DNA of 64,000 bases. Source: Polyangia bacterium. GTDB lineage: Bacteria > Myxococcota_A > Polyangia > Fen-1088. Below the pieces are notes generated by a model. The model did not search any database. It was not told where the DNA came from and was given only the letters and a program-made list of their open reading frames with translations. The DNA lies in the NCBI GenBank assembly GCA_036268875.1, contig DATATI010000080.1, forward strand, positions 62,001-126,000, written 5' to 3'. Positions within the stretch are counted from its first letter, which is position 1. The number at the start of each line of letters is the position of its first letter. Below are positions 1 through 64,000 of the stretch, in pieces. The position numbers were made by a program, and so were the translations under genes.

Positions 1-2
1 GT

Positions 3-914
3 CTGGACGTGGTGGTGCTGGAAGGCACCGCGCCCGGCGGACAGGCGGGCACCAGCTCGCGCATCGAAAATTATCTCGGCTTTCCCACCGGCATTTCAGG
101 GCAAGCGCTGGCCGGCCGGGCGCTGAACCAGGCGGAAAAATTCGGCGCCGAGGTGGCGATCGGCCGCCGCGCCGTGCGCCTCAACTGCGACACCCGCCCC
201 TACAAGATTTTCCTGGAAAACGACGAGGTGGTTCGCACCCGGGCCATCGTCATCGCCACCGGTGCCCGTTATCGCAAGCCCGACCTTCCCGATCTGATGC
301 GCTTTGAAGGCGCTGGCATCTATTACAGCGCCACCCATCTGGAAGCGCAGCTTTGCCAGAAGGAACCGGTGGCCATCGTCGGCGGGGCCAACTCGGCCGG
401 GCAGGCGGCGGTCTTTCTTTCCCAGATCGCCTCGAACGTCGACGTGCTGGTGCGCGGGCCGGGCCTGGCCGACAGCATGTCGCGCTATCTCATCCAGCGC
501 ATCAACGACGGCGAAAACGTCCGCCTGCGCACGCGCACGCAGATCGAAGCGCTGGAGGGCAAGGAATGGCTAGAGCGCGTGCGCATCCGCCACCTGGATT
601 CCGGCGAGCGCAACACGCTGGCCTTGCGCCACATCTTCATGATGACCGGCGCCGAACCGTACACCGCCTGGCTGCAGGGGTGCGTCTTGCTGGACGATCG
701 CGGCTTCGTGAAGACCGGCGCCGACCTGCGCCCCGACGATCTGGCCGGCGCCCGCTGGCCGCTGCCGCGTCCGCCGCTCCTGATGGAGACCAGCATCCCC
801 GGCGTCTTCGCCGTCGGCGACGCCCGTGCGGGCAGCGTCAAGCGAGTGGCGTCGGCGGTGGGTGAAGGATCGATCTGCATTCAGCTTGTGCACCGCGCGC
901 TGCAAGAGCTGTGA
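3..914 (+). CDS. Thioredoxin-reductase-like FAD-dependent oxidoreductase (5' partial)
   Basis: The gene enters from the left edge, so its N-terminus (first FAD motif and any extra domain) is missing. Visible are the GGQAGTSSRIENYLGFP segment typical of the thioredoxin reductase superfamily, a second dinucleotide fold (AIVGGANSAGQAA) for NAD(P)H, and the C-terminal FAD contact GVFAVGDARAGSVKRVASAV. Where classical thioredoxin reductase has its CxxC redox pair, this protein has GIYYSATHLEA, so it lacks the dithiol centre and probably does not reduce thioredoxin. Related proteins often carry an N-terminal cyclic-nucleotide-binding domain; whether this one does cannot be seen. It ends facing a UBP-type zinc-finger gene. 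Confidence 0.88.
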   Translation: MDVVVLEGTAPGGQAGTSSRIENYLGFPTGISGQALAGRALNQAEKFGAEVAIGRRAVRLNCDTRPYKIFLENDEVVRTRAIVIATGARYRKPDLPDLMRFEGAGIYYSATHLEAQLCQKEPVAIVGGANSAGQAAVFLSQIASNVDVLVRGPGLADSMSRYLIQRINDGENVRLRTRTQIEALEGKEWLERVRIRHLDSGERNTLALRHIFMMTGAEPYTAWLQGCVLLDDRGFVKTGADLRPDDLAGARWPLPRPPLLMETSIPGVFAVGDARAGSVKRVASAVGEGSICIQLVHRALQEL

Positions 915-948
915 ACGGGCGGCCGTCGCTGCGGCGGGCGGCCGACGG

Positions 949-1254
949 CTATTCGAGCAGCGGATCGAAGCCCACCTCGTCGACGAAGCACCAGCCCCAG
1001 GTCTCGCCCGGCTCCAGCGAGCGCATGATGGGGTGGTGCGTGGCGCGGTAGTGCTTGGTGGCGTGACGGTTCTTGGAATCGTCGCAACAGCCGACGTGCC
1101 CGCAGTGCATGCACAGACGCAAGTGAACCCACGTATCGCCGCTGGCCAAGCATTCTTCGCAGCCGCGGGTGTGTGCGTGAGTCTTGGGATTGATCGTCGC
1201 CAGATGCGGGCACGAAGCCTGGTCGCTGCCACCGTCGCTGTCGTCGTCGCTCAT
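949..1254 (-). CDS. UBP-type zinc-finger domain protein
   Basis: A 101-residue protein that is almost entirely one ZnF-UBP domain. It has CPH near residue 15, CEEC, then the CMHCGHVGCC cluster and a His-rich stretch (HATKHYRATHHPI), followed by the WCFVDEVGFD end that is typical of the family. In eukaryotes this fold binds the free C-terminus of ubiquitin; bacterial members are stand-alone and their ligand is not established. It is convergent with the flavoprotein ending at 914, with 34 bp between the stops. No signal peptide is seen, so it is probably cytoplasmic. Confidence 0.85.
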   Translation of the reverse strand: MSDDDSDGGSDQASCPHLATINPKTHAHTRGCEECLASGDTWVHLRLCMHCGHVGCCDDSKNRHATKHYRATHHPIMRSLEPGETWGWCFVDEVGFDPLLE

Positions 1255-1313
1255 GGGCGCAGTATGCCCCGCGGGCGGCGCCGAAAGACGGAAGATCGTA
1301 TGGTGGTTTCCCC

Positions 1314-2093
1314 GTGAACGACGACAACCCCGCTCCGCCCGCGCTGGCGTTCACCGACGTGTCGAAGAGCTTCGGCACCGTGCGCGCGCTGCACCCGCTC
1401 AGCCTGGAAGTGGCGCGCGGCGAGACGCTGGCGCTGATCGGACCCAGCGGCTGCGGCAAGACCACCATCTTGCGGCTGGCTCTGGGCCTTGATCGGCCGG
1501 ACAGCGGCGCGGTGTTCATCGGCGGCGCGCGGATCGGTGACGACAACGTGCGCGCGCTTCGCCAGCGCATCGGGTACGTTGTGCAGGAAGGCGGTCTGTT
1601 TCCGCACCTGACGGCGGCGGCGAATATCAGCTTGATGGCGCGCCACCTCGGTTGGGCGCCGGCGCGCATCGCCGCGCGCCAGGACGAGCTGACGGCGCTG
1701 ACTCGCTTTCCCGTCGATGCGCTCGGGCGCTACCCGTCCCAGCTTTCGGGCGGGCAGCGCCAGCGCGTGGGGTTGATGCGGGCGCTGATGCTGGATCCGA
1801 CGTTGCTCTTGCTGGACGAACCGTTGGGCGCGCTGGATCCGCTGGTGCGCGCCGAGCTGCAAGACGATCTGGGACGCGTGTTCAAGCAACTGCACAAGAC
1901 GGTGGTGCTGGTGACGCACGATCTGGCCGAGGCGGCGCTGCTGGCCGACACGGTGGCGTTGATGCGCGACGGGCGCGTGGTGCAAAAAGGCCCAGGCGTC
2001 GAGCTGTGGCGCGCGCCGGCCGATCCGTTCGTGCGCGCCTTCGTGGCCGCGCAGCGCCGGGCCGCCTTCGACGATCCGGAGCGGCCGGCGTGA
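1314..2093 (+). CDS. Osmoprotectant/glycine-betaine-type ABC transporter ATPase
   Basis: A 259-residue ABC ATPase starting with GTG. Walker A GPSGCGKT is at residues 43-50, the Q-loop Gln near 91, the signature LSGGQ at 144-148, Walker B LLLLDEP at 164-170 and the H-loop His near 202. It is shorter than ProV/OpuAA and lacks the C-terminal CBS pair of OpuCA. Its stop overlaps the GTG start of the next gene by 4 bp (GTGA), so the two are translationally coupled. The partner is a quaternary-amine-type binding protein fused to its permease, which is the basis for the substrate class; the actual ligand (betaine, choline or carnitine) cannot be read from sequence. Confidence 0.85.
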   Translation: MNDDNPAPPALAFTDVSKSFGTVRALHPLSLEVARGETLALIGPSGCGKTTILRLALGLDRPDSGAVFIGGARIGDDNVRALRQRIGYVVQEGGLFPHLTAAANISLMARHLGWAPARIAARQDELTALTRFPVDALGRYPSQLSGGQRQRVGLMRALMLDPTLLLLDEPLGALDPLVRAELQDDLGRVFKQLHKTVVLVTHDLAEAALLADTVALMRDGRVVQKGPGVELWRAPADPFVRAFVAAQRRAAFDDPERPA

Positions 2094-3643
2094 GCGCGCC
2101 GCGAACCGCCGTCAGCGCAACGCGCGCGCTGGTGGTGCTGATCCTGGCCCTGGCGTCGTCGGTGCTGTTCGACGCGCGGGTCTCGGCCGGCGACGAACGC
2201 GATCACTTGCGCGTCGCTTCGAAGGCCTTCACGGAATCGGTCATCCTGGGCGAGATCGCCGCGCAGCTCGGCAGCGCTGCTGGTACGCCAACGCAACACC
2301 GGCGCGCGCTCGGCGGCTCGAGGCTGTGCTGGGACGCGCTTTTGGGCGGCGAGATTGATCTTTACCCGGAGTACACCGGCACCCTGACGCAGGAACTGGT
2401 GCGCGACCTCGGTCCGGCGGGCGCCGATGCGGCCGCTTTGCGCGCGGCCCTGCGTGGGCGCGGGATCGGCGTCATCGGGCCGCTGGGGTTCGACAACACC
2501 TATGCCATCGGCATGCGCGCCGTCGTGGCCGACGCGCGCGGGATTCGCTCGCTGTCGGATCTCCGCAGCCACCCCGACTTGCGTTTCGGCTTCAGCAACG
2601 AGTTCATGAACCGCCGCGACGGCTGGCCGGGCTTGGCCGCACGTTACGCTTTACCGCAGACGACGGTGCAAGGATTGGATCACGACCTGGCCTACCGCGG
2701 CCTGCGCGACGGCCGGCTGGACGCCACCGACCTTTATCGAACCGACGCGGAGATCCGCCGCTATGACCTGCGGGTGCTGGCCGACGATCGCGGATTTTTC
2801 CCGCGCTATGACGCCGTGCTGGTCTATCGCCTCGACGCCGAGGCGCGCTGGCCGGCGGCGTTCGCGACCCTGCGCCACCTGCAAGGCGCCATCGACGCGC
2901 CGGCGATGATCGCCATGAACGCGCAAGTGAAGCTGGACAAGATCGCCGAGGGCACCGTCGCCGCCGCTTTCGTCAGCGCGCACGCCGGCTCATTCGGCGC
3001 CGCGACGGTATCCGCCGCCGCGACCACTGGCACGCGCGCCCGGCGCATCTGGCAGCACACGCGCGAGCATCTGTTGCTGGTGGCGGTGTCATTGCTGGCG
3101 GCGATCGCGGTGGCGTTGCCCATGGGCATCCTGGCGGCGCGCCGCCCGCGCCTGGGACAGCTGCTGCTGGCGGCGGTGGGCGTGGTGCAGACCATCCCGT
3201 CGCTGGCGCTGCTGGTTTTCATGATTCCTCTGCTGGGCATTGGCGCGCTGCCGGCGACAGCGGCGCTGTTTCTTTACAGTTTGCTGCCCATCGTCCGCAA
3301 CACGCACGCCGGCTTGCGCGCCATCGCTCCGTCGGTGCGCGACGCCGCTGCGGCGCTGGGTCTGCCGCCGCTGGCCATCCTCTGGCAGATCGAGCTGCCG
3401 CTGGCCACGGGTACGATATTGGCCGGGATCAAGAGCGCCGCAGTGATCAACGTCGGCACCGCCACCCTGGGCGCGCTGATCGGTGCCGGGGGATTGGGCC
3501 AGCCGATCTTCACCGGCATTCGCCTGGATGATCTTCCCCTGATCTTGGAAGGCGCGGTGCCGGCGTCGGTGTTGGCGCTGGCCGTGCAGGGCGTCTTCGA
3601 CCTGATGGATCGGGCGGCGGTCCCGCGCGGCTTGCGACAATAA
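2090..3643 (+). CDS. Fused substrate-binding protein and permease of an OpuC/ProWX-type ABC transporter
   Basis: A 517-residue fusion. An N-terminal signal or anchor segment (about 10-30) leads into an OpuAC-like binding domain (about 40-310) that opens with LRVASKAFTESVILGEI and contains DLYPEYTGTLTQ. The C-terminal 190 residues are a membrane permease with about five hydrophobic segments and the cytoplasmic EAA-like stretch SVRDAAAALGLPPLAILWQI, where it contacts the ATPase. GTG at 2090 was chosen because it overlaps the upstream stop by 4 bp and gives a sensible N-terminus; the frame is open further upstream but that part lies over the ATPase gene. The order (binding domain first) is the reverse of the Helicobacter ProWX arrangement as I recall it. 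Confidence 0.85.
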   Translation: MSAPRTAVSATRALVVLILALASSVLFDARVSAGDERDHLRVASKAFTESVILGEIAAQLGSAAGTPTQHRRALGGSRLCWDALLGGEIDLYPEYTGTLTQELVRDLGPAGADAAALRAALRGRGIGVIGPLGFDNTYAIGMRAVVADARGIRSLSDLRSHPDLRFGFSNEFMNRRDGWPGLAARYALPQTTVQGLDHDLAYRGLRDGRLDATDLYRTDAEIRRYDLRVLADDRGFFPRYDAVLVYRLDAEARWPAAFATLRHLQGAIDAPAMIAMNAQVKLDKIAEGTVAAAFVSAHAGSFGAATVSAAATTGTRARRIWQHTREHLLLVAVSLLAAIAVALPMGILAARRPRLGQLLLAAVGVVQTIPSLALLVFMIPLLGIGALPATAALFLYSLLPIVRNTHAGLRAIAPSVRDAAAALGLPPLAILWQIELPLATGTILAGIKSAAVINVGTATLGALIGAGGLGQPIFTGIRLDDLPLILEGAVPASVLALAVQGVFDLMDRAAVPRGLRQ

Positions 3644-3647
3644 TAAC

Positions 3648-3668
3648 AAGGGCGGACTGCCGGCCCTT
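3648..3668 (+). terminator. Weak hairpin after the Opu-type operon
   Basis: AAGGGCGG pairs with CC(G)GCCCTT around a four-base loop, giving an 8-bp stem with one bulge. Only three T residues follow, so it is a poor intrinsic terminator. It lies just after the transporter stop and before egtB. Confidence 0.35.
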
Positions 3669-3676
3669 TCGGCGTT

Positions 3677-4954
3677 ATGTTACCGCCGGCGCTGGCGCCG
3701 TGTCCCCCCCGACGAATGGCACTCCTCGACGCATACCGCGCCGTGCGCGGACAAACCGCCGCCCTGTGCGCCCCACTGTCCGCCGAGGATCAGCTGGTTC
3801 AATCGATGCCTGACGCCAGCCCGACCAAATGGCACCTGGCCCACACCAGCTGGTTTTTCGAGACCTTCGTGCTGGAGCCGGGCGCAGCCGGCTATCGCCC
3901 GTTCGATCCCACCTACCGTTTTCTCTTCAATTCGTATTACGAAACCGTGGGCGCGCGGCTGGAACGGCCGCGGCGCGGGTTGCTCTCGCGGCCGTCTTTG
4001 GCCGACGTGCAGGCGTACCGGCGCCACGTCGACGACGCCATGGCGCGCCTGCTGGAACCAGGCCTGGACGATCCGGCGCGCGCCGGTACGGTCGAGCTCG
4101 GCCTGCATCATGAACAGCAGCACCAGGAGTTGATCCTCACCGACATCAAGCACGTCTTGGGTTCGAACCCCCTGCGGCCGGCGTATCGCCCGGCGGCCAG
4201 CGACGCCAGCGACGCCGACGACGATGGCGGCACGTCAATCGCGCCGGCGAAATTTCGCCCCTTCGGCGAAGGGCTGGTGTCGATCGGCCATCACGGTCCT
4301 GGCTTCGCTTTCGACAACGAAGGGCCGCGCCACCGGGTTTTCCTGCGCGGCTTCGCGCTGGGCGATCGCCCCGTCACCTGCGGCGAATACCTGGACTTCA
4401 TGCGCGACGGCGGCTATGGCCGCGCCACGCTGTGGCTGTCCGACGGCTGGCAAGAACGGCAGCGCGAAGGCTGGCAGGCGCCGCTTTACTGGGAACAGCT
4501 CGACGGCGTGTGGATGGCGTTCACGTTGGAAGGCCTGTTGCCTGTCGATGCGCGCCAGCCGGTCTCGCACATCAGCTATTTCGAAGCCGACGCCTACGCG
4601 CGCTGGTCCGGCGCGCGCCTGCCCACCGAAGCGGAGTGGGAGCACGCCGCGCGCGACCTCCCGGTCGACGGCGCCTTCGCCGACAGCGGACGTTTTCATC
4701 CCGGGCCGGCGCGCGCCACGATGTTCGGCGACGTCTGGCAGTGGACGCAAAGCCCCTACGCCGCGTACCCCGGCTATCGTCCGCCGGGCGGCGCGATCGG
4801 GGAGTACAACGGCAAGTTCATGTGCAATCAAATGGTGCTGCGAGGCGGATCGTGTCTGACGCCGGCGGGACACGTACGCGCCACCTATCGTAATTTCTTC
4901 CCGGCCGGAACCCGCTGGCAGTCGAGCGGCATCCGATTGGCACGTGACACATGA
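3677..4954 (+). CDS. egtB: Ergothioneine biosynthesis sulfoxide synthase EgtB
   Basis: A 425-residue non-haem iron enzyme that joins a thiol substrate to trimethylhistidine with O2. The N-terminal DinB-like domain carries the three-His iron site: His56 in KWHLAHTSWFFE, and His145/His149 in HHEQQHQE. The C-terminal half is a formylglycine-generating-enzyme-like domain (RPVTCGEYLDFM, RLPTEAEWEHAAR, MFGDVWQWTQS, RNFFPAGTRWQ). The length is normal. An in-frame ATG at 3716 is an alternative start. The stop overlaps egtD by 4 bp (ATGA). No egtA, egtC or egtE is nearby, so it cannot be told whether the thiol donor is gamma-glutamylcysteine or cysteine. Confidence 0.93.
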   Translation: MLPPALAPCPPRRMALLDAYRAVRGQTAALCAPLSAEDQLVQSMPDASPTKWHLAHTSWFFETFVLEPGAAGYRPFDPTYRFLFNSYYETVGARLERPRRGLLSRPSLADVQAYRRHVDDAMARLLEPGLDDPARAGTVELGLHHEQQHQELILTDIKHVLGSNPLRPAYRPAASDASDADDDGGTSIAPAKFRPFGEGLVSIGHHGPGFAFDNEGPRHRVFLRGFALGDRPVTCGEYLDFMRDGGYGRATLWLSDGWQERQREGWQAPLYWEQLDGVWMAFTLEGLLPVDARQPVSHISYFEADAYARWSGARLPTEAEWEHAARDLPVDGAFADSGRFHPGPARATMFGDVWQWTQSPYAAYPGYRPPGGAIGEYNGKFMCNQMVLRGGSCLTPAGHVRATYRNFFPAGTRWQSSGIRLARDT

Positions 4955-5988
4955 GCCTGGCGGGCGACATCGAACTGGATCTCGGCGGCGACGGTGTCGA
5001 TGGCAGCACCGGGGATGGCCAGTCTCGCGCGAGCAGCCAACTCGAGCTCGACGAGACCAGGCGCGACGTGGCGGCGGCGGTCAGGGACGGTTTGCTGCGC
5101 CGGCGCAAGCGGCTGCCGGCGTGGCTTTTGTATGATCAGCAAGGCTCGGCTCTGTTCGAAGAGATCACGCTTTTGCCGGAGTACTACCTGACCCGAACCG
5201 AGCGCGCGATCCTCACCGACCACGCCGCCGAGATGATCCGCGCCGCCGGGCCGCCGCTGTCGGTGGTCGAGCTGGGCGCGGGATCAGCGTCGAAGACGCG
5301 GATCCTGTTGCAAGCGCTGCTGGCCCAACAACGCCACGGCCACTACACGCCGGTCGACGTCTCACCGAGCGCGCTCGGCTTCGCGCAGCACCAACTGCGC
5401 GATCTGCCGCGCCTGAGCGTTCGGCCGGTGGTGGCGCGCTATCCGGAGGAGTTGGGTTTTCTGCGCGGCCTGCCCGGCCGGCGGCTGGTGATTTTTTTGG
5501 GCTCGAACGTCGGCAATTACAACCCGCGTGCCGCCCGCACCCTGCTCGGCGCCGTGCGCCGCCAGTTGGCGCCCGGCGACGCGCTGTTGATGGGCACGGA
5601 CCTGCGCAAATCGGCGGCGGTGCTGCTACCGGCGTATGACGACGCCCGGGGCGTCACCGCGCGTTTCAACAAGAACGTCCTTGAACGCATCAACCGCGTG
5701 CTGGGCGCGCGCTTCGACAGCCATCGCTTTCGCCACGTGGTGCGCTGGAACGCCGAAGCCTCGCGCGTCGAGCTTTATCTGGAAAGTCTGGTCGCCCACA
5801 CTGTGCCGGTCGCCGCGCTGGACGTGGAAATTCCCTTCGCCGCCGGCGAGCGCATCCACACCGAATCCAGCCACAAGTTCACCCAGGCGGCGGTACGCGC
5901 GCTGCTGACGGCCGCCGGTTTCCGCTGGGAAGCCACCTGGCGCGATGCCCACCGTCGCTTCGCGGTCCATTTGGCCCGCGTGCGCTAG
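4951..5988 (+). CDS. egtD: L-histidine N-alpha-methyltransferase EgtD
   Basis: A 345-residue SAM-dependent enzyme that makes hercynine (trimethylhistidine), the first step of ergothioneine synthesis. It shows the EgtD/DUF2260 signatures: LPAWLLYDQQGSALFEEIT, PEYYLTRTE, SAM motif VVELGAGSASKTRILL, the PVDVSPSAL strand and LGSNVGNYNP. A roughly 35-residue acidic, Gly/Asp-rich N-terminal extension precedes the core and may be disordered. It is coupled to egtB by a 4-bp overlap, so the two catalytic steps form a minimal operon. The next gene is convergent. Confidence 0.93.
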   Translation: MSLAGDIELDLGGDGVDGSTGDGQSRASSQLELDETRRDVAAAVRDGLLRRRKRLPAWLLYDQQGSALFEEITLLPEYYLTRTERAILTDHAAEMIRAAGPPLSVVELGAGSASKTRILLQALLAQQRHGHYTPVDVSPSALGFAQHQLRDLPRLSVRPVVARYPEELGFLRGLPGRRLVIFLGSNVGNYNPRAARTLLGAVRRQLAPGDALLMGTDLRKSAAVLLPAYDDARGVTARFNKNVLERINRVLGARFDSHRFRHVVRWNAEASRVELYLESLVAHTVPVAALDVEIPFAAGERIHTESSHKFTQAAVRALLTAAGFRWEATWRDAHRRFAVHLARVR

Positions 5989-6011
5989 AGTTGATTTTGC
6001 GACGTGCGCCG

Positions 6012-7424
6012 CTACGGAATAACCGGCGATCCGACGTCGGCCTGGATGCACGACGAGGCGTCGAACAGCATGAACTCGACGGCTTTTTCTAGCGAGGTCA
6101 TCGGGCCGTTGTTGCACTCGGAGGGGAACGTCGGTTGCACCAGTTGGCCGGGGACCGCCGCCGTCGTCATCAACGGCGTCTGGTTGTTGCTGTCACTGGC
6201 CACGTGGAATTGGCTGAAGGCCACGCGCCCGCACTGTTGACTGTCAGGCACGCCCACCGGCGTGTTGAAGGTGAAGTTCTGGATCGAAGGCGCAGAGCCG
6301 TCGGTGTAGATCCAGCTTTGGGTGGGCGGAACGACGCCAGCGATGATGCTGACGCTCTCCAACGGGTCATGGATGGCAATCTGCCCCGACACCATACCCG
6401 TGACGCCGACCAGGGCCAGCCATTGCGAAAATGAAATGCCCTTGGGAAATTGTTGATCGATGCGGCCGACAAAGTCAGTCCCTGGCAAAAACCGCGTGCC
6501 CGACTTCCACACCACCGTGTTTTCGAAGGTGCCGCCCACGCCGTCGCGCAGCCACGAATCGCTCCAGTCGGTGAGAAAGATCCGACCGCCCTTGTTCGTA
6601 TAGTCGAGCAAGTTCTTTTGATACGCCGGGTTCTTCTGCCCGGCGCTGTCGCACGGCAGTAGCACGATGTCGTAACGGGCCAGCGTGGCCGGATCGCCCA
6701 CCAGCCGATCGCCGTTCGGCGTGGCGATGCCCAGGTGGTGGCCGCGATACGTCCACATGTTCACGCGCCCGGCATCGCCCGGCAACGTGAACTCGGCTTC
6801 GTCGATGCCGATCTTGCGCAGCGTGCAGTCGAAGGGATCCCACTGACCGGTGGCGATGGCGATGGCCGGGATGTCACCTTCGGTTTGATTGCGGGGCATG
6901 CGAGTCAGCTCGGTGGGCAGCGCGGTGTCGGTACAGGCGGTCACTTCGGGGATCACCACCTGTCGCCGCCAGCGACCGATCTGCACCACCAGCGGCACTT
7001 GCCGCCCAGGCGAAAGGCCGGTGAGCTTGAACGTGCCGTCCGGTCCGGTCACCGCGGTCGCCTGGGGCGCGCCCGAGACCGTTCCGCAACGATCGCAGGC
7101 GACGCCGGGGGAAAACGGCGCTACCGCGGTGGTCGGCACGTAGACCAGAGCGTTGTATAGAGGATCGGGGCGGCCGAAACGCGGCGGCGTGGGCGCCACC
7201 ACCGTGCCGCTGACGCTGGTGGTACCGCCGCCCGGGCAGGCGCTGAAAGTCGGTTGCGCCGAGCCCTCCATCCCCTTGCCAGCGGAAACCCCCGAAGGCA
7301 GGTCGGCCACCGTGTCCACCTGGGTAGTGCAAGCCGTCACCAGCAAACTGCCAGTTAGCAAGGCCAAAGGTCGGACGTTCCAGCCGGCACTGGAACGAGC
7401 CGCCGCGCTCGCCACCAGACCCAT
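6012..7424 (-). CDS. Lipoprotein with carboxypeptidase-regulatory-like domain
   Basis: A 470-residue secreted lipoprotein. The N-terminus has a hydrophobic stretch ending in a lipobox (LLVTAC, Cys32). Residues about 70-170 look like a CarboxypepD_reg/Ig-like domain (SGTVVAPTPPRFGRPDPLYN, then VTGPDGTFKLTGLSPGRQVP). The C-terminal 300 residues contain NLLDYTNKGGRIFLTDWSD, reminiscent of a class-I glutaminase-like or ThuA-like fold that follows a cell-surface cue, but no catalytic residue is clear. Cys-rich segments (VACDRCG, TACTDTA) suggest disulfides or metal. Homologues of this layout occur in myxobacteria; function unknown. Its start is divergent from the gene at 7510. Confidence 0.75.
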   Translation of the reverse strand: MGLVASAAARSSAGWNVRPLALLTGSLLVTACTTQVDTVADLPSGVSAGKGMEGSAQPTFSACPGGGTTSVSGTVVAPTPPRFGRPDPLYNALVYVPTTAVAPFSPGVACDRCGTVSGAPQATAVTGPDGTFKLTGLSPGRQVPLVVQIGRWRRQVVIPEVTACTDTALPTELTRMPRNQTEGDIPAIAIATGQWDPFDCTLRKIGIDEAEFTLPGDAGRVNMWTYRGHHLGIATPNGDRLVGDPATLARYDIVLLPCDSAGQKNPAYQKNLLDYTNKGGRIFLTDWSDSWLRDGVGGTFENTVVWKSGTRFLPGTDFVGRIDQQFPKGISFSQWLALVGVTGMVSGQIAIHDPLESVSIIAGVVPPTQSWIYTDGSAPSIQNFTFNTPVGVPDSQQCGRVAFSQFHVASDSNNQTPLMTTAAVPGQLVQPTFPSECNNGPMTSLEKAVEFMLFDASSCIQADVGSPVIP

Positions 7425-7509
7425 GACTTTATGGAACTACCATAGATCGGGCTTTTCTGCCGGCGTTTCTTCTGGCTCGGCCAAACCAAATCCCTGTAGG
7501 TTTTTGCTC

Positions 7510-8604
7510 ATGGGTTTTGGTCTGCTGGCCGGCGCATGGGCGTTGGTCGCGATGCTGCAGACGGCGCCCGAACCCGCCGTCGATCTGGGGGCGCCCGCGA
7601 ACCCCATTCGCGTCGTGGTGCGCATCGCCGACGAGGCCGATCAAAGGATCGTCGTCCGCCTGCGCGGCCACGCCAGCGACCTGGCCATCACCTTCGTCAC
7701 CACCGACGATCGAGCGCGTCCGGCCGACCTGGCCGAGCAGATCGCCGGCGCCGACGCGCTGGCGAGGCGCGAACAGGCCGACGCCGTGGTCTGGTTTTCG
7801 CATGGGCGTTGCGGGCACGCGGCGCCGGCCAGGCAGATCGACGGCTTGATCGTCCACATCGCCCAGCCGAAAATCCGCAGCGTCCTGGTGCGGGCGGTCG
7901 GTCATCTCTCCTGCGACCGACCGCCTGCGGCCAGCCATGCAGTCGAAGACTCGGCGGCCTTCGAAGCGGCGGCCATCGTGGTGCGCGCCGCGCTGGTGGC
8001 GGTGGCGGCCGGTGGGGCCATCGGCGTGGTGACGCCGCCGCCACCGACGGCGCCGGCCGCTCCATCCGGCCCGCAACCAGCCGTGACGGTCGGCTGGCTG
8101 TGGACGCTGGACGGCCTGACGCCGTACGGGCAGCAAGGCCTGCAAGCGGTGTTGGGCTTCGGTGGCGATCGATTCGTTCTCGAGATGGGTCTATTGGCCA
8201 CGGTGCCGGCGCAAGTGACCGACGATTTTGCCACCGTGTCGTTGTCGCGGGCGGCGCTGACGCTGGGGGGCGCCATTCGGCAGCCGCTCGGTGATCATTT
8301 CGTGATCGGCGGGGCGGTGCACGCCGGCGCGGCCTTGCAGATGCGCACCACCACCCCGCGAATGGCCGGCGTGTCGGCCTACCCGGCCAGCCGACTCGCG
8401 TCAGTGGTGGTGTCGCCGGAAGGGCGTTTTGGCGTCATCATTCCCCGCGTGCGTGGTTTGACCGTCGGGGTGGCGCTGGCCGCCGACTATATTCCCCACA
8501 TTCCGCTGCTTCGCTACACGCGCGACATGATGACCGTAAACCAGCGACGGCCGTGGGTGGTGCAGCCACGCGCGTCGCTGAATATCCAGTTGTGCCTGCC
8601 GTGA
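7510..8604 (+). CDS. Predicted outer-membrane beta-barrel-like protein in an ECF sigma operon
   Basis: A 364-residue protein of no recognised family. It starts with a hydrophobic segment (residues 2-18), followed by a domain containing EQADAVVWFSHG and a hydrophobic stretch near 155-185. A Pro/Ala-rich linker then leads to a C-terminal 180 residues with alternating hydrophobic/polar strands rich in Gly and aromatics (VGWLWTLDGLTPYG ... QPRASLNIQLCLP), as in small outer-membrane barrels. ATG 7510 was preferred over an in-frame ATG at 7423 because the latter overlaps the divergent gene. It is followed 37 bp later by a sigma-factor gene and probably shares its operon. Confidence 0.62.
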   Translation: MGFGLLAGAWALVAMLQTAPEPAVDLGAPANPIRVVVRIADEADQRIVVRLRGHASDLAITFVTTDDRARPADLAEQIAGADALARREQADAVVWFSHGRCGHAAPARQIDGLIVHIAQPKIRSVLVRAVGHLSCDRPPAASHAVEDSAAFEAAAIVVRAALVAVAAGGAIGVVTPPPPTAPAAPSGPQPAVTVGWLWTLDGLTPYGQQGLQAVLGFGGDRFVLEMGLLATVPAQVTDDFATVSLSRAALTLGGAIRQPLGDHFVIGGAVHAGAALQMRTTTPRMAGVSAYPASRLASVVVSPEGRFGVIIPRVRGLTVGVALAADYIPHIPLLRYTRDMMTVNQRRPWVVQPRASLNIQLCLP

Positions 8605-8641
8605 CCCATTTCTTGGTAGGCCAAACTCTATCCCGTTGCCC

Positions 8642-9235
8642 ATGGACCGCCTGACCACCAAGACCGATGCGCGCAGCGCGGATCAGCTGGCCCGGCTGGC
8701 GACCGAGGCGCGTGCCGGCGACACCCGCGCGCTGGAACAGCTATTGCTGGCGCTGTTGCCGCGCACGCGGAATCTGGTGCGGTACCTGATCGGCGGCGAT
8801 CCCGACGTCGATGATGTGGCGCAGACCGCTCTGTGGGCCATCGCGCGCAAGCTGCACACCTTCGAGGGGCGCAGCGCGCTGACGGCGTGGACCGATCGCA
8901 TCGTGGCGCGCGCCGCCTTCGCCGAGATCAGGCGCCGCGCCAGCCGGCCGAAAGTGGTGGCGGAATCGCCGCTGGAAAGCGTGCCCACCACCGGCGCGGT
9001 GATCGCCGATTATCTGGCCCGGCGCTGGATGGTGCGGCTTTTGGATCAGCTTCCCACCGAACAACGAGATGTCGTCGTCCTGCACCATGTGATGGAGTTG
9101 ACAGTGCCCGAGGTGGCAGAAGAAACCGGCGCCGGCGAAGAGACCGTGCGCAGTCGTTTGCGTCTGGCCAAAGCGCGCCTGCGCGAACTGGGCGCCGCGG
9201 TCGGCGCCTCCGACGAGGATCGAATCGATGACTGA
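8642..9235 (+). CDS. RNA polymerase ECF-type sigma factor
   Basis: A 197-residue group-4 sigma-70 factor. Region 2 spans about residues 25-90 (RNLVRYLIGGDPDVDDVAQTA for core binding and -10 melting) and region 4 about 125-185 (LLDQLPTEQRDVVVLHH, then VPEVAEETGAGEETVRSRL as the -35-binding helix-turn-helix). ATG 8642 is taken as the start; a TTG two codons upstream is less likely. It overlaps the next gene by 8 bp. The downstream product has one membrane segment and may play the anti-sigma role, but it has no zinc-binding anti-sigma motif. Confidence 0.88.
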   Translation: MDRLTTKTDARSADQLARLATEARAGDTRALEQLLLALLPRTRNLVRYLIGGDPDVDDVAQTALWAIARKLHTFEGRSALTAWTDRIVARAAFAEIRRRASRPKVVAESPLESVPTTGAVIADYLARRWMVRLLDQLPTEQRDVVVLHHVMELTVPEVAEETGAGEETVRSRLRLAKARLRELGAAVGASDEDRIDD

Positions 9236-10061
9236 CTTGCAGCGACTGGACGACGACGATGGACCGGCGCGGCCGCTCTCCGACCAGCAGGCGCGCGCGT
9301 TGGTGCGCGGCGCTCTTTCACGGGTGATCGCCGGCGATGCCGATGGGCGCGCGCGCGCGGTGCCGGCGCGGCGGCTGGGACGGGCGGCGATCGTGATCGC
9401 CGGCGTGCTGCTGGGTGGGGCGGCGGTGGCGGGACTGACGGCCAGCCGGCGGTGGCGATCGCCGTCCACGCCGACGCTGAACGACCACCGATGGTCGTCA
9501 GATCCATCGGTGGTCGAGGCGGTGACGGAAGCCTCCGCCGCGCCGGCCGAAGAGACCCCGCCCGTGCTGCCTGGCGCCGAAGCGCCTGCCGCGCGCCCGC
9601 CCGAACATCACAAAATGGCTTCCCATTCGCGTACGACGGCCCACGCCGGCGGTGCGCGGGCCAGCAACGAGCCGGAAGCCACCGGCGCCTATGCCGATGA
9701 CGTGCTGTCGCTGGCCAACCAGCTGCGCGGTCAGCGGCGCTGGCGCGATGCTGCGATCACCTATCAAAGGGTAATCGCGACCTTCCCGGAAACAGACAGC
9801 GCCTATGTCGCCATGCTGGCGCGCGCCGAGCTGCTCCTGGATCACCTCGATCGCCCGGCCGAGGCGCTGGGTCTGTTCCAGCGCGCGCTGGCGCAGCCAT
9901 CGGGTTTGCTGACCGAAGAAGCCCGCTACGGCATCGCCACCTGCTATCGCGCCCTCGGCGACAGCGGCCGCGAACGGCAAGCCCTGAACGCTTTCCTGGC
10001 CGCGCATCCCCACAGCCTGTTGCGCGCCAGCGCCAGCGCTCGCCTGGCCGAGTTGCGTTAG
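9228..10061 (+). CDS. Single-pass membrane protein with TPR domain, putative anti-sigma partner
   Basis: A 277-residue protein with an N-terminal cytoplasmic stretch of about 45 residues, one transmembrane helix (IVIAGVLLGGAAVAGL, about 52-68), a Pro/Ala/Ser-rich periplasmic linker, and a C-terminal tetratricopeptide-like domain from about 160 (LANQLRGQRRWRDAAITYQR, AEALGLFQRALAQ, GIATCYRALGDSGRERQAL) resembling YbgF/BamD-type repeats. Its ATG overlaps the sigma gene by 8 bp, so synthesis is coupled. The topology (short cytoplasmic N-terminus, one helix, periplasmic sensor-like domain) fits a membrane anti-sigma factor; that role is inference. Confidence 0.75.
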   Translation: MTDLQRLDDDDGPARPLSDQQARALVRGALSRVIAGDADGRARAVPARRLGRAAIVIAGVLLGGAAVAGLTASRRWRSPSTPTLNDHRWSSDPSVVEAVTEASAAPAEETPPVLPGAEAPAARPPEHHKMASHSRTTAHAGGARASNEPEATGAYADDVLSLANQLRGQRRWRDAAITYQRVIATFPETDSAYVAMLARAELLLDHLDRPAEALGLFQRALAQPSGLLTEEARYGIATCYRALGDSGRERQALNAFLAAHPHSLLRASASARLAELR

Positions 10062-10263
10062 CGGTCGGCAGAAAAAATCGGGATTTCCTGCCTTGCCGGA
10101 CCGAGCGCGCGAAACCATGCATAGGCAGGGGCGTAAGCCAATTACACCAGCCTGAGTTCTGGAGCCGGGTCGAGACCCGCGCAGCATGGCGGATCGAGAC
10201 GAGCGTCGTGGGCCCCCGCCCGATCAAACATTCGGCTGGCAAACGGTCGAGGACTCGCAAGAC

Positions 10264-11208
10264 ATGCTGAAGACATCTGGTTTGCTCTTTCTAGCGTTGG
10301 CAGCCGCTTCGTTGTCGGCGTGCAACACATCAAGTGCCATCAATGGCGACGGCAGCGTCGAGGTCCCTTTGCGCGGCGCGGTCGATCTCGGCCGCGACAC
10401 GACCGGCGATGTTGATGCCGACGCGAGCGCCGTAGTCGATCAGTCTGCCGACGAAGCCGCCCCGGACGCGGGCGCCGCCACCGACGCCATCGTGGCGCCG
10501 GACACCGTCGCCACCGACAGCGGCGGCACCGACGGCGTCACCACCGACGCCACGCCGCCAGGCGAGACCTGTCGGACGGAGCCCGTGTACACCGGACCGA
10601 TGTTGATCTTCGCCGGCGGTCCCAACTTTGGCGCCGGCGACGGCGTGGGGTTGTGCGGCTATCCGAACGACAAGCTACCGAAAGGAAAATTCTTCGGCGC
10701 CGTCGACACCGCGTTGTTCGCCAACGCCCAGACCTGCGGCGCCTGTATGCGCCTGGAAAACGCCGACGCCACCGTGACCGCCGAAGTGCAGATCATCGAC
10801 CTGGTCGATCCGCTGCTCCCCCTCGCCGACGGCCACGTGCTCAGCGTCGACAAAGCGGTCAGCGACCTTTTTGGGGCGGGCGGCAACCCGGTGGTCAAGT
10901 ATCGCGTCGTCCCTTGCGACGTCAGCGGCAACATCCAGGTGCAGCTCGATTCCACCACCATCCAGGGCTCGTCGGTGCTGGTGATGAACCAGCGCACGGT
11001 GGTGTCGGCCGTCCAGATCCAAACGGTCGACGGCTGGAGGGCGCTGACCCGCACGCCGTTCAACCGCTGGGCCGTGCCCTTCGCCATCAGCGGCAAGAGC
11101 AACACCATCCGCTTCACCGACACCTCTGAACGTTCGGTCGACGCCCCCGCCGTGCCCTTCGTCGACGGGCTGCAAGACACCGGTGTGCAGTTGCCGCCCT
11201 GTCTTTGA
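10264..11208 (+). CDS. Expansin-like lipoprotein (bacterial EXLX family)
   Basis: A 314-residue protein. Signal peptide with lipobox SLSAC (Cys21), then about 75 residues of Asp/Ala/Thr/Val-rich low-complexity linker, then a two-domain expansin module. The first part is the double-psi barrel (NFGAGDGVGLCGYPNDKL, AVDTALFANAQTCGACMRLE, then IIDL, whose Asp aligns with the catalytic-site Asp of expansins). The second part is the Ig-like carbohydrate-binding D2 (VKYRVVPCDVSGNIQVQL, IQTVDGWRALTRTPFNRW). Expansins loosen plant-type cell walls or bind cellulose and peptidoglycan without hydrolysis. ATG 10264 was chosen because it begins the signal peptide. The preceding 202 bp hold no gene that I can support. 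Confidence 0.8.
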   Translation: MLKTSGLLFLALAAASLSACNTSSAINGDGSVEVPLRGAVDLGRDTTGDVDADASAVVDQSADEAAPDAGAATDAIVAPDTVATDSGGTDGVTTDATPPGETCRTEPVYTGPMLIFAGGPNFGAGDGVGLCGYPNDKLPKGKFFGAVDTALFANAQTCGACMRLENADATVTAEVQIIDLVDPLLPLADGHVLSVDKAVSDLFGAGGNPVVKYRVVPCDVSGNIQVQLDSTTIQGSSVLVMNQRTVVSAVQIQTVDGWRALTRTPFNRWAVPFAISGKSNTIRFTDTSERSVDAPAVPFVDGLQDTGVQLPPCL

Positions 11209-11209
11209 A

Positions 11210-12079
11210 TCAAGGCGAAAAAGCCGCGCCGTCGCCGGTGAGCAGCGCCGCCAGCCGGGGCAGCGCCTGGCCGGCGCGGGCGCCGAGACGAACCGTCACC
11301 AGGTCGTCGGCGCGCGTGGGACCGTCATTGATGAGCGCGACCGGCACGCCCAGCTCGCCGGCCCGGCGCACGAATCGAAAACCCGAGTAGACGGTCAGGG
11401 ATGAACCCACCACCAGCAAGATCTCGGCGGTGGCGAACAGCTCCCAGGCGGCGCGCAAGGTCGATTCGGCGACGTGGCCGCCGAAGAACACCACGTTCGG
11501 CATCAGCGCGCCGCCGCAGATGACACAGCCGACGACGGTGAAGGCCGCCACGGCGTCGTCGGCCAGATCGGCGTCGCCGTCCGGAGCCAGCGCGGCGGCG
11601 GCGCTGGTCAGCCAGTCGGGGTTGGCGTCGAGCAGGCGCTGGTGCACGCTGTCGCGGGCGAAGGCCGCGTGGCAGGCCAGGCAGCGAACGTCGGCCAGGG
11701 CGCCGTGTAGTTCGACCACGCGGCGGCTGCCGGCGGCGTGGTGCAGGCGATCGACGTTCTGGGTGATGATCCCGGCCAATAGACCGGCGTGTTCCAGGCG
11801 GGCCAAGGCGTGGTGGGCGGGGTTGGGTGCCGCCGCCGAGAAGCGCTGCCAGCCGAGGGTGGCGCGCGCCCAGTAACGCTGGCGAACCGGGGCGTGCTGG
11901 ATGAACGCGTCGTGCTGGATAGGCCGGCGCGGTCCGCTGCGCCCCTGGCCGCGATAGTCAGGGATGCCGGATTCGGTGCTGCAGCCGGCGCCGGTCAGGG
12001 CCACGAAGCGCCGATCGCGCAGCAATGCCTGCAAACGAAGCAGGTCGGCGTCGAAGGAAAAATCGCCTTCGCTGTTCAT
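11210..12079 (-). CDS. Sir2-family NAD-dependent protein deacylase (SIRT4-like class)
   Basis: A 289-residue sirtuin. It has the NAD-binding GAGCSTESGIPDYR, the ITQNVDRLHHAAG motif, catalytic His in VELHG, a CLAC ... CVIC zinc site (residues near 137-140 and 190-193, with an unusually long insert) and the GSSLTVYSGFR and LINDGPTRAD segments of the Rossmann fold. ESGIPDYR and TQNVDRLHHAAG are the forms seen in SIRT4/class II enzymes. Its ATG overlaps the stop of the upstream helicase by 4 bp (ATGA), so the two are translationally coupled. It removes acyl groups from Lys using NAD; the substrate is unknown. Confidence 0.9.
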   Translation of the reverse strand: MNSEGDFSFDADLLRLQALLRDRRFVALTGAGCSTESGIPDYRGQGRSGPRRPIQHDAFIQHAPVRQRYWARATLGWQRFSAAAPNPAHHALARLEHAGLLAGIITQNVDRLHHAAGSRRVVELHGALADVRCLACHAAFARDSVHQRLLDANPDWLTSAAAALAPDGDADLADDAVAAFTVVGCVICGGALMPNVVFFGGHVAESTLRAAWELFATAEILLVVGSSLTVYSGFRFVRRAGELGVPVALINDGPTRADDLVTVRLGARAGQALPRLAALLTGDGAAFSP

Positions 12080-14523
12080 GACGCCACGCTGGCCGCGCCG
12101 GTCCGCCGCCCGCGGCGGCGCGGCACTGGAAATCCTGGCTGTGCCCGCAGTGCCGCCAGCAGGTCAGCCGCGTGCGGCGGCGCCAGGTCCAGGCGCCGCG
12201 CCAGCGCCGCCAGCGGCGCACCCCGGGCCACGTCGCGCGCCAGATCCTCGGCCAGATCCGCGCGCAGCGCCCAGGCACCGACCGGCACGTAACCGAGCGC
12301 CTGATAGGGAAGCCCCGCCTCGTCATCGCCGGACAAGCACGGCGGCGGGCCATCGGCCAGCGACGGCGGCGGCAGCGGCAACGGCTCCGGCCAGCGCTCG
12401 GCCGCGCACAGCGCCTGACGGCGGTGCAAAGCCGAGACGGTCAGCAAAGTCGGCGCGAACAAGGCCAGCCGACCGAAGACGATCCCGCCGCCGACCAGGC
12501 GGCGGCGCTCGGCAGCCGGCAGCGCTTCCAGCTGCGGGCGGGCCGACGCCACCGAGACGGTGCCCAGGTTCTGCTGCAACAAATAGACGATGCCGCGGGC
12601 GGCGGGTCCCAGCGTTTCGTCGGCGGTGGGAAGCAGCGCCAGCAGCTCGGCCACCAGATCGCGGGCGAAGGCCAGCAGGCGACGCGCCAGGCGCAGACGC
12701 GCGCCGCCCGGCAGCGCCGGCAGCACGGTCACCTCGGGGTGCAACCGGCCGGCGCCACGCAAGAGCCGGCCCACCACGCGTTCGCCGGCCCAGATGCGGC
12801 CGTCGCCGCGCACATTCAACTGCGCGTGGGGGGCGGCGATGATCGCCTCGACCCAGGCGGTGTCGGCGGTGGTGGTCGGCGCCGCAGCATGCGAACCGCC
12901 TTTTTCCGATAGCGCGCGCGCCGCCGGGATCTTCGCCGCCAGTTCGCCCGCCAGCGAACGCAGGCCCGCCCGCGCCGACGGGCCCGGCCGGGCGGCGGAC
13001 CGGCGCCGGTGGCCCGGCTCGTCGACGAACCGCTGCACCAGCTTCTGATGAAGAGCATCGCTCAGCCGATCTTCGATGTCGTGCGTTCGCGCTTGCCAAC
13101 CTGGCGCGTCGTCGACCCACGCCCGGTGCGCGGTCACGTAGGTCCAGGTTCGCACCGCCGACATGCGATCCAGCAGCGTCTCCAGATCGCCGTCGGGACG
13201 GTCCAGACGGCGCAGGTGCTCGTCGATCCAGTCGCCGGCCAGCTGGCCCGCGCCGCCTGCCAGCTGGCGGAAAGCGGCGGCGACCAAATGAAAGTGATCG
13301 TCCAGGGCCAGCTGGCGAAAGTCGGGGATCTGACACACCTGCCACAGAAGTGCGACGCGCTCTGGACCGCGGGCCAGCGCCTGCACGTCGGCGATGCGCG
13401 CCAGCGCGGTGAGGGCGCGCAGATCGTCGGCGTCGTCGCACAGGCGCAGCCACGGCTGGCGCGGCCGGCGGCGCAGCGACGCCAGTAGACTGTCGACCGA
13501 ATCCAAATCGAGGTCGTGGTTCCTCCAGAAGACGCGCTCGGCGGGGGGGAAACGGTGCTGCTCCAGAGCACGCACGGTGGCGGGCGGCAGCGTGGGCAGC
13601 GGCGCCAGCGTGGCGAAGCGGCCGTCGCGGTGATAGCGGCCGGCGCGGCCGGCGATCTGGGCCAGCTCGGCGTCTTCCAGGGCGCGGCCCTCGCGGCCGT
13701 CGAATTTGCGCAGATCGGCGAAGACCACGGCGTCGACGTCCAGGTTCAATCCCATGCCGATGGCGTCGGTGGCGACCAGCGTGTCGACCTCGCCGGCCTG
13801 GAACAGGGCCACCTGGGCGTTGCGGGCGCGCGGCGACAGCGCGCCGATCACCACCGCCGCGCCGCCGCGCTTGCCGCGAATTTTTTCCGCCAGCTCGTAG
13901 ACCCGCGTGGCCGAGAACGCCACCACCACCGACCGCGGCGGCAACGTCGACAAGGTCATGCTGCCGCCGTCGGACAGCGTGGACAGACGCGGGCGGCCTT
14001 CCACCACTGCCTGCGGACACAGCCGCGGCAGCAGCGCGCGCATGGTGGCCGAACCCAGCAGCCAGGTCTCTTGCTGGCCGCGGGCGTGCTGGATTCGCTG
14101 CGTGAAGATGTGGCCGCGCTGGCGGTGAGTGCAAAGCTGGATCTCGTCGACGGCCAGGAAATCCACCTTCCGATCGGACATCGCGCCGGGCATCGCCTCG
14201 ACGGTGCAAATCCAGTAACGCGGGTGCGGCGGGAGGCGCTTTTCTTCGCCCGTCACCAGGGCCACCGCGCCCTCGCCCACGCGCGCCGAAACGCGATCGT
14301 AGATCTCGCGGGCCAAAAGCCGCAGCGGCAGGCCGATCTCGCGGGCCAAAAGCCGCAGCGGCAGGCCGATCATACCGGTCGGATATTCCAGCATGCGTTC
14401 GATCGCCGCGTGCGTCTTACCGGTGTTGGTGGGGCCCAGCAGCGCGCGCAACGGCGCAGCTTCACCGCGGAAAGAGGCAGCGTCGGATACGATCCAGCGA
14501 TCTCGGTGCACGGTCACGGCCAC
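12076..14523 (-). CDS. SUV3-type superfamily 2 RNA helicase
   Basis: About 815 residues from the GTG at 14523. Walker A is GPTNTGKTH (30-38), motif II VDEIQL, motif III LLGSATMR and motif VI AQIAGRAGRYHRDG, all in the forms of the mitochondrial degradosome helicase SUV3. The C-terminal half holds the SUV3-type accessory domains. Just after Walker A an 11-residue segment IGLPLRLLARE occurs twice in tandem (52-62 and 63-73), encoded by a 33-bp DNA repeat; the family normally has one copy. The frame is open to 14793, but that region is low-complexity and overlaps a lipoprotein gene on the other strand, so a start near 14523 is preferred. It is coupled to the sirtuin gene. Confidence 0.88.
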   Translation of the reverse strand: MAVTVHRDRWIVSDAASFRGEAAPLRALLGPTNTGKTHAAIERMLEYPTGMIGLPLRLLAREIGLPLRLLAREIYDRVSARVGEGAVALVTGEEKRLPPHPRYWICTVEAMPGAMSDRKVDFLAVDEIQLCTHRQRGHIFTQRIQHARGQQETWLLGSATMRALLPRLCPQAVVEGRPRLSTLSDGGSMTLSTLPPRSVVVAFSATRVYELAEKIRGKRGGAAVVIGALSPRARNAQVALFQAGEVDTLVATDAIGMGLNLDVDAVVFADLRKFDGREGRALEDAELAQIAGRAGRYHRDGRFATLAPLPTLPPATVRALEQHRFPPAERVFWRNHDLDLDSVDSLLASLRRRPRQPWLRLCDDADDLRALTALARIADVQALARGPERVALLWQVCQIPDFRQLALDDHFHLVAAAFRQLAGGAGQLAGDWIDEHLRRLDRPDGDLETLLDRMSAVRTWTYVTAHRAWVDDAPGWQARTHDIEDRLSDALHQKLVQRFVDEPGHRRRSAARPGPSARAGLRSLAGELAAKIPAARALSEKGGSHAAAPTTTADTAWVEAIIAAPHAQLNVRGDGRIWAGERVVGRLLRGAGRLHPEVTVLPALPGGARLRLARRLLAFARDLVAELLALLPTADETLGPAARGIVYLLQQNLGTVSVASARPQLEALPAAERRRLVGGGIVFGRLALFAPTLLTVSALHRRQALCAAERWPEPLPLPPPSLADGPPPCLSGDDEAGLPYQALGYVPVGAWALRADLAEDLARDVARGAPLAALARRLDLAPPHAADLLAALRAQPGFPVPRRRGRRTGAASVAS
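14302..14367. repeat. 33-bp perfect tandem duplication inside the helicase gene
   Basis: Two identical 33-bp units (14302-14334 and 14335-14367), each beginning GATCTCGCGGGCCAAAAGCC. The next four bases (GATC) begin a third copy. The unit is a multiple of three, so the helicase frame is kept and 11 residues are added. Confidence 0.97.
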
Positions 14524-14653
14524 ACGCCGGCCTGGCGTGCCAGGCCGATTATACGACGGCCTCCCGGCGGTGGCCCTGACGCGAGCGGCGCGGCCGTTCG
14601 TCGAGGAGGCCGTTCTGGTTGACCGACGGGCGCTGCCGCGATACCTCGGTTGG

Positions 14654-15598
14654 ATGATCCCACTGCCGAGCCCCCACCGCATCGGCGCCGCTTTGTTGCT
14701 GGCCATCACCACCCTGGGCTGTGGTGGCGGCTCCGGGCCGAAGACCGGCACCGAAAACGGCGCGGCCGACAATGACAGCGGCAGCGCCGACAATGACAGC
14801 GGCAGCGCCGCCGACGGCGCCGGCTCCTGCCACGCGCCTGGTTATGGCGGCGGCGAGATGGCGCAGACGATCGCTTCTGTCAGCGCCACCATCACCGACG
14901 TCAGCGGCGCGCCAGTCGCCGGAATGCCCGTGTCGGTCACCGGCATCAACATCAGCTTCCCGGGAACGACCGCCGCCGACGGAACTGTAACGGTGTCCGT
15001 CTCGGCCAGCGCTGGCCTGAAGGCCCCGGCGTTTCGTTATGGCGACGGCCTGACTTACCCGCGCCTTTTGCTGCCGCTGACCAAGCCGATGCCGGCGCTG
15101 CCAGCGCTGGTGACGGCGAAACTTCCCGTGGCCGGCGCAGCGCTGATGCCCGGGACCAGTGCCACCTCCGGCGATCTGACGTTGACCATCGCCGCCGACG
15201 CCACCGTTCTGATCGACGCCTTGAGCTTCGACACCGCCGACAAGCAGGCGCTCCGGGCGGTGACGCTGCCGCCGGACCGCCTCGGCGACGTCACCGGCGG
15301 GTTGGGATTCGACGTGGTGATCGCCGCCGGTCCGGCCCAGACCACGTTCTGCCCGCCCGCCGCCGCCAGCGTCCCCAACGCGCTGGGCTGGCCGGCCGGC
15401 ACCAAGGTCGAGTTCCTGATCTTGGGCGGCAACGTCTCTCAAGATTGGGCGCCGTGGGCGGGCTGGACCAAGGTCAGCGACGGCGCGGTCAGCGAAGACG
15501 GCCAGACGATCGCCACCGCGCCCGGCGGCGGCTTGCCGGTTCTGGACGTCATCGGCATTCGCCAGGCCGCCGAAACCGCTTGCTTCATCGCGCCGTGA
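14654..15598 (+). CDS. Lipoprotein with Ig-like/carboxypeptidase-regulatory-like domain
   Basis: A 314-residue lipoprotein with lipobox TTLGC (Cys23). A Gly/Ser/Asp linker follows, including two copies of ADNDSGS, then a beta-rich domain (IASVSATITDVSGAPVAGMP ... TTAADGTVTVSVSAS) of the kind that displays surface modules. The C-terminal part is hydrophobic/polar alternating with DWAPWAGWTKVSDG; no catalytic motif is seen. It overlaps the GTG start of the metallopeptidase gene by 4 bp (GTGA), so the two products are probably made together and may work together on the cell surface. Function unknown. Confidence 0.72.
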   Translation: MIPLPSPHRIGAALLLAITTLGCGGGSGPKTGTENGAADNDSGSADNDSGSAADGAGSCHAPGYGGGEMAQTIASVSATITDVSGAPVAGMPVSVTGINISFPGTTAADGTVTVSVSASAGLKAPAFRYGDGLTYPRLLLPLTKPMPALPALVTAKLPVAGAALMPGTSATSGDLTLTIAADATVLIDALSFDTADKQALRAVTLPPDRLGDVTGGLGFDVVIAAGPAQTTFCPPAAASVPNALGWPAGTKVEFLILGGNVSQDWAPWAGWTKVSDGAVSEDGQTIATAPGGGLPVLDVIGIRQAAETACFIAP

Positions 15599-18573
15599 TC
15601 CGCGCCGTGGTGGCCGCGGCCGCCGTGGCCGCCGTGTGTGGTTGCGTCCCCACCGCGGCGCCGCTGTTGCCGCAGGACGTGGCCTCGGCGCTGGCCAAGG
15701 GGCCGATGCGCACGCTGACCACACCGCATCTCATCGTTTACTACTCGGAGGGCAACCACGATCAGGCGGTACGGCTGGCCGCGCACGCTGAAGGCTGCGT
15801 CGGCTATCTCAAGAGCGTCGCCCAGATCCACAACGACCTGACCGAGCAGCCGATGGCCGTGCTGTTCGCCGATCTGCCGCTGAACAATGCCTTCGTCACG
15901 CCGCGCATTCTAGGCTGGGACGCCCAGGCGGTGATCTCCACCCACGACACCGTCGATCTGTTTTCGCTGGAGATGGGCCAGCCGCCCGACGCCGGCGAGA
16001 CCGCCTGTCACGAGCTGGTTCACTATGTGCACCTCGAACAGATCGCCGGCTTTCCCTTGTTCATGAACACGGTCTTCGGCGCCGCGTACACGCCGCAGAT
16101 CGGATTGGACAGCTGGTTCGACGAAGGCCTGGCGGTTTATTACGAGACCAAGCTGCAGCCGGGCACCGGGCGGCTGGCCTGGCCCTTCTGGCGCGGGATG
16201 TTCGCCGCCGCCTACGCCGGCCACCGCATCAACGGCGGCGATCTGTCCGCCCTGCAGCGCGATTTTCACCTGGGCAATCACTATCTGGTGGGCAGCCAGT
16301 TCGTGCGCTTCCTCGCCGATCGCTACGGCGAGCAGCAGCTGTGGCGCCTGATCAACGTCCAGGGTCGGTCGATCTTTTTTCCCTTCGGCGTGAACCTGCG
16401 CTTCTGGCAGGCGTACGACAAGACGCTGTCCACGCTGGTCGACGAATTCGCCGACGAGGTCGCGCAGCACATCCCGCCGCGCGCCCGCCCGGCCGGCCAG
16501 CGCGTGGTCCACGCCGCCGGGTACAGCGCCCGGTACGCGCGCGCCGCGGACGGCACCGAGGCCATCGTCAGCTCTGACCACGACCAGCCGGCACGCTTGA
16601 AGATCTACGCGCCCGACGGCGCGCTGCGGGTGGTCCGCGATCTGACCGACGTGCTGCCGCCGCGCGAGCTGGTCGCTGGCGTGCCCAGTTTCATCAGCGG
16701 TGTCAGCTTCAGCAGCGACGGTCGGACGCTTTATTTCGTGTCGACCGATCAGGACGCCACCTACCAGGCATCGCGCCTTTATCGGTATGACGTCGCCGAC
16801 GACAGCCTGTCGGTGGTGAACCGTGATCTGCGCGGGCCGGGGGGATCCATCAGCCCCGACGGGCGGCGCTATGCCTTCGCTCAGGCCAACGCCGATCACC
16901 ACGATCTGGCGCTGCTGGATCTGGCCAGCGGCCAGACGCGCGTGCTGTTCACCGAACCAAGCGGGACCTATCTGTCGAACCCGCGCTTTTCTCCCGACGG
17001 CAAGCGACTGGTCGCCACCGAGGCCGACCACCAGCATTTTCGCCTGCGCCTGTTCGACGCCGCCAGCGGCCAGCCGCAGGCCACGCTGCCCACCGCGGAT
17101 GCGCCGGTGCACGACCCGTCGTGGGCCGACGACCAGCGGATCTTGTATCTGGGTCCGGCACCCACCACCGCTGGATTTCAGGTTTACGTTCACGATCTGG
17201 CCAGCGCACGCACCGAGCGGGTCACCGACGCGCCTTATCTGGCCTTCGAACCGCGCGCCGCGGGCGCCGGCGCGGTGCGCTTCCTGAACCGTAACGGCTG
17301 GGAGTGGACGGTGGACGAGGTGAAGCTGCCGCCACCGCAACCCGCGCTGGCCGTGGCCGCGGCCGACGCGGCGCCAGCGCCGTCGCCGCCATCGCCACCG
17401 CCCGCGGTGATCCCCGCACCGCCCGCCGCCGCCAGCCCGGCGCTGCCGGTGGAGCTCGCCGCCACTCCGGACCAGCCGTACAGTTCGTTCGGCGATCTGT
17501 TCACGCCGCGCCTGCACGGGTTGACCTTGACCTCCGTCGGGCGGCGGGCGGACATCGTCGGCGTGGTGCTGTCGGGCAACGACCGCCTGGCCTTGCACCG
17601 CTGGACCATCGCCGGCTATCTGGAACCAAGCGCCCTGGGCCAGCCCTCCGTGCTGTTCGGGTACACCAACCGCCAGCTGGCCCCGCTGACCATCTCGCTC
17701 TCGGCCTCGCAGTTCACCTTTCACGATTCGCTGGATCCGCTGAGCGCGAACAATGCGACGTTTGATCTTTATCGCCGCGACCGGAACGCCGCGCTGGATT
17801 TTTCCAGAGCGTTTTACGAAAACCCCATCACCCTGGGCATCGCCTATCTCGACACCAACCGGCCGGGCGATCCCGACGCCCCGCTGGCTTTTCGGCGCAT
17901 GGCCGGGCCACACCTGGACGCGGTCTTCGTCGGCGCCGAGACCACGCCTTACACCGGCGCCCGCCGGCTGTTCGCCGCCGCGGCGTCGGTCGCCGGTTAC
18001 CCGCGGCAATGGAACACCACCGGCGACAGCTTCCTCGACGCCCGCGGCGAGCTGGACGCCGTCGTTCCCCTGCCGCTCGGGCACCGGCACACGCTGACGC
18101 TGGGGCTGCGCGGGCGCGACCTGCCCGGCACGACGCAGCCGTTCCTGACCGTGGGCGGATACATCAACGCGGTGCTGGGGCGGCGATCCAATCGGCCCGA
18201 GGTGAAGACCGATGACTCGCCTGCCATCCCGCCCGGTTTTGATTTCACCGAAGCCCTGCGCGGCTTCGAGGATTACCCGTTCGCCGCCAATCGCGTTGTG
18301 CTGGGCGACGCCACCTATCGGTATCCGCTCATCATCGACCGCGGCTGGTCGTCCAGCCTGTGGGTGCTGCCGGCGTTCTTCATCAGCCAGATCGATCTCG
18401 AGCTTTTCGGCGCCGGGGCGCGCGCGCAGGACAACCGCGACCGGCTGGCCGTCGGCGGCGCCCTGACATTGCGGACCACGCTGTGGGTGGTGCCCCTGAA
18501 CCTGCAATATCAGCTAGCCCGTCGGCTGACCGACGATCGCGCCCTCACCCACCTCATCACGCTGGGTAACTGA
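15595..18573 (+). CDS. Metallopeptidase (MA-like), beta-propeller and outer-membrane barrel fusion protein
   Basis: A 992-residue protein in three parts. Residues 1-300: a signal/lipoprotein-like N-terminus (VCGC near 18-21) and a zinc peptidase-MA-like domain with HELVH at 139-143 and the downstream Glu in WFDEGLAVYYE (Glu177). Residues about 310-580: TolB/PD40-type beta-propeller repeats (GVSFSSDGRTLYFVSTD, GGSISPDGRRYAFAQAN, NPRFSPDGKRLVATEAD). After a Pro/Ala linker (about 585-625), residues 630-992 are strand-rich with GYTNRQLAPLTISLSASQF and an end like surface-antigen/BamA barrels (PLNLQYQLARRLTDDRALTH). GTG 15595 overlaps the upstream stop. It is probably an outer-membrane protein exposing a protease; substrate unknown. 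Confidence 0.78.
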   Translation: MIRAVVAAAAVAAVCGCVPTAAPLLPQDVASALAKGPMRTLTTPHLIVYYSEGNHDQAVRLAAHAEGCVGYLKSVAQIHNDLTEQPMAVLFADLPLNNAFVTPRILGWDAQAVISTHDTVDLFSLEMGQPPDAGETACHELVHYVHLEQIAGFPLFMNTVFGAAYTPQIGLDSWFDEGLAVYYETKLQPGTGRLAWPFWRGMFAAAYAGHRINGGDLSALQRDFHLGNHYLVGSQFVRFLADRYGEQQLWRLINVQGRSIFFPFGVNLRFWQAYDKTLSTLVDEFADEVAQHIPPRARPAGQRVVHAAGYSARYARAADGTEAIVSSDHDQPARLKIYAPDGALRVVRDLTDVLPPRELVAGVPSFISGVSFSSDGRTLYFVSTDQDATYQASRLYRYDVADDSLSVVNRDLRGPGGSISPDGRRYAFAQANADHHDLALLDLASGQTRVLFTEPSGTYLSNPRFSPDGKRLVATEADHQHFRLRLFDAASGQPQATLPTADAPVHDPSWADDQRILYLGPAPTTAGFQVYVHDLASARTERVTDAPYLAFEPRAAGAGAVRFLNRNGWEWTVDEVKLPPPQPALAVAAADAAPAPSPPSPPPAVIPAPPAAASPALPVELAATPDQPYSSFGDLFTPRLHGLTLTSVGRRADIVGVVLSGNDRLALHRWTIAGYLEPSALGQPSVLFGYTNRQLAPLTISLSASQFTFHDSLDPLSANNATFDLYRRDRNAALDFSRAFYENPITLGIAYLDTNRPGDPDAPLAFRRMAGPHLDAVFVGAETTPYTGARRLFAAAASVAGYPRQWNTTGDSFLDARGELDAVVPLPLGHRHTLTLGLRGRDLPGTTQPFLTVGGYINAVLGRRSNRPEVKTDDSPAIPPGFDFTEALRGFEDYPFAANRVVLGDATYRYPLIIDRGWSSSLWVLPAFFISQIDLELFGAGARAQDNRDRLAVGGALTLRTTLWVVPLNLQYQLARRLTDDRALTHLITLGN

Positions 18574-18585
18574 GCGCGATCCCGA

Positions 18586-19266
18586 TCAGGCGCTCTTGAA
18601 AGCCAGCTCGGCCTCGCCAGGGGACAGGCGATAGCCTTGACCGCGAATGGTCTCGATGGCGTGGCCGGCGCTGCCCAGTTTGCGGCGCAGCTGGGACAGG
18701 TGGACGCGGATGAGGGCCGTGTCCTCGGTGTTCTCGCTGCCCAGCACGTCGCGCATCAACTCGTGCGCGCCCACCACGCGATCGGAATTGGCCAACAGGT
18801 AACTGAGCAGGCGAAACTCGGTCCGGCGCAGGGTGACCGGCGTTCCGCTGATGGCGGCCTCGCGAGTGGCGGCGTCGACCACGATCGGACCGACGCGGGT
18901 TTGTCCCACAGTCTGCACGCTGTGGCGGCGGCACACGGCCCGCACCCGGGCCAGGAGTTCGTTATCCGCCACCCTCGAGGCGACCACGTCGTCAGCCCCA
19001 GCGTCCAGCACGCCGGCCACGCCCGCCGGTTCGACCGTGTCGCAGCAGGCGATCAGGGCGCCGATGTGATGGGCCCGGCGCACCACCCGACACCAGCGGG
19101 CGGCGCTGGCCGTGTTGGCCGCATGAAGCAGCATCGCGTCCTCCGGCAGCCCGCGCGACCAGATCCCGAGACGGTCGACCACCCGGACCGCGCTGCCGTC
19201 GCGGGCGAACGCCGCGCGCAGGCGATTGCAAAGTTCCATATCCCGAGACGTAAGAGTAATTCGCAT
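18586..19266 (-). CDS. OmpR-type winged-helix regulator with degenerate receiver domain
   Basis: A 226-residue protein. The N-terminal 115 residues have the length of a receiver domain, but the acidic pair is replaced (RITLTSRD) and the strand that should carry the phospho-Asp reads EDAMLLHAANTAS, with no Asp at that position. Only GVLDAGADDVV, the loop near the end of the fold, is recognisable. Residues about 125-220 are a trans-reg_C winged helix (TLRRTEFRLLSYLLANSDRV, VRVHLSQLRRKLG-like IRVHLSQLRRKLG, IETIRGQGYRLS). It is probably a DNA-binding regulator not controlled by phosphorylation. No histidine kinase is nearby. Convergent with the metallopeptidase gene, 12 bp apart. Confidence 0.85.
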   Translation of the reverse strand: MRITLTSRDMELCNRLRAAFARDGSAVRVVDRLGIWSRGLPEDAMLLHAANTASAARWCRVVRRAHHIGALIACCDTVEPAGVAGVLDAGADDVVASRVADNELLARVRAVCRRHSVQTVGQTRVGPIVVDAATREAAISGTPVTLRRTEFRLLSYLLANSDRVVGAHELMRDVLGSENTEDTALIRVHLSQLRRKLGSAGHAIETIRGQGYRLSPGEAELAFKSA

Positions 19267-19493
19267 GAGAGCACCAGGTTTCGTATTGGGTTCAGGCGGC
19301 GCGCCCGATCTTCTGCGCCTGCCTCCTAGACGAACGAGCGAACAATTTGTCACAAAAAAAATTTTACAATCGGGCTGATCCTGACCAAGTGCAACAGACG
19401 GACCGTCAACAGCCGCCCGGTGCGCGCCCCCGATCCGAAATCCGGTCAGCCAGGGCCTGACGAAATCCGGACAGAAACGTCCGAGATCGGTCG

Positions 19494-20456
19494 TCAGGTC
19501 GCGTCCGGCCAGCGCGCCCAGGCCGTTCCCTGGTGGCGCGGCGGGAAGACCGCCGGGTGCAACATCTCGGCGATCAGCGACGGCGTCTCGAACAGCAGCG
19601 GCCCCGAGCGATTGAAGTAGAGATTGCCGTCCGCCACGAAGACCCGCCCGCTGCGCACCGCGCGCAGGTCGGCCCAGCCGGCGCGGGCGGCAAAAAGCGG
19701 CATCTCTTCTTGCGCACGCATAAGCCCGAATCCGCAAGGGGCGACGATCAAGACCTCTGGGTCAGCCGCCAGCACCGCTTCCCACGGCGTCGTGGTCGAG
19801 TGCACGCCCGCCGTTCCCAGGAGATCTGCCCCACCCGCCAGCGCCACCAGCTCGGGTCCCCAGTTGCCCATGGCGAACACGGGATCGATCCACTCCAGGC
19901 AGACCACCGACGGCCGCGGCAGCGCCGCCGTCCTGGCGGCGAGTTCAGCCATCCGGCGGCGCACGTCGACCACCAATGATTGGCCGACGGACGTCGCCCC
20001 CAAGACTCCCGCCACCTCGGCAAAGCCGTCGAGGATCCCTTGTAGTGATCCCGTTCGCAGCGCCACCACCTGCTGCCGTTGCAGACGCGCGCCGACCCCA
20101 TGAGCCAGATTGGCGGGCGTGACCGCGCAGACCTCGCAGTGCGTTTGCGTGATCAGGATGTCGGGCGCCAGCGCCGCCAGCGCGTCCTCGTCGACGTGAT
20201 AAAGCGGCTGCCCGGCGTGCAGGCGTTCGCGCACCCGTTTATCGATGGCCAGGCTGCTGCCAGTGATGTCGAACGTGGGCCGGCTGACGGACGGAAGTTT
20301 CTTTACCCACGCCGGGAAATCACACTCGTGCGACCGCCCGACCAGCCGATCGCCAAGGCCCAGCGCCACCACCAGCTCGGTCCCGCTGGCCAGCAGGGAG
20401 ACGATGCGTTCGGGCGGCGCGGTCGGCGGCGGCGATGGTGGCGAGGGCGCAATCAT
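19494..20456 (-). CDS. BtuF-like cobalamin/iron-complex-type substrate-binding protein
   Basis: A 320-residue protein of the helical-backbone (class III) binding-protein fold: [20 protein letters not shown] and [20 protein letters not shown] at the front, then [20 protein letters not shown] and the C-terminal [20 protein letters not shown]. Unlike true BtuF it has no signal peptide; the N-terminus is a Pro/Ser stretch. Members of this family in soil bacteria are commonly leaderless and stand alone, and no permease is adjacent here. A role in corrinoid binding is inference. It is divergent from the ABC-2 exporter ATPase gene with 69 bp between. Confidence 0.75.
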
Positions 20457-20525
20457 CTCGCGATTCTTCTACCGCCTCCGGGCCGGCGCCGAAAGGGCGG
20501 ATCGTTTTTCGTCTGGACCGAAACC

Positions 20526-21479
20526 GTGGATAGTACGGCCGTGGATTCGATCATCTCCATCGCCAAGCTGACCAAGACCTATGAATCGGGTTTGTCGGCG
20601 CTGAAGGACGTCGACCTCGAGATCCGCCGCGGCGAGATCTTCGCGTTGCTGGGGCCGAACGGCGCCGGCAAGACCACTCTCATCAGCGTCGTCTGCGGCA
20701 TCGTCACGCCCAGCGCCGGCCGCGTGCTGGCCGACGGCCACGATATAGAGCGCGACTATCGGGCGGCGCGATCGCTCATCGGCCTGGTCCCGCAAGAGCT
20801 GACCACCGACGCCTTCGAGACCGTGCTGGCCACCGTCACCTTCAGCCGCGGCCTGTTCGGGCGGCCGCCGGATCCCGCGCACATCGAGAAGGTGCTGCGC
20901 GACCTGTCGCTGTGGGACAAGCGCAAGGATCGCATCATGACCCTGTCAGGCGGCATGAAACGCCGGGTGATGATCGCCAAGGCGTTGTCGCACGAACCGA
21001 AGATTCTGTTTCTGGACGAGCCCAGCGCCGGCGTGGACGTCGAGCTGCGCCGGGACATGTGGGCCCTGGTGCGGCGCCTGCGCGCCGGCGGCGTCACCAT
21101 CATCCTGACCACCCATTACATCGACGAAGCCGAGGAGATGGCCGACCGGATCGGCGTCATCACCAAGGGTGAGCTTATCCTGACCGAAGAAAAAACCACC
21201 CTGATGCAGAAGCTGGGCAAGCGACAACTGACATTGAATTTACAAGAGCCGATGGATGCCCTGCCCGCCGCGCTCGGCGACTGGCCGCTGGCCCTGAAGG
21301 CGCAGGGCAGCCAGCTCGAGTACGCCTTCGACGCCAAGGACGGGCGGGCCGACATTCCCGGATTGCTGCGCAAGCTCGCCGACCTGGGGATCAGATTCAA
21401 GGATCTGCAGACCCGGGAAAGCTCGCTGGAGGAGATCTTCGTCAGCCTGGTTCACAACCGCGGCGAGGCCCAGTCGTGA
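20526..21479 (+). CDS. ABC-2-type exporter ATPase
   Basis: A 317-residue ATPase with Walker [11 protein letters not shown]-loop LVPQEL, signature LSGGMKRR, Walker [13 protein letters not shown] and the H-loop TTHYID, as in DrrA/YadG-type exporters. The C-terminal 80 residues form the accessory domain common to this group ([25 protein letters not shown]). GTG 20526 was chosen as start (GTG 20541 is possible); the open frame upstream overlaps the divergent gene. The stop overlaps the GTG of the permease gene by 4 bp. Confidence 0.88.
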
Positions 21480-22252
21480 GCGGCTTGTTTTTCAATCGCC
21501 ACGGCGTGTGGGCCATCTACCGCTTCGAGATGGCGCGTTTCACCCGCACCCTGCTGCAAAGCGTGGTCACGCCGGTGATCACCACGACGCTGTACTTCGT
21601 GGTCTTCGGATCGGCCATCGGATCGCGCATGTCCAAGGTCGACGGCGTGGCTTACGGGTCGTTCATCGTGCCGGGCCTGATCATGCTGTCGCTGTTCACC
21701 ACCAGCATCTCGAACGCATCGTTCGGGATTTATTTTCCCAAGTTCACCGGCACCATTTACGAACTGCTGTCAGCGCCGATCTCGTTCTTCGAGATGGTGG
21801 TCGGTTACGTGGGCGCCGCCGCCACCAAGTCGATCTTGCTGGGCCTCATCATCCTGGGCACGGCCTGGTTCTTCGTTCCCCTGCCCATCAAACACCCGCT
21901 GACAATGGTCGCCTTCCTGTTGTTGACCGCGACCACTTTCAGTTTGTTTGGTTTCGTCATCGGCGTCTGGGCCAAGGGCTTCGAGCAGCTGCAGTTCATT
22001 CCCGCCCTGGTGCTGACCCCGCTGACCTTCCTGGGCGGCGCCTTCTATTCAATCGACATGTTGCCGCCCACCTGGCGCGCCCTGGCCCTGTTCAACCCGG
22101 TCCTTTATCTGATCAGCGGCTTCCGCTGGAGTTTTTACGGCACGTCGGACGTCGCCGTCGGGTTGAGCCTGGGGATGACGCTCGGACTGCTGGTGCTGCT
22201 GCTGGCGGTGATCTGGTGGATATTCAAGACGGGGTATCGTTTGAAAAAATAG
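21476..22252 (+). CDS. ABC-2-type exporter permease
   Basis: A 258-residue membrane protein with six hydrophobic segments, in the YadH/DrrB family ([20 protein letters not shown] at the front, [14 protein letters not shown], the conserved [19 protein letters not shown] and [20 protein letters not shown]). It starts with GTG overlapping the ATPase stop, and forms the membrane half of the exporter. The substrate is not apparent from the neighbours. Confidence 0.9.
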
Positions 22253-22437
22253 CCGCGGCCGGCTGAGGCGGCCCAGTCGCGTTCACGGCGCTCCGTCGAA
22301 GCTCACTTCGGTCGACCTGTCCACCATGACAGGTTCTGCCGGGTCGCGGTCGATCAGCCATCCGACGGGGAAGGTCAGGCACCGCCCGAGAAAGCGCCGG
22401 CCGAAAAAACCGGCTAAGGTACCGACCTCAAAAGCAA

Positions 22438-22522
22438 GCCGGGGTGGCGAAACGGTAAACGCGGCGGACTTAAAATCCGCTGCTGCGAAAGCGGCTTACG
22501 GGTTCAAGCCCCGTCCCCGGCA
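22438..22522 (+). tRNA. tRNA-Leu (anticodon UAA)
   Basis: An 85-nt class II tRNA. The acceptor stem GCCGGGG pairs with CCCCGGC, the D arm is GCG...CGC with CGG in the loop, the anticodon stem is GCGGA/TCCGC with loop CTTAAAA (anticodon TAA), the long variable arm is GCTGC-GAAA-GCGGC, and the T arm is ACGGG-TTCAAGC-CCCGT. The discriminator base is A, as expected for Leu. CCA is not encoded. Confidence 0.95.
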
Positions 22523-22690
22523 CGGATGTTACACACCGCGAGTCGGCAGGCGTGGCGGGCGATCACGACGTCTTCGTCGGTGGGGATCACGCGCACGAGG
22601 CACCGGCTGGATGCCCGAGAGATTTGGTCGGCGTTTCCGCATTGGCGGCGGTGTCGAGATCGACACCGAGCATTTCCAATCCAAGGCATA
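22504..22690 (-). pseudogene. ackA: Acetate kinase 3' remnant, frameshifted
   Basis: On the minus strand one frame reads LEMLGVDLDTAANAETPTK and another, just downstream, reads CLVRVIPTDEDVVIARHACR. Together these match the extreme C-terminus of acetate kinase (LEFLGV-like, then the VIPTDEE..IAR end). The two pieces are in different frames, and the rest of the roughly 400-residue protein, with its catalytic residues, is absent upstream. The relic begins directly after the tRNA-Leu gene and stops before the MFS gene. Family identity is recognised from the C-terminal signature only. Confidence 0.65.
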
Positions 22691-22796
22691 CCGGGGTCGC
22701 GACTGGCCCAGCACAGACATGATGTACGGGTCCGCATCCCCATCGCAGCGGCCACGACCTCGACCGCGCTCGCCTACTGACGCCTGCGACCAATTC

Positions 22797-24245
22797 TCAG
22801 CCGCGCGGCTCGACACAGATTTCTTCCAGCGAGCGCCCCTCGGCGTCGACGCCCAGCCGGTGCGCCACCACCGCGGCGCCGATCATCAACGCCGCGGCCA
22901 GGGCATAGCCCGCGAACAGTTGCCCGGGCCGGCCGGCGTCGACGATGGCGCCGAACAGCGTGGGCGCCCCGGCGCCGACCAGCGTGGCGAAGGCATAGAA
23001 AACGGCGATGGCCATGCCGCGGACCTCGACGGGAAAAAGCTCGCTGACGGTCAGGTAGGCCGAGCTGGCAGCGGCCGAGGCGACGAAGAAGACCACCGAC
23101 CAGGCGATGGTCTGCGTGACGGCGTCGAGGGCACCGACCAGGAACAGCGCACCGGTGATCAGCAGCAGAACACCCGACGCCGCGTAGGTCGCCGCGATCA
23201 TCACCCGGCGGCCCCAGCGATCGAACAGCGGACCCAGCAGTAACGGGCCGGCGAAGTTGCCGACCGCGAACGGCACCATGTACAGCCCCACGCGATCGGA
23301 CGCGACGCCGTGGAACTTTTGCAGGATGAGTCCGTAGCTGAAGAAGATCGAGTTGTAGAGAAACGCCTGCGCCAGCATCAGGCAAAGGCCGAGGACGGTG
23401 CGCCTGGGATAACGAACGACCAGCGTCCGCAGCAGATGGCGGAGGTCGACCGCACCGGCGACCTTGATGGGCACCCCGCTGGCGGCGATGGGGGCAGCGG
23501 CGATGACGGCCGGTCCACCGGCGGCGCGGATCTCGGCTTCGATGCGCGCCACGGTGGCTTCGGCGGCGCGCACGTGGCCGTGGTTCAGCAACCAGCGCGG
23601 ACTCTCCGGAAGATCTCTGCGGACAAGAAGGATGGCTATGCCCAGCACCGACCCCAGCCCGAAGGCCAACCGCCACCCGAGATGAAGCGGCATGATGCTT
23701 GGATTGAGGACGACCAGCGTGACGCCCGCGCCCAGCGCCACCCCGATCCAGTAGCTGCCGTTGATGGCCAGATCGATCTGGCCGCGGATGCGCGCCGGCA
23801 CCAGCTCGTCGATGGCCGAGTTGATGGCGGCGTACTCGCCGCCGATGCCGGCGCCGGCCAGCAAGCGAAAGATCCCGAAGACGGCGAAGGTGGGCGCCAG
23901 GCCGGAAAACGCGGTGGCCAGCAGATAAAGGCCCAACGTCACCAGGAACAGGCGTTTGCGCCCCAGCCGATCGGTGAGGCGACCGAACACCAGCGCGCCC
24001 GCCACCTGGCCGATCAGGTACAGCGTGTTGGCCAGCCCGACCTCGGCGCCGGTCAACCCCAGCGCGCGCGCGTCCTGCAGCGACGGGGCCAGGTTCGCGA
24101 TCAAGCTGGCCTCCAGCCCGTCGAGGGTCCAGGTGATCCCCAGCGCCAGCACCACCCGGCGGTGCCAGCGCGACCAGCCGAGGGCGTCCAGACGGCCGGG
24201 CACGTCGCTGGTGATCCAGGTGCCTTGGGGAACGTCGGGCTGCAT
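22797..24245 (-). CDS. MFS transporter, sugar/metabolite:H+ symporter family
   Basis: A 482-residue protein with 12 predicted membrane helices. The loop 2-3 A-motif is GRLTDRLGRKRLF, the central-loop motif after TM6 is PESPRWLL, and GGEYAAINSAIDELVPARIR is typical of the metabolite:H+ symporter branch. The central cytoplasmic loop (about residues 215-265) is Ala-rich. The start is MQPDVPQGTWITSD. The substrate is not predictable. It is divergent from the small TPM-related gene at 24374. Confidence 0.88.
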   Translation of the reverse strand: MQPDVPQGTWITSDVPGRLDALGWSRWHRRVVLALGITWTLDGLEASLIANLAPSLQDARALGLTGAEVGLANTLYLIGQVAGALVFGRLTDRLGRKRLFLVTLGLYLLATAFSGLAPTFAVFGIFRLLAGAGIGGEYAAINSAIDELVPARIRGQIDLAINGSYWIGVALGAGVTLVVLNPSIMPLHLGWRLAFGLGSVLGIAILLVRRDLPESPRWLLNHGHVRAAEATVARIEAEIRAAGGPAVIAAAPIAASGVPIKVAGAVDLRHLLRTLVVRYPRRTVLGLCLMLAQAFLYNSIFFSYGLILQKFHGVASDRVGLYMVPFAVGNFAGPLLLGPLFDRWGRRVMIAATYAASGVLLLITGALFLVGALDAVTQTIAWSVVFFVASAAASSAYLTVSELFPVEVRGMAIAVFYAFATLVGAGAPTLFGAIVDAGRPGQLFAGYALAAALMIGAAVVAHRLGVDAEGRSLEEICVEPRG

Positions 24246-24373
24246 GTGCCGATGATCAGGCCGGCGCCGTTGAACGCCAAGCCGGCGTCTTCGATCTCAC
24301 CTTTGCGCGGCGCCGACGATCAGTCTGCGTATCCGCCCCCATCCCGGGCCGCCAACCACAGCCGGGTCGGGGC

Positions 24374-24622
24374 GTGGAGGACGCGCCGCCGCAAGCGCAC
24401 CTGCCCTGGTGGGCGGTGATCCTGGGGGGGATAGCGATCGTGTTGTTCATCCGCTTCGCCGTCCGCAACCCGTTCATCGCCGCCATGATGATGACCAACA
24501 TCGGCTCGGGCCGCCGGGATGGCGGCGGTTGGGGAGGCGGGGGTTCTGGGGGCGGCGGCGGTGGTGGCTTCTCGGGCGGCGGTGGCAGTTCGGGCGGGGG
24601 CGGCGCTTCGGGATCATGGTGA
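24374..24622 (+). CDS. Small membrane protein with Gly/Ser tail, like the C-terminus of YgcG/TPM proteins
   Basis: An 82-residue protein starting with GTG. It has one hydrophobic helix (WAVILGGIAIVLFIRFAV) and a Gly/Ser-rich tail ending in GASGSW. That ending is characteristic of YgcG-type TPM proteins, but the extracytoplasmic TPM domain that normally precedes the helix is absent. Either it is a separate short anchor or the remains of a truncated gene; the frame is open upstream only to about 24215, over the divergent MFS start. The stop overlaps the next gene's start region. Confidence 0.55.
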   Translation: MEDAPPQAHLPWWAVILGGIAIVLFIRFAVRNPFIAAMMMTNIGSGRRDGGGWGGGGSGGGGGGGFSGGGGSSGGGGASGSW

Positions 24623-25062
24623 TGCGTCCGCCGATCGTCCACGGCATCGACGTGCGCGCCGTCGAGGACGCCGTCCGGGCCGCCGAGCAACAGACCACCG
24701 GCGAGATCAGGGTCAGCCTGGCCCGTTTCTATTTCTGGCGCGACGTCCGCCGCGCCGCCGAACGCACCTTCAAATATCTGCACATGGATCGCACCCGCGA
24801 TCGAAACGGCGTCCTGATCTTCGTGGTGCCCGGCCGCCGCCAGTTCGCCGTCGTCGGCGACGGCGGGATCCACCAGCGCCTGGACCCATCCTTCTGGCCG
24901 CAGGTCGCCGACCGCCTGAGCGCGGCCTTTTGCGCCGGCGATTTCACCGGTGGACTTTCGCGCGCGATAGCGGAGATCGGCGTCCAACTGGCGACGCATT
25001 TTCCGCTGCCAGGCAAACCGAACGCCAACGAACTGTCGGATACCGTGGGGCGCGGCCGGTAG
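24622..25062 (+). CDS. TPM-domain protein
   Basis: A 146-residue protein made of one TPM (YgcG/Psb32-like) domain: VEDAVRAAEQQTTGEIRVSL, then DRNGVLIFVVPGRRQFAVVG and GDGGIHQRL, and an end with FCAGDFTGGLSRAIAEIG. ATG 24622 overlaps the preceding stop by one base (TGATG); GTG 24619 is an alternative. There is no signal peptide. In many bacteria such a short TPM gene sits in a three-gene set with LemA and a longer TPM protein; here LemA is missing and the neighbour is reduced to an anchor and tail. Confidence 0.78.
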   Translation: MRPPIVHGIDVRAVEDAVRAAEQQTTGEIRVSLARFYFWRDVRRAAERTFKYLHMDRTRDRNGVLIFVVPGRRQFAVVGDGGIHQRLDPSFWPQVADRLSAAFCAGDFTGGLSRAIAEIGVQLATHFPLPGKPNANELSDTVGRGR

Positions 25063-25201
25063 CGGCGCAGCGGCAGGTGGCAGGTGCCAGCCGGCGCGGA
25101 GCATAGGCCAGTCGCCTGTTATTGACCAAGGTTCAATTGGAATCGACCATGGGGAGAGTCTTTCCCATTGGCCGCCGTCGATCGCGCGTTAGATTTCGGC
25201 A

Positions 25202-26266
25202 ATGGCTCGCCCCAAGCTTGGTGTTTTTCTGTTCGGCGTTGTCGTTGCGGCAGGCGGCTGCTCCGTCGACTCGACAGGAACGACGACGAAAGCTGACACC
25301 GGACAGCCCTCGACGCTGATGCCCGACGGCGGTCGGCCTGAAACTTCGGCGCCGGAAACCATTTCCGACGCCAGCGTCACTGATTTCGCTGGCGCCGAAA
25401 CAGCGGCGAACGACGTGGCCGGCGGGTCCGACCTGCCCGACATCGTGGCAGACGTTTCGGCGGGCGAAACGGCGGTGCCCGACGGGACGGTTGACCGCGG
25501 GGGGAGCACTGACGGACCGGGGCCGGGCGATCTGCCGACCCCGACCGGAGCCTGCCCGGAGTTCAAATCGGGCGACGTCACCTTCCAACCAGCCGGTGGC
25601 GCCCGGCAGGTGACCATCACCATGGGCGACGCCGCGAAGACTGTGCACGGTCCGCTTATCTTCTACTGGTACGCAACGGGCAGTTCCGTCAGCGAAGCGG
25701 GCCGCGGTCTGCCCCTGCCGGCCATCACGGCGGCCGGCGGGATCGTCGTGGCTCCCCAGGACGTCCCGAACGCGGGGACATTTCCCTGGCTGCAGAACCT
25801 TACCCAGCACGACGCGCTGTTTGACGAGGTCGTCGCCTGCGCGGTCAAGAACACCTTGATCGATTCGCGGCGCATTCACGCCGTCGGATTTTCCGCTGGC
25901 GCGCTGATGACCACGCACCTCAGCTATGCGCGTTCAGGACTGCTGGCCAGCGTGGCCGCGTACTCGGGAGGCGCGACCGGGCAGTTTCAGGAACAGAACA
26001 ACAAGTTCGCGGCGCTGATCTTCACCGGAGGACCGTCGGACATCGTGGTGCAGAACTTCTTTCAATCCAGCCAGCAATGGCAGGCCACCCTGAAAGGCGC
26101 CGGACACTTCACGCTGTTCTGCAATCACATGGGTGGCCATTCCATTCCAACCCGATTGGTCCCGGGTGTTTGGCAGTTCTTTCAAGACCACCCCTACGGC
26201 ACGGTCCCCTCGCCGTACGCCGGCGGTCACACCCCCGGTTCTTTAGCTCCTCCCTGCGTCGAGTGA
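25202..26266 (+). CDS. PHB-depolymerase-like alpha/beta-hydrolase lipoprotein
   Basis: A 354-residue lipoprotein with lipobox AAGGC (Cys20), followed by a linker of about 90 residues rich in Asp/Ala/Thr/Gly. The catalytic domain has GPLIFYWYATGSS, the nucleophile elbow GFSAGAL, and a late His in GGHSIP, as in poly(3-hydroxybutyrate) depolymerase and feruloyl-esterase-like proteins. The acid residue would lie in LIFTGGPSDIVV. It is probably surface-attached and secreted through the Sec/Lol route. The substrate is unknown. Codon use is typical of the window, unlike the next gene. Confidence 0.78.
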   Translation: MARPKLGVFLFGVVVAAGGCSVDSTGTTTKADTGQPSTLMPDGGRPETSAPETISDASVTDFAGAETAANDVAGGSDLPDIVADVSAGETAVPDGTVDRGGSTDGPGPGDLPTPTGACPEFKSGDVTFQPAGGARQVTITMGDAAKTVHGPLIFYWYATGSSVSEAGRGLPLPAITAAGGIVVAPQDVPNAGTFPWLQNLTQHDALFDEVVACAVKNTLIDSRRIHAVGFSAGALMTTHLSYARSGLLASVAAYSGGATGQFQEQNNKFAALIFTGGPSDIVVQNFFQSSQQWQATLKGAGHFTLFCNHMGGHSIPTRLVPGVWQFFQDHPYGTVPSPYAGGHTPGSLAPPCVE

Positions 26267-26442
26267 CGTCGCCGCGACCGACCGGTCAGGCGCACCGCAA
26301 CCGGCGCGGGTCTCAGGGTCTGTTCCAGGCGCTGTCCTCATATCCCGATGCCGCGTTTGCAACGAAAATGATGACGGTCCTCACCGCCGCTCTCGCCGGT
26401 AAAAACCAATTGGTGCCAGTCTCCAGCCAAGAAGGAAGAACA

Positions 26443-27417
26443 ATGATCGACCCTGTCATCCGTGTTGCCACATTGGCCGGCGCCATTGCCGTCCTGTTCG
26501 CGACTCCCGCGCTCGCACAGAACGTGAAAGTGACGCCGCTCGGCGGCTTCGACGGAGAATTCTGCGCGCAGGACCGCGCGCTGATCTTCGAGGATCCGAC
26601 CGGAACGCGCGTGCTCTACGACCCCGGCCGCACCGTCATGGGCGGGTCCGACCCGCGCCTTGGCAAGATCGACATCATCCTTGTCACCCACGTGCACGGC
26701 GACCACCTCGGCAACGCGCACACCAAAGCGATCGGTGCCGGCACCTGCGAGAAGCCCGACTTCTCGGTCTCCGACATCCCGAACTCGAACGCGATCAACA
26801 TCGCGCTCGCCAAGGGCTCGAAGATTGTGACGGGCAGCGATATGCCGGGCTTCTTCGCGGCGAAGCTGAAGGCGCTCGGCGGCGACCCGGCCAAATCCAT
26901 CCTGGCGCGCTTCGGCGGCAGCGTCACCATCGGCAACGTGAAGATCGCGACCGTCACCGCGATGCACAGCAACGGCCTCGATCCGGATTACATTGGCGGG
27001 GACCTCGGCAATGCGATGAAGGCGGCGGGCACCTGGGGCGACGTCGGCCTGGCCACCGGCTATGTGCTGCGGTTTAGCAACGGCCTCATGGTCTACCTCT
27101 CGGGCGACACGGGCATCACCGCGGACCAGGAGTTCGTCATCCGCGGCCATTACCACGCGAAGCTCGCGGTGATGAACATCGGCGACGGCTTCTCGACGGG
27201 CCCGGTCGAAGCCGCCTACGTGATCAACGACCTCGTGAAGCCCAACGCCGTGATCGCCTCGCACGCGAACGAGGCCGGCACCGAGAACGGCAAGGTGCGC
27301 CAAGGCAGCAAGACCGAGACCTTCATGAAGCTCGTCAAGAAGGCGAAGGTGCACGTTCCGATCTCGGGCAAGACGATGCAGTTCGCGGCCGACGGGAGAT
27401 GCACGGCGGGGTGCTGA
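26443..27417 (+). CDS. Secreted MBL-fold metallo-hydrolase
   Basis: A 324-residue protein. A cleavable signal peptide ends in TPALAQ (about residue 24). The zinc motif is VTHVHGDHLG (HxHxDH), with further ligands in TVTAMHSNG, LSGDTG and IASHANE. ATG 26443 is supported by a good Shine-Dalgarno GAAGGAAG at 26431-26438. Codon use is CTC/GCG-rich and unlike the flanking hydrolase gene, as in the next two genes on this strand, which suggests transfer. The fold acts on phosphodiester, lactone or thioester bonds; the substrate is not predictable. Confidence 0.85.
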   Translation: MIDPVIRVATLAGAIAVLFATPALAQNVKVTPLGGFDGEFCAQDRALIFEDPTGTRVLYDPGRTVMGGSDPRLGKIDIILVTHVHGDHLGNAHTKAIGAGTCEKPDFSVSDIPNSNAINIALAKGSKIVTGSDMPGFFAAKLKALGGDPAKSILARFGGSVTIGNVKIATVTAMHSNGLDPDYIGGDLGNAMKAAGTWGDVGLATGYVLRFSNGLMVYLSGDTGITADQEFVIRGHYHAKLAVMNIGDGFSTGPVEAAYVINDLVKPNAVIASHANEAGTENGKVRQGSKTETFMKLVKKAKVHVPISGKTMQFAADGRCTAGC

Positions 27418-27486
27418 TGTGCCTCGATCGCCCGAATTTTCGCGGGGCGCCGTCAGGAGGGGCCGACCTGGTTCGACTCAATCACA

Positions 27487-29163
27487 ATGGTGGACCTAGC
27501 CGCGCGGGAGATCTGCTGGCGTTGGACCGTCTCCTTGGTGATGGCCCTCGCGGTGGGGGCTGCCGCTTGCGGCCGGTCTCCCACGCTCGACGGGGGTGCC
27601 GGCGAGGAGCCTGGGGTCGACGCGCCGCCAAGCAACGCCGTCGACCCCGGGTGGTCGCCGCTGCGCCGGCTCGACAACCTCGAGTACGACCTCACGGTCC
27701 GCGACCTGCTGGGCGTCGACGCACGCGCCCGCCTCACTTTTCAACCCGACGAGACCGCCGGTGACTTTGGCTTCGCGGACTTCGCGGGCGTCCAGTCCTT
27801 CAGCGACTCCCGCTACGAACAGTACGCGAACACGGCCTGGAACCTCGCCGACGAAGTCTTCGCCGATCCGGCGCTGCGCGCGCGCATCATCACCTGCGCG
27901 CCGGCGGCGCCTGGAGACGAGGCGTGCACGCGGCAGATCGTCACGGCCTTCGGCCTGCGGGCCTGGCGGCGTCCGCTCGCGAGCGACGAGGTGGACGGCC
28001 TGGTCGCCCTCGCTGCTGGCGCGCTCGCCGACGGCGCGACGTTCGAGGACGCGATCGAGCGGGTCGTCGTCGCGCTGCTCTCGTCGGCGCCTTTCCTTTT
28101 CCACCTCGAATTCGATCCCGATCCGTCTTCCCCGAAGCCGCACCCGCTCGCGCCCTACGAGCTCGCATCGCGCCTGTCGTACCTGCTGTGGAGCTCGATG
28201 CCCGACGATCGTCTTTTCGGGCTGGCGGCCGACGGGACGCTCGCGCGCGACGAGGTCCTCCGTGCCGAGGTTGGCCGCATGATTGTCGATCCGCGCGCCG
28301 ACGGGTTCATCGCGGGCTTCGCCGGGCCATGGCTCGGCGACGACGACTTGGCCGAGCATCCGATCGATCCCAGCACCACGTCGATGTTCGACCCGGCATT
28401 GATAGTCGCCATGAGCCAGGAGCTGCGCCTCTACTTCGCCGAGTTCCTGCGAGGCAGGGCGAGCTTCGCGACGTTTCTCGATGCCGACGTCAACTTCGTC
28501 AACGCCCGCCTGGCCCGGCACTACGGCATGGATGCGACCGGCCTCGGCGACGCGCTCAGGCGAATTGTCGACACCGGCGACCAGCGGGCCGGCTTCCTCG
28601 GTCTCGGCGCGATGCTGACGGTGACGTCCGCGCGCGGGCGGTCCTCTCCGACCGAGCGCGGGAAGTGGATCCTGGAGCACCTCCTGTGCGTGAAGGTTCC
28701 GTTCGGCCCCCCCGACACGCCCGATAGCATCGGTGCGTTCGACAGCGAGCCGCTGCGCCAGCTCATCGCTTCGATCGATGGCCAGCCGGCGTGCGGCGCC
28801 TGCCACAGACCAATGGACTCGGTCGGCCAGGCGCTGGAAGGCTTCGACCAGATCGGCGCGTTCCGCACGCAGTACCCGGACGGCCGGCCCGTCGATACGC
28901 AGGCCGTGCTCCCCGATGGCACGCGCGTCGACAGCGAGCCGGCGCTCGCCGCCCACCTCGCCGACGATCCGAACTTCCTGCCTTGCGTGAGCCGCACCGC
29001 CTTGACCTACGCCCTCGGACGCGATCTCGGCGATCTCGATCGGCCGGCCCTGACGCGGATCCTCGACGGGTGGACGGCGGGAACGCCGACGCTGCGCGGG
29101 CTCCTCGAGGAGATCATCGTCAACGACGTCTTCCGCACCCGCCGCAGAGAGGGGGCGCCATGA
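27487..29163 (+). CDS. DUF1587/1595/1592/1588/1585 protein with single CxxCH (copy 1)
   Basis: A 558-residue lipoprotein-like protein (AVGAAAC near residue 27). Domain order as in planctomycete/myxobacterial PSD proteins: DUF1587 (LRRLDNLEYDLTVRDLLGVD), DUF1595 (RRPLASDEVDGLVALA), DUF1592 (ASRLSYLLWSSMPDDRLFGL ... FAGPWLG), DUF1588 (TSARGRSSPTERGKWILEHL) and DUF1585 near the end (LTYALGRDLGDLDRPALTRI). A c-type haem-like motif CGACH precedes the last domain. The stop overlaps the DUF1552 start by 4 bp (ATGA). Function unknown; the family is thought to act with its DUF1552 partner outside the cytoplasm. Codon use is CTC-rich. Confidence 0.85.
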   Translation: MVDLAAREICWRWTVSLVMALAVGAAACGRSPTLDGGAGEEPGVDAPPSNAVDPGWSPLRRLDNLEYDLTVRDLLGVDARARLTFQPDETAGDFGFADFAGVQSFSDSRYEQYANTAWNLADEVFADPALRARIITCAPAAPGDEACTRQIVTAFGLRAWRRPLASDEVDGLVALAAGALADGATFEDAIERVVVALLSSAPFLFHLEFDPDPSSPKPHPLAPYELASRLSYLLWSSMPDDRLFGLAADGTLARDEVLRAEVGRMIVDPRADGFIAGFAGPWLGDDDLAEHPIDPSTTSMFDPALIVAMSQELRLYFAEFLRGRASFATFLDADVNFVNARLARHYGMDATGLGDALRRIVDTGDQRAGFLGLGAMLTVTSARGRSSPTERGKWILEHLLCVKVPFGPPDTPDSIGAFDSEPLRQLIASIDGQPACGACHRPMDSVGQALEGFDQIGAFRTQYPDGRPVDTQAVLPDGTRVDSEPALAAHLADDPNFLPCVSRTALTYALGRDLGDLDRPALTRILDGWTAGTPTLRGLLEEIIVNDVFRTRRREGAP

Positions 29164-30548
29164 AGTCGTCGACGCGCCGGCATTTCCTCCGCGGCGCGGG
29201 CGTCGCGCTCGCGCTGCCGTGGCTCGAGTCGCTCGAGCCACGGCGGGCGCGCGGGCAGACGGCGACCCCGCGGCGGCGCTTCGTGCCGATCTACTTCCCG
29301 CTCGGCACCGCCTACCCGAACGAAATCGACTACTGGACGCCCAAGGGCATCGGCGCCGGGACCGCCTGGCAGCTGTCGCCCATGCTCGAGCCATTCGCCC
29401 CGATCAAAAGTCAGGTCGCCGTGCTGGCGCAGGTCGATCAGACCGCGTTCAAGGAGACGGTCGTCGATTTCGGCAACGGGTTGCTCACGGACGCGTTCCT
29501 CACCTGCACCGACCCGCGGTCACAGGTCACGATGAGCCTCCCCGAGCCGAACGGGATTTCGATCGACCAGCGCATCGCCAGCGCCCTCGGGGAAAGGTCA
29601 CTCCAGGTCGGCCTCTCGACGCTCAACTCGTCCTGCGACGGCGAGCCGTGCGACTATTCGCGCAGCATCTCTTGGGCGGGGCCGGGAGCGCCACTCGGCA
29701 AACTCGTCGACCCGCAGAGCGTCTTCGACAAGATCGTCTCGAGTGGCCCGCCCCTGGCCCCGGCGGCGAGCGCCGCGACCAAGCGCAAGAGCGTCCTCGA
29801 CTTTGTCGTCGGCAACGTGACGAGCCTCGAGGGCCGTCTCGGCCGCACGGACCGCACCCGCATGGACCAGTTCCTCACGTCGGTGCGCGACCTCGAGACG
29901 CGCGTCGCCGCCCTGGCGCTCCCGCCCGACTGCCGCGCCATCCCACGTCCGACCCTGTCGGCGAGCGTCGGCAACGTCCCCGCGAGCTATAACCGCGACG
30001 ACCATGCGAACGTCATGATCGATCTTACCGTCATGGCGCTGTCGTGCGACGCCGCGGGCGTCGTGAGCTTCATGCTCGATGATGCCCGGTCCGACTTCCC
30101 ATACAACTTCTTGCAGCGGCGGCACTTCACCGACGCGGGCTCGACGCCGGGCACGACGGCCGTCACGTTCAGCCCGCTCATTGCTTCCGCCAACAACGAC
30201 GGCGGCGACGGCACGGACCAGTGGGCGACGATCCACTGGTGGTACGCCTCGAAGGTGAGCCAGCTCTGCCAGAAGCTCGCGGCCGTCCCCGACGGCGGCG
30301 GCGCGAGCCTGCTCGACAACTCGATCGTCTGGTTCGGCAGCGGACAGCAGGGAGAAGGGTTCGCGACGAACCTACCGCTCCTGTACGTCGGCAGCGGGGG
30401 CGGCATCCTTCGCACCGACCGCGCCTTCGCTTTCAGCCCCAATCAGAGCCTCGCCAACGTCTATCTCACGTTTCTGCGATCGGTCTTTGGGCTCCCGGAT
30501 CCGACCTTCGGCGACAGCACGGGGACCATCCCGGAGCTCCTCGCCTGA
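29160..30548 (+). CDS. DUF1552 protein with Tat signal (copy 1)
   Basis: A 462-residue protein with a twin-arginine signal (STRRHFLRGAGVALALPWLE) and the DUF1552 fold: YFPLGTAYPNEIDYWTPKG, SLPEPNGISIDQRIASALG, GRTDRTRMDQFLTSVRDLE, then HWWYASKVSQLC and LLDNSIVWFGSGQQGEGF. The Tat signal implies export in a folded state, possibly with cofactor. Coupled to the DUF1592-type gene by a 4-bp overlap; the two always seem to travel as a pair. CTC-rich codon use as in its partner. Confidence 0.87.
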   Translation: MKSSTRRHFLRGAGVALALPWLESLEPRRARGQTATPRRRFVPIYFPLGTAYPNEIDYWTPKGIGAGTAWQLSPMLEPFAPIKSQVAVLAQVDQTAFKETVVDFGNGLLTDAFLTCTDPRSQVTMSLPEPNGISIDQRIASALGERSLQVGLSTLNSSCDGEPCDYSRSISWAGPGAPLGKLVDPQSVFDKIVSSGPPLAPAASAATKRKSVLDFVVGNVTSLEGRLGRTDRTRMDQFLTSVRDLETRVAALALPPDCRAIPRPTLSASVGNVPASYNRDDHANVMIDLTVMALSCDAAGVVSFMLDDARSDFPYNFLQRRHFTDAGSTPGTTAVTFSPLIASANNDGGDGTDQWATIHWWYASKVSQLCQKLAAVPDGGGASLLDNSIVWFGSGQQGEGFATNLPLLYVGSGGGILRTDRAFAFSPNQSLANVYLTFLRSVFGLPDPTFGDSTGTIPELLA

Positions 30549-30691
30549 TCACCTGTTGGTCAGCAAAACGGCATTGACATAGACGGGCACGAAGACGCTG
30601 GGCCGGGACGCCTTGCTGGCCAGAGCCGGCCTCTGTATGCCAGGCGGCTCCCCACGATTTGCCGGCCGCTGTGGCCCAACAACCTTCGCTA

Positions 30692-31777
30692 TCAGGGCGG
30701 CGAAACGGGGAGGGACGGCAGTTGCAGATCGGCGGTGACGGCGAGGTGATCGGACGCTCGTTCGGTCAGCACGGCGCAGGTCAGGAAACGAAGATCGGGT
30801 CCGGCCAGGATGCGATCGATGCGCATCCAGGGTCGTTTGATGGCCGGGAATGTATAGCCAAAGCCGGCGCCGCGCTGAGCGAAGCCGTCCTGGTAGGTGC
30901 CGAGCCACTGCGCGAAGGCCCAGCTCTGCTCGGGCAGGTTGGTGTCACCGGCGATGATCACGGGGTAGGTCGAACGCCGGGCTTCATCGGCCACGCCCTG
31001 TACTTGCCTGGTGCGCAGGTTGGCGTTGATCGGTACCGGGGCCGACGACGGCGTCAAGATACGTCCGCTGAGGATTTCCTGGCGCAAGCCTTCGCCGTGC
31101 AGTTCGTCCAGGGCGGCGCGCGGCGATAGAGGGTGCATGTTGAAAACGTCCACGAGCCCGGCGCCCGTTTGCAGGCGATAGCGAACAAACCGCAAGGAGT
31201 GAATCTCATTATTTTGCGTCACTGCCGCCGGCAGCAGAACGTCGACGATCGGATAGCGGCTGGCCACGGCGAACTGACCGTCCTTGCGAAACAAATAGTC
31301 TGAAAAGCCGGCGCGCAGGGTGTCCTCATCGGCTCGCCCGCCTTCTTGCAGGAGGATCAGATCCGGGTTCACGCTGCGGACGGCGCGAATCACGTTCGCC
31401 AGACCGAATCGCCCCTCGTCGACGTTGAAGCTCACCACGCGCAGCACCTGGGAGCCCGGCGGTGGGGCGACCCCGCGCCCGAGGTGCAGCCCCATCAACG
31501 GAAACACCACGATCAACGCCGCGACGAGCTGGGTGGCAAGCCAGCGATAGTAACCTCCGATCACCAGCGCCAGCGCCAGCACGGGGCCCGGCAAGGCAAA
31601 CCCAAGCCGCGGCAGATAAAGCGCCACGGTCGTTGCCCACCAGCGCTCGCCCACCAACCGAAACGCCGCCACCACCACCAGCAACGCCAACGGGTATGCG
31701 ACGGCCAGCGCGCGGATCCCCCACCACGACAGACGACGAAGCCTGGCGGCGGTGTCGTCGATCGGGCGGTCAACCAT
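30692..31777 (-). CDS. Endonuclease/exonuclease/phosphatase-family membrane protein
   Basis: A 361-residue protein. The first 115 residues hold three hydrophobic helices (ALAVAYPLALLVVVAAFRLV, ALPGPVLALALVIGGYY, LVAALIVVFPLMGL). The rest is an EEP (DNase I-like) domain: VVSFNVDEGRFG, DLILLQEGG, FNMHPLSP, IIAGDTNLPE, then RPWMRIDRIL and ASDHLAVTADL, with the usual Asn, Glu, Asp, Asn and final Asp-His residues. It would sit in the inner membrane with the catalytic domain outside, and hydrolyse a phosphoester. Codon use is CTG-rich (native-looking) although it lies between two CTC-rich genes. ATG 31777 begins the first helix. Confidence 0.83.
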   Translation of the reverse strand: MVDRPIDDTAARLRRLSWWGIRALAVAYPLALLVVVAAFRLVGERWWATTVALYLPRLGFALPGPVLALALVIGGYYRWLATQLVAALIVVFPLMGLHLGRGVAPPPGSQVLRVVSFNVDEGRFGLANVIRAVRSVNPDLILLQEGGRADEDTLRAGFSDYLFRKDGQFAVASRYPIVDVLLPAAVTQNNEIHSLRFVRYRLQTGAGLVDVFNMHPLSPRAALDELHGEGLRQEILSGRILTPSSAPVPINANLRTRQVQGVADEARRSTYPVIIAGDTNLPEQSWAFAQWLGTYQDGFAQRGAGFGYTFPAIKRPWMRIDRILAGPDLRFLTCAVLTERASDHLAVTADLQLPSLPVSPP

Positions 31778-32207
31778 CGCTGGATTTTGCGCAGAAGGGA
31801 CAGCGTTTGAGAAGATCCCAGCGACGACCCGGCCTTCGAGTCCACCGCATTGGACACTGAGCCCGAGCGTCGCCACGGCGAAATTTCGCGGCGACGATCG
31901 CAGCCGACATTTACGCGCGACGAAAACCTGACACGTCTGTCGTGTCGATCGATAGTCTCCGCGCCGCGCGCGCCATTTTGTATGGGCGGCCGCGAGGAAA
32001 GGGACACGCCGTCGGCGGTATGCGTCTTGCTGCCGAAGTCGCCGTCTCTGTCGAAGAAATTTCCTGACCGACGTTCGTCTTTTGTGTGCAGTTCGATCGA
32101 TCAAGCGAAGAGACATCGTGCAGTCGACCGAGGACAAATCCGGCACCAACGAATGCAGCCCGATTATTCCGTATGTGGTGTTGCCCCAACCGACAAAGGA
32201 GATCCCG
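31778..32207. other. 430-bp divergent intergenic region
   Basis: It separates the EEP-family gene (minus) from the LamG lipoprotein gene (plus) and must hold both promoters. A clear Shine-Dalgarno AAAGGAG lies at 32195-32201, before ATG 32208. No RNA gene, repeat or credible small gene was recognised. Confidence 0.6.
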
Positions 32208-34769
32208 ATGAAGCTGAAACAAGAATGTCACGGACCGAGACGCCGGCGATACAGCCGGGCACTCCTCGGCTCGCTCGCCCTCGCCTCGGCGAGCCTGGCC
32301 GCTTGCGGTGACAACAATCAAGGCGAAGACAGCCCCGAGCTGCAGGCCATCCTCAAGGACGGCGAGCTCACGCAGCTCATGAGCAGCGCGCTCACGTCGT
32401 CGCCCCCCCCTGGCACAGGCCCGTCGGGCAGCAGCGGCGGCGTGACATTCGACGCCGGCGTCCCGACGGGCGCCACCGATGCGGGCGGCAGAGGCGTCGC
32501 CGGTATGGGCGGCCCCGTAATCGGGGGCGGCACGGGAGGATTCGCGATGGACGGCGGCACCGGCCCGACCAGAAGCTTTCCTGGGCAGGCCCAGGGCTTC
32601 TGGCGCTTCGATGACTGCAACATGAGCCGCACCGAGCTCGCGGACAGCACCTTCGGCGGCAACCACACGGCGTTCCGCTCGGTGACGGCCTTCTGCCGTC
32701 CGGGCATCCTGAATTCGGGCATCGGCTTCGACGAGGACGACGACGTCGTCATCGTGCCTGACCAGCCGAACTTCACGTTCTCCGAGGGCTTCACCGTCGC
32801 GGCGTGGGTCAAGCCGACGGACCTTGGCGGCGTCCGCACGATCTTTCGCAAGCGTCAGGACGGCACCAGCACGTTCGTGCTCGCCGAGAACGGCAAGAAC
32901 TTCCAGATCGTCATCAGCCTGGCCAACGGCAAGGCGGCCGACGTACAGGCCAAGGCGACGCTCGACACGTTCACCCACGTCGCCGCGACCTACGACGGCA
33001 TCTTCCTCAAGCTCTACCTCAACGGGGTCGAGGCGGCCTCGAAGCGCGTCGTCGGCCGGCTCAGCGACGGGGTGGGCCCGCTGCTCATGGGCAACGACGC
33101 CAGCAACCGCCGCATCGACGGCATCATCGACAACGTCGTCTTCGACACGCTCCCGGCGACGCCCGCCGAGATCACGAAGCTGCTGTGTCTGCCGCAGCCT
33201 TCGTTGATGAACGTCACGCCGGTCGATCCCGCGGCCGTGCCGCCGGGAACGCCCGTCAGCTACGATGTGCAGATCACGAACAACTCGTGCGACGACGCGA
33301 ACTTCAACTTCAACGCATTCGCGTTCGACCCAAACATCATCGTGAGCCCGAACTTCGGCAACGCGTTCGTTGCGGCGACCAGCACCACGCACGTTCCCTT
33401 CACCGCCAGCGCCTCACCGGACACCGAGAACTTCGGCACGACGCAGATCTCCGTGAACGCCCAGCTCTTCACGCCCAACTTCTCCAGCTTCGAGCAATTC
33501 AACCAGGTCGTGAACTTCTCGGACTTCGACAACTCGACGCCGTGTACGATCAAGCCCCGCCGGGAGCTGGAGATCCGCGACGTCAGCGTCGTCGACGATC
33601 CGGTCCGCACCGCTCCGGGAGGCGCGTGGACGTTCGGCAAGCTCATGGAGGACATGGCGCCGACACCGGCCGACGCGCCGGCGATGGTCGAGACGATGCT
33701 CTCGTCGTTCCTCAGCCAGCAGACGGTCAACAGCTTCACGCTGCCCCCGCGCCCCGGCGTCCAGCAGGTTCTGAACAGCATGCGGGGCCCGGACGGCAAG
33801 CTCGATCTGTCGCAGCAGTCGTTCCGCCTGCTGGCGATCGTCAACCGCATCGACCTCAACGACGTCTCGGCGTCCACGGCCGGCGAGGGTCGCTTCGTGT
33901 TCGGCTTCGTGCCGTTCGGCCAGGTGATGCAGGCGACATTGATCATCGAGTACAGCATCCCCGCGGCCTCGCCGGCGGACATCGCCGACCTGGCAAACGC
34001 GTGGCACGCTCTGCGCGCCCTGCCCTTCCCGTCGGAGGACTACAACGCCGCCCTGCAGAAGGTCACGGAGCGCTTCACCGCGCGCAACGCCGCGCCGGGA
34101 CGCCCGAACGGGAGCGCCGTCGGGCAAATCCGCACGAACGATTTCTTCCAGTTCGGCGGCGCGTGGGAGTTCCGTGAGTTCCACCTCGACGCCACGAGCG
34201 GCACGCTGGTGCCGGCGCCGGTCGCCCTGACCCCGGATCGGAGCTTCAACTTCTCCCCTCAGCTCGGGCAGTTCGCCGTCGCCAACGAGCCGGCGATCCT
34301 CGCCGAGAAGCACACCGTCCCGCTGATGTTCGACGGCGCGCCATTCCAGGGCGGCAACGTCGACGCCTCGGACTTCTTCACCTGGCAGGTGCCGGGAGTG
34401 AGCCCCGAGACGCGCCATCGTTTCGCGCGCAACACCTGCAATGGGTGCCACACCCAGGGCGAGACGGGCGCCGCCTTTTTCCAGATCAATCCGCGCTTCC
34501 CGTTCCAGGAGTCGCAGCTGTCGGGGTTCCTCCTCGGCGCCGACGTGACCGACTTCGCGGCCGGCGTGGTCCGGCACTTCAACGAGCTCGACCGGCGCGG
34601 GCGCATCCTTCACGCCTTCGTCTGTCCGGACGAGATGCTCCCACCCCCGCCGCCAGATACGACGCCGATCAGCGGCCTGCCCGACGGCGGCTTTCCCGGC
34701 ACCGGGGGCGCGATGGGCGGCTTTGACGCCGGCACCTTTCCCGGCACCGGGGGCGTGCCTGGAAAGTAG
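32208..34769 (+). CDS. LamG-domain lipoprotein with C-terminal CxxCH
   Basis: An 853-residue lipoprotein with lipobox SLAAC (Cys33), then a Gly/Pro-rich linker and a LamG/concanavalin-like domain at about 125-320 (QGFWRFDDCNMSRTELADST, SEGFTVAAWVKPTD, THVAATYDGIFLKLYLNGVE, IDGIIDNVVF). A beta-rich stretch follows, then a long C-terminal region with NRIDLNDVSAST and GEGRFVFGF and, near residue 745, the haem-like RNTCNGCHTQGETG. The tail contains two copies of FPGTGG. The start is supported by AAAGGAG. Probably surface-exposed; function unknown. CTC-rich codons, as in 26443-30548. Confidence 0.8.
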   Translation: MKLKQECHGPRRRRYSRALLGSLALASASLAACGDNNQGEDSPELQAILKDGELTQLMSSALTSSPPPGTGPSGSSGGVTFDAGVPTGATDAGGRGVAGMGGPVIGGGTGGFAMDGGTGPTRSFPGQAQGFWRFDDCNMSRTELADSTFGGNHTAFRSVTAFCRPGILNSGIGFDEDDDVVIVPDQPNFTFSEGFTVAAWVKPTDLGGVRTIFRKRQDGTSTFVLAENGKNFQIVISLANGKAADVQAKATLDTFTHVAATYDGIFLKLYLNGVEAASKRVVGRLSDGVGPLLMGNDASNRRIDGIIDNVVFDTLPATPAEITKLLCLPQPSLMNVTPVDPAAVPPGTPVSYDVQITNNSCDDANFNFNAFAFDPNIIVSPNFGNAFVAATSTTHVPFTASASPDTENFGTTQISVNAQLFTPNFSSFEQFNQVVNFSDFDNSTPCTIKPRRELEIRDVSVVDDPVRTAPGGAWTFGKLMEDMAPTPADAPAMVETMLSSFLSQQTVNSFTLPPRPGVQQVLNSMRGPDGKLDLSQQSFRLLAIVNRIDLNDVSASTAGEGRFVFGFVPFGQVMQATLIIEYSIPAASPADIADLANAWHALRALPFPSEDYNAALQKVTERFTARNAAPGRPNGSAVGQIRTNDFFQFGGAWEFREFHLDATSGTLVPAPVALTPDRSFNFSPQLGQFAVANEPAILAEKHTVPLMFDGAPFQGGNVDASDFFTWQVPGVSPETRHRFARNTCNGCHTQGETGAAFFQINPRFPFQESQLSGFLLGADVTDFAAGVVRHFNELDRRGRILHAFVCPDEMLPPPPPDTTPISGLPDGGFPGTGGAMGGFDAGTFPGTGGVPGK

Positions 34770-34787
34770 ACCCACCGAAGAGTGACC

Positions 34788-34825
34788 GATTGGCAGGCGA
34801 GGCACCCGCGCCTCGCCTGCCAATC
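34788..34825. terminator. Perfect 16-bp hairpin after the LamG gene
   Basis: GATTGGCAGGCGAGGC (34788-34803) and its exact reverse complement (34810-34825) flank the six-base loop ACCCGC. It lies 18 bp after the stop. No T run follows, so it may act as an mRNA-stabilising or factor-dependent end rather than a classical terminator. Confidence 0.7.
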
Positions 34826-34912
34826 TCCAGGCTTCAACGAACGCAGACGGCTGCGTCGACGACGGCCATTGCAAAGGGTCTCGTTGCGCCTACGATCGTT
34901 TGCGGTAGCGAA

Positions 34913-35518
34913 ATGATCGAAAATAGATCTTTTGTCGATGTCAGCGCGATGCCCGATCTCGAGTTCGACAGCATTTACGAAGCGAGGATCAGGCGACTGT
35001 CGGCGCAACATTGGACACCGGTTCGGGTCGCGGCGCGTGCGGCGCAATTGCTGACCCGCGCTGGCGCCAGGCACATTCTTGACGTTGGCTCGGGGGTGGG
35101 GAAATTTTGCATCGTGGGTGCGTTGACAACCGATGCTCATTTCGTCGGCGTTGAGCGCCGCCTGGATCTTGTCGAGATCGCCCGCGGGGCGGCTGCCCAC
35201 CTGGGCGCGACACGGGCGGCGTTTGTTCACGATAACGTCGATGTTTTCCCTTTCACCGGCTTCGATGGGTTCTATTTGTACAATCCTTTCCACGAGCAGA
35301 TTAACCGGGAGGTGTCCCCGATAGACGGTGCGTTTCCGCGTTCCAATGCCGCCTACCGCCGTTTCATCGACAAGACGACGAAGAAGCTGTCCGCCTCGCC
35401 CTCGGCCACTGCGGTGGTGATGTTCAACGGATACGGCGGAACTTTGTCCAGGGAGTACACCTTTCGCGGGGACGAACCGGCAGGAAATGACTGGCTAGAG
35501 CTGTGGACGAAGGATTGA
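34913..35518 (+). CDS. Class I SAM-dependent methyltransferase
   Basis: A 201-residue protein with SAM motif I HILDVGSGVGKFC, the acidic strand-2 end FVGVERR, and FDGFYLYNPF in motif IV position, resembling small DOT1-like or tRNA/protein methyltransferases. ATG 34913 was chosen; a longer frame from 34790 would run through the terminator-like hairpin. The substrate is unknown. An SDR gene follows 28 bp later and may be co-transcribed. Confidence 0.75.
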   Translation: MIENRSFVDVSAMPDLEFDSIYEARIRRLSAQHWTPVRVAARAAQLLTRAGARHILDVGSGVGKFCIVGALTTDAHFVGVERRLDLVEIARGAAAHLGATRAAFVHDNVDVFPFTGFDGFYLYNPFHEQINREVSPIDGAFPRSNAAYRRFIDKTTKKLSASPSATAVVMFNGYGGTLSREYTFRGDEPAGNDWLELWTKD

Positions 35519-35546
35519 TCGCCAGCGTCGTGCTAAGGCAAGGGGC

Positions 35547-36146
35547 ATGAAAATTATCGTCGTTGGATCAGAGGGGACCATCGGGGCTGCCGTCGTACGT
35601 GCGTTGGCGGCGCGCCACGAAGTCATTGGCGTGTCACGCCACACCCAGCCGCGCGTCGACGTCGAAGACCCGCGGACCATCACCGCGCTCTTCGATGCGG
35701 TGGCTGACGTTGATGCCGTGGTGGGCTGCGCGGGCAATGCCGCCTTCAAGCCGCTGGCCCAGCTGGCGAGCGCAGATTTCGAGTATTCAATCAAGAGCAA
35801 GCTGATGGGACAGGTCGGTCTCATCCAGGCGGCGCTGGCCCGGCTGAAAGACGGCGGTTCGGTCACCGTCACGAGCGGCGACCTGGCGCGCATGCCCGCG
35901 GTCGGCAGCGGGGCGGTGTCGCTGGTCAACGCCGGGCTGGAAGGTTTCGTCCGCTTGGCGGCATTGGAAGCGCCCCGGGGCATCCGGGTCAACGTCGTCA
36001 GTCCGCCGTGGGTCAAAGAGACGCTGCTGAAGCTGAAGATGGATCCCGCCCCCGGACTTTCGGCGGCCGACGTGGCCAAGGCTTACGTCGCGGCGGTCGA
36101 GGGAAAGCACCAGGGCCAGACCCTGGAACCCGCCGCTTTTCTTTAA
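35547..36146 (+). CDS. Short-chain dehydrogenase/reductase
   Basis: A 199-residue SDR with the Rossmann motif VVGSEGTIGAAVVRAL, the NAG-like AVVGCAGNAAF and the VTSGDLARMP strand. The catalytic YxxxK is not present in its usual form (the segment reads GAVSLVNAGLEGFVRLA), as in a known branch of short atypical SDRs, so activity may differ. The C-terminus RGIRVNVVSPPWV is standard. It probably binds NADP(H). Confidence 0.82.
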   Translation: MKIIVVGSEGTIGAAVVRALAARHEVIGVSRHTQPRVDVEDPRTITALFDAVADVDAVVGCAGNAAFKPLAQLASADFEYSIKSKLMGQVGLIQAALARLKDGGSVTVTSGDLARMPAVGSGAVSLVNAGLEGFVRLAALEAPRGIRVNVVSPPWVKETLLKLKMDPAPGLSAADVAKAYVAAVEGKHQGQTLEPAAFL

Positions 36147-36275
36147 TTTCTAAGCGTCCGCCGGATAATACGTCGATTGTTTCTGCGCGCCTTTCAGGCC
36201 ACCGGACATTGACGTCCAGCCATTCGGGCCCAACATGGAGGAGGCGCCGGCGATCTTTGCGCGGCATAGGCCTTC

Positions 36276-36962
36276 GTGCTCGAAATTATTTCTCACGCTC
36301 CGGCTAGGTTGATCATCGGCTCTCTCATGGGGGGCTCTTTGGCCCTGCTGCTGGCGGCCGTTCTCGGCTGGCATGCGCTGCGGCGGCTGTTCGGTGTTCC
36401 CCGCGTGCCGCGGCCGCCGGCCACCTATGTCGCCCTGGTCATTTTGTGGGCGGCGACGGTCGCCGTCTCGGGGGCGTCGGTGGCGGTCGCTCTTTTGTTG
36501 CGCGACCACCAGGCCGTTGATGGACGTGCGCGTTTGGCCGAGCTGCGCTGCCAGGCCGTGGCCCCGGGGCGCGTCCAGATGGAGCTGACGACGCCATCAC
36601 CCCACCCCGCTGGTCAACCCGCCGGCCCAGAGCGATACGAGATCCAAGGTGACGCCTGTGTGGTGTCGGTGGTGCTGGTGGATCTGCGTTCCGGCCTCCA
36701 GATCCTGGGCCCCACGCAGCTGTCACGGATCGAGGTGGTCGGTTCGCAGACGGGCGCGCTGGCAGGAACCGGCGCAGGAGCCGTCAGACGTCGGCGCGTG
36801 AATCCAGGGTGGTTGACGCCTGGTACTTCCCAGCAAATGGCTCCCATCAACCTTCTGGTCAACGACACCCGCCAGATCTCGCTGTCTGTCCCAGCAGACG
36901 GAGAGCCCTTCTATCTCGTCGCCTCGCCGAACGGCCCCGCGCTGGAAAAGCCGAGTATCTAG
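36276..36962 (+). CDS. Hypothetical two-helix membrane protein
   Basis: A 228-residue protein starting with GTG. Hydrophobic helices are at about 12-32 (IIGSLMGGSLALLLAAVLG) and 52-76 (ALVILWAATVAVSGASVAVA), followed by a soluble domain of about 150 residues with the beta-rich segments ERYEIQGDACVVSVVLVDLR and INLLVNDTRQISLSVPADGE. No family was recognised. Its 3' end meets the broken gene on the opposite strand. Confidence 0.6.
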   Translation: MLEIISHAPARLIIGSLMGGSLALLLAAVLGWHALRRLFGVPRVPRPPATYVALVILWAATVAVSGASVAVALLLRDHQAVDGRARLAELRCQAVAPGRVQMELTTPSPHPAGQPAGPERYEIQGDACVVSVVLVDLRSGLQILGPTQLSRIEVVGSQTGALAGTGAGAVRRRRVNPGWLTPGTSQQMAPINLLVNDTRQISLSVPADGEPFYLVASPNGPALEKPSI

Positions 36963-37462
36963 ACTTCCAGTCTTCGGGTCGGGTCAGCGTGAAAACGATG
37001 TTGAAGTCGCTGAACCATTTATCCAGGTACGTCTGGAGCTCGCGCTGGCAGTCGTTCAGCGTGGGGCCGAAGTTGCACACGAACGCCAACACCGGCGTTC
37101 GCGAAAGGGACCTTTGGGTTCTTGGTTTCTGTTCGACCGGTGGTCGTGGACCTGGAGACGCCGGCGCCAACGCCACGAAGACGGCCGAGCTATCCCGAAC
37201 CGACGATCCCATCGCCGAGAAGGGTTCGCCCGTAGAGCACGGCCAAGGCAATCCCCGCGCCCAGGATCAGGGCGGCAAGGACAGCGCCTGTCCAGGAGAC
37301 GATTGCTCGCCCCCGACGGGACTTTCGCCGCGAGGATGGACCAGGAATCGGAATCACCTCGTTTGCGGCCAACGGCAAATTCGAGCCAGAAATCCTATCT
37401 CGCTCGGCCTCCAACAGACATTGGTACGCAACAGTCGACAGTGCTCGGATTCTTTCAGCCAT
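36960..37462 (-). pseudogene. Broken membrane-anchored gene of unknown function
   Basis: On the minus strand one frame begins MAERIRALSTVAYQCLLEAE and has a hydrophobic helix (GAVLAALILGAGIALAVLYG) before a stop near 37190. A second frame overlapping it continues with SSAVFVALAPASPG and then LNDCQRELQTYLDKWFSDFN and VFTLTRPEDW, after which similarity to a folded domain is lost near 36962. One frameshift would join the two into a single anchored protein. The latter segment recalls secreted metalloprotease-like proteins of myxobacteria, but this is only an impression. Confidence 0.45.
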
Positions 37463-37721
37463 CGCTTCACCTGCGGAACCAGAGTGCAAGCCCGGTACCG
37501 AGGGAAGCACGACAGAAGGTAGCAGGATTGCTCACATTCCCAGACCGCCGAATAGAACAATCGCGCAACCTTTGCGCACGCGATCCGCGTCATACGCAAA
37601 ACCGTGGGGTTTCGCTTCTTTTGACGATCCGATCCGAACGATCACTGCCGGCGCCGCAGCTCTTCCCTTATTCCCGGAAAGTGTGCCAGCGCCTGCAACA
37701 CCAGCCCGCTGAACTAGGCTC

Positions 37722-37771
37722 GGGCGCGTCCAGCTGCCAGTAGAACCGGCGCGGGCACCGCTAACGTTCCT
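37722..37771 (+). repeat. 50-bp direct repeat, copy A
   Basis: It begins GGGCGCGTCC and ends CGCTAACGTTCCT. It matches copy B at 38307-38357 with about five substitutions and one single-base insertion. The shared core GAACCGGCGCGGGCA is exact in both. Confidence 0.9.
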
Positions 37772-37896
37772 TTGAGGAGCCAGGGAGGGCCTCATTCGGA
37801 ACGGTACGTACCATGTGCGGCGAATCGTAGCCCAGTGTATTTTGGTGGCGGGTTAGAAGTCCCGGCGTCTATCAGAAACCTCCCGTTCGAATTCTC

Positions 37897-38157
37897 ATGC
37901 CTGAGCCAGTATTCGATTTCAACGCTTTCGGCGCAATGCTTGCCCTGAAGAATGTCCCGCATGTGATCCAACACTTCGCCGGGGGGATCAGCGTCATCGT
38001 AGTCGATGGCGTCGCTTTCATGTTCGACGACGCTGGTGCCCTGGCCTCGGTCGCACCGTTGGGTCGCGAGCAACCAAAAGTTCTCGCCGTCGACGAGCTG
38101 ACCGCCTGGAGGACTCCAGGCTGGCTGACTATCGTTCGAGGTGGGGCTACGTCATAA
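37897..38157 (+). CDS. Small hypothetical protein between two direct repeats
   Basis: An 86-residue acidic-hydrophobic protein (VFDFNAFGAMLALKNVPHVI, GGISVIVVDGVAFMFDDAGA, LAVDELTAWRTPGWLTIVRG). The regular alternation of hydrophobic and polar residues suggests a small folded domain rather than random translation. No clear ribosome-binding site precedes ATG 37897, and a frame of similar length exists on the other strand, so reality is uncertain. It lies between the two copies of the 50-bp repeat. Confidence 0.4.
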   Translation: MPEPVFDFNAFGAMLALKNVPHVIQHFAGGISVIVVDGVAFMFDDAGALASVAPLGREQPKVLAVDELTAWRTPGWLTIVRGGATS

Positions 38158-38489
38158 GCGTTCCTCGATTTTTTATTGCCCCGTCGAACAGTCGAGTGAC
38201 GCTGACAGAGTCGTTCAGACCTCCATCAGAAGTGACGTGTGCGAGGGGGCCGCGCAGCGCACGCCCTGAGAATCATCCACCGCAGGCCGCCGGGTGCCAC
38301 CCGGGCGGGCGCGTCCGGGTGCCCGTGGAACCGGCGCGGGCAGCGCTAACGTTTCCTCAGTAGCCTGTCGATGGACTGGCAAAACCTGGGGCGACGTCCG
38401 TCCGACATGTAGATGAGAACGTTCTCTACAAGAAACCAAGATTGTGCTTTGAACTCTTCAAGGTCGCTTCAGGCGCGTCGCGTGGGCCG
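38158..38489. other. Intergenic stretch upstream of the kinase gene
   Basis: Non-coding as far as can be seen. It has a T-rich segment near 38167-38176 (ATTTTTTATT), and repeat copy B lies within it. The promoter of the kinase operon must be here or just after copy B. Confidence 0.5.
38307..38357 (+). repeat. 50-bp direct repeat, copy B
   Basis: Same orientation as copy A at 37722-37771, 585 bp away, ending CGCTAACGTTTCCT. It sits about 130 bp upstream of the kinase start. Confidence 0.9.
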
Positions 38490-39896
38490 ATGGTGACCCC
38501 TTCCGGCCACGCCGCGCTCCTCTCGTATCTCAATGAGATAAAGCCGGGGAACATCCTTCACGGTCGGTACCTCATCGAAGAGCCTCTCGGATCAGGCGGG
38601 ATGGGCAGCGTCTATGCCGCGCGCCACGTGAAGCTGGGCACGCGACTGGCGATCAAGGTGCTGCTTCCCGAGTTGCTCAGCGACGCCGATTCGATCGGGC
38701 GATTCGGACGAGAGGCCAGAGCGGCAGCGAAAATCACCGATGAAAACGTGGTGCGCATTCTTGACGTTGGGCAACTGGACAGTGGCGCTCCCTACATGGT
38801 CATGGAGTTCCTGGAGGGACAGGACGGGGCCCACTATCTAAAGGAACACGGCCACCTTTCGATCGAGCACGTTATTGATGTGATGCTGCAATCGTGCGCG
38901 GCGCTTACCGCTGCCCATGCCATGAACATCATCCATCGGGACATCAAACCGTCGAATCTGTTCTTCGTGCCCCGCCCCGCCAGCCGACCGTTGGTCAAGA
39001 TGCTGGACTTTGGGGTGTCAAAGATTGTCTCCAAAGGCAATCAAGAGCCTTCGTCTCAAGTCACCAAGGCCGGCTCGATTTTGGGATCACCCGGATACGT
39101 CCCGCCGGAGCAATGGTTCATCACCAATAGCGCCGACAAACGATCGGACATCTGGGCGCTTGGGGTTCTCTTTTACGAATTTCTGACCGGACGGGTGCCA
39201 TTCGAGGCACCGAGCCTCCCGCTGCTGGCGACAAAAATCGCCTATGAGACGCCCACCCCGCCGCGCCAGGTGCGCGACGACATCCCTGTCGACGTCGAGA
39301 CAGTCGTGTTGCGCTGCCTGGAAAAGAGCCCGGAGAATCGATTCCAGGACGTCGCGGCCATGGCCACCGCGCTGCGATCGTGCCAGCAGAGTCACCAGGG
39401 CCTCAACGGTTCTGGCAACGATCAACCGATGCGGACGGGCATTGCGACCAGTGATCGCCGCAGCGGGTCGCTCCCGCCTTCGATTCGAACGGCCGCGGCG
39501 GCGCTGCTGGCCATTCTGTTGATCATTGGAGTCGGCTCGTTCTTCTACCGGCGTGGTCCAGTGGCGGCGCAACGAGCCGAGACTATCGTGAGCGGGCCGG
39601 CGCCCCAGACACCGGTGCGCGTCGTACCCGTTGCGCCGGGTGGGGCAGTTTCCCCCGCGCCGCCGAGCGCGTTGAGCATCGCGACTGAACCGCCGTCCCC
39701 TGCTGCGCTGGTTGCGGGGCCGAAAGTAACGCCCGCTGAGCAGCATCCGGCGCGCGCAACGGGCGGACACGCCCGCCTGGCCAGCCAGGCCCGGCGACGG
39801 GGCGGAGCGGCCGCAGACCCGAACGACCCGCGCTGTAAACCTCCCTATTACATCAACGCCCAAGGATCGCGTCTCTTCAAGGTCGAGTGCCTTTGA
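38490..39896 (+). CDS. Hanks-type Ser/Thr protein kinase, single-pass membrane
   Basis: A 468-residue kinase. Gly loop GSGGMGSVY (34-42), catalytic Lys in AIKVLL (Lys56), HRDIKPSN catalytic loop, DFG in MLDFGVSK, and an activation loop with SILGSPGYVPPEQW; it looks fully active. After about residue 320 come a basic linker, one transmembrane helix (AAAALLAILLIIGVGSFFY) and an extracytoplasmic Pro/Ala-rich tail ending in a short Cys-containing segment (DPRCKPPYYINAQ). ATG 38490 was preferred to TTG 38442. The stop overlaps the next ATG by one base. Confidence 0.9.
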   Translation: MVTPSGHAALLSYLNEIKPGNILHGRYLIEEPLGSGGMGSVYAARHVKLGTRLAIKVLLPELLSDADSIGRFGREARAAAKITDENVVRILDVGQLDSGAPYMVMEFLEGQDGAHYLKEHGHLSIEHVIDVMLQSCAALTAAHAMNIIHRDIKPSNLFFVPRPASRPLVKMLDFGVSKIVSKGNQEPSSQVTKAGSILGSPGYVPPEQWFITNSADKRSDIWALGVLFYEFLTGRVPFEAPSLPLLATKIAYETPTPPRQVRDDIPVDVETVVLRCLEKSPENRFQDVAAMATALRSCQQSHQGLNGSGNDQPMRTGIATSDRRSGSLPPSIRTAAAALLAILLIIGVGSFFYRRGPVAAQRAETIVSGPAPQTPVRVVPVAPGGAVSPAPPSALSIATEPPSPAALVAGPKVTPAEQHPARATGGHARLASQARRRGGAAADPNDPRCKPPYYINAQGSRLFKVECL

Positions 39897-40822
39897 TGAT
39901 CCGACGGTCGATACCCTTGGCTCTGTGGATCGGTGTGGCCGTCGCCGGCACAAGCATTCCATTTTCTGCGCGGGCCAATCCATCGAAGCAACAATGCGTG
40001 AACGACAACGGGGCAGCACAAGAACTGCGTCGAATCGGTCATTTTGCCGATGCAAAGATGCGCCTGGAGCGTTGCGCGGTTGAATCCTGTCCGACAATTG
40101 TCTGGGAAGATTGCACGCGACGGCTTGATGAACTCAAGATGGCGCAACCGAGTTTGGTGTTCGAGGTTCTAACTGCCTCCGGCGTGAACATCATCGCCGT
40201 TCGCGTTTACGTTGATGGGCAGTTGTTGACGGACCATCTGGATGGGACGCCGCTGAACGTCGATCCCGGACCGCACGCATTGACCTTTGATGTGCCCAAT
40301 GGCGCGGCGGTGACGGAACGCCTGCTGGTTCAAGAGGGAGAAGTCGCGCGACACGAGCGCGTCGTCATCGGCGGCGTGTTACCAACGCCGGTGGCGGCGA
40401 AAGCACCCGTTGCTTCGCAGGTGCCGCCAGTGCCGCTGGCGCCGCCGCCCGTCCAGAACCGTGGACCGGGCACGCGCCAGGTAATCGGACTGTCCGCCGC
40501 CGGTTTGGGAGTGGTGGGCGCGGTGATCGGCGCCATCTACGGCTTGAAGGCAGAGTCGGCCTGGAGCGCGGCCAAGACCGCTTGCGGCGGCGATCCCAGC
40601 CATTGTGCGGACGCCGCCAGCGCCAATACCCACCGAAGCCAGGGCCTGAGTGAAGCAACCGTTTCAACCACGGCCTTCGTCGCCGGTGCAGCGCTGATCG
40701 CTGGCGGCGCCTTCCTTTACCTCACGGGAGGCGAACGCAGCGAGAGCAAGACCAATGGCGTCGCGGTGTCCGCCGCCGTCGATGCGGGACGAGTGGGCAT
40801 CGTCCTTCTGGGAACGTTTTGA
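39896..40822 (+). CDS. Secreted PEGA-like protein of a kinase operon
   Basis: A 308-residue protein with a Sec signal ending near SARA (about residue 27), a Cys-containing helical segment (QQCVNDNGAAQELRRIGHFA), a PEGA-like beta domain (IIAVRVYVDGQLLTDHLDGT, DPGPHALTF), a Pro-rich linker, and two hydrophobic helices at about 205-225 and 260-280. This layout recurs next to myxobacterial Ser/Thr kinases. ATG overlaps the kinase stop (TGATG), so the genes are coupled. It is perhaps an envelope partner of the kinase's outer tail; that is inference. Confidence 0.78.
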   Translation: MIRRSIPLALWIGVAVAGTSIPFSARANPSKQQCVNDNGAAQELRRIGHFADAKMRLERCAVESCPTIVWEDCTRRLDELKMAQPSLVFEVLTASGVNIIAVRVYVDGQLLTDHLDGTPLNVDPGPHALTFDVPNGAAVTERLLVQEGEVARHERVVIGGVLPTPVAAKAPVASQVPPVPLAPPPVQNRGPGTRQVIGLSAAGLGVVGAVIGAIYGLKAESAWSAAKTACGGDPSHCADAASANTHRSQGLSEATVSTTAFVAGAALIAGGAFLYLTGGERSESKTNGVAVSAAVDAGRVGIVLLGTF

Positions 40823-41595
40823 TGATCCGGCGGCGGGCGGCGATCGTCTCGGTGCGATTTGCCATCGCGGCGTTGATCGCGGCGATGGGCACGTTCGGAA
40901 CCGGATGCGCCCAGGTGGTGGGCTTCACCGACATCACTGCGGCCGACGGATCGATCGAAGACGCCACCGGCGAAGACACCGCCAGCGACGGCGGCTTTTC
41001 GAACGACACCGTCGGCAACGACGCCTCCGTGAACGACAGCGGCATCGACAACGGCTTTGTGAACGCCGACGCCGGCGTCGATGCAGACAGAGCCAGCGAT
41101 GGCTCTTCCACGGACAGCGTCATCGATGGTTCTCCCAGCGATATCCAGAATGGCCCGGACGCCTCCTCGTGTTCCGGTGGCCTGTCCAACGTCCACACCG
41201 GTGATTTCCTGATCTCGTTCACGATGCAGACCGACCAGCCGGACAATTTCATCGGGCTTGTCGACCAACGAACCATCTGCGTGAACGGGCTGTTTTGGGA
41301 CGCCTGGCTGGTCGATCAACACGTTCGTCTGGAACTCTCGGAGTCCACGGACCAGAGCCGGTACGCCTCCCTCGTGAGCAAAAGCGCCCCGCTGAACGAC
41401 AACAATCCCCACGACGTGGTCATCACCCGCACCAACGGTGTGGTGACAATCGTGGTCGACGGCGCGCTGGCGGGTTCTCAAACAATGGACCAAAACCTGG
41501 GTTCGTTGCCCCCGTTGCTCATTGGCAACGGCAGGTGCCCCGGGGTGGTCGCCATCAGCCCAGCCATCACGAACGCCTGCGTTCGGCCGAACTGA
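40822..41595 (+). CDS. Lipoprotein with Asp-rich linker and LamG-like domain
   Basis: A 257-residue lipoprotein (FGTGC lipobox, Cys about 29) with a linker rich in Asp/Ser/Asn/Gly and a C-terminal beta domain of about 135 residues resembling a LamG/concanavalin fold (NVHTGDFLISFTMQTD, RTICVNGLFWDAWL, NPHDVVITRTNGVVTIVVDG, LPPLLIGNG). It is coupled to the previous gene by TGATG. The start context is nearly identical to that of 39896, as both genes begin TTTGATGATCCG followed by (A/G)CGG. Confidence 0.75.
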   Translation: MIRRRAAIVSVRFAIAALIAAMGTFGTGCAQVVGFTDITAADGSIEDATGEDTASDGGFSNDTVGNDASVNDSGIDNGFVNADAGVDADRASDGSSTDSVIDGSPSDIQNGPDASSCSGGLSNVHTGDFLISFTMQTDQPDNFIGLVDQRTICVNGLFWDAWLVDQHVRLELSESTDQSRYASLVSKSAPLNDNNPHDVVITRTNGVVTIVVDGALAGSQTMDQNLGSLPPLLIGNGRCPGVVAISPAITNACVRPN

Positions 41596-41733
41596 AGCCA
41601 ACAGCCGCCGTGCCTTGGTGGTCTTGCGGTCTTGGTCCGACTACAATGACCCTCGAGCCTGCGATTGGACCGACGCTCGAAGGATCAAAGTCGATCGCCC
41701 CATCAATTTACGACCGCTAGACCGACAATTCTG

Positions 41734-42648
41734 ATGAAGCGCGGGCGCAGCAACGCTCATGGGCAACATATGATTCCCCGGTCCGAGATGCTGGTCACTG
41801 CGTTGGCCGGAATAACGAGCCTTGGCTGCCGCAGCACAATGGACTCACTGCCGTACGACGGGTCGTCGCCAGAACCGACGCCGGTGAAGCCGCCTGCGCC
41901 CCGTGTGTCGTTGGCTGGACGGTGGGGCATCTTGCAGCAATACACCGAATCAGACGCCGTGATCCTGAATGACGGCGCCGGGGCGATCAGCGGGACGGGC
42001 TGCGCCGGCTATCTGCCGCCCGAAGGTTCAATGGCACCGAACCTAGGGGACTGTGGCCCGCTCATCGGAAGCATCGACCAGAGCCACGTGACGTTTCAAT
42101 TCCAGGTGGACTTCGACGGGGGGATCACGTTTGCCGCGGACGTGTACGCGTCCCTCGACGGCACCCGCATGGCCGGTCGATTCTTCAGCGTCCCGAAAAA
42201 GAATGCCCCCCTGGACGGCCCCGGGTGGCTCAGCGAACCCACGGCCTGGGGACGCCTCGACTCGACAGAGTCATGGTTCGCCAGGCGCGCCTGGCCTTCA
42301 GATCTCGACCAGGCTTGGACGCCGTCCGGCCCTGGCTTCGACCTCACGCTGATCGATGATCCCAAGAACGGCGACGATTTTTCCGCTATTCGCACTTATC
42401 GCATTGCTCAACTGTGGAGCGGGCTGGTCGGCGACCTGGGCGCCTTTCTGCCGAACGAGGTCGCGTTCACGCAAGCCCCGACCGGCGAAACCACCATCCT
42501 GTCGGCCGGCCCGGTGCCCGAAACCGCACCGGGTCTTCCCGTGGCCCTGAAGCTCGACCTTCAGGGCGGCGCTCTCGTGCGAGCAGAAGCATCGATGGCC
42601 TCCGGCGCGACCTACGCTTTCACGGCTGCGAAGAGAACGGCTCGATGA
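41734..42648 (+). CDS. Hypothetical lipoprotein
   Basis: A 304-residue protein with lipobox ITSLGC. If translation starts at ATG 41770 the signal peptide has the usual length (Cys20); from ATG 41734 it is 12 residues longer, so the start is uncertain. The mature part is beta-rich (SLAGRWGILQQYTE, SHVTFQFQVDFDGGITFAAD, GTRMAGRFFSVPKK) and resembles the ligand-binding or lipocalin-like domains of myxobacterial surface lipoproteins, with no catalytic motif. It lies 138 bp after the kinase operon and may or may not belong to it. Confidence 0.65.
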   Translation: MKRGRSNAHGQHMIPRSEMLVTALAGITSLGCRSTMDSLPYDGSSPEPTPVKPPAPRVSLAGRWGILQQYTESDAVILNDGAGAISGTGCAGYLPPEGSMAPNLGDCGPLIGSIDQSHVTFQFQVDFDGGITFAADVYASLDGTRMAGRFFSVPKKNAPLDGPGWLSEPTAWGRLDSTESWFARRAWPSDLDQAWTPSGPGFDLTLIDDPKNGDDFSAIRTYRIAQLWSGLVGDLGAFLPNEVAFTQAPTGETTILSAGPVPETAPGLPVALKLDLQGGALVRAEASMASGATYAFTAAKRTAR

Positions 42649-42795
42649 AGACGCTCCCGTCGAAACCGCATACAACGGCGCTCCCCCTGGTCATTTGCGC
42701 GTAGCCCGATCGGCGCCCCGGAAGCGGGAACGCTCTTCTCACGACAAGCTGCCTGCCGGAGCAACCGGCGCCGTCTGTCTACTGTGGGAGCCTCT

Positions 42796-44148
42796 ATGCG
42801 ACGTGCTGGCCTTTTCTTCGGTGGATTCCTTTTGACCTGCGTGCCGCTGGTCTTGATGGTGGGCGTCGGTTGCTCCAGCGGCGGCGGCGCCCAGACCGGC
42901 ACCGGCGGCACCTCGGCGGGCAGCGGCGGCGACACCGGCCCGGTGGGGACCGGCGGTCAGGGCGGCGCTGGCCCGACGGGGACGGGCGGCGGCTCGGGCG
43001 GCATGGCGGTCATCGACGGGGGCGGCAGCGGCGGGGCCTCCGACGGCACTGACGCACCGGTCGCCGACACCAGCACCGACGCGCCGGACAGCGGCGACGC
43101 CAGCGGCGCCAGCACCTGGACGGGAACGTGGGCGGCGGCGCCGGATGGGACGTGTGGCGCATCGGTCGGACAGACACTGCGCACGATCGTGCACACCAGC
43201 ATCGGCGGCAACGCCGCGCGCGTTCGTGTCTCCAACGCGCGCGGCAACGGACCGCTGCACATCAGCAACGTGCACCTCGCGCAGCGGACCACCGGATCGT
43301 CGATCGATGTCGCCACCGACAAGGCGTTGACCTTTGCTGGCCAGCCCGATGTCACGGTCGCGGCGGGAATGTTCGCCCTCAGCGATGGGGCGGACTTCGT
43401 CGTCAAGCCGCTCTCCGACGTGGCGATCAGCTTCTTCGTCATGGCGAGCAGCGGCGGCACCTGCCAACAGAACCCCTTCCAGACCAATTACGCCGCCACC
43501 GGCAACATGGTGTCCGCCCCCACGCTGAACGGCGGCGGCGGCTATATCTATGTCCTCGGTCTGGACGTTCAGAATCCCGCGGCCGAAGGCGCGGTGGTCG
43601 CCCTGGGCGCCTCGATCACCACTGGCTTCCGCGCGCCGGGCGACACCAATCAGCGCTGGCCGAACCTCCTCGCCACCAAGTTGGCAAGCGCCAACCGCGT
43701 GATCGGCGTGCTGAACGAGGGCATCAGCGGCGAGGGCACGTCGAACGCGCTCGCCCGATTCAACCGCGACGTGCTGGGGCAGACCAACGTCAAATGGGTG
43801 ATCTTCTCCGACGACCCAATCAACGACCTCGGTGGGTCGACCCCGGCGAACGATGAAGGCCAAATGAAGATGATGATGATGATGGCCCACGCCAAGGGGG
43901 TGAAGTTCCTGTGCTCGACGCTGACGCCGTACCTCCCGGTTGAACCCAAGCGCGCGATGGTCGTCGATTTCATCAAGAGCGCCGACAGCGGCTGTGATGG
44001 GATCATCGACCAGGAGACGGCGACCCGCGACCCCGCCAAGCAGCCGGCGACGTGGTTGGCGAAGTTCAATTCTGGCGACAGCCTGCACCCCAACGCCGCC
44101 GGCATGCAGGCCATCGCCGACATCATCGACCTGACGGTATTCAAGTAG
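42796..44148 (+). CDS. SGNH/GDSL-type hydrolase lipoprotein with altered motifs
   Basis: A 450-residue lipoprotein. Lipobox VGVGC (Cys26), then about 85 residues of Gly/Thr/Ser and Asp-rich linker. The following 150 residues are beta-rich (LRTIVHTSIGGNAARVRVSN) as in the N-terminal domain of GDSL esterases such as acetylxylan/rhamnogalacturonan types. The hydrolase blocks are VALGASITTG (block I with Ser), NEGISGEGTSNAL, then FSDDPINDLGG where GxND is expected, and DSLHPNAAGM (block V Asp-His). ATG 42796 has GGGAG seven bases upstream. Substrate unknown; perhaps a carbohydrate ester. Confidence 0.78.
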   Translation: MRRAGLFFGGFLLTCVPLVLMVGVGCSSGGGAQTGTGGTSAGSGGDTGPVGTGGQGGAGPTGTGGGSGGMAVIDGGGSGGASDGTDAPVADTSTDAPDSGDASGASTWTGTWAAAPDGTCGASVGQTLRTIVHTSIGGNAARVRVSNARGNGPLHISNVHLAQRTTGSSIDVATDKALTFAGQPDVTVAAGMFALSDGADFVVKPLSDVAISFFVMASSGGTCQQNPFQTNYAATGNMVSAPTLNGGGGYIYVLGLDVQNPAAEGAVVALGASITTGFRAPGDTNQRWPNLLATKLASANRVIGVLNEGISGEGTSNALARFNRDVLGQTNVKWVIFSDDPINDLGGSTPANDEGQMKMMMMMAHAKGVKFLCSTLTPYLPVEPKRAMVVDFIKSADSGCDGIIDQETATRDPAKQPATWLAKFNSGDSLHPNAAGMQAIADIIDLTVFK

Positions 44149-45115
44149 CGGCGGCGAGGCGGCGATCGACCGCCACACGGGTCTCGATCTCGATACCATG
44201 GGTCAGGGTTCGGGCGACGGGACAGGTCTCGGCCGCTTGCTGGAGGCGAGCGGCCCCGATCTCGTCGAGGTCGCCGACCAGCGTGACCACTCGTCGAAAG
44301 AGGTGACCGCGCGGCGTTCGTGACTGGCTCAGCGTCACCTCGACGTGCTCGAGCGGGAGGTGATGCTTGGCGGCCGACCACTGCACGGTCATCGCCGTAC
44401 ACGCGCCCAGGGCCGAGAGCAGCAGATCGTGTGGTCCCGGCCCCGCATCGCCACCGCCTTCTTCCGTCGGCAGATCGGCCACTATCTCGTGCGGGCCCAC
44501 CGTGATGATCTGCCGGCGCGGAGCCGGCGTGCTGCGCACGCGCGCCTGGCGAAACACGGTTTGCAACGGGCCCAGCAGCCGCCTGGCGCGCGCGACGGCG
44601 TCGGCCAACCGGTCGATGGAATCATCGAACCGCACCCCGTTGATGAAGAAGGTGGGCGTCGCCAGGACGTGGCTGTGCCAACCGGAGATCTCCTGGGCGG
44701 CAACCGCCGGTCGAAACGATCCCGCGTCCAGCTCTCGTTCGAACGCAGCCGCGTCGAGACCAATCTCTCGTGCCAGCGCGACCAGGCGCGGGCGAGACAG
44801 ATCGGCGTCGCCTTCGAAGAGACGATCGTGCATCTCCCAGAACTTGCCTTGCGCCGCGGCGATCTCGGCCGCTTCGGCGGCGGGCTCGGCCTGGGGAAAG
44901 AGGTGGCTTCTTGGATTGGCGCGAAAGACGAACCGGACGTCCGGCGTGCGCGCCACAAGATCGTTGATGACTCCGTAGGCGCTCCGGCAACTGGGACAGG
45001 CAAAGTCGCCGTATTCGACCAGCGTGACCTCGGCCGCCGCCGGGCCACGCGCATGATCATGCGGGCCGATCGGTTCTGACAGCAAGGTCGCATGCCGCCC
45101 GTCGAAGTGACCCAT
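44141..45115 (-). CDS. DsbA-like thioredoxin-fold and OsmC fusion protein
   Basis: A 324-residue fusion. Residues 1-195 are a DsbA/FrnE-like thioredoxin fold with CPSC at 40-43 and the cis-Pro stretch ATPTFFINGVRF. Residues about 215-324 form an OsmC/Ohr domain with both conserved Cys (LGACTAMTVQW and ETCPVARTL). OsmC-type proteins reduce organic hydroperoxides with their Cys pair; the DsbA half could recycle that disulfide or form disulfides. It has no signal peptide, so it is probably cytoplasmic. It overlaps the convergent SGNH gene by 8 bp. Confidence 0.85.
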   Translation of the reverse strand: MGHFDGRHATLLSEPIGPHDHARGPAAAEVTLVEYGDFACPSCRSAYGVINDLVARTPDVRFVFRANPRSHLFPQAEPAAEAAEIAAAQGKFWEMHDRLFEGDADLSRPRLVALAREIGLDAAAFERELDAGSFRPAVAAQEISGWHSHVLATPTFFINGVRFDDSIDRLADAVARARRLLGPLQTVFRQARVRSTPAPRRQIITVGPHEIVADLPTEEGGGDAGPGPHDLLLSALGACTAMTVQWSAAKHHLPLEHVEVTLSQSRTPRGHLFRRVVTLVGDLDEIGAARLQQAAETCPVARTLTHGIEIETRVAVDRRLAAAT

Positions 45116-45218
45116 GGCCTAGACAGTCTCCGCAGCGTTGCTCATGGGCGGAAGGTTCCCCCTTCGGTCCGCGTCCGTCCAGTGCAGGAGCGCCTTATCC
45201 CACGGGCTGGCGCCGGTC

Positions 45219-46250
45219 TCACCGAACGCAGCGAACAGCTTCGGGCGTCTCCATCGCCATGCGGTAGGTGCTGCCGTTGGCGAAGAAGGCGGTCCAGGCG
45301 CGGGACGGATCGTCGACGGCCACCGACGACGACCAGAAATACGCGCTGGGGGTCATCGGGAACACCGTCGCGTCGACCGAGGGACCGATCGAATCGTCGA
45401 CGATGGTCTGGATTTCGCCGATGGTCGGGACGCGCCAGCCGGTGCCGTTCAACGCCAGGCCGGCGCAATACGTGTTCGCGTCGGCCCACGTGTACAAAGA
45501 CGTCGACACCGCCTGCTGCCAGGTCAGCTTGGTCGCGGTGTCGGTCACGGTGCCGTTGGCGATGGTGTAACGCTCTGACGGCGCGATCGGCCAGGATGGC
45601 GGCCCGCGCAGGCAACGGGCGCGGTACGCATAGGTCATGTCGGCGTAGCTGGTGAAGCCGCTCCCGAAAAACACCAGCCATTCCAGGCCCCGATCTTCGA
45701 CCATCACCGACGACGTCCAGAAGCTGTCGCTGGGCGTGTCGGGAAAGGCGGTCGAATCAATTGACGGATTGGCGATGGACCAGTCGGCCAGCGAGGCGAG
45801 CTCGATGCGCGATGGCAGCCGCCAGCCAGCCAGGCCGTCGATGGTCAGGCAGGCGCAGTACTGTCTGGCCTCGTCCCAGGCAAAGGTTCCCGAATCGACC
45901 GTCCGCTGCCAGACCAACCCGGTGACGTTGTCGGTGACCTGGTTGCCGCTGGCGCTCACCGCATAGCTGGTCGGGTTCGGCAGGCCGCTACGGGCCGGGT
46001 TCGGCATGACCCAGGTGGCCCAGGCATTGGGCGCGGCGATGGTGCCGCATCCGGCATCGGCATCACTGGCGTCGATACCGCTCGCGTCAGCGCCGCTGTC
46101 GCCCCCGGCATTCCCGGCAAGGCCGCTTCCTCCGGCGCCGCCTTCCGGGATCTGGCCCGCGCCGTTCGAACCACTGCATGCGGCAACACCCAGCGAAACA
46201 AGGAGCCAAACGATGCTCGGCGCTTTTGGCTCTGCTGTTTCGGTGCCCAT
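45219..46250 (-). CDS. Lipoprotein with tandem DUF1566 (Lcl) domains
   Basis: About 343 residues from ATG 46250. The lipobox is GVAAC, followed by a Gly/Ala and Asp-rich linker. Two related DUF1566 domains follow, each with the pattern VTDxxTxLxWQ ... YC ... GWRLP/GWRVP ... FWTSS/FWSSS (TGLVWQRTVDSGTFAWDEA, GWRLPSRIELASL; then TKLTWQQAVSTSLYTWADA, GWRVPTIGEIQTIV). The family is common in surface lipoproteins and may bind other proteins or glycans. Cys pairs in each domain are likely to form disulfides. An ATG 27 bp upstream is an alternative start. Confidence 0.8.
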   Translation of the reverse strand: MGTETAEPKAPSIVWLLVSLGVAACSGSNGAGQIPEGGAGGSGLAGNAGGDSGADASGIDASDADAGCGTIAAPNAWATWVMPNPARSGLPNPTSYAVSASGNQVTDNVTGLVWQRTVDSGTFAWDEARQYCACLTIDGLAGWRLPSRIELASLADWSIANPSIDSTAFPDTPSDSFWTSSVMVEDRGLEWLVFFGSGFTSYADMTYAYRARCLRGPPSWPIAPSERYTIANGTVTDTATKLTWQQAVSTSLYTWADANTYCAGLALNGTGWRVPTIGEIQTIVDDSIGPSVDATVFPMTPSAYFWSSSVAVDDPSRAWTAFFANGSTYRMAMETPEAVRCVR

Positions 46251-46359
46251 CGCCTTGGCGGGTGACGCCTGCCGCAAAACGACGCAGGTCCCCCTTTCAA
46301 ACGGGCGTTGAAGAAGAAAACCTTCTCCGGTCAGCGCCAGCGCCAGGCGCGCTTGTCGC

Positions 46360-46593
46360 TCACACTTCGTAGTCGGGTGTGGTGGCGCGACCGTACGGAA
46401 TCTTGTTCCAGATCCGTTCGTGCAAAAAATAGATCAGCAGCTTGACCGAGGTGTCGGCGAGGCCAATCTTGGCGGCGAACTCGAGCTGGCCGGTCATGAC
46501 CATCGCCACGCAGCCGGTGATGATGCCGGCCAGAATGCGCCAGGAGAGCGACTTGACCATGCTGCGCTTGCGCGATTCCAGCACCACACCCAT
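46360..46593 (-). CDS. DUF2061 small membrane protein
   Basis: A 77-residue protein with two predicted helices and the DUF2061 pattern: RSMVKSLSWRILAGIITGCV, FAAKIGLADTSVKLLIYFLH and ERIWNKIPYG. The family is often found next to sulfate-assimilation genes (adenylylsulfate kinase and cysteine synthase genes). Here its ATG follows the cysK stop without a gap (TAAATG), so it is in the cysK transcript. Function not known; a role in sulfur uptake is inferred from context. Confidence 0.88.
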   Translation of the reverse strand: MGVVLESRKRSMVKSLSWRILAGIITGCVAMVMTGQLEFAAKIGLADTSVKLLIYFLHERIWNKIPYGRATTPDYEV

Positions 46594-47532
<939 letters not shown>

Positions 47533-47716
47533 GCCTCCTCTTATCATAAGTGGACGGCCGGCATCACCGGCCATAAGGCGCGCAGTGCCTTGCGTTGATA
47601 TTGGCGAAATGACACCGAGGATCGTTGACGGTCGGAAGATCTTGGATAAAGTGGCCGCCCCCGGATGCCCGACCTCGAAACGTCGGTCTCAAAAAAATGC
47701 CCACAGGAGCCACACC

Positions 47717-48583
47717 GTGAAGATCAGCCAGACTGTCCTCGCTTCGTTTGTTGTGCTTGCCTTCGCCGGAGCCATCAGCTGTTCCAGCAGCGACAACTCC
47801 AAATCCGACGCCGCCGTCGACGCAAAGTCCGACGCCAAGTCCGACACCGGCAAGGGAGGCACGGGCGGCAGCGGGACGGGTGGCAGCGGAACCGGCGGCA
47901 GCGCGACCGGCGGCAACGATGGCGGGACGGTTGATGTCGCCGCTGACGTCGCTGCCGACGTGGCCGCAGATGTGGCGGCCGACGTCGCCACGGACGGGGC
48001 GGCCGACACCGCGCACGACGTGGTGGCTGACACCGGCGTCGACGCCGGAACGGATACCGTCACCGACAGCAACACCGACGCCGGAACCGATGCGGTCGTC
48101 ACTGACACCACTGATGCCACCGAGACCGCGCCGACCGACACGGGCAGCGACGTCACCGACAGCGGCAGCGACACCGTCGCCGCCTGCAACAGTGCGCAGC
48201 TGTCCGGAGCGCAGATCGCCAAGACCACGCACGACGGCCCCGCCCCGAGCATGACCGGCGGAACCATCGCCGACGGCACGTACCTGCTGACCGCGATTGA
48301 CAAGTACAACGGAACGACGGGCGCCAATACCCACCGCGAGACCTGGGTCTTCGCCGCCGGCCACGTCGACGTCGCCGGCCAGGATTCGTCCACCAGCGGT
48401 GGCGCCGTGATGCTGGACTCCGGCACCTACTCGACGGCGAACAACGTCCTGACCTTGATGTTGACCTGCCCGGCGACCATGAACGTGGCCATCGCCTATA
48501 CCGTTGTCGGCAATACCATCCAGTTGCAAAGCCAGCCGAACTCGAGCGACCAGGAGATCCACACCATCACCAAGCAGCCGTAA
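47717..48583 (+). CDS. Repeat-rich hypothetical lipoprotein
   Basis: A 288-residue lipoprotein (GAISC, Cys22) starting with GTG 47717, with CAGGAG eight bases upstream. A long low-complexity linker of about 135 residues follows: GTGGS repeats, then DVAA repeats, then Thr/Asp-rich sequence. The folded part is only about 130 residues (GGTIADGTYLLTAIDKYNGT, THRETWVFAAGHVDVAG, SGTYSTANNVLTLMLTCPAT) and resembles a small beta-barrel or calycin-like fold. No active-site motif. A strong terminator follows. It is expressed divergently from cysK. Confidence 0.75.
   Translation: MKISQTVLASFVVLAFAGAISCSSSDNSKSDAAVDAKSDAKSDTGKGGTGGSGTGGSGTGGSATGGNDGGTVDVAADVAADVAADVAADVATDGAADTAHDVVADTGVDAGTDTVTDSNTDAGTDAVVTDTTDATETAPTDTGSDVTDSGSDTVAACNSAQLSGAQIAKTTHDGPAPSMTGGTIADGTYLLTAIDKYNGTTGANTHRETWVFAAGHVDVAGQDSSTSGGAVMLDSGTYSTANNVLTLMLTCPATMNVAIAYTVVGNTIQLQSQPNSSDQEIHTITKQP
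47866..48000 (+). repeat. Coding tandem repeats (GTGGS and DVAA units)
   Basis: Two adjoining degenerate arrays inside the lipoprotein gene. First come about four 15-bp units for GTGGS, then about five 12-bp units for DVAA. Copies differ mainly at third positions, indicating selection on the protein rather than recent expansion. Confidence 0.8.
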
Positions 48584-48602
48584 ATCAACGGGGGTCGTTC
48601 AC

Positions 48603-48635
48603 GGGCGCGGGTCGCTGCCGCGCCCTCTTTTTTTT
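48603..48635 (+). terminator. Strong intrinsic terminator
   Basis: GGGCGCGG (48603-48610), a seven-base loop, the exact complement CCGCGCCC (48618-48625), then a T-rich run TCTTTTTTTTT. It is 20 bp after the lipoprotein stop and is the clearest Rho-independent terminator in the window. Confidence 0.93.
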
Positions 48636-48725
48636 CATGACATCGCCCGCTGCCACCGAGGACTGGCAGTTGCGAGAAGGCGGCGCCGCGCATACATTGC
48701 GGCCGCAATTGGAAAGGGACGCAGA

Positions 48726-49709
48726 ATGAATTTATCGCTCACGGGCACGAATTCGATCAGGGCGCGCGTCGTCGCCGTCGCCGCCATCGGCCTGCTGTCG
48801 GCCGGATCGGCGCGGGCGCAAGGCAACCCGACCTTCACCTACGGAAGCCCAGACGCGGCCCCCGTCCCACAGACGGTCGAATGGAAAGTGCAAGCCAAGG
48901 GCGGCGCGATCGCCACCACCGGCAACTCGACCAGCGGCAACGCCACCTTCGGGTTGGGCGCCTCGCGGAAAGAGGGCAACAACAAGCTGGCCCTGGACGG
49001 CGCGATCGCCTATGGGCGGTCCACCGTCTGGACGGCGGTCCCCGACGCCAACGGCGCCGTGATCGGGCTGGACGGCAAGGCCACCACCACGACCAACAAC
49101 TGGAACAGCAAAGGCCGCTATGACCGCTTCTTCACCTTGAACAACTCGGCATTCATCAGCGGCCTGGCGGCGGCTGACAAGATCGCCGGCAAGTCGTTTT
49201 ATGGTGGCGGTCAGATCGGCTATAGCCGCCAGGTGCTGAAAAGCCCGATGCACCTGGTGGTCGCCGAGCTTGGCTATGATCTGTCGTACGAGCGCTATGT
49301 CTCGCAACCCAACAAGACGCTGGACCCGGTGACCATCCATTCGGCGCGAGTGTTCGTGGGCGAGACGCTGAAGCTCAGCGCGGTCACCGGCATCAACGCC
49401 AGCGCCGAGGCGCTGTTCAACCTGAACAAAGAAGGCAGCGCGTACAAATACAACAGCGCCAGCATGCCCGTGCAAGGCGTGGATGCCCTGCATGACACCC
49501 GCCTGATCGGCAAGATCGGGCTGACCACCACACTGGTGAAAAGCCTCAGCATCGGGTTCAGCTTTGCGGTGAAATACGATCAGAACCCCGCTCCGCGCCC
49601 CTTGCCGCCGGGAACGCCCGACGGCGAACAGTACGCGCCGACGTTCTTCCCCTTCGCCGATCGCGTCGACACCATCACCGAAGCGACGCTGCTCTACACG
49701 TTCCTCTAG
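48726..49709 (+). CDS. DUF481 outer-membrane protein (YdiY-like)
   Basis: A 327-residue protein with a Sec signal peptide ending SARAQG (about residue 32). The rest alternates in amphipathic strands with the DUF481 signature WKVQAKGGAIATTGNSTSGN and NNKLALDGAIAYGRSTVW, and ends in an aromatic residue pattern (ITEATLLYTFL) suited to outer-membrane barrel insertion. ATG 48726 fits the signal peptide; GGAAAGGGA lies eight bases upstream. It follows the terminator, so it has its own promoter. Role unknown; the E. coli relative is acid/salt induced. Confidence 0.83.
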   Translation: MNLSLTGTNSIRARVVAVAAIGLLSAGSARAQGNPTFTYGSPDAAPVPQTVEWKVQAKGGAIATTGNSTSGNATFGLGASRKEGNNKLALDGAIAYGRSTVWTAVPDANGAVIGLDGKATTTTNNWNSKGRYDRFFTLNNSAFISGLAAADKIAGKSFYGGGQIGYSRQVLKSPMHLVVAELGYDLSYERYVSQPNKTLDPVTIHSARVFVGETLKLSAVTGINASAEALFNLNKEGSAYKYNSASMPVQGVDALHDTRLIGKIGLTTTLVKSLSIGFSFAVKYDQNPAPRPLPPGTPDGEQYAPTFFPFADRVDTITEATLLYTFL

Positions 49710-49743
49710 GGCCGAGGCGCGCCTGACCGGATCGGCCGGCGGC

Positions 49744-51078
49744 TCACAGCCGCGGCGCCGGCCCCGGACAGTATTTCGCGCTCCCCAGGTCCGATGCGTT
49801 GCTGCCCGTCAACACGTTGTAGACCGTCAGCAGGATCTGGGCGTTCTGGATGGGCGCCGCCGTGTAGTCGAGGTAGCGGCCCATCTTGATGGCCCCACCG
49901 GCGCCGCCGGCGAGGACGAAGGGCGCCGGGCTGGCGAGGTGTGCGGATCCATTTCCGAGCTCGTTCCACCACAGGATGAGGGTGTTATCCAACATCGTCC
50001 CGCCGGCCGCGTCGGGATACTTATCCAGCGAGCTCATCACGTACGCCAGCTGCGTGCTGAACCACGTGTTGATCTCGGTCATCTCTTTCAGGGCATTGGC
50101 GTGCGCCAGATTGTGATGGGTGTTGGTGTGGCCGAGCCAGCTGAAGGTCTCGCCTCCGGAGCCCATCGCGATCCAACAGAAGCTGGCGACGCGCGTGATG
50201 TCGCAGGCCATCGCCAGCACCATCATATCCAGATTCACCTTGCTCCACGCCGGCAGGTTCGACCCCAGGACATTGAAGGAGTCCGCGGGTCGGGCGGGAA
50301 CCATGCACGCGACCTGTGGTTCCACCGCCGTCACTTGCTTCTCGATCTCACGGATCGACGTCATGTGCTGGTCCAGACGCGCCTTGTCGTCGGTGCCGAC
50401 GCGCGCCTTCATGGTTGTAAAGCGACCGGCCACCATGTCGAGAATGCTCTGCCGGCGTTTACGCAGGTTATCGGCGGCCATCGTGTTCTGCGGCGTGCCG
50501 GCTGGTGCCCCATTCATGAACAGATAGTCGAACAGCGCGGATGGCTTTCCGATCGTCGGCAAAAGCTCTGTGGCGCCGCGCCAAGAAGAAACGATCTGCA
50601 AGGGATCGCCGCCGTCACCGCTGGGGTTCACGCCGGTTTGCACGGATTTGATCTTGGTGGCGCCGCCGATCTTGTCGGCGACGAGTTGATCCAACGAAGG
50701 TCCACCGGGGCGCATGGTGCCGAAGCTCTGGGGATTCACGAACGGCACGCCGCTGATCATCGCGGCATGCGAACCTTGGTGCCCGCCATACGCCGGATCC
50801 TTGCCGGCGTCGTTTTTGACTCCGTTGAAGAGAACCAGTTTGCTCTGATAGGGCAACAGCGGTTGGTGAGCCGTATTGAGCGTGAAGTTCGTCTCTGTCC
50901 CCATGGGATACCAATAGGCCGGCATCTGGCCGTTGGCGGTGAACCACGAGATGAACCGCTTTGGAGCGGCGTCCGCGGCCCGGGCGCGGCTCGGGCGCAT
51001 TGCCTCGAGCAACGGCAGGCCGATGGCCACACGGCCCGCGCCTCGGATGACTGCCCGTCGCGATATCCTTTTGAACAT
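49744..51078 (-). CDS. DUF1552 protein with Tat signal (copy 2)
   Basis: A 444-residue protein with a twin-arginine signal (ISRRAVIRGAGRVAIGLPLL) and the DUF1552 landmarks: FISWFTANGQMPAYWYPMG, GPSLDQLVADKIGG, DKARLDQHMTSIREIEKQVT, FCWIAMGSGGETFSWLGHTN and MLDNTLILWWNELGNGSAHL. Its ATG (51078) overlaps the stop of the DUF1592-type gene by one base and is preceded by AAGGAGGA. The codon use is like the surrounding genome, unlike copy 1. Confidence 0.88.
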   Translation of the reverse strand: MFKRISRRAVIRGAGRVAIGLPLLEAMRPSRARAADAAPKRFISWFTANGQMPAYWYPMGTETNFTLNTAHQPLLPYQSKLVLFNGVKNDAGKDPAYGGHQGSHAAMISGVPFVNPQSFGTMRPGGPSLDQLVADKIGGATKIKSVQTGVNPSGDGGDPLQIVSSWRGATELLPTIGKPSALFDYLFMNGAPAGTPQNTMAADNLRKRRQSILDMVAGRFTTMKARVGTDDKARLDQHMTSIREIEKQVTAVEPQVACMVPARPADSFNVLGSNLPAWSKVNLDMMVLAMACDITRVASFCWIAMGSGGETFSWLGHTNTHHNLAHANALKEMTEINTWFSTQLAYVMSSLDKYPDAAGGTMLDNTLILWWNELGNGSAHLASPAPFVLAGGAGGAIKMGRYLDYTAAPIQNAQILLTVYNVLTGSNASDLGSAKYCPGPAPRL

Positions 51079-52808
51079 CACAGTCCTCCTTGGGGAACCT
51101 TGCGATACAAGAACGGCGCCGTCAGCGGAATGGCGCGCACCAACGCCAGCTGGCCTCCCTGTTTCAGGGCATCGTGCAGCTGGGTCACTGCGCACGTATC
51201 ACCGGTGGTTTTTCCAGAGTCGCGGCCGAAGGCGAAGCGGAACCACTGGGTGGCGGCGCACGACACGGCTTCGTCGCTGGTGGCCAGCTTGGCGCCCAGC
51301 TCGACCGGACCGTTGAAAGTGCCGGCGACGTCAGAGGCGATGACATTCCCCGAGGCGTCGACGGGCTGCCCATTGTCGATGGTCCGCCACGCGCCGGACG
51401 CGTCGAAGCCTTCGAAGCCAAACCCGATCTGATCCATCATCACGTGACAGGCGGCGCACGTCGGGTCCGTCACGTGGTTGATCATCGCTTGGCGCCGCGT
51501 TTGATTGGGTTGCGCCACCGGCGGCGTGATGTTGGCGTTGGGCGGCGGCGGCGGGAGCGTCTCGCACAGCAGCGCTTCGCGCACGAAGATGCCCCGCTTG
51601 GTGGGCGATGTGAGATTACGATTGGCGTTGGCGGCCAGCAAGCCGCCCGCGGTCAGGATACCGGACGCGGGACGCATTCCCAGTGCGGCCTGATCCACGC
51701 GCGCGAAAGTCGGGCTCTGGCCTTTGATGCCGTAGAACGTGCCGAGCGCGTCGTTCAGGAACGTGTAGGGCGCCGTGAACAGCCCGGCGACCTTGCCATC
51801 ACCTTGAAAGACGACGTCGTCGACCAGCGAGCGAACTTCCTGTTGCATGGCGGCCGCGACGGCCAGCGAAAACTTGGGAAACTCCATCGGGTCCTTTTCC
51901 AGCGAATTGATGGCGTCCAGCTGCAGCCACTGGTCGTGGAAACGCAGAACCATCTCGTGGGCCCGTGGTTGGCCTAACATGCGCGTCACCTGCGCCGAGA
52001 TGTCGGCCGGCGTCTGCAGCTTGCCCGCTTGCGCGGCGGCGAGCAGTACACCATCGGGACCGCTGTTCCACAGCAGGTAGGACAGACGGGTGGCCATGTC
52101 CCAACCATCGAGCGGGATCAGCGATTTCCCTGCGACGGGTGGGCTCAGCTCGAAGCGGTACAGGAACTCCGGCATTTGTAGCACCGCCGTGATCACCGCC
52201 TCGACACCCGAGTTGAAGTTGCCACCGGTGTCACGGCCGACTTGCCAGACGGACAGCAGCGCCGTCGTTTGATCGGCGTCGACGGGCCGCCGGAAGGCCT
52301 TGGTCGCGAACGACGAGATGAAGGTCTGGGCGCACGCCTGCTCGCCGACGGCGGCGGGATCGCACATCAGAACCTTGGACAGGCGATTGGCCACGGTATC
52401 GGCAGCGATCTTCTCGGCAGCGGACAGGTATTGACTGGCCAACTGAGGCGGCGTCTCTTGCGCGGCCGCGTTGTCCAGAAATGGGAAATTTTCCGTCGTC
52501 AGCTCGACGGCGAAGTCGAGATTGAGGCTGGATATGTCACCTAGAAGATCAGAGACCGTGTTCAGGTACTCCGCGTTCGTGAGGCGCCGCAGGGGGGTGG
52601 CGTCGACATCCGTGACGCTGTCGCTGCAGGTCAGGGGTGTGCTGACCGTGGGGCCGCTCTGTTGGCCGCCGCCGGGTTTGATGCCGCCGGGCTGCCCGGA
52701 AGGAGCAGCGTCGCCAATTTCCCCGCTGCAAGCGAGGGTCAATGAGAGACAGGCCGCCGCCACTGTTGTCGATCTCGACATGAATTTGAGGGGCCAACGA
52801 GAGACCAT
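51078..52808 (-). CDS. DUF1587/1595/1592/1588/1585 protein with single CxxCH (copy 2)
   Basis: A 576-residue lipoprotein (SLTLAC near residue 27) with the full domain series: DUF1587 ([19 protein letters not shown]), DUF1595 ([20 protein letters not shown]), DUF1592 ([20 protein letters not shown]), DUF1588 ([20 protein letters not shown]) and DUF1585 ([20 protein letters not shown]). A c-type haem-like motif CAACH lies between the last two. ATG 52808 has GGAGGTCACGT upstream, deciding against earlier in-frame starts. It is the first gene of a two-gene operon with DUF1552 copy 2. Confidence 0.88.
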
Positions 52809-52927
52809 ACGTGACCTCCTGACGATGAGCGACGGATTTGCGTGCACCACCGCTTCTTTGATCGGTGCGAATGAAAGGTTCCGCGACGGCGACCTATTAG
52901 TTCATCGTATTTTCGCTAATTCGCAAT

Positions 52928-52970
52928 TGGACAGATCTAAATAGCCAGAGCCGGACTTATTAAAATAGCC
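52928..52970 (+). repeat. Direct repeat element, copy 1 of 3
   Basis: It begins TGGACAGATCTAAATAGCCA and continues GAGCCGGAC. Copies 2 (53377) and 3 (55649) share the pattern GGACAnnTCTAnnTnGCC and a second CGGA about 12 bases later, in the same orientation. Confidence 0.6.
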
Positions 52971-52981
52971 GAGTGACATTT

Positions 52982-53383
52982 TTATTTTTCTTGCGACGGC
53001 GCTGTCTTTGGAAACCAGAGGCCAGCTCTGGAAAGAATCTTGCGAACGGTTTCCTTGGCCAGATTGATGCCATGTTGTTCGGCCAGCCTCTGGCGCACCA
53101 GAGTGGGACCTAAGTCCTGGTAGAACTGGCGCGTCAGCGCAACGACCTGCGCCTCGATCTCGGGCGGGAGCCTTCGGTTTCCGACCCGGCCTCGCTTGCG
53201 TGAAACCAGTCCAGCGGCTCCTTCACGCTGGAAGGCCCCGCAAAGACGGGTGACCTGTCTGGCAGAGATCCCTAGCGATTGACCAGCCTGCACCCGCGTC
53301 AGGCGACGCTGAAAGACCAACTGGAGCACACGCAGCCGGTCAATCTCCTTGGCGCTCATGACGAGAGCGGCGGGCTCGGACAT
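52982..53383 (-). mobile_element. Truncated ISNCY-like transposase (N-terminal helix-turn-helix part)
   Basis: A frame of about 133 residues from ATG 53383 (another ATG at 53359): MSAKEIDRLRVLQLVFQRRL, GQSLGISARQVTRLCGAF, GLVSRKRGRVGNRRLPPEIE, and KETVRKILSRAGLWFPKT. This is the N-terminal DNA-binding half of ISNCY-family transposases. The catalytic (DDE) half is missing: the frame stops at 52982 in an A/T-rich stretch. It is therefore an inactive remnant. It sits upstream of, and in the same direction as, the DUF1592/DUF1552 operon, which has its own ribosome-binding site. Confidence 0.78.
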
Positions 53384-53420
53384 TTCTAAATTGCCCGAAT
53401 CGGATATCTGCAACTCGCTC
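53377..53420 (+). repeat. Direct repeat element, copy 2 of 3
   Basis: It begins CGGACATTTCTAAATTGCCC and continues GAATCGGATATCTGCAAC. It lies at the 5' end of the transposase remnant, so it may be the end sequence of that element. Confidence 0.65.
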
Positions 53421-53561
53421 CGGGATACGACCGAACCCCGCATTCTTGTGCCCTCGAGACATAAATGACCGCGAGGCGAAGATATGGGTCAGGAACTTTT
53501 TCGGGCCTGGTTTCCGCGCCCGCGACGCCGGGCTTCCAGCGTCAGCCAGTGCCATTGCCAG

Positions 53562-54608
53562 TCACGGCCGGCGAAACAGCAGGCCATACACCAGCTGCAC
53601 GGCGTCGCCCAGGTTCCACAACCAGGGCGCCGTCAGTCGCGGCTCTTTCACCATTGAAGCCATCCCGGGAAATTGCAGTTGCTTGAGCAACGTCGTCGGA
53701 TCCGGCCGCAAAGTGACTTTTCCTGCCGCGACGGCCGCGTCGATGGCGGCCTGCAGTTCCCTGGCGTCACGGCCAACCATCGTCGACAGGGCGGGGGCGT
53801 CTTTCGACGACAGGACATCGAAGGCCAGCACGCCGCGGCCACCCGGACGCGTGGTGCCCACCAAAGTCGCCAGATGAACCGCAATGATGGCGGCGTCCAG
53901 ACGTTCCCAGTTGAGCCGTGACATGATCCAGGCGCGCTGAAACGGAACGATTAGCTGGCTGAGCGAACCGGCCGACAGCACCGTGTCAAAGCCGCGCCCC
54001 AATCCGGCCATAATCGCCCGCGCCGAAGCGTGCGCCGTTCGGCCCAGCGCGGCGTCGTCGGGGAAGGACTCGCCCCACTCGTCGAGGCGGCTCATGAAGC
54101 CGGACAGATCCACGGGAGCGTGCGGAATCACCCGCTCGCGCACCGCCGCCGGCAAATCCTGACGCGCGCGTTCCAGCGCTTCGCTGTCCAGATCGACGAG
54201 GTGGATCTCGCGATAGGCGTCCGCGATCCGCGGCAGATCCAGATCGCTGCCATTTCCGGCGCCGAAGATGGCGATGTCACCGGCGGACGCGGCGCCCGGG
54301 ACCGGCGCGGATGCCGCCGCCAGCGTCAGCGCCATCACTTGCTCTCGGTGGTCCTGGTAGCGATGCCAGCTCCCTGCCAGCCGGCGGTTGACGCCGGCGA
54401 GGTATTGATGGGCCCGGGTTTCGCTGCTCTCGCGCGCGCCGCCATCGCCGCCGTGTTTGCTCGCCAGATGGCCAGCAAGGCAGGTCAACGAACAGGCCAC
54501 GAACGTTCCGCCGGTGCCTGGGCAGAGATCGCAGACGCGGCGCATCTGGGAAGCGCAGCCGCAGTTGGCGATCGGCACCTGCTGACCAGAGCCTTCCTTA
54601 CCTGCCAT
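53562..54608 (-). CDS. SAM-binding-like protein with N-terminal Cys/His cluster (paralogue 1)
   Basis: A 348-residue protein of no named family. Residues about 15-55 hold a Cys/His cluster (CGCASQMRRVCDLCPGTGGT, then CSLTCLAGHLASKHG) that looks like a zinc finger. After a helical segment comes a nucleotide/SAM-type fold: DIAIFGAGNGSDLDLPRIAD, EIHLVDLDSEALERARQDL, then HAPVDLSGFMSRLDEWGESF, and a C-terminal PWLWNLGDAVQLVYGLLFRR. It shares these blocks with the divergent gene at 54747, but that partner lacks the Cys/His part. ATG 54608 was chosen at the start of the Cys/His region. Function unknown. Confidence 0.72.
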   Translation of the reverse strand: MAGKEGSGQQVPIANCGCASQMRRVCDLCPGTGGTFVACSLTCLAGHLASKHGGDGGARESSETRAHQYLAGVNRRLAGSWHRYQDHREQVMALTLAAASAPVPGAASAGDIAIFGAGNGSDLDLPRIADAYREIHLVDLDSEALERARQDLPAAVRERVIPHAPVDLSGFMSRLDEWGESFPDDAALGRTAHASARAIMAGLGRGFDTVLSAGSLSQLIVPFQRAWIMSRLNWERLDAAIIAVHLATLVGTTRPGGRGVLAFDVLSSKDAPALSTMVGRDARELQAAIDAAVAAGKVTLRPDPTTLLKQLQFPGMASMVKEPRLTAPWLWNLGDAVQLVYGLLFRRP

Positions 54609-54746
54609 GATGACTGTCGACACTGTAAGCACCAATGGACGAAGCAAATCAAGCGCGACAATCTTGATGGACGGCCGGGGCGACATGCCCACAGTGCAGA
54701 AATACCTCTCTTTGCCAATTCCGCCGCGGTAGCGTTGCCAAGGCGC
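54609..54746. promoter_or_regulatory. 138-bp divergent intergenic region
   Basis: It separates the starts of the two paralogous SAM-binding-like genes and must contain both promoters, so coordinated control is likely. No operator palindrome or consensus promoter was certain by eye. Confidence 0.5.
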
Positions 54747-55616
54747 ATGCCCGACAAAAAGCCGACCCTCTTCGAACGCGCGCAAAGGGCCGAGCAAAAC
54801 GGGAACCGGGAGACGCGCGATCTTTGGGACCTCTTCCGGAGCCACCGGCAGCGCGTGACCGCCGAGATTCTTGCGCTCGCCCCCGGCGACAACGACGCGT
54901 CGGGTGGCCGGCTTTGCTTGCTGGGCGCGGGGAACGCCAACGATCTGGATCTCCAGGCGCTGGCGGCGCGCTTCGACGAGATTCATCTGGTGGACATCGA
55001 TCCCGGCGCCCTGTCGCGCGCCACCGGGCGGCAGAGCCCGGCGGTGAGAGCCAGGCTGCGCAGCCACGCCCCGGTCGATTTGTCGGGGCTCTACCACCAG
55101 CTAGAACGGAGGTCCCGGCTTCCGTCTACCGACGAGATGGTGGCCGCGGGAACGGCCGCGGTGATGCGGCAACTTCCGTCGGAGTTCGACGTGGTGGCGT
55201 CCTGTTGCGTGCTGAGCCAGATGTCCTGGGCCCTCGAGCGACTGGCGTCGACGGATGGAACGCGGGAGTCGACGCTCGAAAAAGCGCTGCTCCGCATCCA
55301 CCTGCGGGCCATCCTTCGCATGATCAGGCCAACAGGCGCCGCATTGCTGGTCTCGGATCTCACCTCATCGCAGTTCTATCCGTCGCTCGGTGAGCTCTCG
55401 CCGGGCGAGGACCTGCGCGCCTTGACACAAAGGCTGGCCGCGCAGCGCGTGGCCTTCACCGTGTGCAACCCTGAACTGGTTCGGCAGACCCTTCGCCACG
55501 ACGCCGAGCTGGCCGAGACCTGCCTGCCGCCAACGATGGGCGATCCTTGGTTGTGGACAGCGCCGAAGGCGCTCACGTATCTGGTCTACCCGTTCGTGCT
55601 GCGCCGAAAGAGTTGA
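54747..55616 (+). CDS. SAM-binding-like protein (paralogue 2)
   Basis: A 289-residue protein with LCLLGAGNANDLDLQALAAR (glycine-rich loop), EIHLVDIDPGALSRATGRQ (acidic end of strand 2), SHAPVDLSGLYHQLERRSR, FDVVASCCVLSQMSWALERL, and a C-terminal PWLWTAPKALTYLVYPFVLR. Blocks align in order with the divergent neighbour. It is all one methyltransferase-like domain with a helical N-terminus (RDLWDLFRSHRQRVTAEILA). No catalytic residue could be assigned and the substrate is unknown. Confidence 0.75.
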   Translation: MPDKKPTLFERAQRAEQNGNRETRDLWDLFRSHRQRVTAEILALAPGDNDASGGRLCLLGAGNANDLDLQALAARFDEIHLVDIDPGALSRATGRQSPAVRARLRSHAPVDLSGLYHQLERRSRLPSTDEMVAAGTAAVMRQLPSEFDVVASCCVLSQMSWALERLASTDGTRESTLEKALLRIHLRAILRMIRPTGAALLVSDLTSSQFYPSLGELSPGEDLRALTQRLAAQRVAFTVCNPELVRQTLRHDAELAETCLPPTMGDPWLWTAPKALTYLVYPFVLRRKS

Positions 55617-55878
55617 AGCAAATAGAAACGGCTGCTCCGGCCGACGAGGCGGACATTTCTACTTGGCCAATCCGGACAGTTGCACAAAGCCAAATGAATA
55701 CTTGTCGCCGTTGCGGATGTTGCGGCATTTTCTTTCCCAATAAGCGACTCGAGACATTAGATAATTTTGTATCGGCACCACACGTCTCTTATCGATCGGT
55801 TACTGATTGCCTGCCGAAATACATGTTTGGCGTCTGCCTCCTGGGACCCGATCCGCACGCGTGATGAAAGGACAGCCA
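55617..55878. other. Intergenic region with repeat copy 3
   Basis: It holds the third direct repeat copy (55649-55692). A short frame from 55693 with MNTCRRCGCCGIFF was seen, but it is only about 57 residues and begins inside A/T-rich sequence next to the repeat, so it is not called. The promoter for the next gene should lie here; AAAGGA precedes ATG 55879. Confidence 0.5.
55649..55692 (+). repeat. Direct repeat element, copy 3 of 3
   Basis: It begins CGGACATTTCTACTTGGCCA and continues ATCCGGACAGTTGCACAAAG. Same orientation as copies 1 and 2, about 2.2 kb beyond copy 2. No transposase sequence is attached to it. Confidence 0.65.
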
Positions 55879-56250
55879 ATGCGCAACGGTCCGCGTTGCC
55901 AGATGCCAGGATTTTCGTTCTACGGACTTGCTTCCGTGCTGTTGTTTTGCGCGTGCGAGGTCTCACTACCCGCCAGCCAGCCGGGCAACAATTCGCCCAT
56001 CGACAGCTTGGAGCCGCTGGCCAAGGCGGGTGTCCCGCTCCTGCACGTCTTTGCCCACGCCGACACCGCGCTGCCGTGGATGGAGAACACCGGCATCGTT
56101 GCCGATCGCTATCCCAAGCTCGGCGGTTCAATCATGCTCATCCGAAAGGTCGGCTTTGATCACCATCCGCACGGCCTTGAACAGGATCCCACCCCGGTGG
56201 TGAATTTCGTTTTGACGAACGCGCTGCGAGCCAACGGTCTTTCGCCGTGA
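55879..56250 (+). CDS. Short lipoprotein carrying only the C-terminal part of an alpha/beta hydrolase
   Basis: A 123-residue protein with lipobox LLFCAC (Cys26) and then SLEPLAKAGVPLLHVFAHAD, TALPWMENTGIVADRY, and GFDHHPHGLEQDPTPVVNFV. The last segments are the acid and catalytic-His regions of a secreted alpha/beta hydrolase; the Ser-bearing first two thirds of the domain is absent. A signal peptide is nevertheless in frame. Either an internal deletion joined the two ends or a short non-enzymatic form was kept. Likely non-catalytic. Confidence 0.65.
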   Translation: MRNGPRCQMPGFSFYGLASVLLFCACEVSLPASQPGNNSPIDSLEPLAKAGVPLLHVFAHADTALPWMENTGIVADRYPKLGGSIMLIRKVGFDHHPHGLEQDPTPVVNFVLTNALRANGLSP

Positions 56251-56280
56251 TCCTCTGGCGCGAAAAAGCCGCCAAAGAGC

Positions 56281-57861
56281 TCAAGCCAAACTGCGCTGCG
56301 TCCACTGGAGGTCGACGAGGCGCCACAGTTTGGCGGTGGGGTTCCGATCCTGCAGCGCCGCCGGCAAGCGCGCCGGGCGCACGTTGTCGAAACACTGCAA
56401 GGTCCCGAACCGCCGCAGGGACGCCGGGATGCCGACGGCGGTGAACCCGGGGTGTCCCGTCGACGGATACGGTCCGCCATGGTTCATCGCCGGGCTGACC
56501 GCCACGCCGGTGGGCATCTTGTCGTTCAGCAGACGCCCCACCAGCGGACGCAGGTGAAAGGCCACCTGTTCGTACGCGGCGTCGTCGGCGCCGTCGCGGT
56601 GCGAGTACACACAGCCGGTCAAGCTGCCCTCGACCTGATCAACGATGCGGCACAGCTGGGCCAGATCATCGGCGATCACGAATAGAGTGCTGTTCCCGAA
56701 TGCCTCGGTCTGCAGGGCGGCGTGGTTGCGCAGAAAGTGTTCGCCACTGGCAAGCAGCAACGTGTTGCCGAAGCTATAGCCAGCCCCGCCGCCCGCCTTG
56801 CCGCCCGCCAGCAGCTCGGCGCCGGCGCGCACCAACGTGGCCACCGATTCGGTCAGCGTCTTCTCCACCGCTTTCGACAGCAGCGTCCCCACCGGCGCGG
56901 CCCGGAACTTTTCGGCCACCAGTTTGACGAAGGCGTCGGTCTTGTCGCCCTTCTGCAGAATAACGAACCCGGGATTGGTGCAGAACTGGCCGGCACCCAT
57001 CAGGCAGCTGCCGACGAATTCGCTGGCCATCTCGTCCAGCCGTTCGTCCAGGACGCCCGGCAAGACCACCACCGGGTTCACGCTGGACAGCTCGAGATAG
57101 ATCGGTCGGCCCGCGGTCTCGGCGGCCGCCTTCAATTTCAGACCGGCGCCGCGGCTGCCGGTGTAGCCCGTCGCTCCCACGCGCGCATCGGAAACCAGAC
57201 GTTCGCCGTCGGCGTGCCCGGTGCGATAGATCAGCTGCACGGTCGCCGCCGGCACACCGACCTCCTGCGCCGCCTTGGCCGCTTCTTCAGCGAACAGGCG
57301 CGTGGTCCCCGGATGTGAACTATTGGCCTTGGCGATCACCGGATTGCCCGCCGCGATCGCCGCCACGAAATCGCCACCCGCCGCGCTGTTGAAAGCGAAG
57401 GGGAAATTGTTCGGCCCGAACACGCACACTGGCCCGATGGGCGCCAGCATCGAACGGATGTTGGCCTTGGTGTCGATCGTCGGCAGCGCCCACGATCCTT
57501 CGCGCGCCGCCGCTGCACCCTGGCGCAGCTGACCGGTGGTGCGCGGGAATTCGACGTCCGCCAGACGCGGCGCCTTCGGCAGACCGCTCTCGGCGTGGGC
57601 CATGGCGACGAAATCATCCTTGCGCGCTTCGATGCGCGCGGCGAACGCCTCCAAGAACGCGGCGATTTTCTCGGCCGGCGTGCGGCGCAAGATCGCCGCC
57701 GCTTCCACCGCGGCGGTCAGCGCCTCGTCGCAGTCCTGCCAGGTGCTGATCGGGTACTCGTCGGGCAGCGGCTCTTTCGTGGTCGGGTTGTCAGCCCGAA
57801 ACGTCCCCGCAGCGTGAGAAGCTCGCCATCGCCCCGCGATCAGAACCGGCTGTGCGCTCAT
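56281..57861 (-). CDS. NADP-type aldehyde dehydrogenase (2-oxoglutarate-semialdehyde dehydrogenase-like)
   Basis: A 526-residue ALDH of the KGSADH/AldH branch. It has the cofactor loop FGPNNFPFAFNSAAGGDF, AGNPVIAKANSSHPGTT, TGYTGSRGAG, the general-base Glu in YLELSSVNPVVVLPG and the catalytic Cys in MGAGQFCTNPGFV. Length is typical. The NPVIAKAN segment with Ala/Asn instead of KPxE points to NADP use. It follows a zinc alcohol dehydrogenase gene in the same direction (60 bp upstream), suggesting a short oxidation pathway for a sugar acid or polyol; the substrate is not identified. Confidence 0.88.
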   Translation of the reverse strand: MSAQPVLIAGRWRASHAAGTFRADNPTTKEPLPDEYPISTWQDCDEALTAAVEAAAILRRTPAEKIAAFLEAFAARIEARKDDFVAMAHAESGLPKAPRLADVEFPRTTGQLRQGAAAAREGSWALPTIDTKANIRSMLAPIGPVCVFGPNNFPFAFNSAAGGDFVAAIAAGNPVIAKANSSHPGTTRLFAEEAAKAAQEVGVPAATVQLIYRTGHADGERLVSDARVGATGYTGSRGAGLKLKAAAETAGRPIYLELSSVNPVVVLPGVLDERLDEMASEFVGSCLMGAGQFCTNPGFVILQKGDKTDAFVKLVAEKFRAAPVGTLLSKAVEKTLTESVATLVRAGAELLAGGKAGGGAGYSFGNTLLLASGEHFLRNHAALQTEAFGNSTLFVIADDLAQLCRIVDQVEGSLTGCVYSHRDGADDAAYEQVAFHLRPLVGRLLNDKMPTGVAVSPAMNHGGPYPSTGHPGFTAVGIPASLRRFGTLQCFDNVRPARLPAALQDRNPTAKLWRLVDLQWTQRSLA

Positions 57862-57921
57862 GGCCGCATTACTTACAACGTCTTTCCGTCTCCGTCGACC
57901 GCCAACAGTGCACGAACCGGG

Positions 57922-58959
57922 TCAGCGGTCCGGCTGCAACACGACTTTCATCAGGCCAGGCTCGCGCCGGTAAAGGCGGTCGAACCAATCGGCGCCCTCG
58001 GACAGTGGCGCCGTCGCCGAGATGAAGCGATCGACGTCGATCTTGCGCGAGGCGATCAGCTCCAGGCATTCGGGATATTCGCCCGCCGACGCGCACGAGC
58101 CCTGCAACCGGATCTGCCGCGTCACCACCGCCTGCAATGGGATCGACACCTCACGCGCCAGGTTGCCGATCAAGGTGACCGCACCGCCCTTGCGCACGCT
58201 GGAGATGGCCGCGCGAATCGTCGCTTCGATGCCCACCGCCTCGAACGCCGCGTCCGCGCCGCGTCCGCCGGTCACCGCCTTCACCGCCGCCGCCACGTCG
58301 CCGGCGTTTGAGTTGATCGCGTGAGTCGCCCCTACCGCGCGCGCGATGGCCAGCTTGGCGTCGTCGATGTCGACGGCGATGATCGTCTCCGCCACCGTCT
58401 GCTTGAGCACCTGCACCATCATGAGGCCGATCAACCCGGCGCCGAAGACCACGGCAGCGTCACCCTTCGCCAGCGGCGTCAGATTGCGCGCGTGCACGGC
58501 GATGGACACCGGCTCGACCAAGGCCGCTTGCTCGAACGACATGCCCGGCGGCAGGGCGAACAAGATGTGGTCGGGCACGGCCACGAATTCGGCGAAGGCG
58601 CCGTTCTGGCGATAGTCGTCGCACGAAACGCCCAGCACGCGGCGGTCGTCGCAAAGATTGATCATCCCGCGCTGCGAGAAAAAACTGTGCGGGTTGTAGA
58701 TCGTCGAATCGAAGGTCACCCGATCGCCGACCCGATACCCGGTCACCGACGGGCCCAGGCGATCGACGATCCCCGACGCTTCGTGGCCCATGACGATGGG
58801 CGGCTGGCGACGGCCGGTGCTGCCGTCCATGCCGTGCACGTCGCTGCCGCAGATGCCGCACGCCTTGACCCGCACCATCACGTCGTGCGGCCCCAGCGCC
58901 GGCTCGGGCAGGTCCTGCAATTGGAATTGCTTGTAAGCGGTCAGGACCAGCGCTCTCAT
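57922..58959 (-). CDS. Zinc-dependent alcohol dehydrogenase (sorbitol/threonine dehydrogenase-like)
   Basis: About 345 residues from ATG 58959. Catalytic zinc residues: Cys in CGICGSDVHG, His-Glu in MGHEASG, and Glu in ALVEPVSIAVHARN. The Rossmann motif is VFGAGLIGLMMVQVLKQ with IIAVDIDDAKLAIA after it, where the Asp indicates NAD preference. The structural zinc site is reduced: the four-Cys lobe is replaced by FFSQRGMINLCDDRRVLGVS, with a single Cys. It is the upstream member of an apparent pair with the ALDH gene, so alcohol and aldehyde oxidation may be consecutive. Confidence 0.88.
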   Translation of the reverse strand: MRALVLTAYKQFQLQDLPEPALGPHDVMVRVKACGICGSDVHGMDGSTGRRQPPIVMGHEASGIVDRLGPSVTGYRVGDRVTFDSTIYNPHSFFSQRGMINLCDDRRVLGVSCDDYRQNGAFAEFVAVPDHILFALPPGMSFEQAALVEPVSIAVHARNLTPLAKGDAAVVFGAGLIGLMMVQVLKQTVAETIIAVDIDDAKLAIARAVGATHAINSNAGDVAAAVKAVTGGRGADAAFEAVGIEATIRAAISSVRKGGAVTLIGNLAREVSIPLQAVVTRQIRLQGSCASAGEYPECLELIASRKIDVDRFISATAPLSEGADWFDRLYRREPGLMKVVLQPDR

Positions 58960-58996
58960 GCCGGGCCTTTTTACCACGCCGCCGCGCGGGCCGAGG

Positions 58997-59665
58997 TTAC
59001 TTGGCCGCTGCCTTGGTGGGGACGGGCGCGGCCGGCGCGGCCATCGACGCCTCGGCCGGCTTTTCTTGCTTTGCTTCCAGCTCGAGGTCGACGTTCAGCG
59101 TGACCTCGTCGCCCACCAGCACGCCGCCTGCTTCCAGCGCCTTGTTCCAGTTCAAGTTCCAGTCTTTGCGGTTGAGCTTGCCGCTGGCGTGCGCGCCGCG
59201 AGTCATCGTGCCGCCCATAGGATTCTTCACCGCCTCGGTCGGTCCCTCCACCGTCAGCGTCACCGGCTTGGCCACGCCGTGCATGTTCAGATCGCCGGTG
59301 ACCTTGTACTTGCCCTTGCCCGCCTTCTCGACCTTCGTCGACTTGAACGTGATGGTCGGATGGTTGGCCACGTCGAAGAAGTCCGGCGACTTCAGGTGGG
59401 CGTCGCGCTTCGGTTCATGGGTGTCGATGGTGGTGGCGTCAACGGTCACCTCGACGGTGGACTTCGCGGGGACCTTCTCGTCGAGGTCCAACGTGCCGGT
59501 GATCTTTCCAAACTGCCCCGACACGTTGGTGACCATCATGTGCCGCACGGAGAACGCCGCTGTCGAGTGCGCGCTGTTGATCTCCCAGACGCTGGCGCGC
59601 GCCGGCGCCGCCGCCGCAACTAGACCGAGAACCGAAATAGAAACCGAAAGAAAAATTGAACGCAT
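58997..59665 (-). CDS. YceI-family periplasmic protein
   Basis: A 222-residue protein with a Sec signal ending APARASV (about residue 25) and a YceI lipocalin-like barrel: WEINSAHSTAAFSVRHMMVT, SGQFGKITGTLDLDEK, DAHLKSPDFFDVANHPTITF and GDLNMHGVAKPVTLTVE, ending VGDEVTLNVDLELEAK. A Pro/Ala/Lys tail of about 20 residues follows. The fold binds isoprenoids or amphiphiles. ATG 59665 has AGGAGTC upstream. Confidence 0.9.
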   Translation of the reverse strand: MRSIFLSVSISVLGLVAAAAPARASVWEINSAHSTAAFSVRHMMVTNVSGQFGKITGTLDLDEKVPAKSTVEVTVDATTIDTHEPKRDAHLKSPDFFDVANHPTITFKSTKVEKAGKGKYKVTGDLNMHGVAKPVTLTVEGPTEAVKNPMGGTMTRGAHASGKLNRKDWNLNWNKALEAGGVLVGDEVTLNVDLELEAKQEKPAEASMAAPAAPVPTKAAAK

Positions 59666-59747
59666 GCCTGACTCCTGTTTGCGGGCAGGGATAGTTCCTG
59701 ATCCGCTCTGGCGCAAGGCCAGACGGCGTTTTTCGGCCAGCGAGCGG

Positions 59748-60638
59748 TCAATTGACCGCGAAACAGGCGATCCGGCCCGCCCCGCCCAGCGGCGCGGTGT
59801 TCGAGCAATCCATGTTCAGGTGCGAATGGTTCCAGGGGCGGTACATGGCGTCCAGGCTGTTGGGCGCGGGCCCGAGCCCGTCGCTGTGGCCGACCCACGC
59901 CTTGACGGTGGTGGCGGCCGAGGTCCAGTCGCTGCAGTTGTTGGCCGCATCCAGCGTTCCGTCGCGGTTAGAACCGGTGAGGATGTCGTGCTCGACCGGG
60001 GTTGGCGAGCCGGTCCAGTGGCCGTTGATGAACCCGCCTTTCTCGTCGAGAAACAGCATGTAATCGCCGTTCTTCGTGTGCAGATCGGCGACGTTCATGG
60101 CGATCAAAGCGCCCTTGACGTTGTACCAGGGACCATTGCCGATGCGATCCTTGGCGTTGACCGGCGTACCGTCCGGGCCTTTGGCCACGCTGAGGTAGGC
60201 GTGCCACGTCTTTCCACCCGCGCCGACGGCGGTCGCCAGATCCTGGCAACGCTTGTCGGCGCCAGTGAGACCGCCCAGGTTGCCGGTCATGCTCTTGTCG
60301 CTGGTGATGAAGAAACTCATCGAGGTTCCGCCGGATGTGTCGCCGCCAGCGGGCGCGTCGGTGCCCGTGTCCGTGGCGGCATCCGTGCCGGCGCCCGCAG
60401 ATCCACCCGTGCCAACGGCGCCGCCCGAACCGGCGCTGACGCCACCCGAGCCGCTGCTCCCGCCCGAGCCGTTACTCCCGCCCGAGCCGTTGCTGCTCCC
60501 GCCCGAGCCGCTCCCCCCCGACCCCGTGCCGCCGCTGCCCCCCGACCCGCTATTGGATCCGCTGCCGCTGCTGCAACCGATCAGCATCAACGCACCGGCC
60601 ATTGTCACGGAACACCAAAAGACAGGTGGCTTTGCCAT
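59748..60638 (-). CDS. Lipoprotein with C-type-lectin-like (DUF1554-like) domain
   Basis: A 296-residue lipoprotein (LIGC, Cys22) with a Gly/Ser-repeat linker of about 60 residues (GSGGS/GSGGT units) and an Asp-rich stretch. The folded C-terminus reads MSFFITSDKSMTGNLGGLTG, ADKRCQDLATAVG, KTWHAYLSV, KDRIGNGPWYN, then NCSDWTSA and GRIACFAVN, which is the layout of lectin-like domains in myxobacterial surface proteins, with Cys pairs at the expected ends. ATG 60638 is preceded by GGAGGT. Probably binds a glycan or another cell; inference. Confidence 0.75.
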   Translation of the reverse strand: MAKPPVFWCSVTMAGALMLIGCSSGSGSNSGSGGSGGTGSGGSGSGGSSNGSGGSNGSGGSSGSGGVSAGSGGAVGTGGSAGAGTDAATDTGTDAPAGGDTSGGTSMSFFITSDKSMTGNLGGLTGADKRCQDLATAVGAGGKTWHAYLSVAKGPDGTPVNAKDRIGNGPWYNVKGALIAMNVADLHTKNGDYMLFLDEKGGFINGHWTGSPTPVEHDILTGSNRDGTLDAANNCSDWTSAATTVKAWVGHSDGLGPAPNSLDAMYRPWNHSHLNMDCSNTAPLGGAGRIACFAVN

Positions 60639-60727
60639 GAGACCTCCGCAGAAAAGGATGCCAGCGCCCGCGGCGGTGGCCTCAAGAGACGCTGACGGAA
60701 CATAGCGCTGATGTGTTCCCTGGGCAC

Positions 60728-60765
60728 AAAAAAAACCGGCCTCCTCACTTTCGCGAGGGGGCCGG
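60728..60765 (-). terminator. Intrinsic terminator of the RRM gene
   Basis: On the minus strand a GC-rich stem (CCGGCCCCCTC ... GAGGAGGCCGG, loop of eight bases) is followed by a run of eight T. It lies 31 bp after the RRM stop. Confidence 0.9.
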
Positions 60766-60795
60766 CGTTGGTTGAGAGGTCTGGTTGTAGACCGA

Positions 60796-61134
60796 CTACC
60801 AGCGTTCGCGACGTCCGCCACCGCCGCCGCCACCGCCGCCGCGTCCACCAGCAGAACCACCGTAACCACCGCCGCCACCCCCGGTTCGCTCGCGCGCCTC
60901 ACTGACATTGACAGCGCGGCCCTGAAGCTCACGGCCATTCAGATTCTGGATCGCCTTTTGGGCGCCTTCTTCGGTCGCCATCTCGACGAACGCGAAGCCA
61001 CGCGGACGGCCGGTGTCACGATCCATCACCAGCTTAACCTCGGTCACTTCGTAGCCTTCGGCTCCGAAGGCCTCCCGCAAATCGGCCTCATTGACCGAGT
61101 ACGAAAGGTTCCCAACATACAGTCGCTTTCCCAT
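60796..61134 (-). CDS. RRM-domain RNA-binding protein with Gly-rich tail
   Basis: A 112-residue protein with one RRM (RNP2 LYVGNLS at 5-11; RNP1 RGFAFVEM near 44-51) and a C-terminal Gly/Arg-rich tail of about 30 residues. This type, as in cyanobacterial Rbp and myxobacterial cold-responsive RNA-binding proteins, is small and single-domain. The gene has a strong terminator. ATG 61134 is preceded by GGGAGATC. Confidence 0.92.
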   Translation of the reverse strand: MGKRLYVGNLSYSVNEADLREAFGAEGYEVTEVKLVMDRDTGRPRGFAFVEMATEEGAQKAIQNLNGRELQGRAVNVSEARERTGGGGGGYGGSAGGRGGGGGGGGGRRERW

Positions 61135-61246
61135 GTGATCTCCCTGTCGGCTGAATGAAGCGTCTGAATCTCGCTACCTAGATCCAGACCTGCAAACCGC
61201 ACGTACCGGAGGGACGGAGACACAAACGCGACGAATACCGCCCATC

Positions 61247-61555
61247 TTAATCACCCTCGCGGAAAAAGGCGAGGTTATTCGCCGGAATTCGTTCACGGGG
61301 CCACGAAGCGAACTTCATAGTCCAAACCACAGACCGAAGTGGGGCGCGGTCGAATCTGATAATAGCCGCGGTGGCCGGCCCGCTGGATCTGGGGACCGTG
61401 TCGACGTGGCTGGCAGTCAAGTACTGGCGAACCGCGCCCGGCATGGTGCGCGCGTAGATGGTGACCCCGCCTTCACTGCCTGATTCGGCCATCTCTTCCA
61501 GTTCTGCAGGCGGGCAAAAGCGCAACCCCGCCACCTTCACGACCGCCACGTTCAA
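61247..61555 (-). CDS. Doubtful small hypothetical protein
   Basis: A 102-residue frame (VVKVAGLRFCPPAELEEMAE, GGVTIYARTMPGAVRQYLTA, FDRAPLRSVVWTMKFASWPR) in the gap between the haem-lipoprotein gene and the RRM gene. No family or signal was recognised and no ribosome-binding site is clear. It may be a non-coding accident. Confidence 0.3.
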   Translation of the reverse strand: MNVAVVKVAGLRFCPPAELEEMAESGSEGGVTIYARTMPGAVRQYLTASHVDTVPRSSGPATAAIIRFDRAPLRSVVWTMKFASWPRERIPANNLAFFREGD

Positions 61556-61579
61556 ACCGGCGAGCCTACGAGCCTGACC

Positions 61580-62023
61580 TCAGGGTTTGGGCGGCATCTT
61601 CGGTTTGGCCAGTGTCCCCGTCCAATTGTCCAGCAGCTTCAATTCCCATTCTGAAAGCCCCTCCGCCGGAAGCGGCGGCATCCGCGTCGTCGACGCGGCG
61701 TGAATGAACAATTGAATCTGCAACACGGACGAGGCCGCACCGGTACATCTCGGCATGGAGCAGCCCCCCTCACCCATCATGCGATCTTCATAATGATCGA
61801 AAAAACCGGTCTCGGGGGCGACGTTGTACGCCGTCGGTTTAGCCTGCGACAACGGGTCCGCGTTCAGCGTGTTGTTGGCCCCATGGCAGCGCACGCAGTG
61901 CCCTTGCATCAGCGGCAGGACGTCGGTCTTGAAGCTGGGATCCGCCGGCGGATCCGCCGGCTCGCAGGCGCCGGCGCCGATCGCCAGGCCCAGGCAAAGC
62001 AACAAAAAATTCAACTTCGCCAT
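61580..62023 (-). CDS. Small c-type-haem-like lipoprotein
   Basis: A 147-residue lipoprotein (GAGAC, Cys20) with one haem motif CVRCHG (residues about 43-48) near the start of the mature part and a C-terminal MPPLPAEGLSEWELKLLDNW, the planctomycete-type cytochrome end with Met as possible axial ligand. It is a close relative of the upstream gene at 62049 and lies 25 bp after it. Probably a surface or periplasmic electron-transfer protein. Confidence 0.8.
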   Translation of the reverse strand: MAKLNFLLLCLGLAIGAGACEPADPPADPSFKTDVLPLMQGHCVRCHGANNTLNADPLSQAKPTAYNVAPETGFFDHYEDRMMGEGGCSMPRCTGAASSVLQIQLFIHAASTTRMPPLPAEGLSEWELKLLDNWTGTLAKPKMPPKP

Positions 62024-62048
62024 GGCCGCATTCCTAGTCGCAAACCGA

Positions 62049-62486
62049 TTACGGCTTGGGAGGCATCTCTGCGGCCCAGCGCTTGAGGAGATCAATGTCC
62101 CGATCCGAAAGCCGCTCGCTGGGCTTGGGTGGCATCCGGTTGTAGTTCGAGTCTGGATAGGCAACGTAAAGGGCCGCGAGCAGGGCGTTTGTCTTTGCGC
62201 CAAGGCAGGGCATTGTTCCACCGCCGCAGTTCGGGCGGTCTTCGTAATGATCCAAATAGACAATCATCGGCGCCAAGCCCTTCAATTTTCCCGTCAGCCC
62301 TGGGTCGACACTCAACTTGTCGCCTTCCCCATGACAACGAACGCAGTTGGCATCCAAGATGGGTTTGACGTCGGTCTGATAGCCCGGCGCCGCCGGCCCC
62401 TCGTCCGGCGCGCAGGCCACCAAAGTGAGCGCGAGACCGAACCCCGAGAGCAGCTGTTTCATCCCCATGGTCATAGGCTGGCTCAC
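62049..62486 (-). CDS. Small c-type-haem-like lipoprotein
   Basis: A 145-residue lipoprotein with one haem motif CVRCHGE and an end like its neighbour (MPPKPSERLSDRDIDLLKRW). The lipobox is LTLVAC. GTG 62486 overlaps the outer-membrane gene's stop by 4 bp, giving coupled translation; an in-frame ATG at 62462 would give a normal 17-residue signal. Duplicated with the 61580 gene. Confidence 0.8.
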   Translation of the reverse strand: MSQPMTMGMKQLLSGFGLALTLVACAPDEGPAAPGYQTDVKPILDANCVRCHGEGDKLSVDPGLTGKLKGLAPMIVYLDHYEDRPNCGGGTMPCLGAKTNALLAALYVAYPDSNYNRMPPKPSERLSDRDIDLLKRWAAEMPPKP

Positions 62487-63682
62487 AGATAATAGTGTAG
62501 CTGCAACATCCCCAACGACGCCGCCGCGCTGGTGGTGGTGGTGGTGCCGACGGTGATGCTGGCGCTGGCCGGTTCATACCGCCCCAGCAAGACCAGCTCG
62601 AAGTGAGCGTACGGGAACAGGTTGATCTGCCCGTCGATGGCGTTGCGGCCGGTGCCTTTCACCGAAAGGTCCTCTTGGTATCGTTCGTAAGCGGCGCCGA
62701 CCATCAGCCCCTTCACCGGGAACAGCGTCGCGCCCACGAACGACACGAACTGATCCTGGCTAGCAGAGGCGGCCTTGATGGTCTGGTGAATCAGATCCGC
62801 CTCGCCCATGAACAGCAGCTTGGCCGGCTCTAACCAGTACTTGATCTCGGCGCCGCCTTGATAGCGCGCCTCTTCCGAAGCGATCCCGGCGCGCGCCTGC
62901 AGGCCCACCGCCAGCACACCCCCGTACCGTTTCTCGGCGAACGCCGCTGCGCCACTTTCCGGGTACCCCACCGAACGGAAGAAGTCTGGCGCGCTGGTCG
63001 GCGGCGGCGTGAAGGCGGTGATGTGCGCTTCCCAATCCTCGGCGAAGTAACCGCCCGACAGGTTGTACGTCTCTTCGTACAAATCAAAGCCGGTATAGCG
63101 GCGCACGAAGTAGGGGTGCTCGACGAAGCGGATCCCATACGGCACCTGGAACTTTCCGAGGCGCAGGTAAGGACCGCTGGCGCTGGGCCGCCACATCAAA
63201 TAGTGCTCTCTCGACACGAAGCGATCGGGGATGGTCTTCACCCGACCGGCCACCGACGCGTCGTCGGGCCGCACCTCGCCCCGATCGCCGATTGTAACGT
63301 TCAGCGAAATGTCGCCGAAGTTCAGGCGGCCATAGACATCAAGCTGCATCGGGAAAAACGCCGTCTCTTTCGATTCGCTGCCGCCGGTGTCATTCACCAG
63401 GCCGGCGAAACGAAAGTCCGCCCCCAGCGCCAACCATTCGGGCGGCGTCCAGGCCCCGTGCAGGAAGGCGCCGCTGCCAGCCATGCTGATGGTGTCGCCA
63501 CTTTCGTCACGACCCCACGACGTCAGCAGCCCCCCGCCCGACGGCGAGAAGTGGCACTGCGCGCAGCGGGCCGTGCCCGAGCTGAATTGAAACTGCGGAT
63601 AGGCCTCCGCCCGGCGCGCGCCGACGGCGAACAGGCCGACCACCAATAGTAAAAATAATCCGATGCGCATAAGCGTCGCCAT
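62483..63682 (-). CDS. Outer-membrane barrel protein with N-terminal CxxCH
   Basis: A 399-residue protein with a Sec signal ending ARRAEAYP and, right after it, a haem motif CAQCHFSPSGGG (Cys40-His44). The remainder has about 16 amphipathic strands with Gly/aromatic content (ADFRFAGLVNDTGGSESKET, FPMQLDVYGRLNFGDISLNV, PYLRLGKFQVPYGIRFVEHP) and a C-terminal LGMLQLHYYL that suits barrel insertion. ATG 63682 overlaps the upstream stop by one base (TAATG). The fusion of a haem motif to a porin-like barrel suggests electron transfer across the outer membrane; that is inference. Confidence 0.82.
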   Translation of the reverse strand: MATLMRIGLFLLLVVGLFAVGARRAEAYPQFQFSSGTARCAQCHFSPSGGGLLTSWGRDESGDTISMAGSGAFLHGAWTPPEWLALGADFRFAGLVNDTGGSESKETAFFPMQLDVYGRLNFGDISLNVTIGDRGEVRPDDASVAGRVKTIPDRFVSREHYLMWRPSASGPYLRLGKFQVPYGIRFVEHPYFVRRYTGFDLYEETYNLSGGYFAEDWEAHITAFTPPPTSAPDFFRSVGYPESGAAAFAEKRYGGVLAVGLQARAGIASEEARYQGGAEIKYWLEPAKLLFMGEADLIHQTIKAASASQDQFVSFVGATLFPVKGLMVGAAYERYQEDLSVKGTGRNAIDGQINLFPYAHFELVLLGRYEPASASITVGTTTTTSAAASLGMLQLHYYL

Positions 63683-64000
63683 TAGTCGTTCTTCGCCCCG
63701 TCCGCGATCCAGTCCGAGATGAGCTGGATGTCCTCTTCCGGCAGGGCGAAATCCGGCGGCATGCGCTTGGCGCCTTGCGCCCGCAGCAGATAGAGCAGTT
63801 CGGACATGCTCGGCTGATTGGCATAGACGAAATGCCGATCGACCAAACTCTTGTAGCCGACGTCGCGGTCGAAAAGATTGACCCCGGCCTTTTGCACCGT
63901 GTCCGAATGGCAGCTGGCCGTCGCGCAGCTGGGTTCGACGATCGCGGCGGAGATGAATGACCATTGCTTGGGTCGGTCGTCCGTCGCGCTTCCGCATCCG
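63682..64000 (-). CDS. Planctomycete-type cytochrome-like lipoprotein (5' partial)
   Basis: The gene continues past the right edge. The visible 105 residues begin with GCGSATDDRP (probably just after the lipobox) and include CATASCHSDTV, a Cys-x4-Cys-His motif instead of the usual x2 spacing, then a C-terminal KRMPPDFALPEEDIQLISDW typical of PSCyt1-like domains. It is coupled to the outer-membrane gene by TAATG. It belongs to a run of four haem-type genes transcribed right to left. Confidence 0.68.
   Translation of the reverse strand, partial: GCGSATDDRPKQWSFISAAIVEPSCATASCHSDTVQKAGVNLFDRDVGYKSLVDRHFVYANQPSMSELLYLLRAQGAKRMPPDFALPEEDIQLISDWIADGAKND

Follow-up and report, generated by a model that had tools for sequence, protein, structure and literature searches.

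When two homologous genes stand head to head, do their products work as a pair, or are they separate enzymes that happen to be neighbours? The question arises from genes A and B of the window, a 64,000-nucleotide stretch of Polyangia DNA (Table 1). An earlier note had described them as divergent paralogues encoding SAM-binding-like proteins and kept side by side; it suggested that one member reads a target and the other does the chemistry, or that the two form a heterodimer, with balanced expression as in a two-component effector system. The analysis below indicates that A and B are a true pair of homologous genes that was wrongly taken for a system.

Table 1. Features of the window around genes A and B
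Feature	Position	Strand	Description and basis
HXXSHH (DUF1552) protein, partner of the PSD gene	49744..51195	-	Pfam, E 6e-67
PSD3/PSD5/PSD4/PSCyt3/PSD2 protein (DUF1587/1595/1592/1588/1585), neighbour of A	51078..52850	-	Pfam, all five domains above cut-off
Gene A, predicted class I SAM-dependent methyltransferase with N-terminal Cys/His zinc-finger-like domain	53562..54608	-	348 aa, read 54608 to 53562; translation, AF2, Foldseek, clade with the G003 and G952 copies
Cys/His domain of A, residues 17-54	54447..54560	-	Alignments of three A-type sequences
Divergent intergenic region between A and B	54609..54746	.	138 bp between start codons; sequence
Gene B, predicted class I SAM-dependent methyltransferase	54747..55616	+	289 aa, read 54747 to 55616; translation, AF2, Foldseek, VIA-align

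That the two are divergent, homologous neighbours is borne out by their coordinates and by a BLASTP alignment showing 34% identity over 286 columns (E 5e-36), in which the blocks quoted in the note follow one another in identical order in both proteins. The short gap between the genes was also correctly described; the shared promoter proposed to lie within it gained no support, as a scan of 53300-55900, blind to other promoter types, returned no sigma-70-type match.

The idea that both proteins bind SAM is well supported by predicted fold and motifs. The AF2 model of B (pLDDT 91.3) matches the class I methyltransferase fold by Foldseek (E 2e-8) and by VIA-align (Z 16.2, 183 residues aligned, rmsd 2.9), and the Foldseek matches of the A model (pLDDT 82.7, with low confidence across the Cys/His finger) are methyltransferases as well. 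Dozens of families tie with B at Z 15-16; such a generic match cannot name a substrate, and a substrate assignment from fold was rejected on this ground. The family has a glycine-rich loop after strand 1 and an acidic residue after strand 2, and GAG and D83 (B numbering) are invariant across all aligned members. Nineteen columns are invariant over 10 aligned sequences, among them a His-Arg in the N-terminal helix, GAG, the Asp residues of IHLVD-x-D, the Gln of the LSQ block and both Trp of PWxW, and all 19 are present in A as well as in B. Since each protein retains every one of these residues, the notion of a non-catalytic reader working beside a catalyst finds no support in sequence.

In their Rossmann-like fold, glycine-rich loop and acidic residue after strand 2, A and B resemble the class I SAM-dependent methyltransferases of the Pfam Methyltransf_12/25 group. 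Unlike that group, they fall under every Pfam and NCBIfam cut-off (Methyltransf_12, PF08242, gave 15.6 and 17.4 bits against a gathering cut-off of 30 bits), and they possess blocks of their own, HR, SxCxLSQ and PWxW. A search of solved structures by sequence returned no match for B. The family is uncatalogued in the sense that it is missing from the curated libraries searched; it is otherwise ordinary-looking.

The one clear difference between the proteins, also noticed earlier, is the zinc-finger-like N-terminus of A. Its cluster, CGC..CDLC..CSLTC...H....H, is absent from B and kept in two orthologues, and the three A-type sequences share approximately the pattern C-x-[CH]-x7-C-x2-C-x9-[CY]-x3-C-x3-H-x4-H. 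The conserved positions (numbered to within about one residue) are Cys17, Cys/His19, Cys26 or 27, Cys29 or 30, Cys/Tyr40, Cys44, His48 and His53, one ligand position being Tyr in the G003 copy. When the 318 genomes of the class were searched for the finger, the three A-type genes were found along with one weak match in a frame with stops, and nothing else. The finger had no match in Pfam at E 10 and none among solved-structure sequences.

Comparison with known fingers offers a lead at most. The CxxC...CSxxC...H part of the finger profile aligns with HIT/MYND fingers, a weak match (hhalign probability 64%, E 6e-5) from one small comparison of small alignments, for which the HIT and MYND query sequences were checked against solved-structure sequences. 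Judged from these alignments, the domain may weakly resemble the second half of HIT/MYND zinc fingers (as in ZNHIT3 and SMYD2), whose Cys/His pattern is cross-braced with eight ligands: it has a CxxC and then C-x3-C-x3-H as in the second half of HIT, but differs in its longer spacer between Cys pairs and in using His as last ligand. No bacterial HIT/MYND methyltransferase was found in the literature searched. A small N-terminal Cys/His domain ahead of a class I methyltransferase is also reminiscent of the RlmA-type 23S rRNA methyltransferases, which carry an N-terminal zinc ribbon, though with a Cys/His spacing different from that of the A finger.

Relatives of A and B are rare and scattered. 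Family matches occur in 13 of 318 Polyangia-like (class) genomes and in 8 of the 379 genomes of the phylum sample, and the window's own genome holds two further full copies and one remote copy on other contigs. Outside the phylum, members were found in one Rhodothermaceae MAG, one Paenibacillus cellulosilyticus replicon and one IMG/VR contig. The Paenibacillus gene sits among transposase/resolvase-like ORFs, and the IMG/VR member (4992-5912 of its contig) follows ORFs that resemble, by eye, phage tail and M23-type endopeptidase genes and is possibly a phage-carried accessory methyltransferase; both contexts fit a mobile accessory gene. A phage family as such was rejected, as PHROGs gave no match for A or B and phage records none for A, and a defence system was rejected because PADLOC matches were weak only. 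Homologues at 5681-7159, 7388-8725 and 7246-8457 of three other loci (L012, L102 and L103, respectively) form a remote branch with an extra N-terminal region and strong tree support.

The tree of the family bears directly on the supposed pair. Gene A joins the G003 and G952 copies with support of 100/100, and the Cys/His domain is confined to these three; B falls with copies of its own genome on contigs C21 and C88 and with relatives (support 82/85). Membership in separate clades implies that the genes diverged long ago and were brought together later, not that one arose by recent duplication of the other. The earlier note had called for a search for repeated divergent pairs and held that homologues always occurring singly would speak against its proposal; among the loci examined, two copies stand together only in this window, every other locus holding one, so that, this locus apart, the outcome goes against the proposal. 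An obligate pair or a recent tandem duplicate was rejected on locus context and tree. A heterodimer or two-part effector, with A recognising a target and B catalysing, would agree with the head-to-head arrangement, the short common intergenic region and the confinement of the finger to A, but it is very improbable given that A retains the SAM-binding and invariant residues, that its two close relatives have no second copy nearby (the far side of the G003 copy lies beyond the end of its contig, and that genome has one family match only), and that the closest relatives of B are single.

Taken together, the homology of A and B, their fold and invariant columns, the separate clades, the single copy per locus elsewhere, the sporadic distribution and the mobile-type contexts argue that the genes probably encode class I SAM-dependent methyltransferases that act independently and come from different old subfamilies of a single sporadic, uncatalogued family. 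The sub-threshold Pfam methyltransferase matches and the generic fold match count against this reading, as do the SxCxLSQ block and the terminal PWxW, for which it does not account. Each enzyme would bind SAM through the glycine-rich loop after strand 1, an Asp after strand 2 and an acidic residue after strand 3, and would methylate a substrate of its own, with a small molecule or a peptide as the likeliest candidate. The finger may serve to bring A to one specific partner or substrate. That the genes are neighbours would then be a matter of chance, or of their recent arrival side by side in an accessory region where a PSD/HXXSHH module is also found.

That module raises a further question, for PSD and HXXSHH genes (Pfam-confirmed) are the only widely recurring neighbours of family members, and a functional tie to them is possible. 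A PSD/DUF1592 plus HXXSHH/DUF1552 module lies within 5.2 kb of 8 of 15 family loci, where 0.9 is expected from module density, and of 5 of 12 (0.65 expected) without the window's genome; at a cut-off of 2 kb the latter count drops to 1 of 12 (P 0.32, not significant), and the choice of PSD and the distance cut-offs were set after the data had been seen. In the window's genome all three family loci are within 2.3 kb of a module, compared with 1 of 46 other Methyltransf_25 genes and 6 of 59 sigma factors, the two families that served as controls for a shared accessory-gene habitat. In G360 a PSD gene, an HXXSHH gene and the methyltransferase gene follow in that order on the same strand, and two of the three remote homologues directly adjoin modules. 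The methyltransferase-linked PSD proteins are scattered across the PSD tree, so duplication of one segment bearing both genes does not explain the association and was rejected.

These observations would suit an accessory of the modules, making or modifying something that the exported haem-type proteins act on, a reading that is tentative and rather doubtful. Set against it, no module is found within 5.2 kb of 7 of the 15 loci (including G366, three G952/G957 loci and the Rhodothermaceae copy, some contigs ending early), the order, strand and distance of modules vary, and a family member stands at only 3 of the approximately 34 module loci of the window's genome. Modules also have sigma factors near them rather often, so a shared accessory-gene habitat may explain the proximity. 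Less likely still is the fuller proposal that this uncatalogued methyltransferase family, one branch of which bears the finger, has been repeatedly recruited beside these modules, there to supply a methylated substrate or modify a module component. Independent action of A and B remains the preferred reading, and the proximity, which is new here, is a lead.

In most of these genomes PSD/PSCyt and DUF1552 proteins number in the tens, and a study of freshwater Verrucomicrobia stated that nothing was known of what its PSCyt-encoding genes do (PMC5615132). A recurrent enzymatic neighbour, if true, would provide a handle on these proteins; otherwise, what has been found is one more small methyltransferase family. 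The firm part of the result is ordinary, and the points worth keeping are the finger-bearing branch and the proximity to PSD/HXXSHH modules.

Other neighbours were also noted. Kinases are common in these genomes, and hybrid histidine kinases are encoded close to the A-type genes of G003 (L015, 5944-7917) and G952 (L096, 9196-11361). The idea that a histidine kinase partners the A-type gene was set aside, since these kinases carry different sensor domains and kinases recur at PSD loci that lack a family member. In the window, an ORF at 52982-53443 (minus strand), between the PSD gene and A, encodes HTH_32/HTH_28 helix-turn-helix domains and is perhaps a transposase remnant, and a second PSD4 plus HXXSHH module is located at 28147-30116 on the plus strand (C80:90147-92116).
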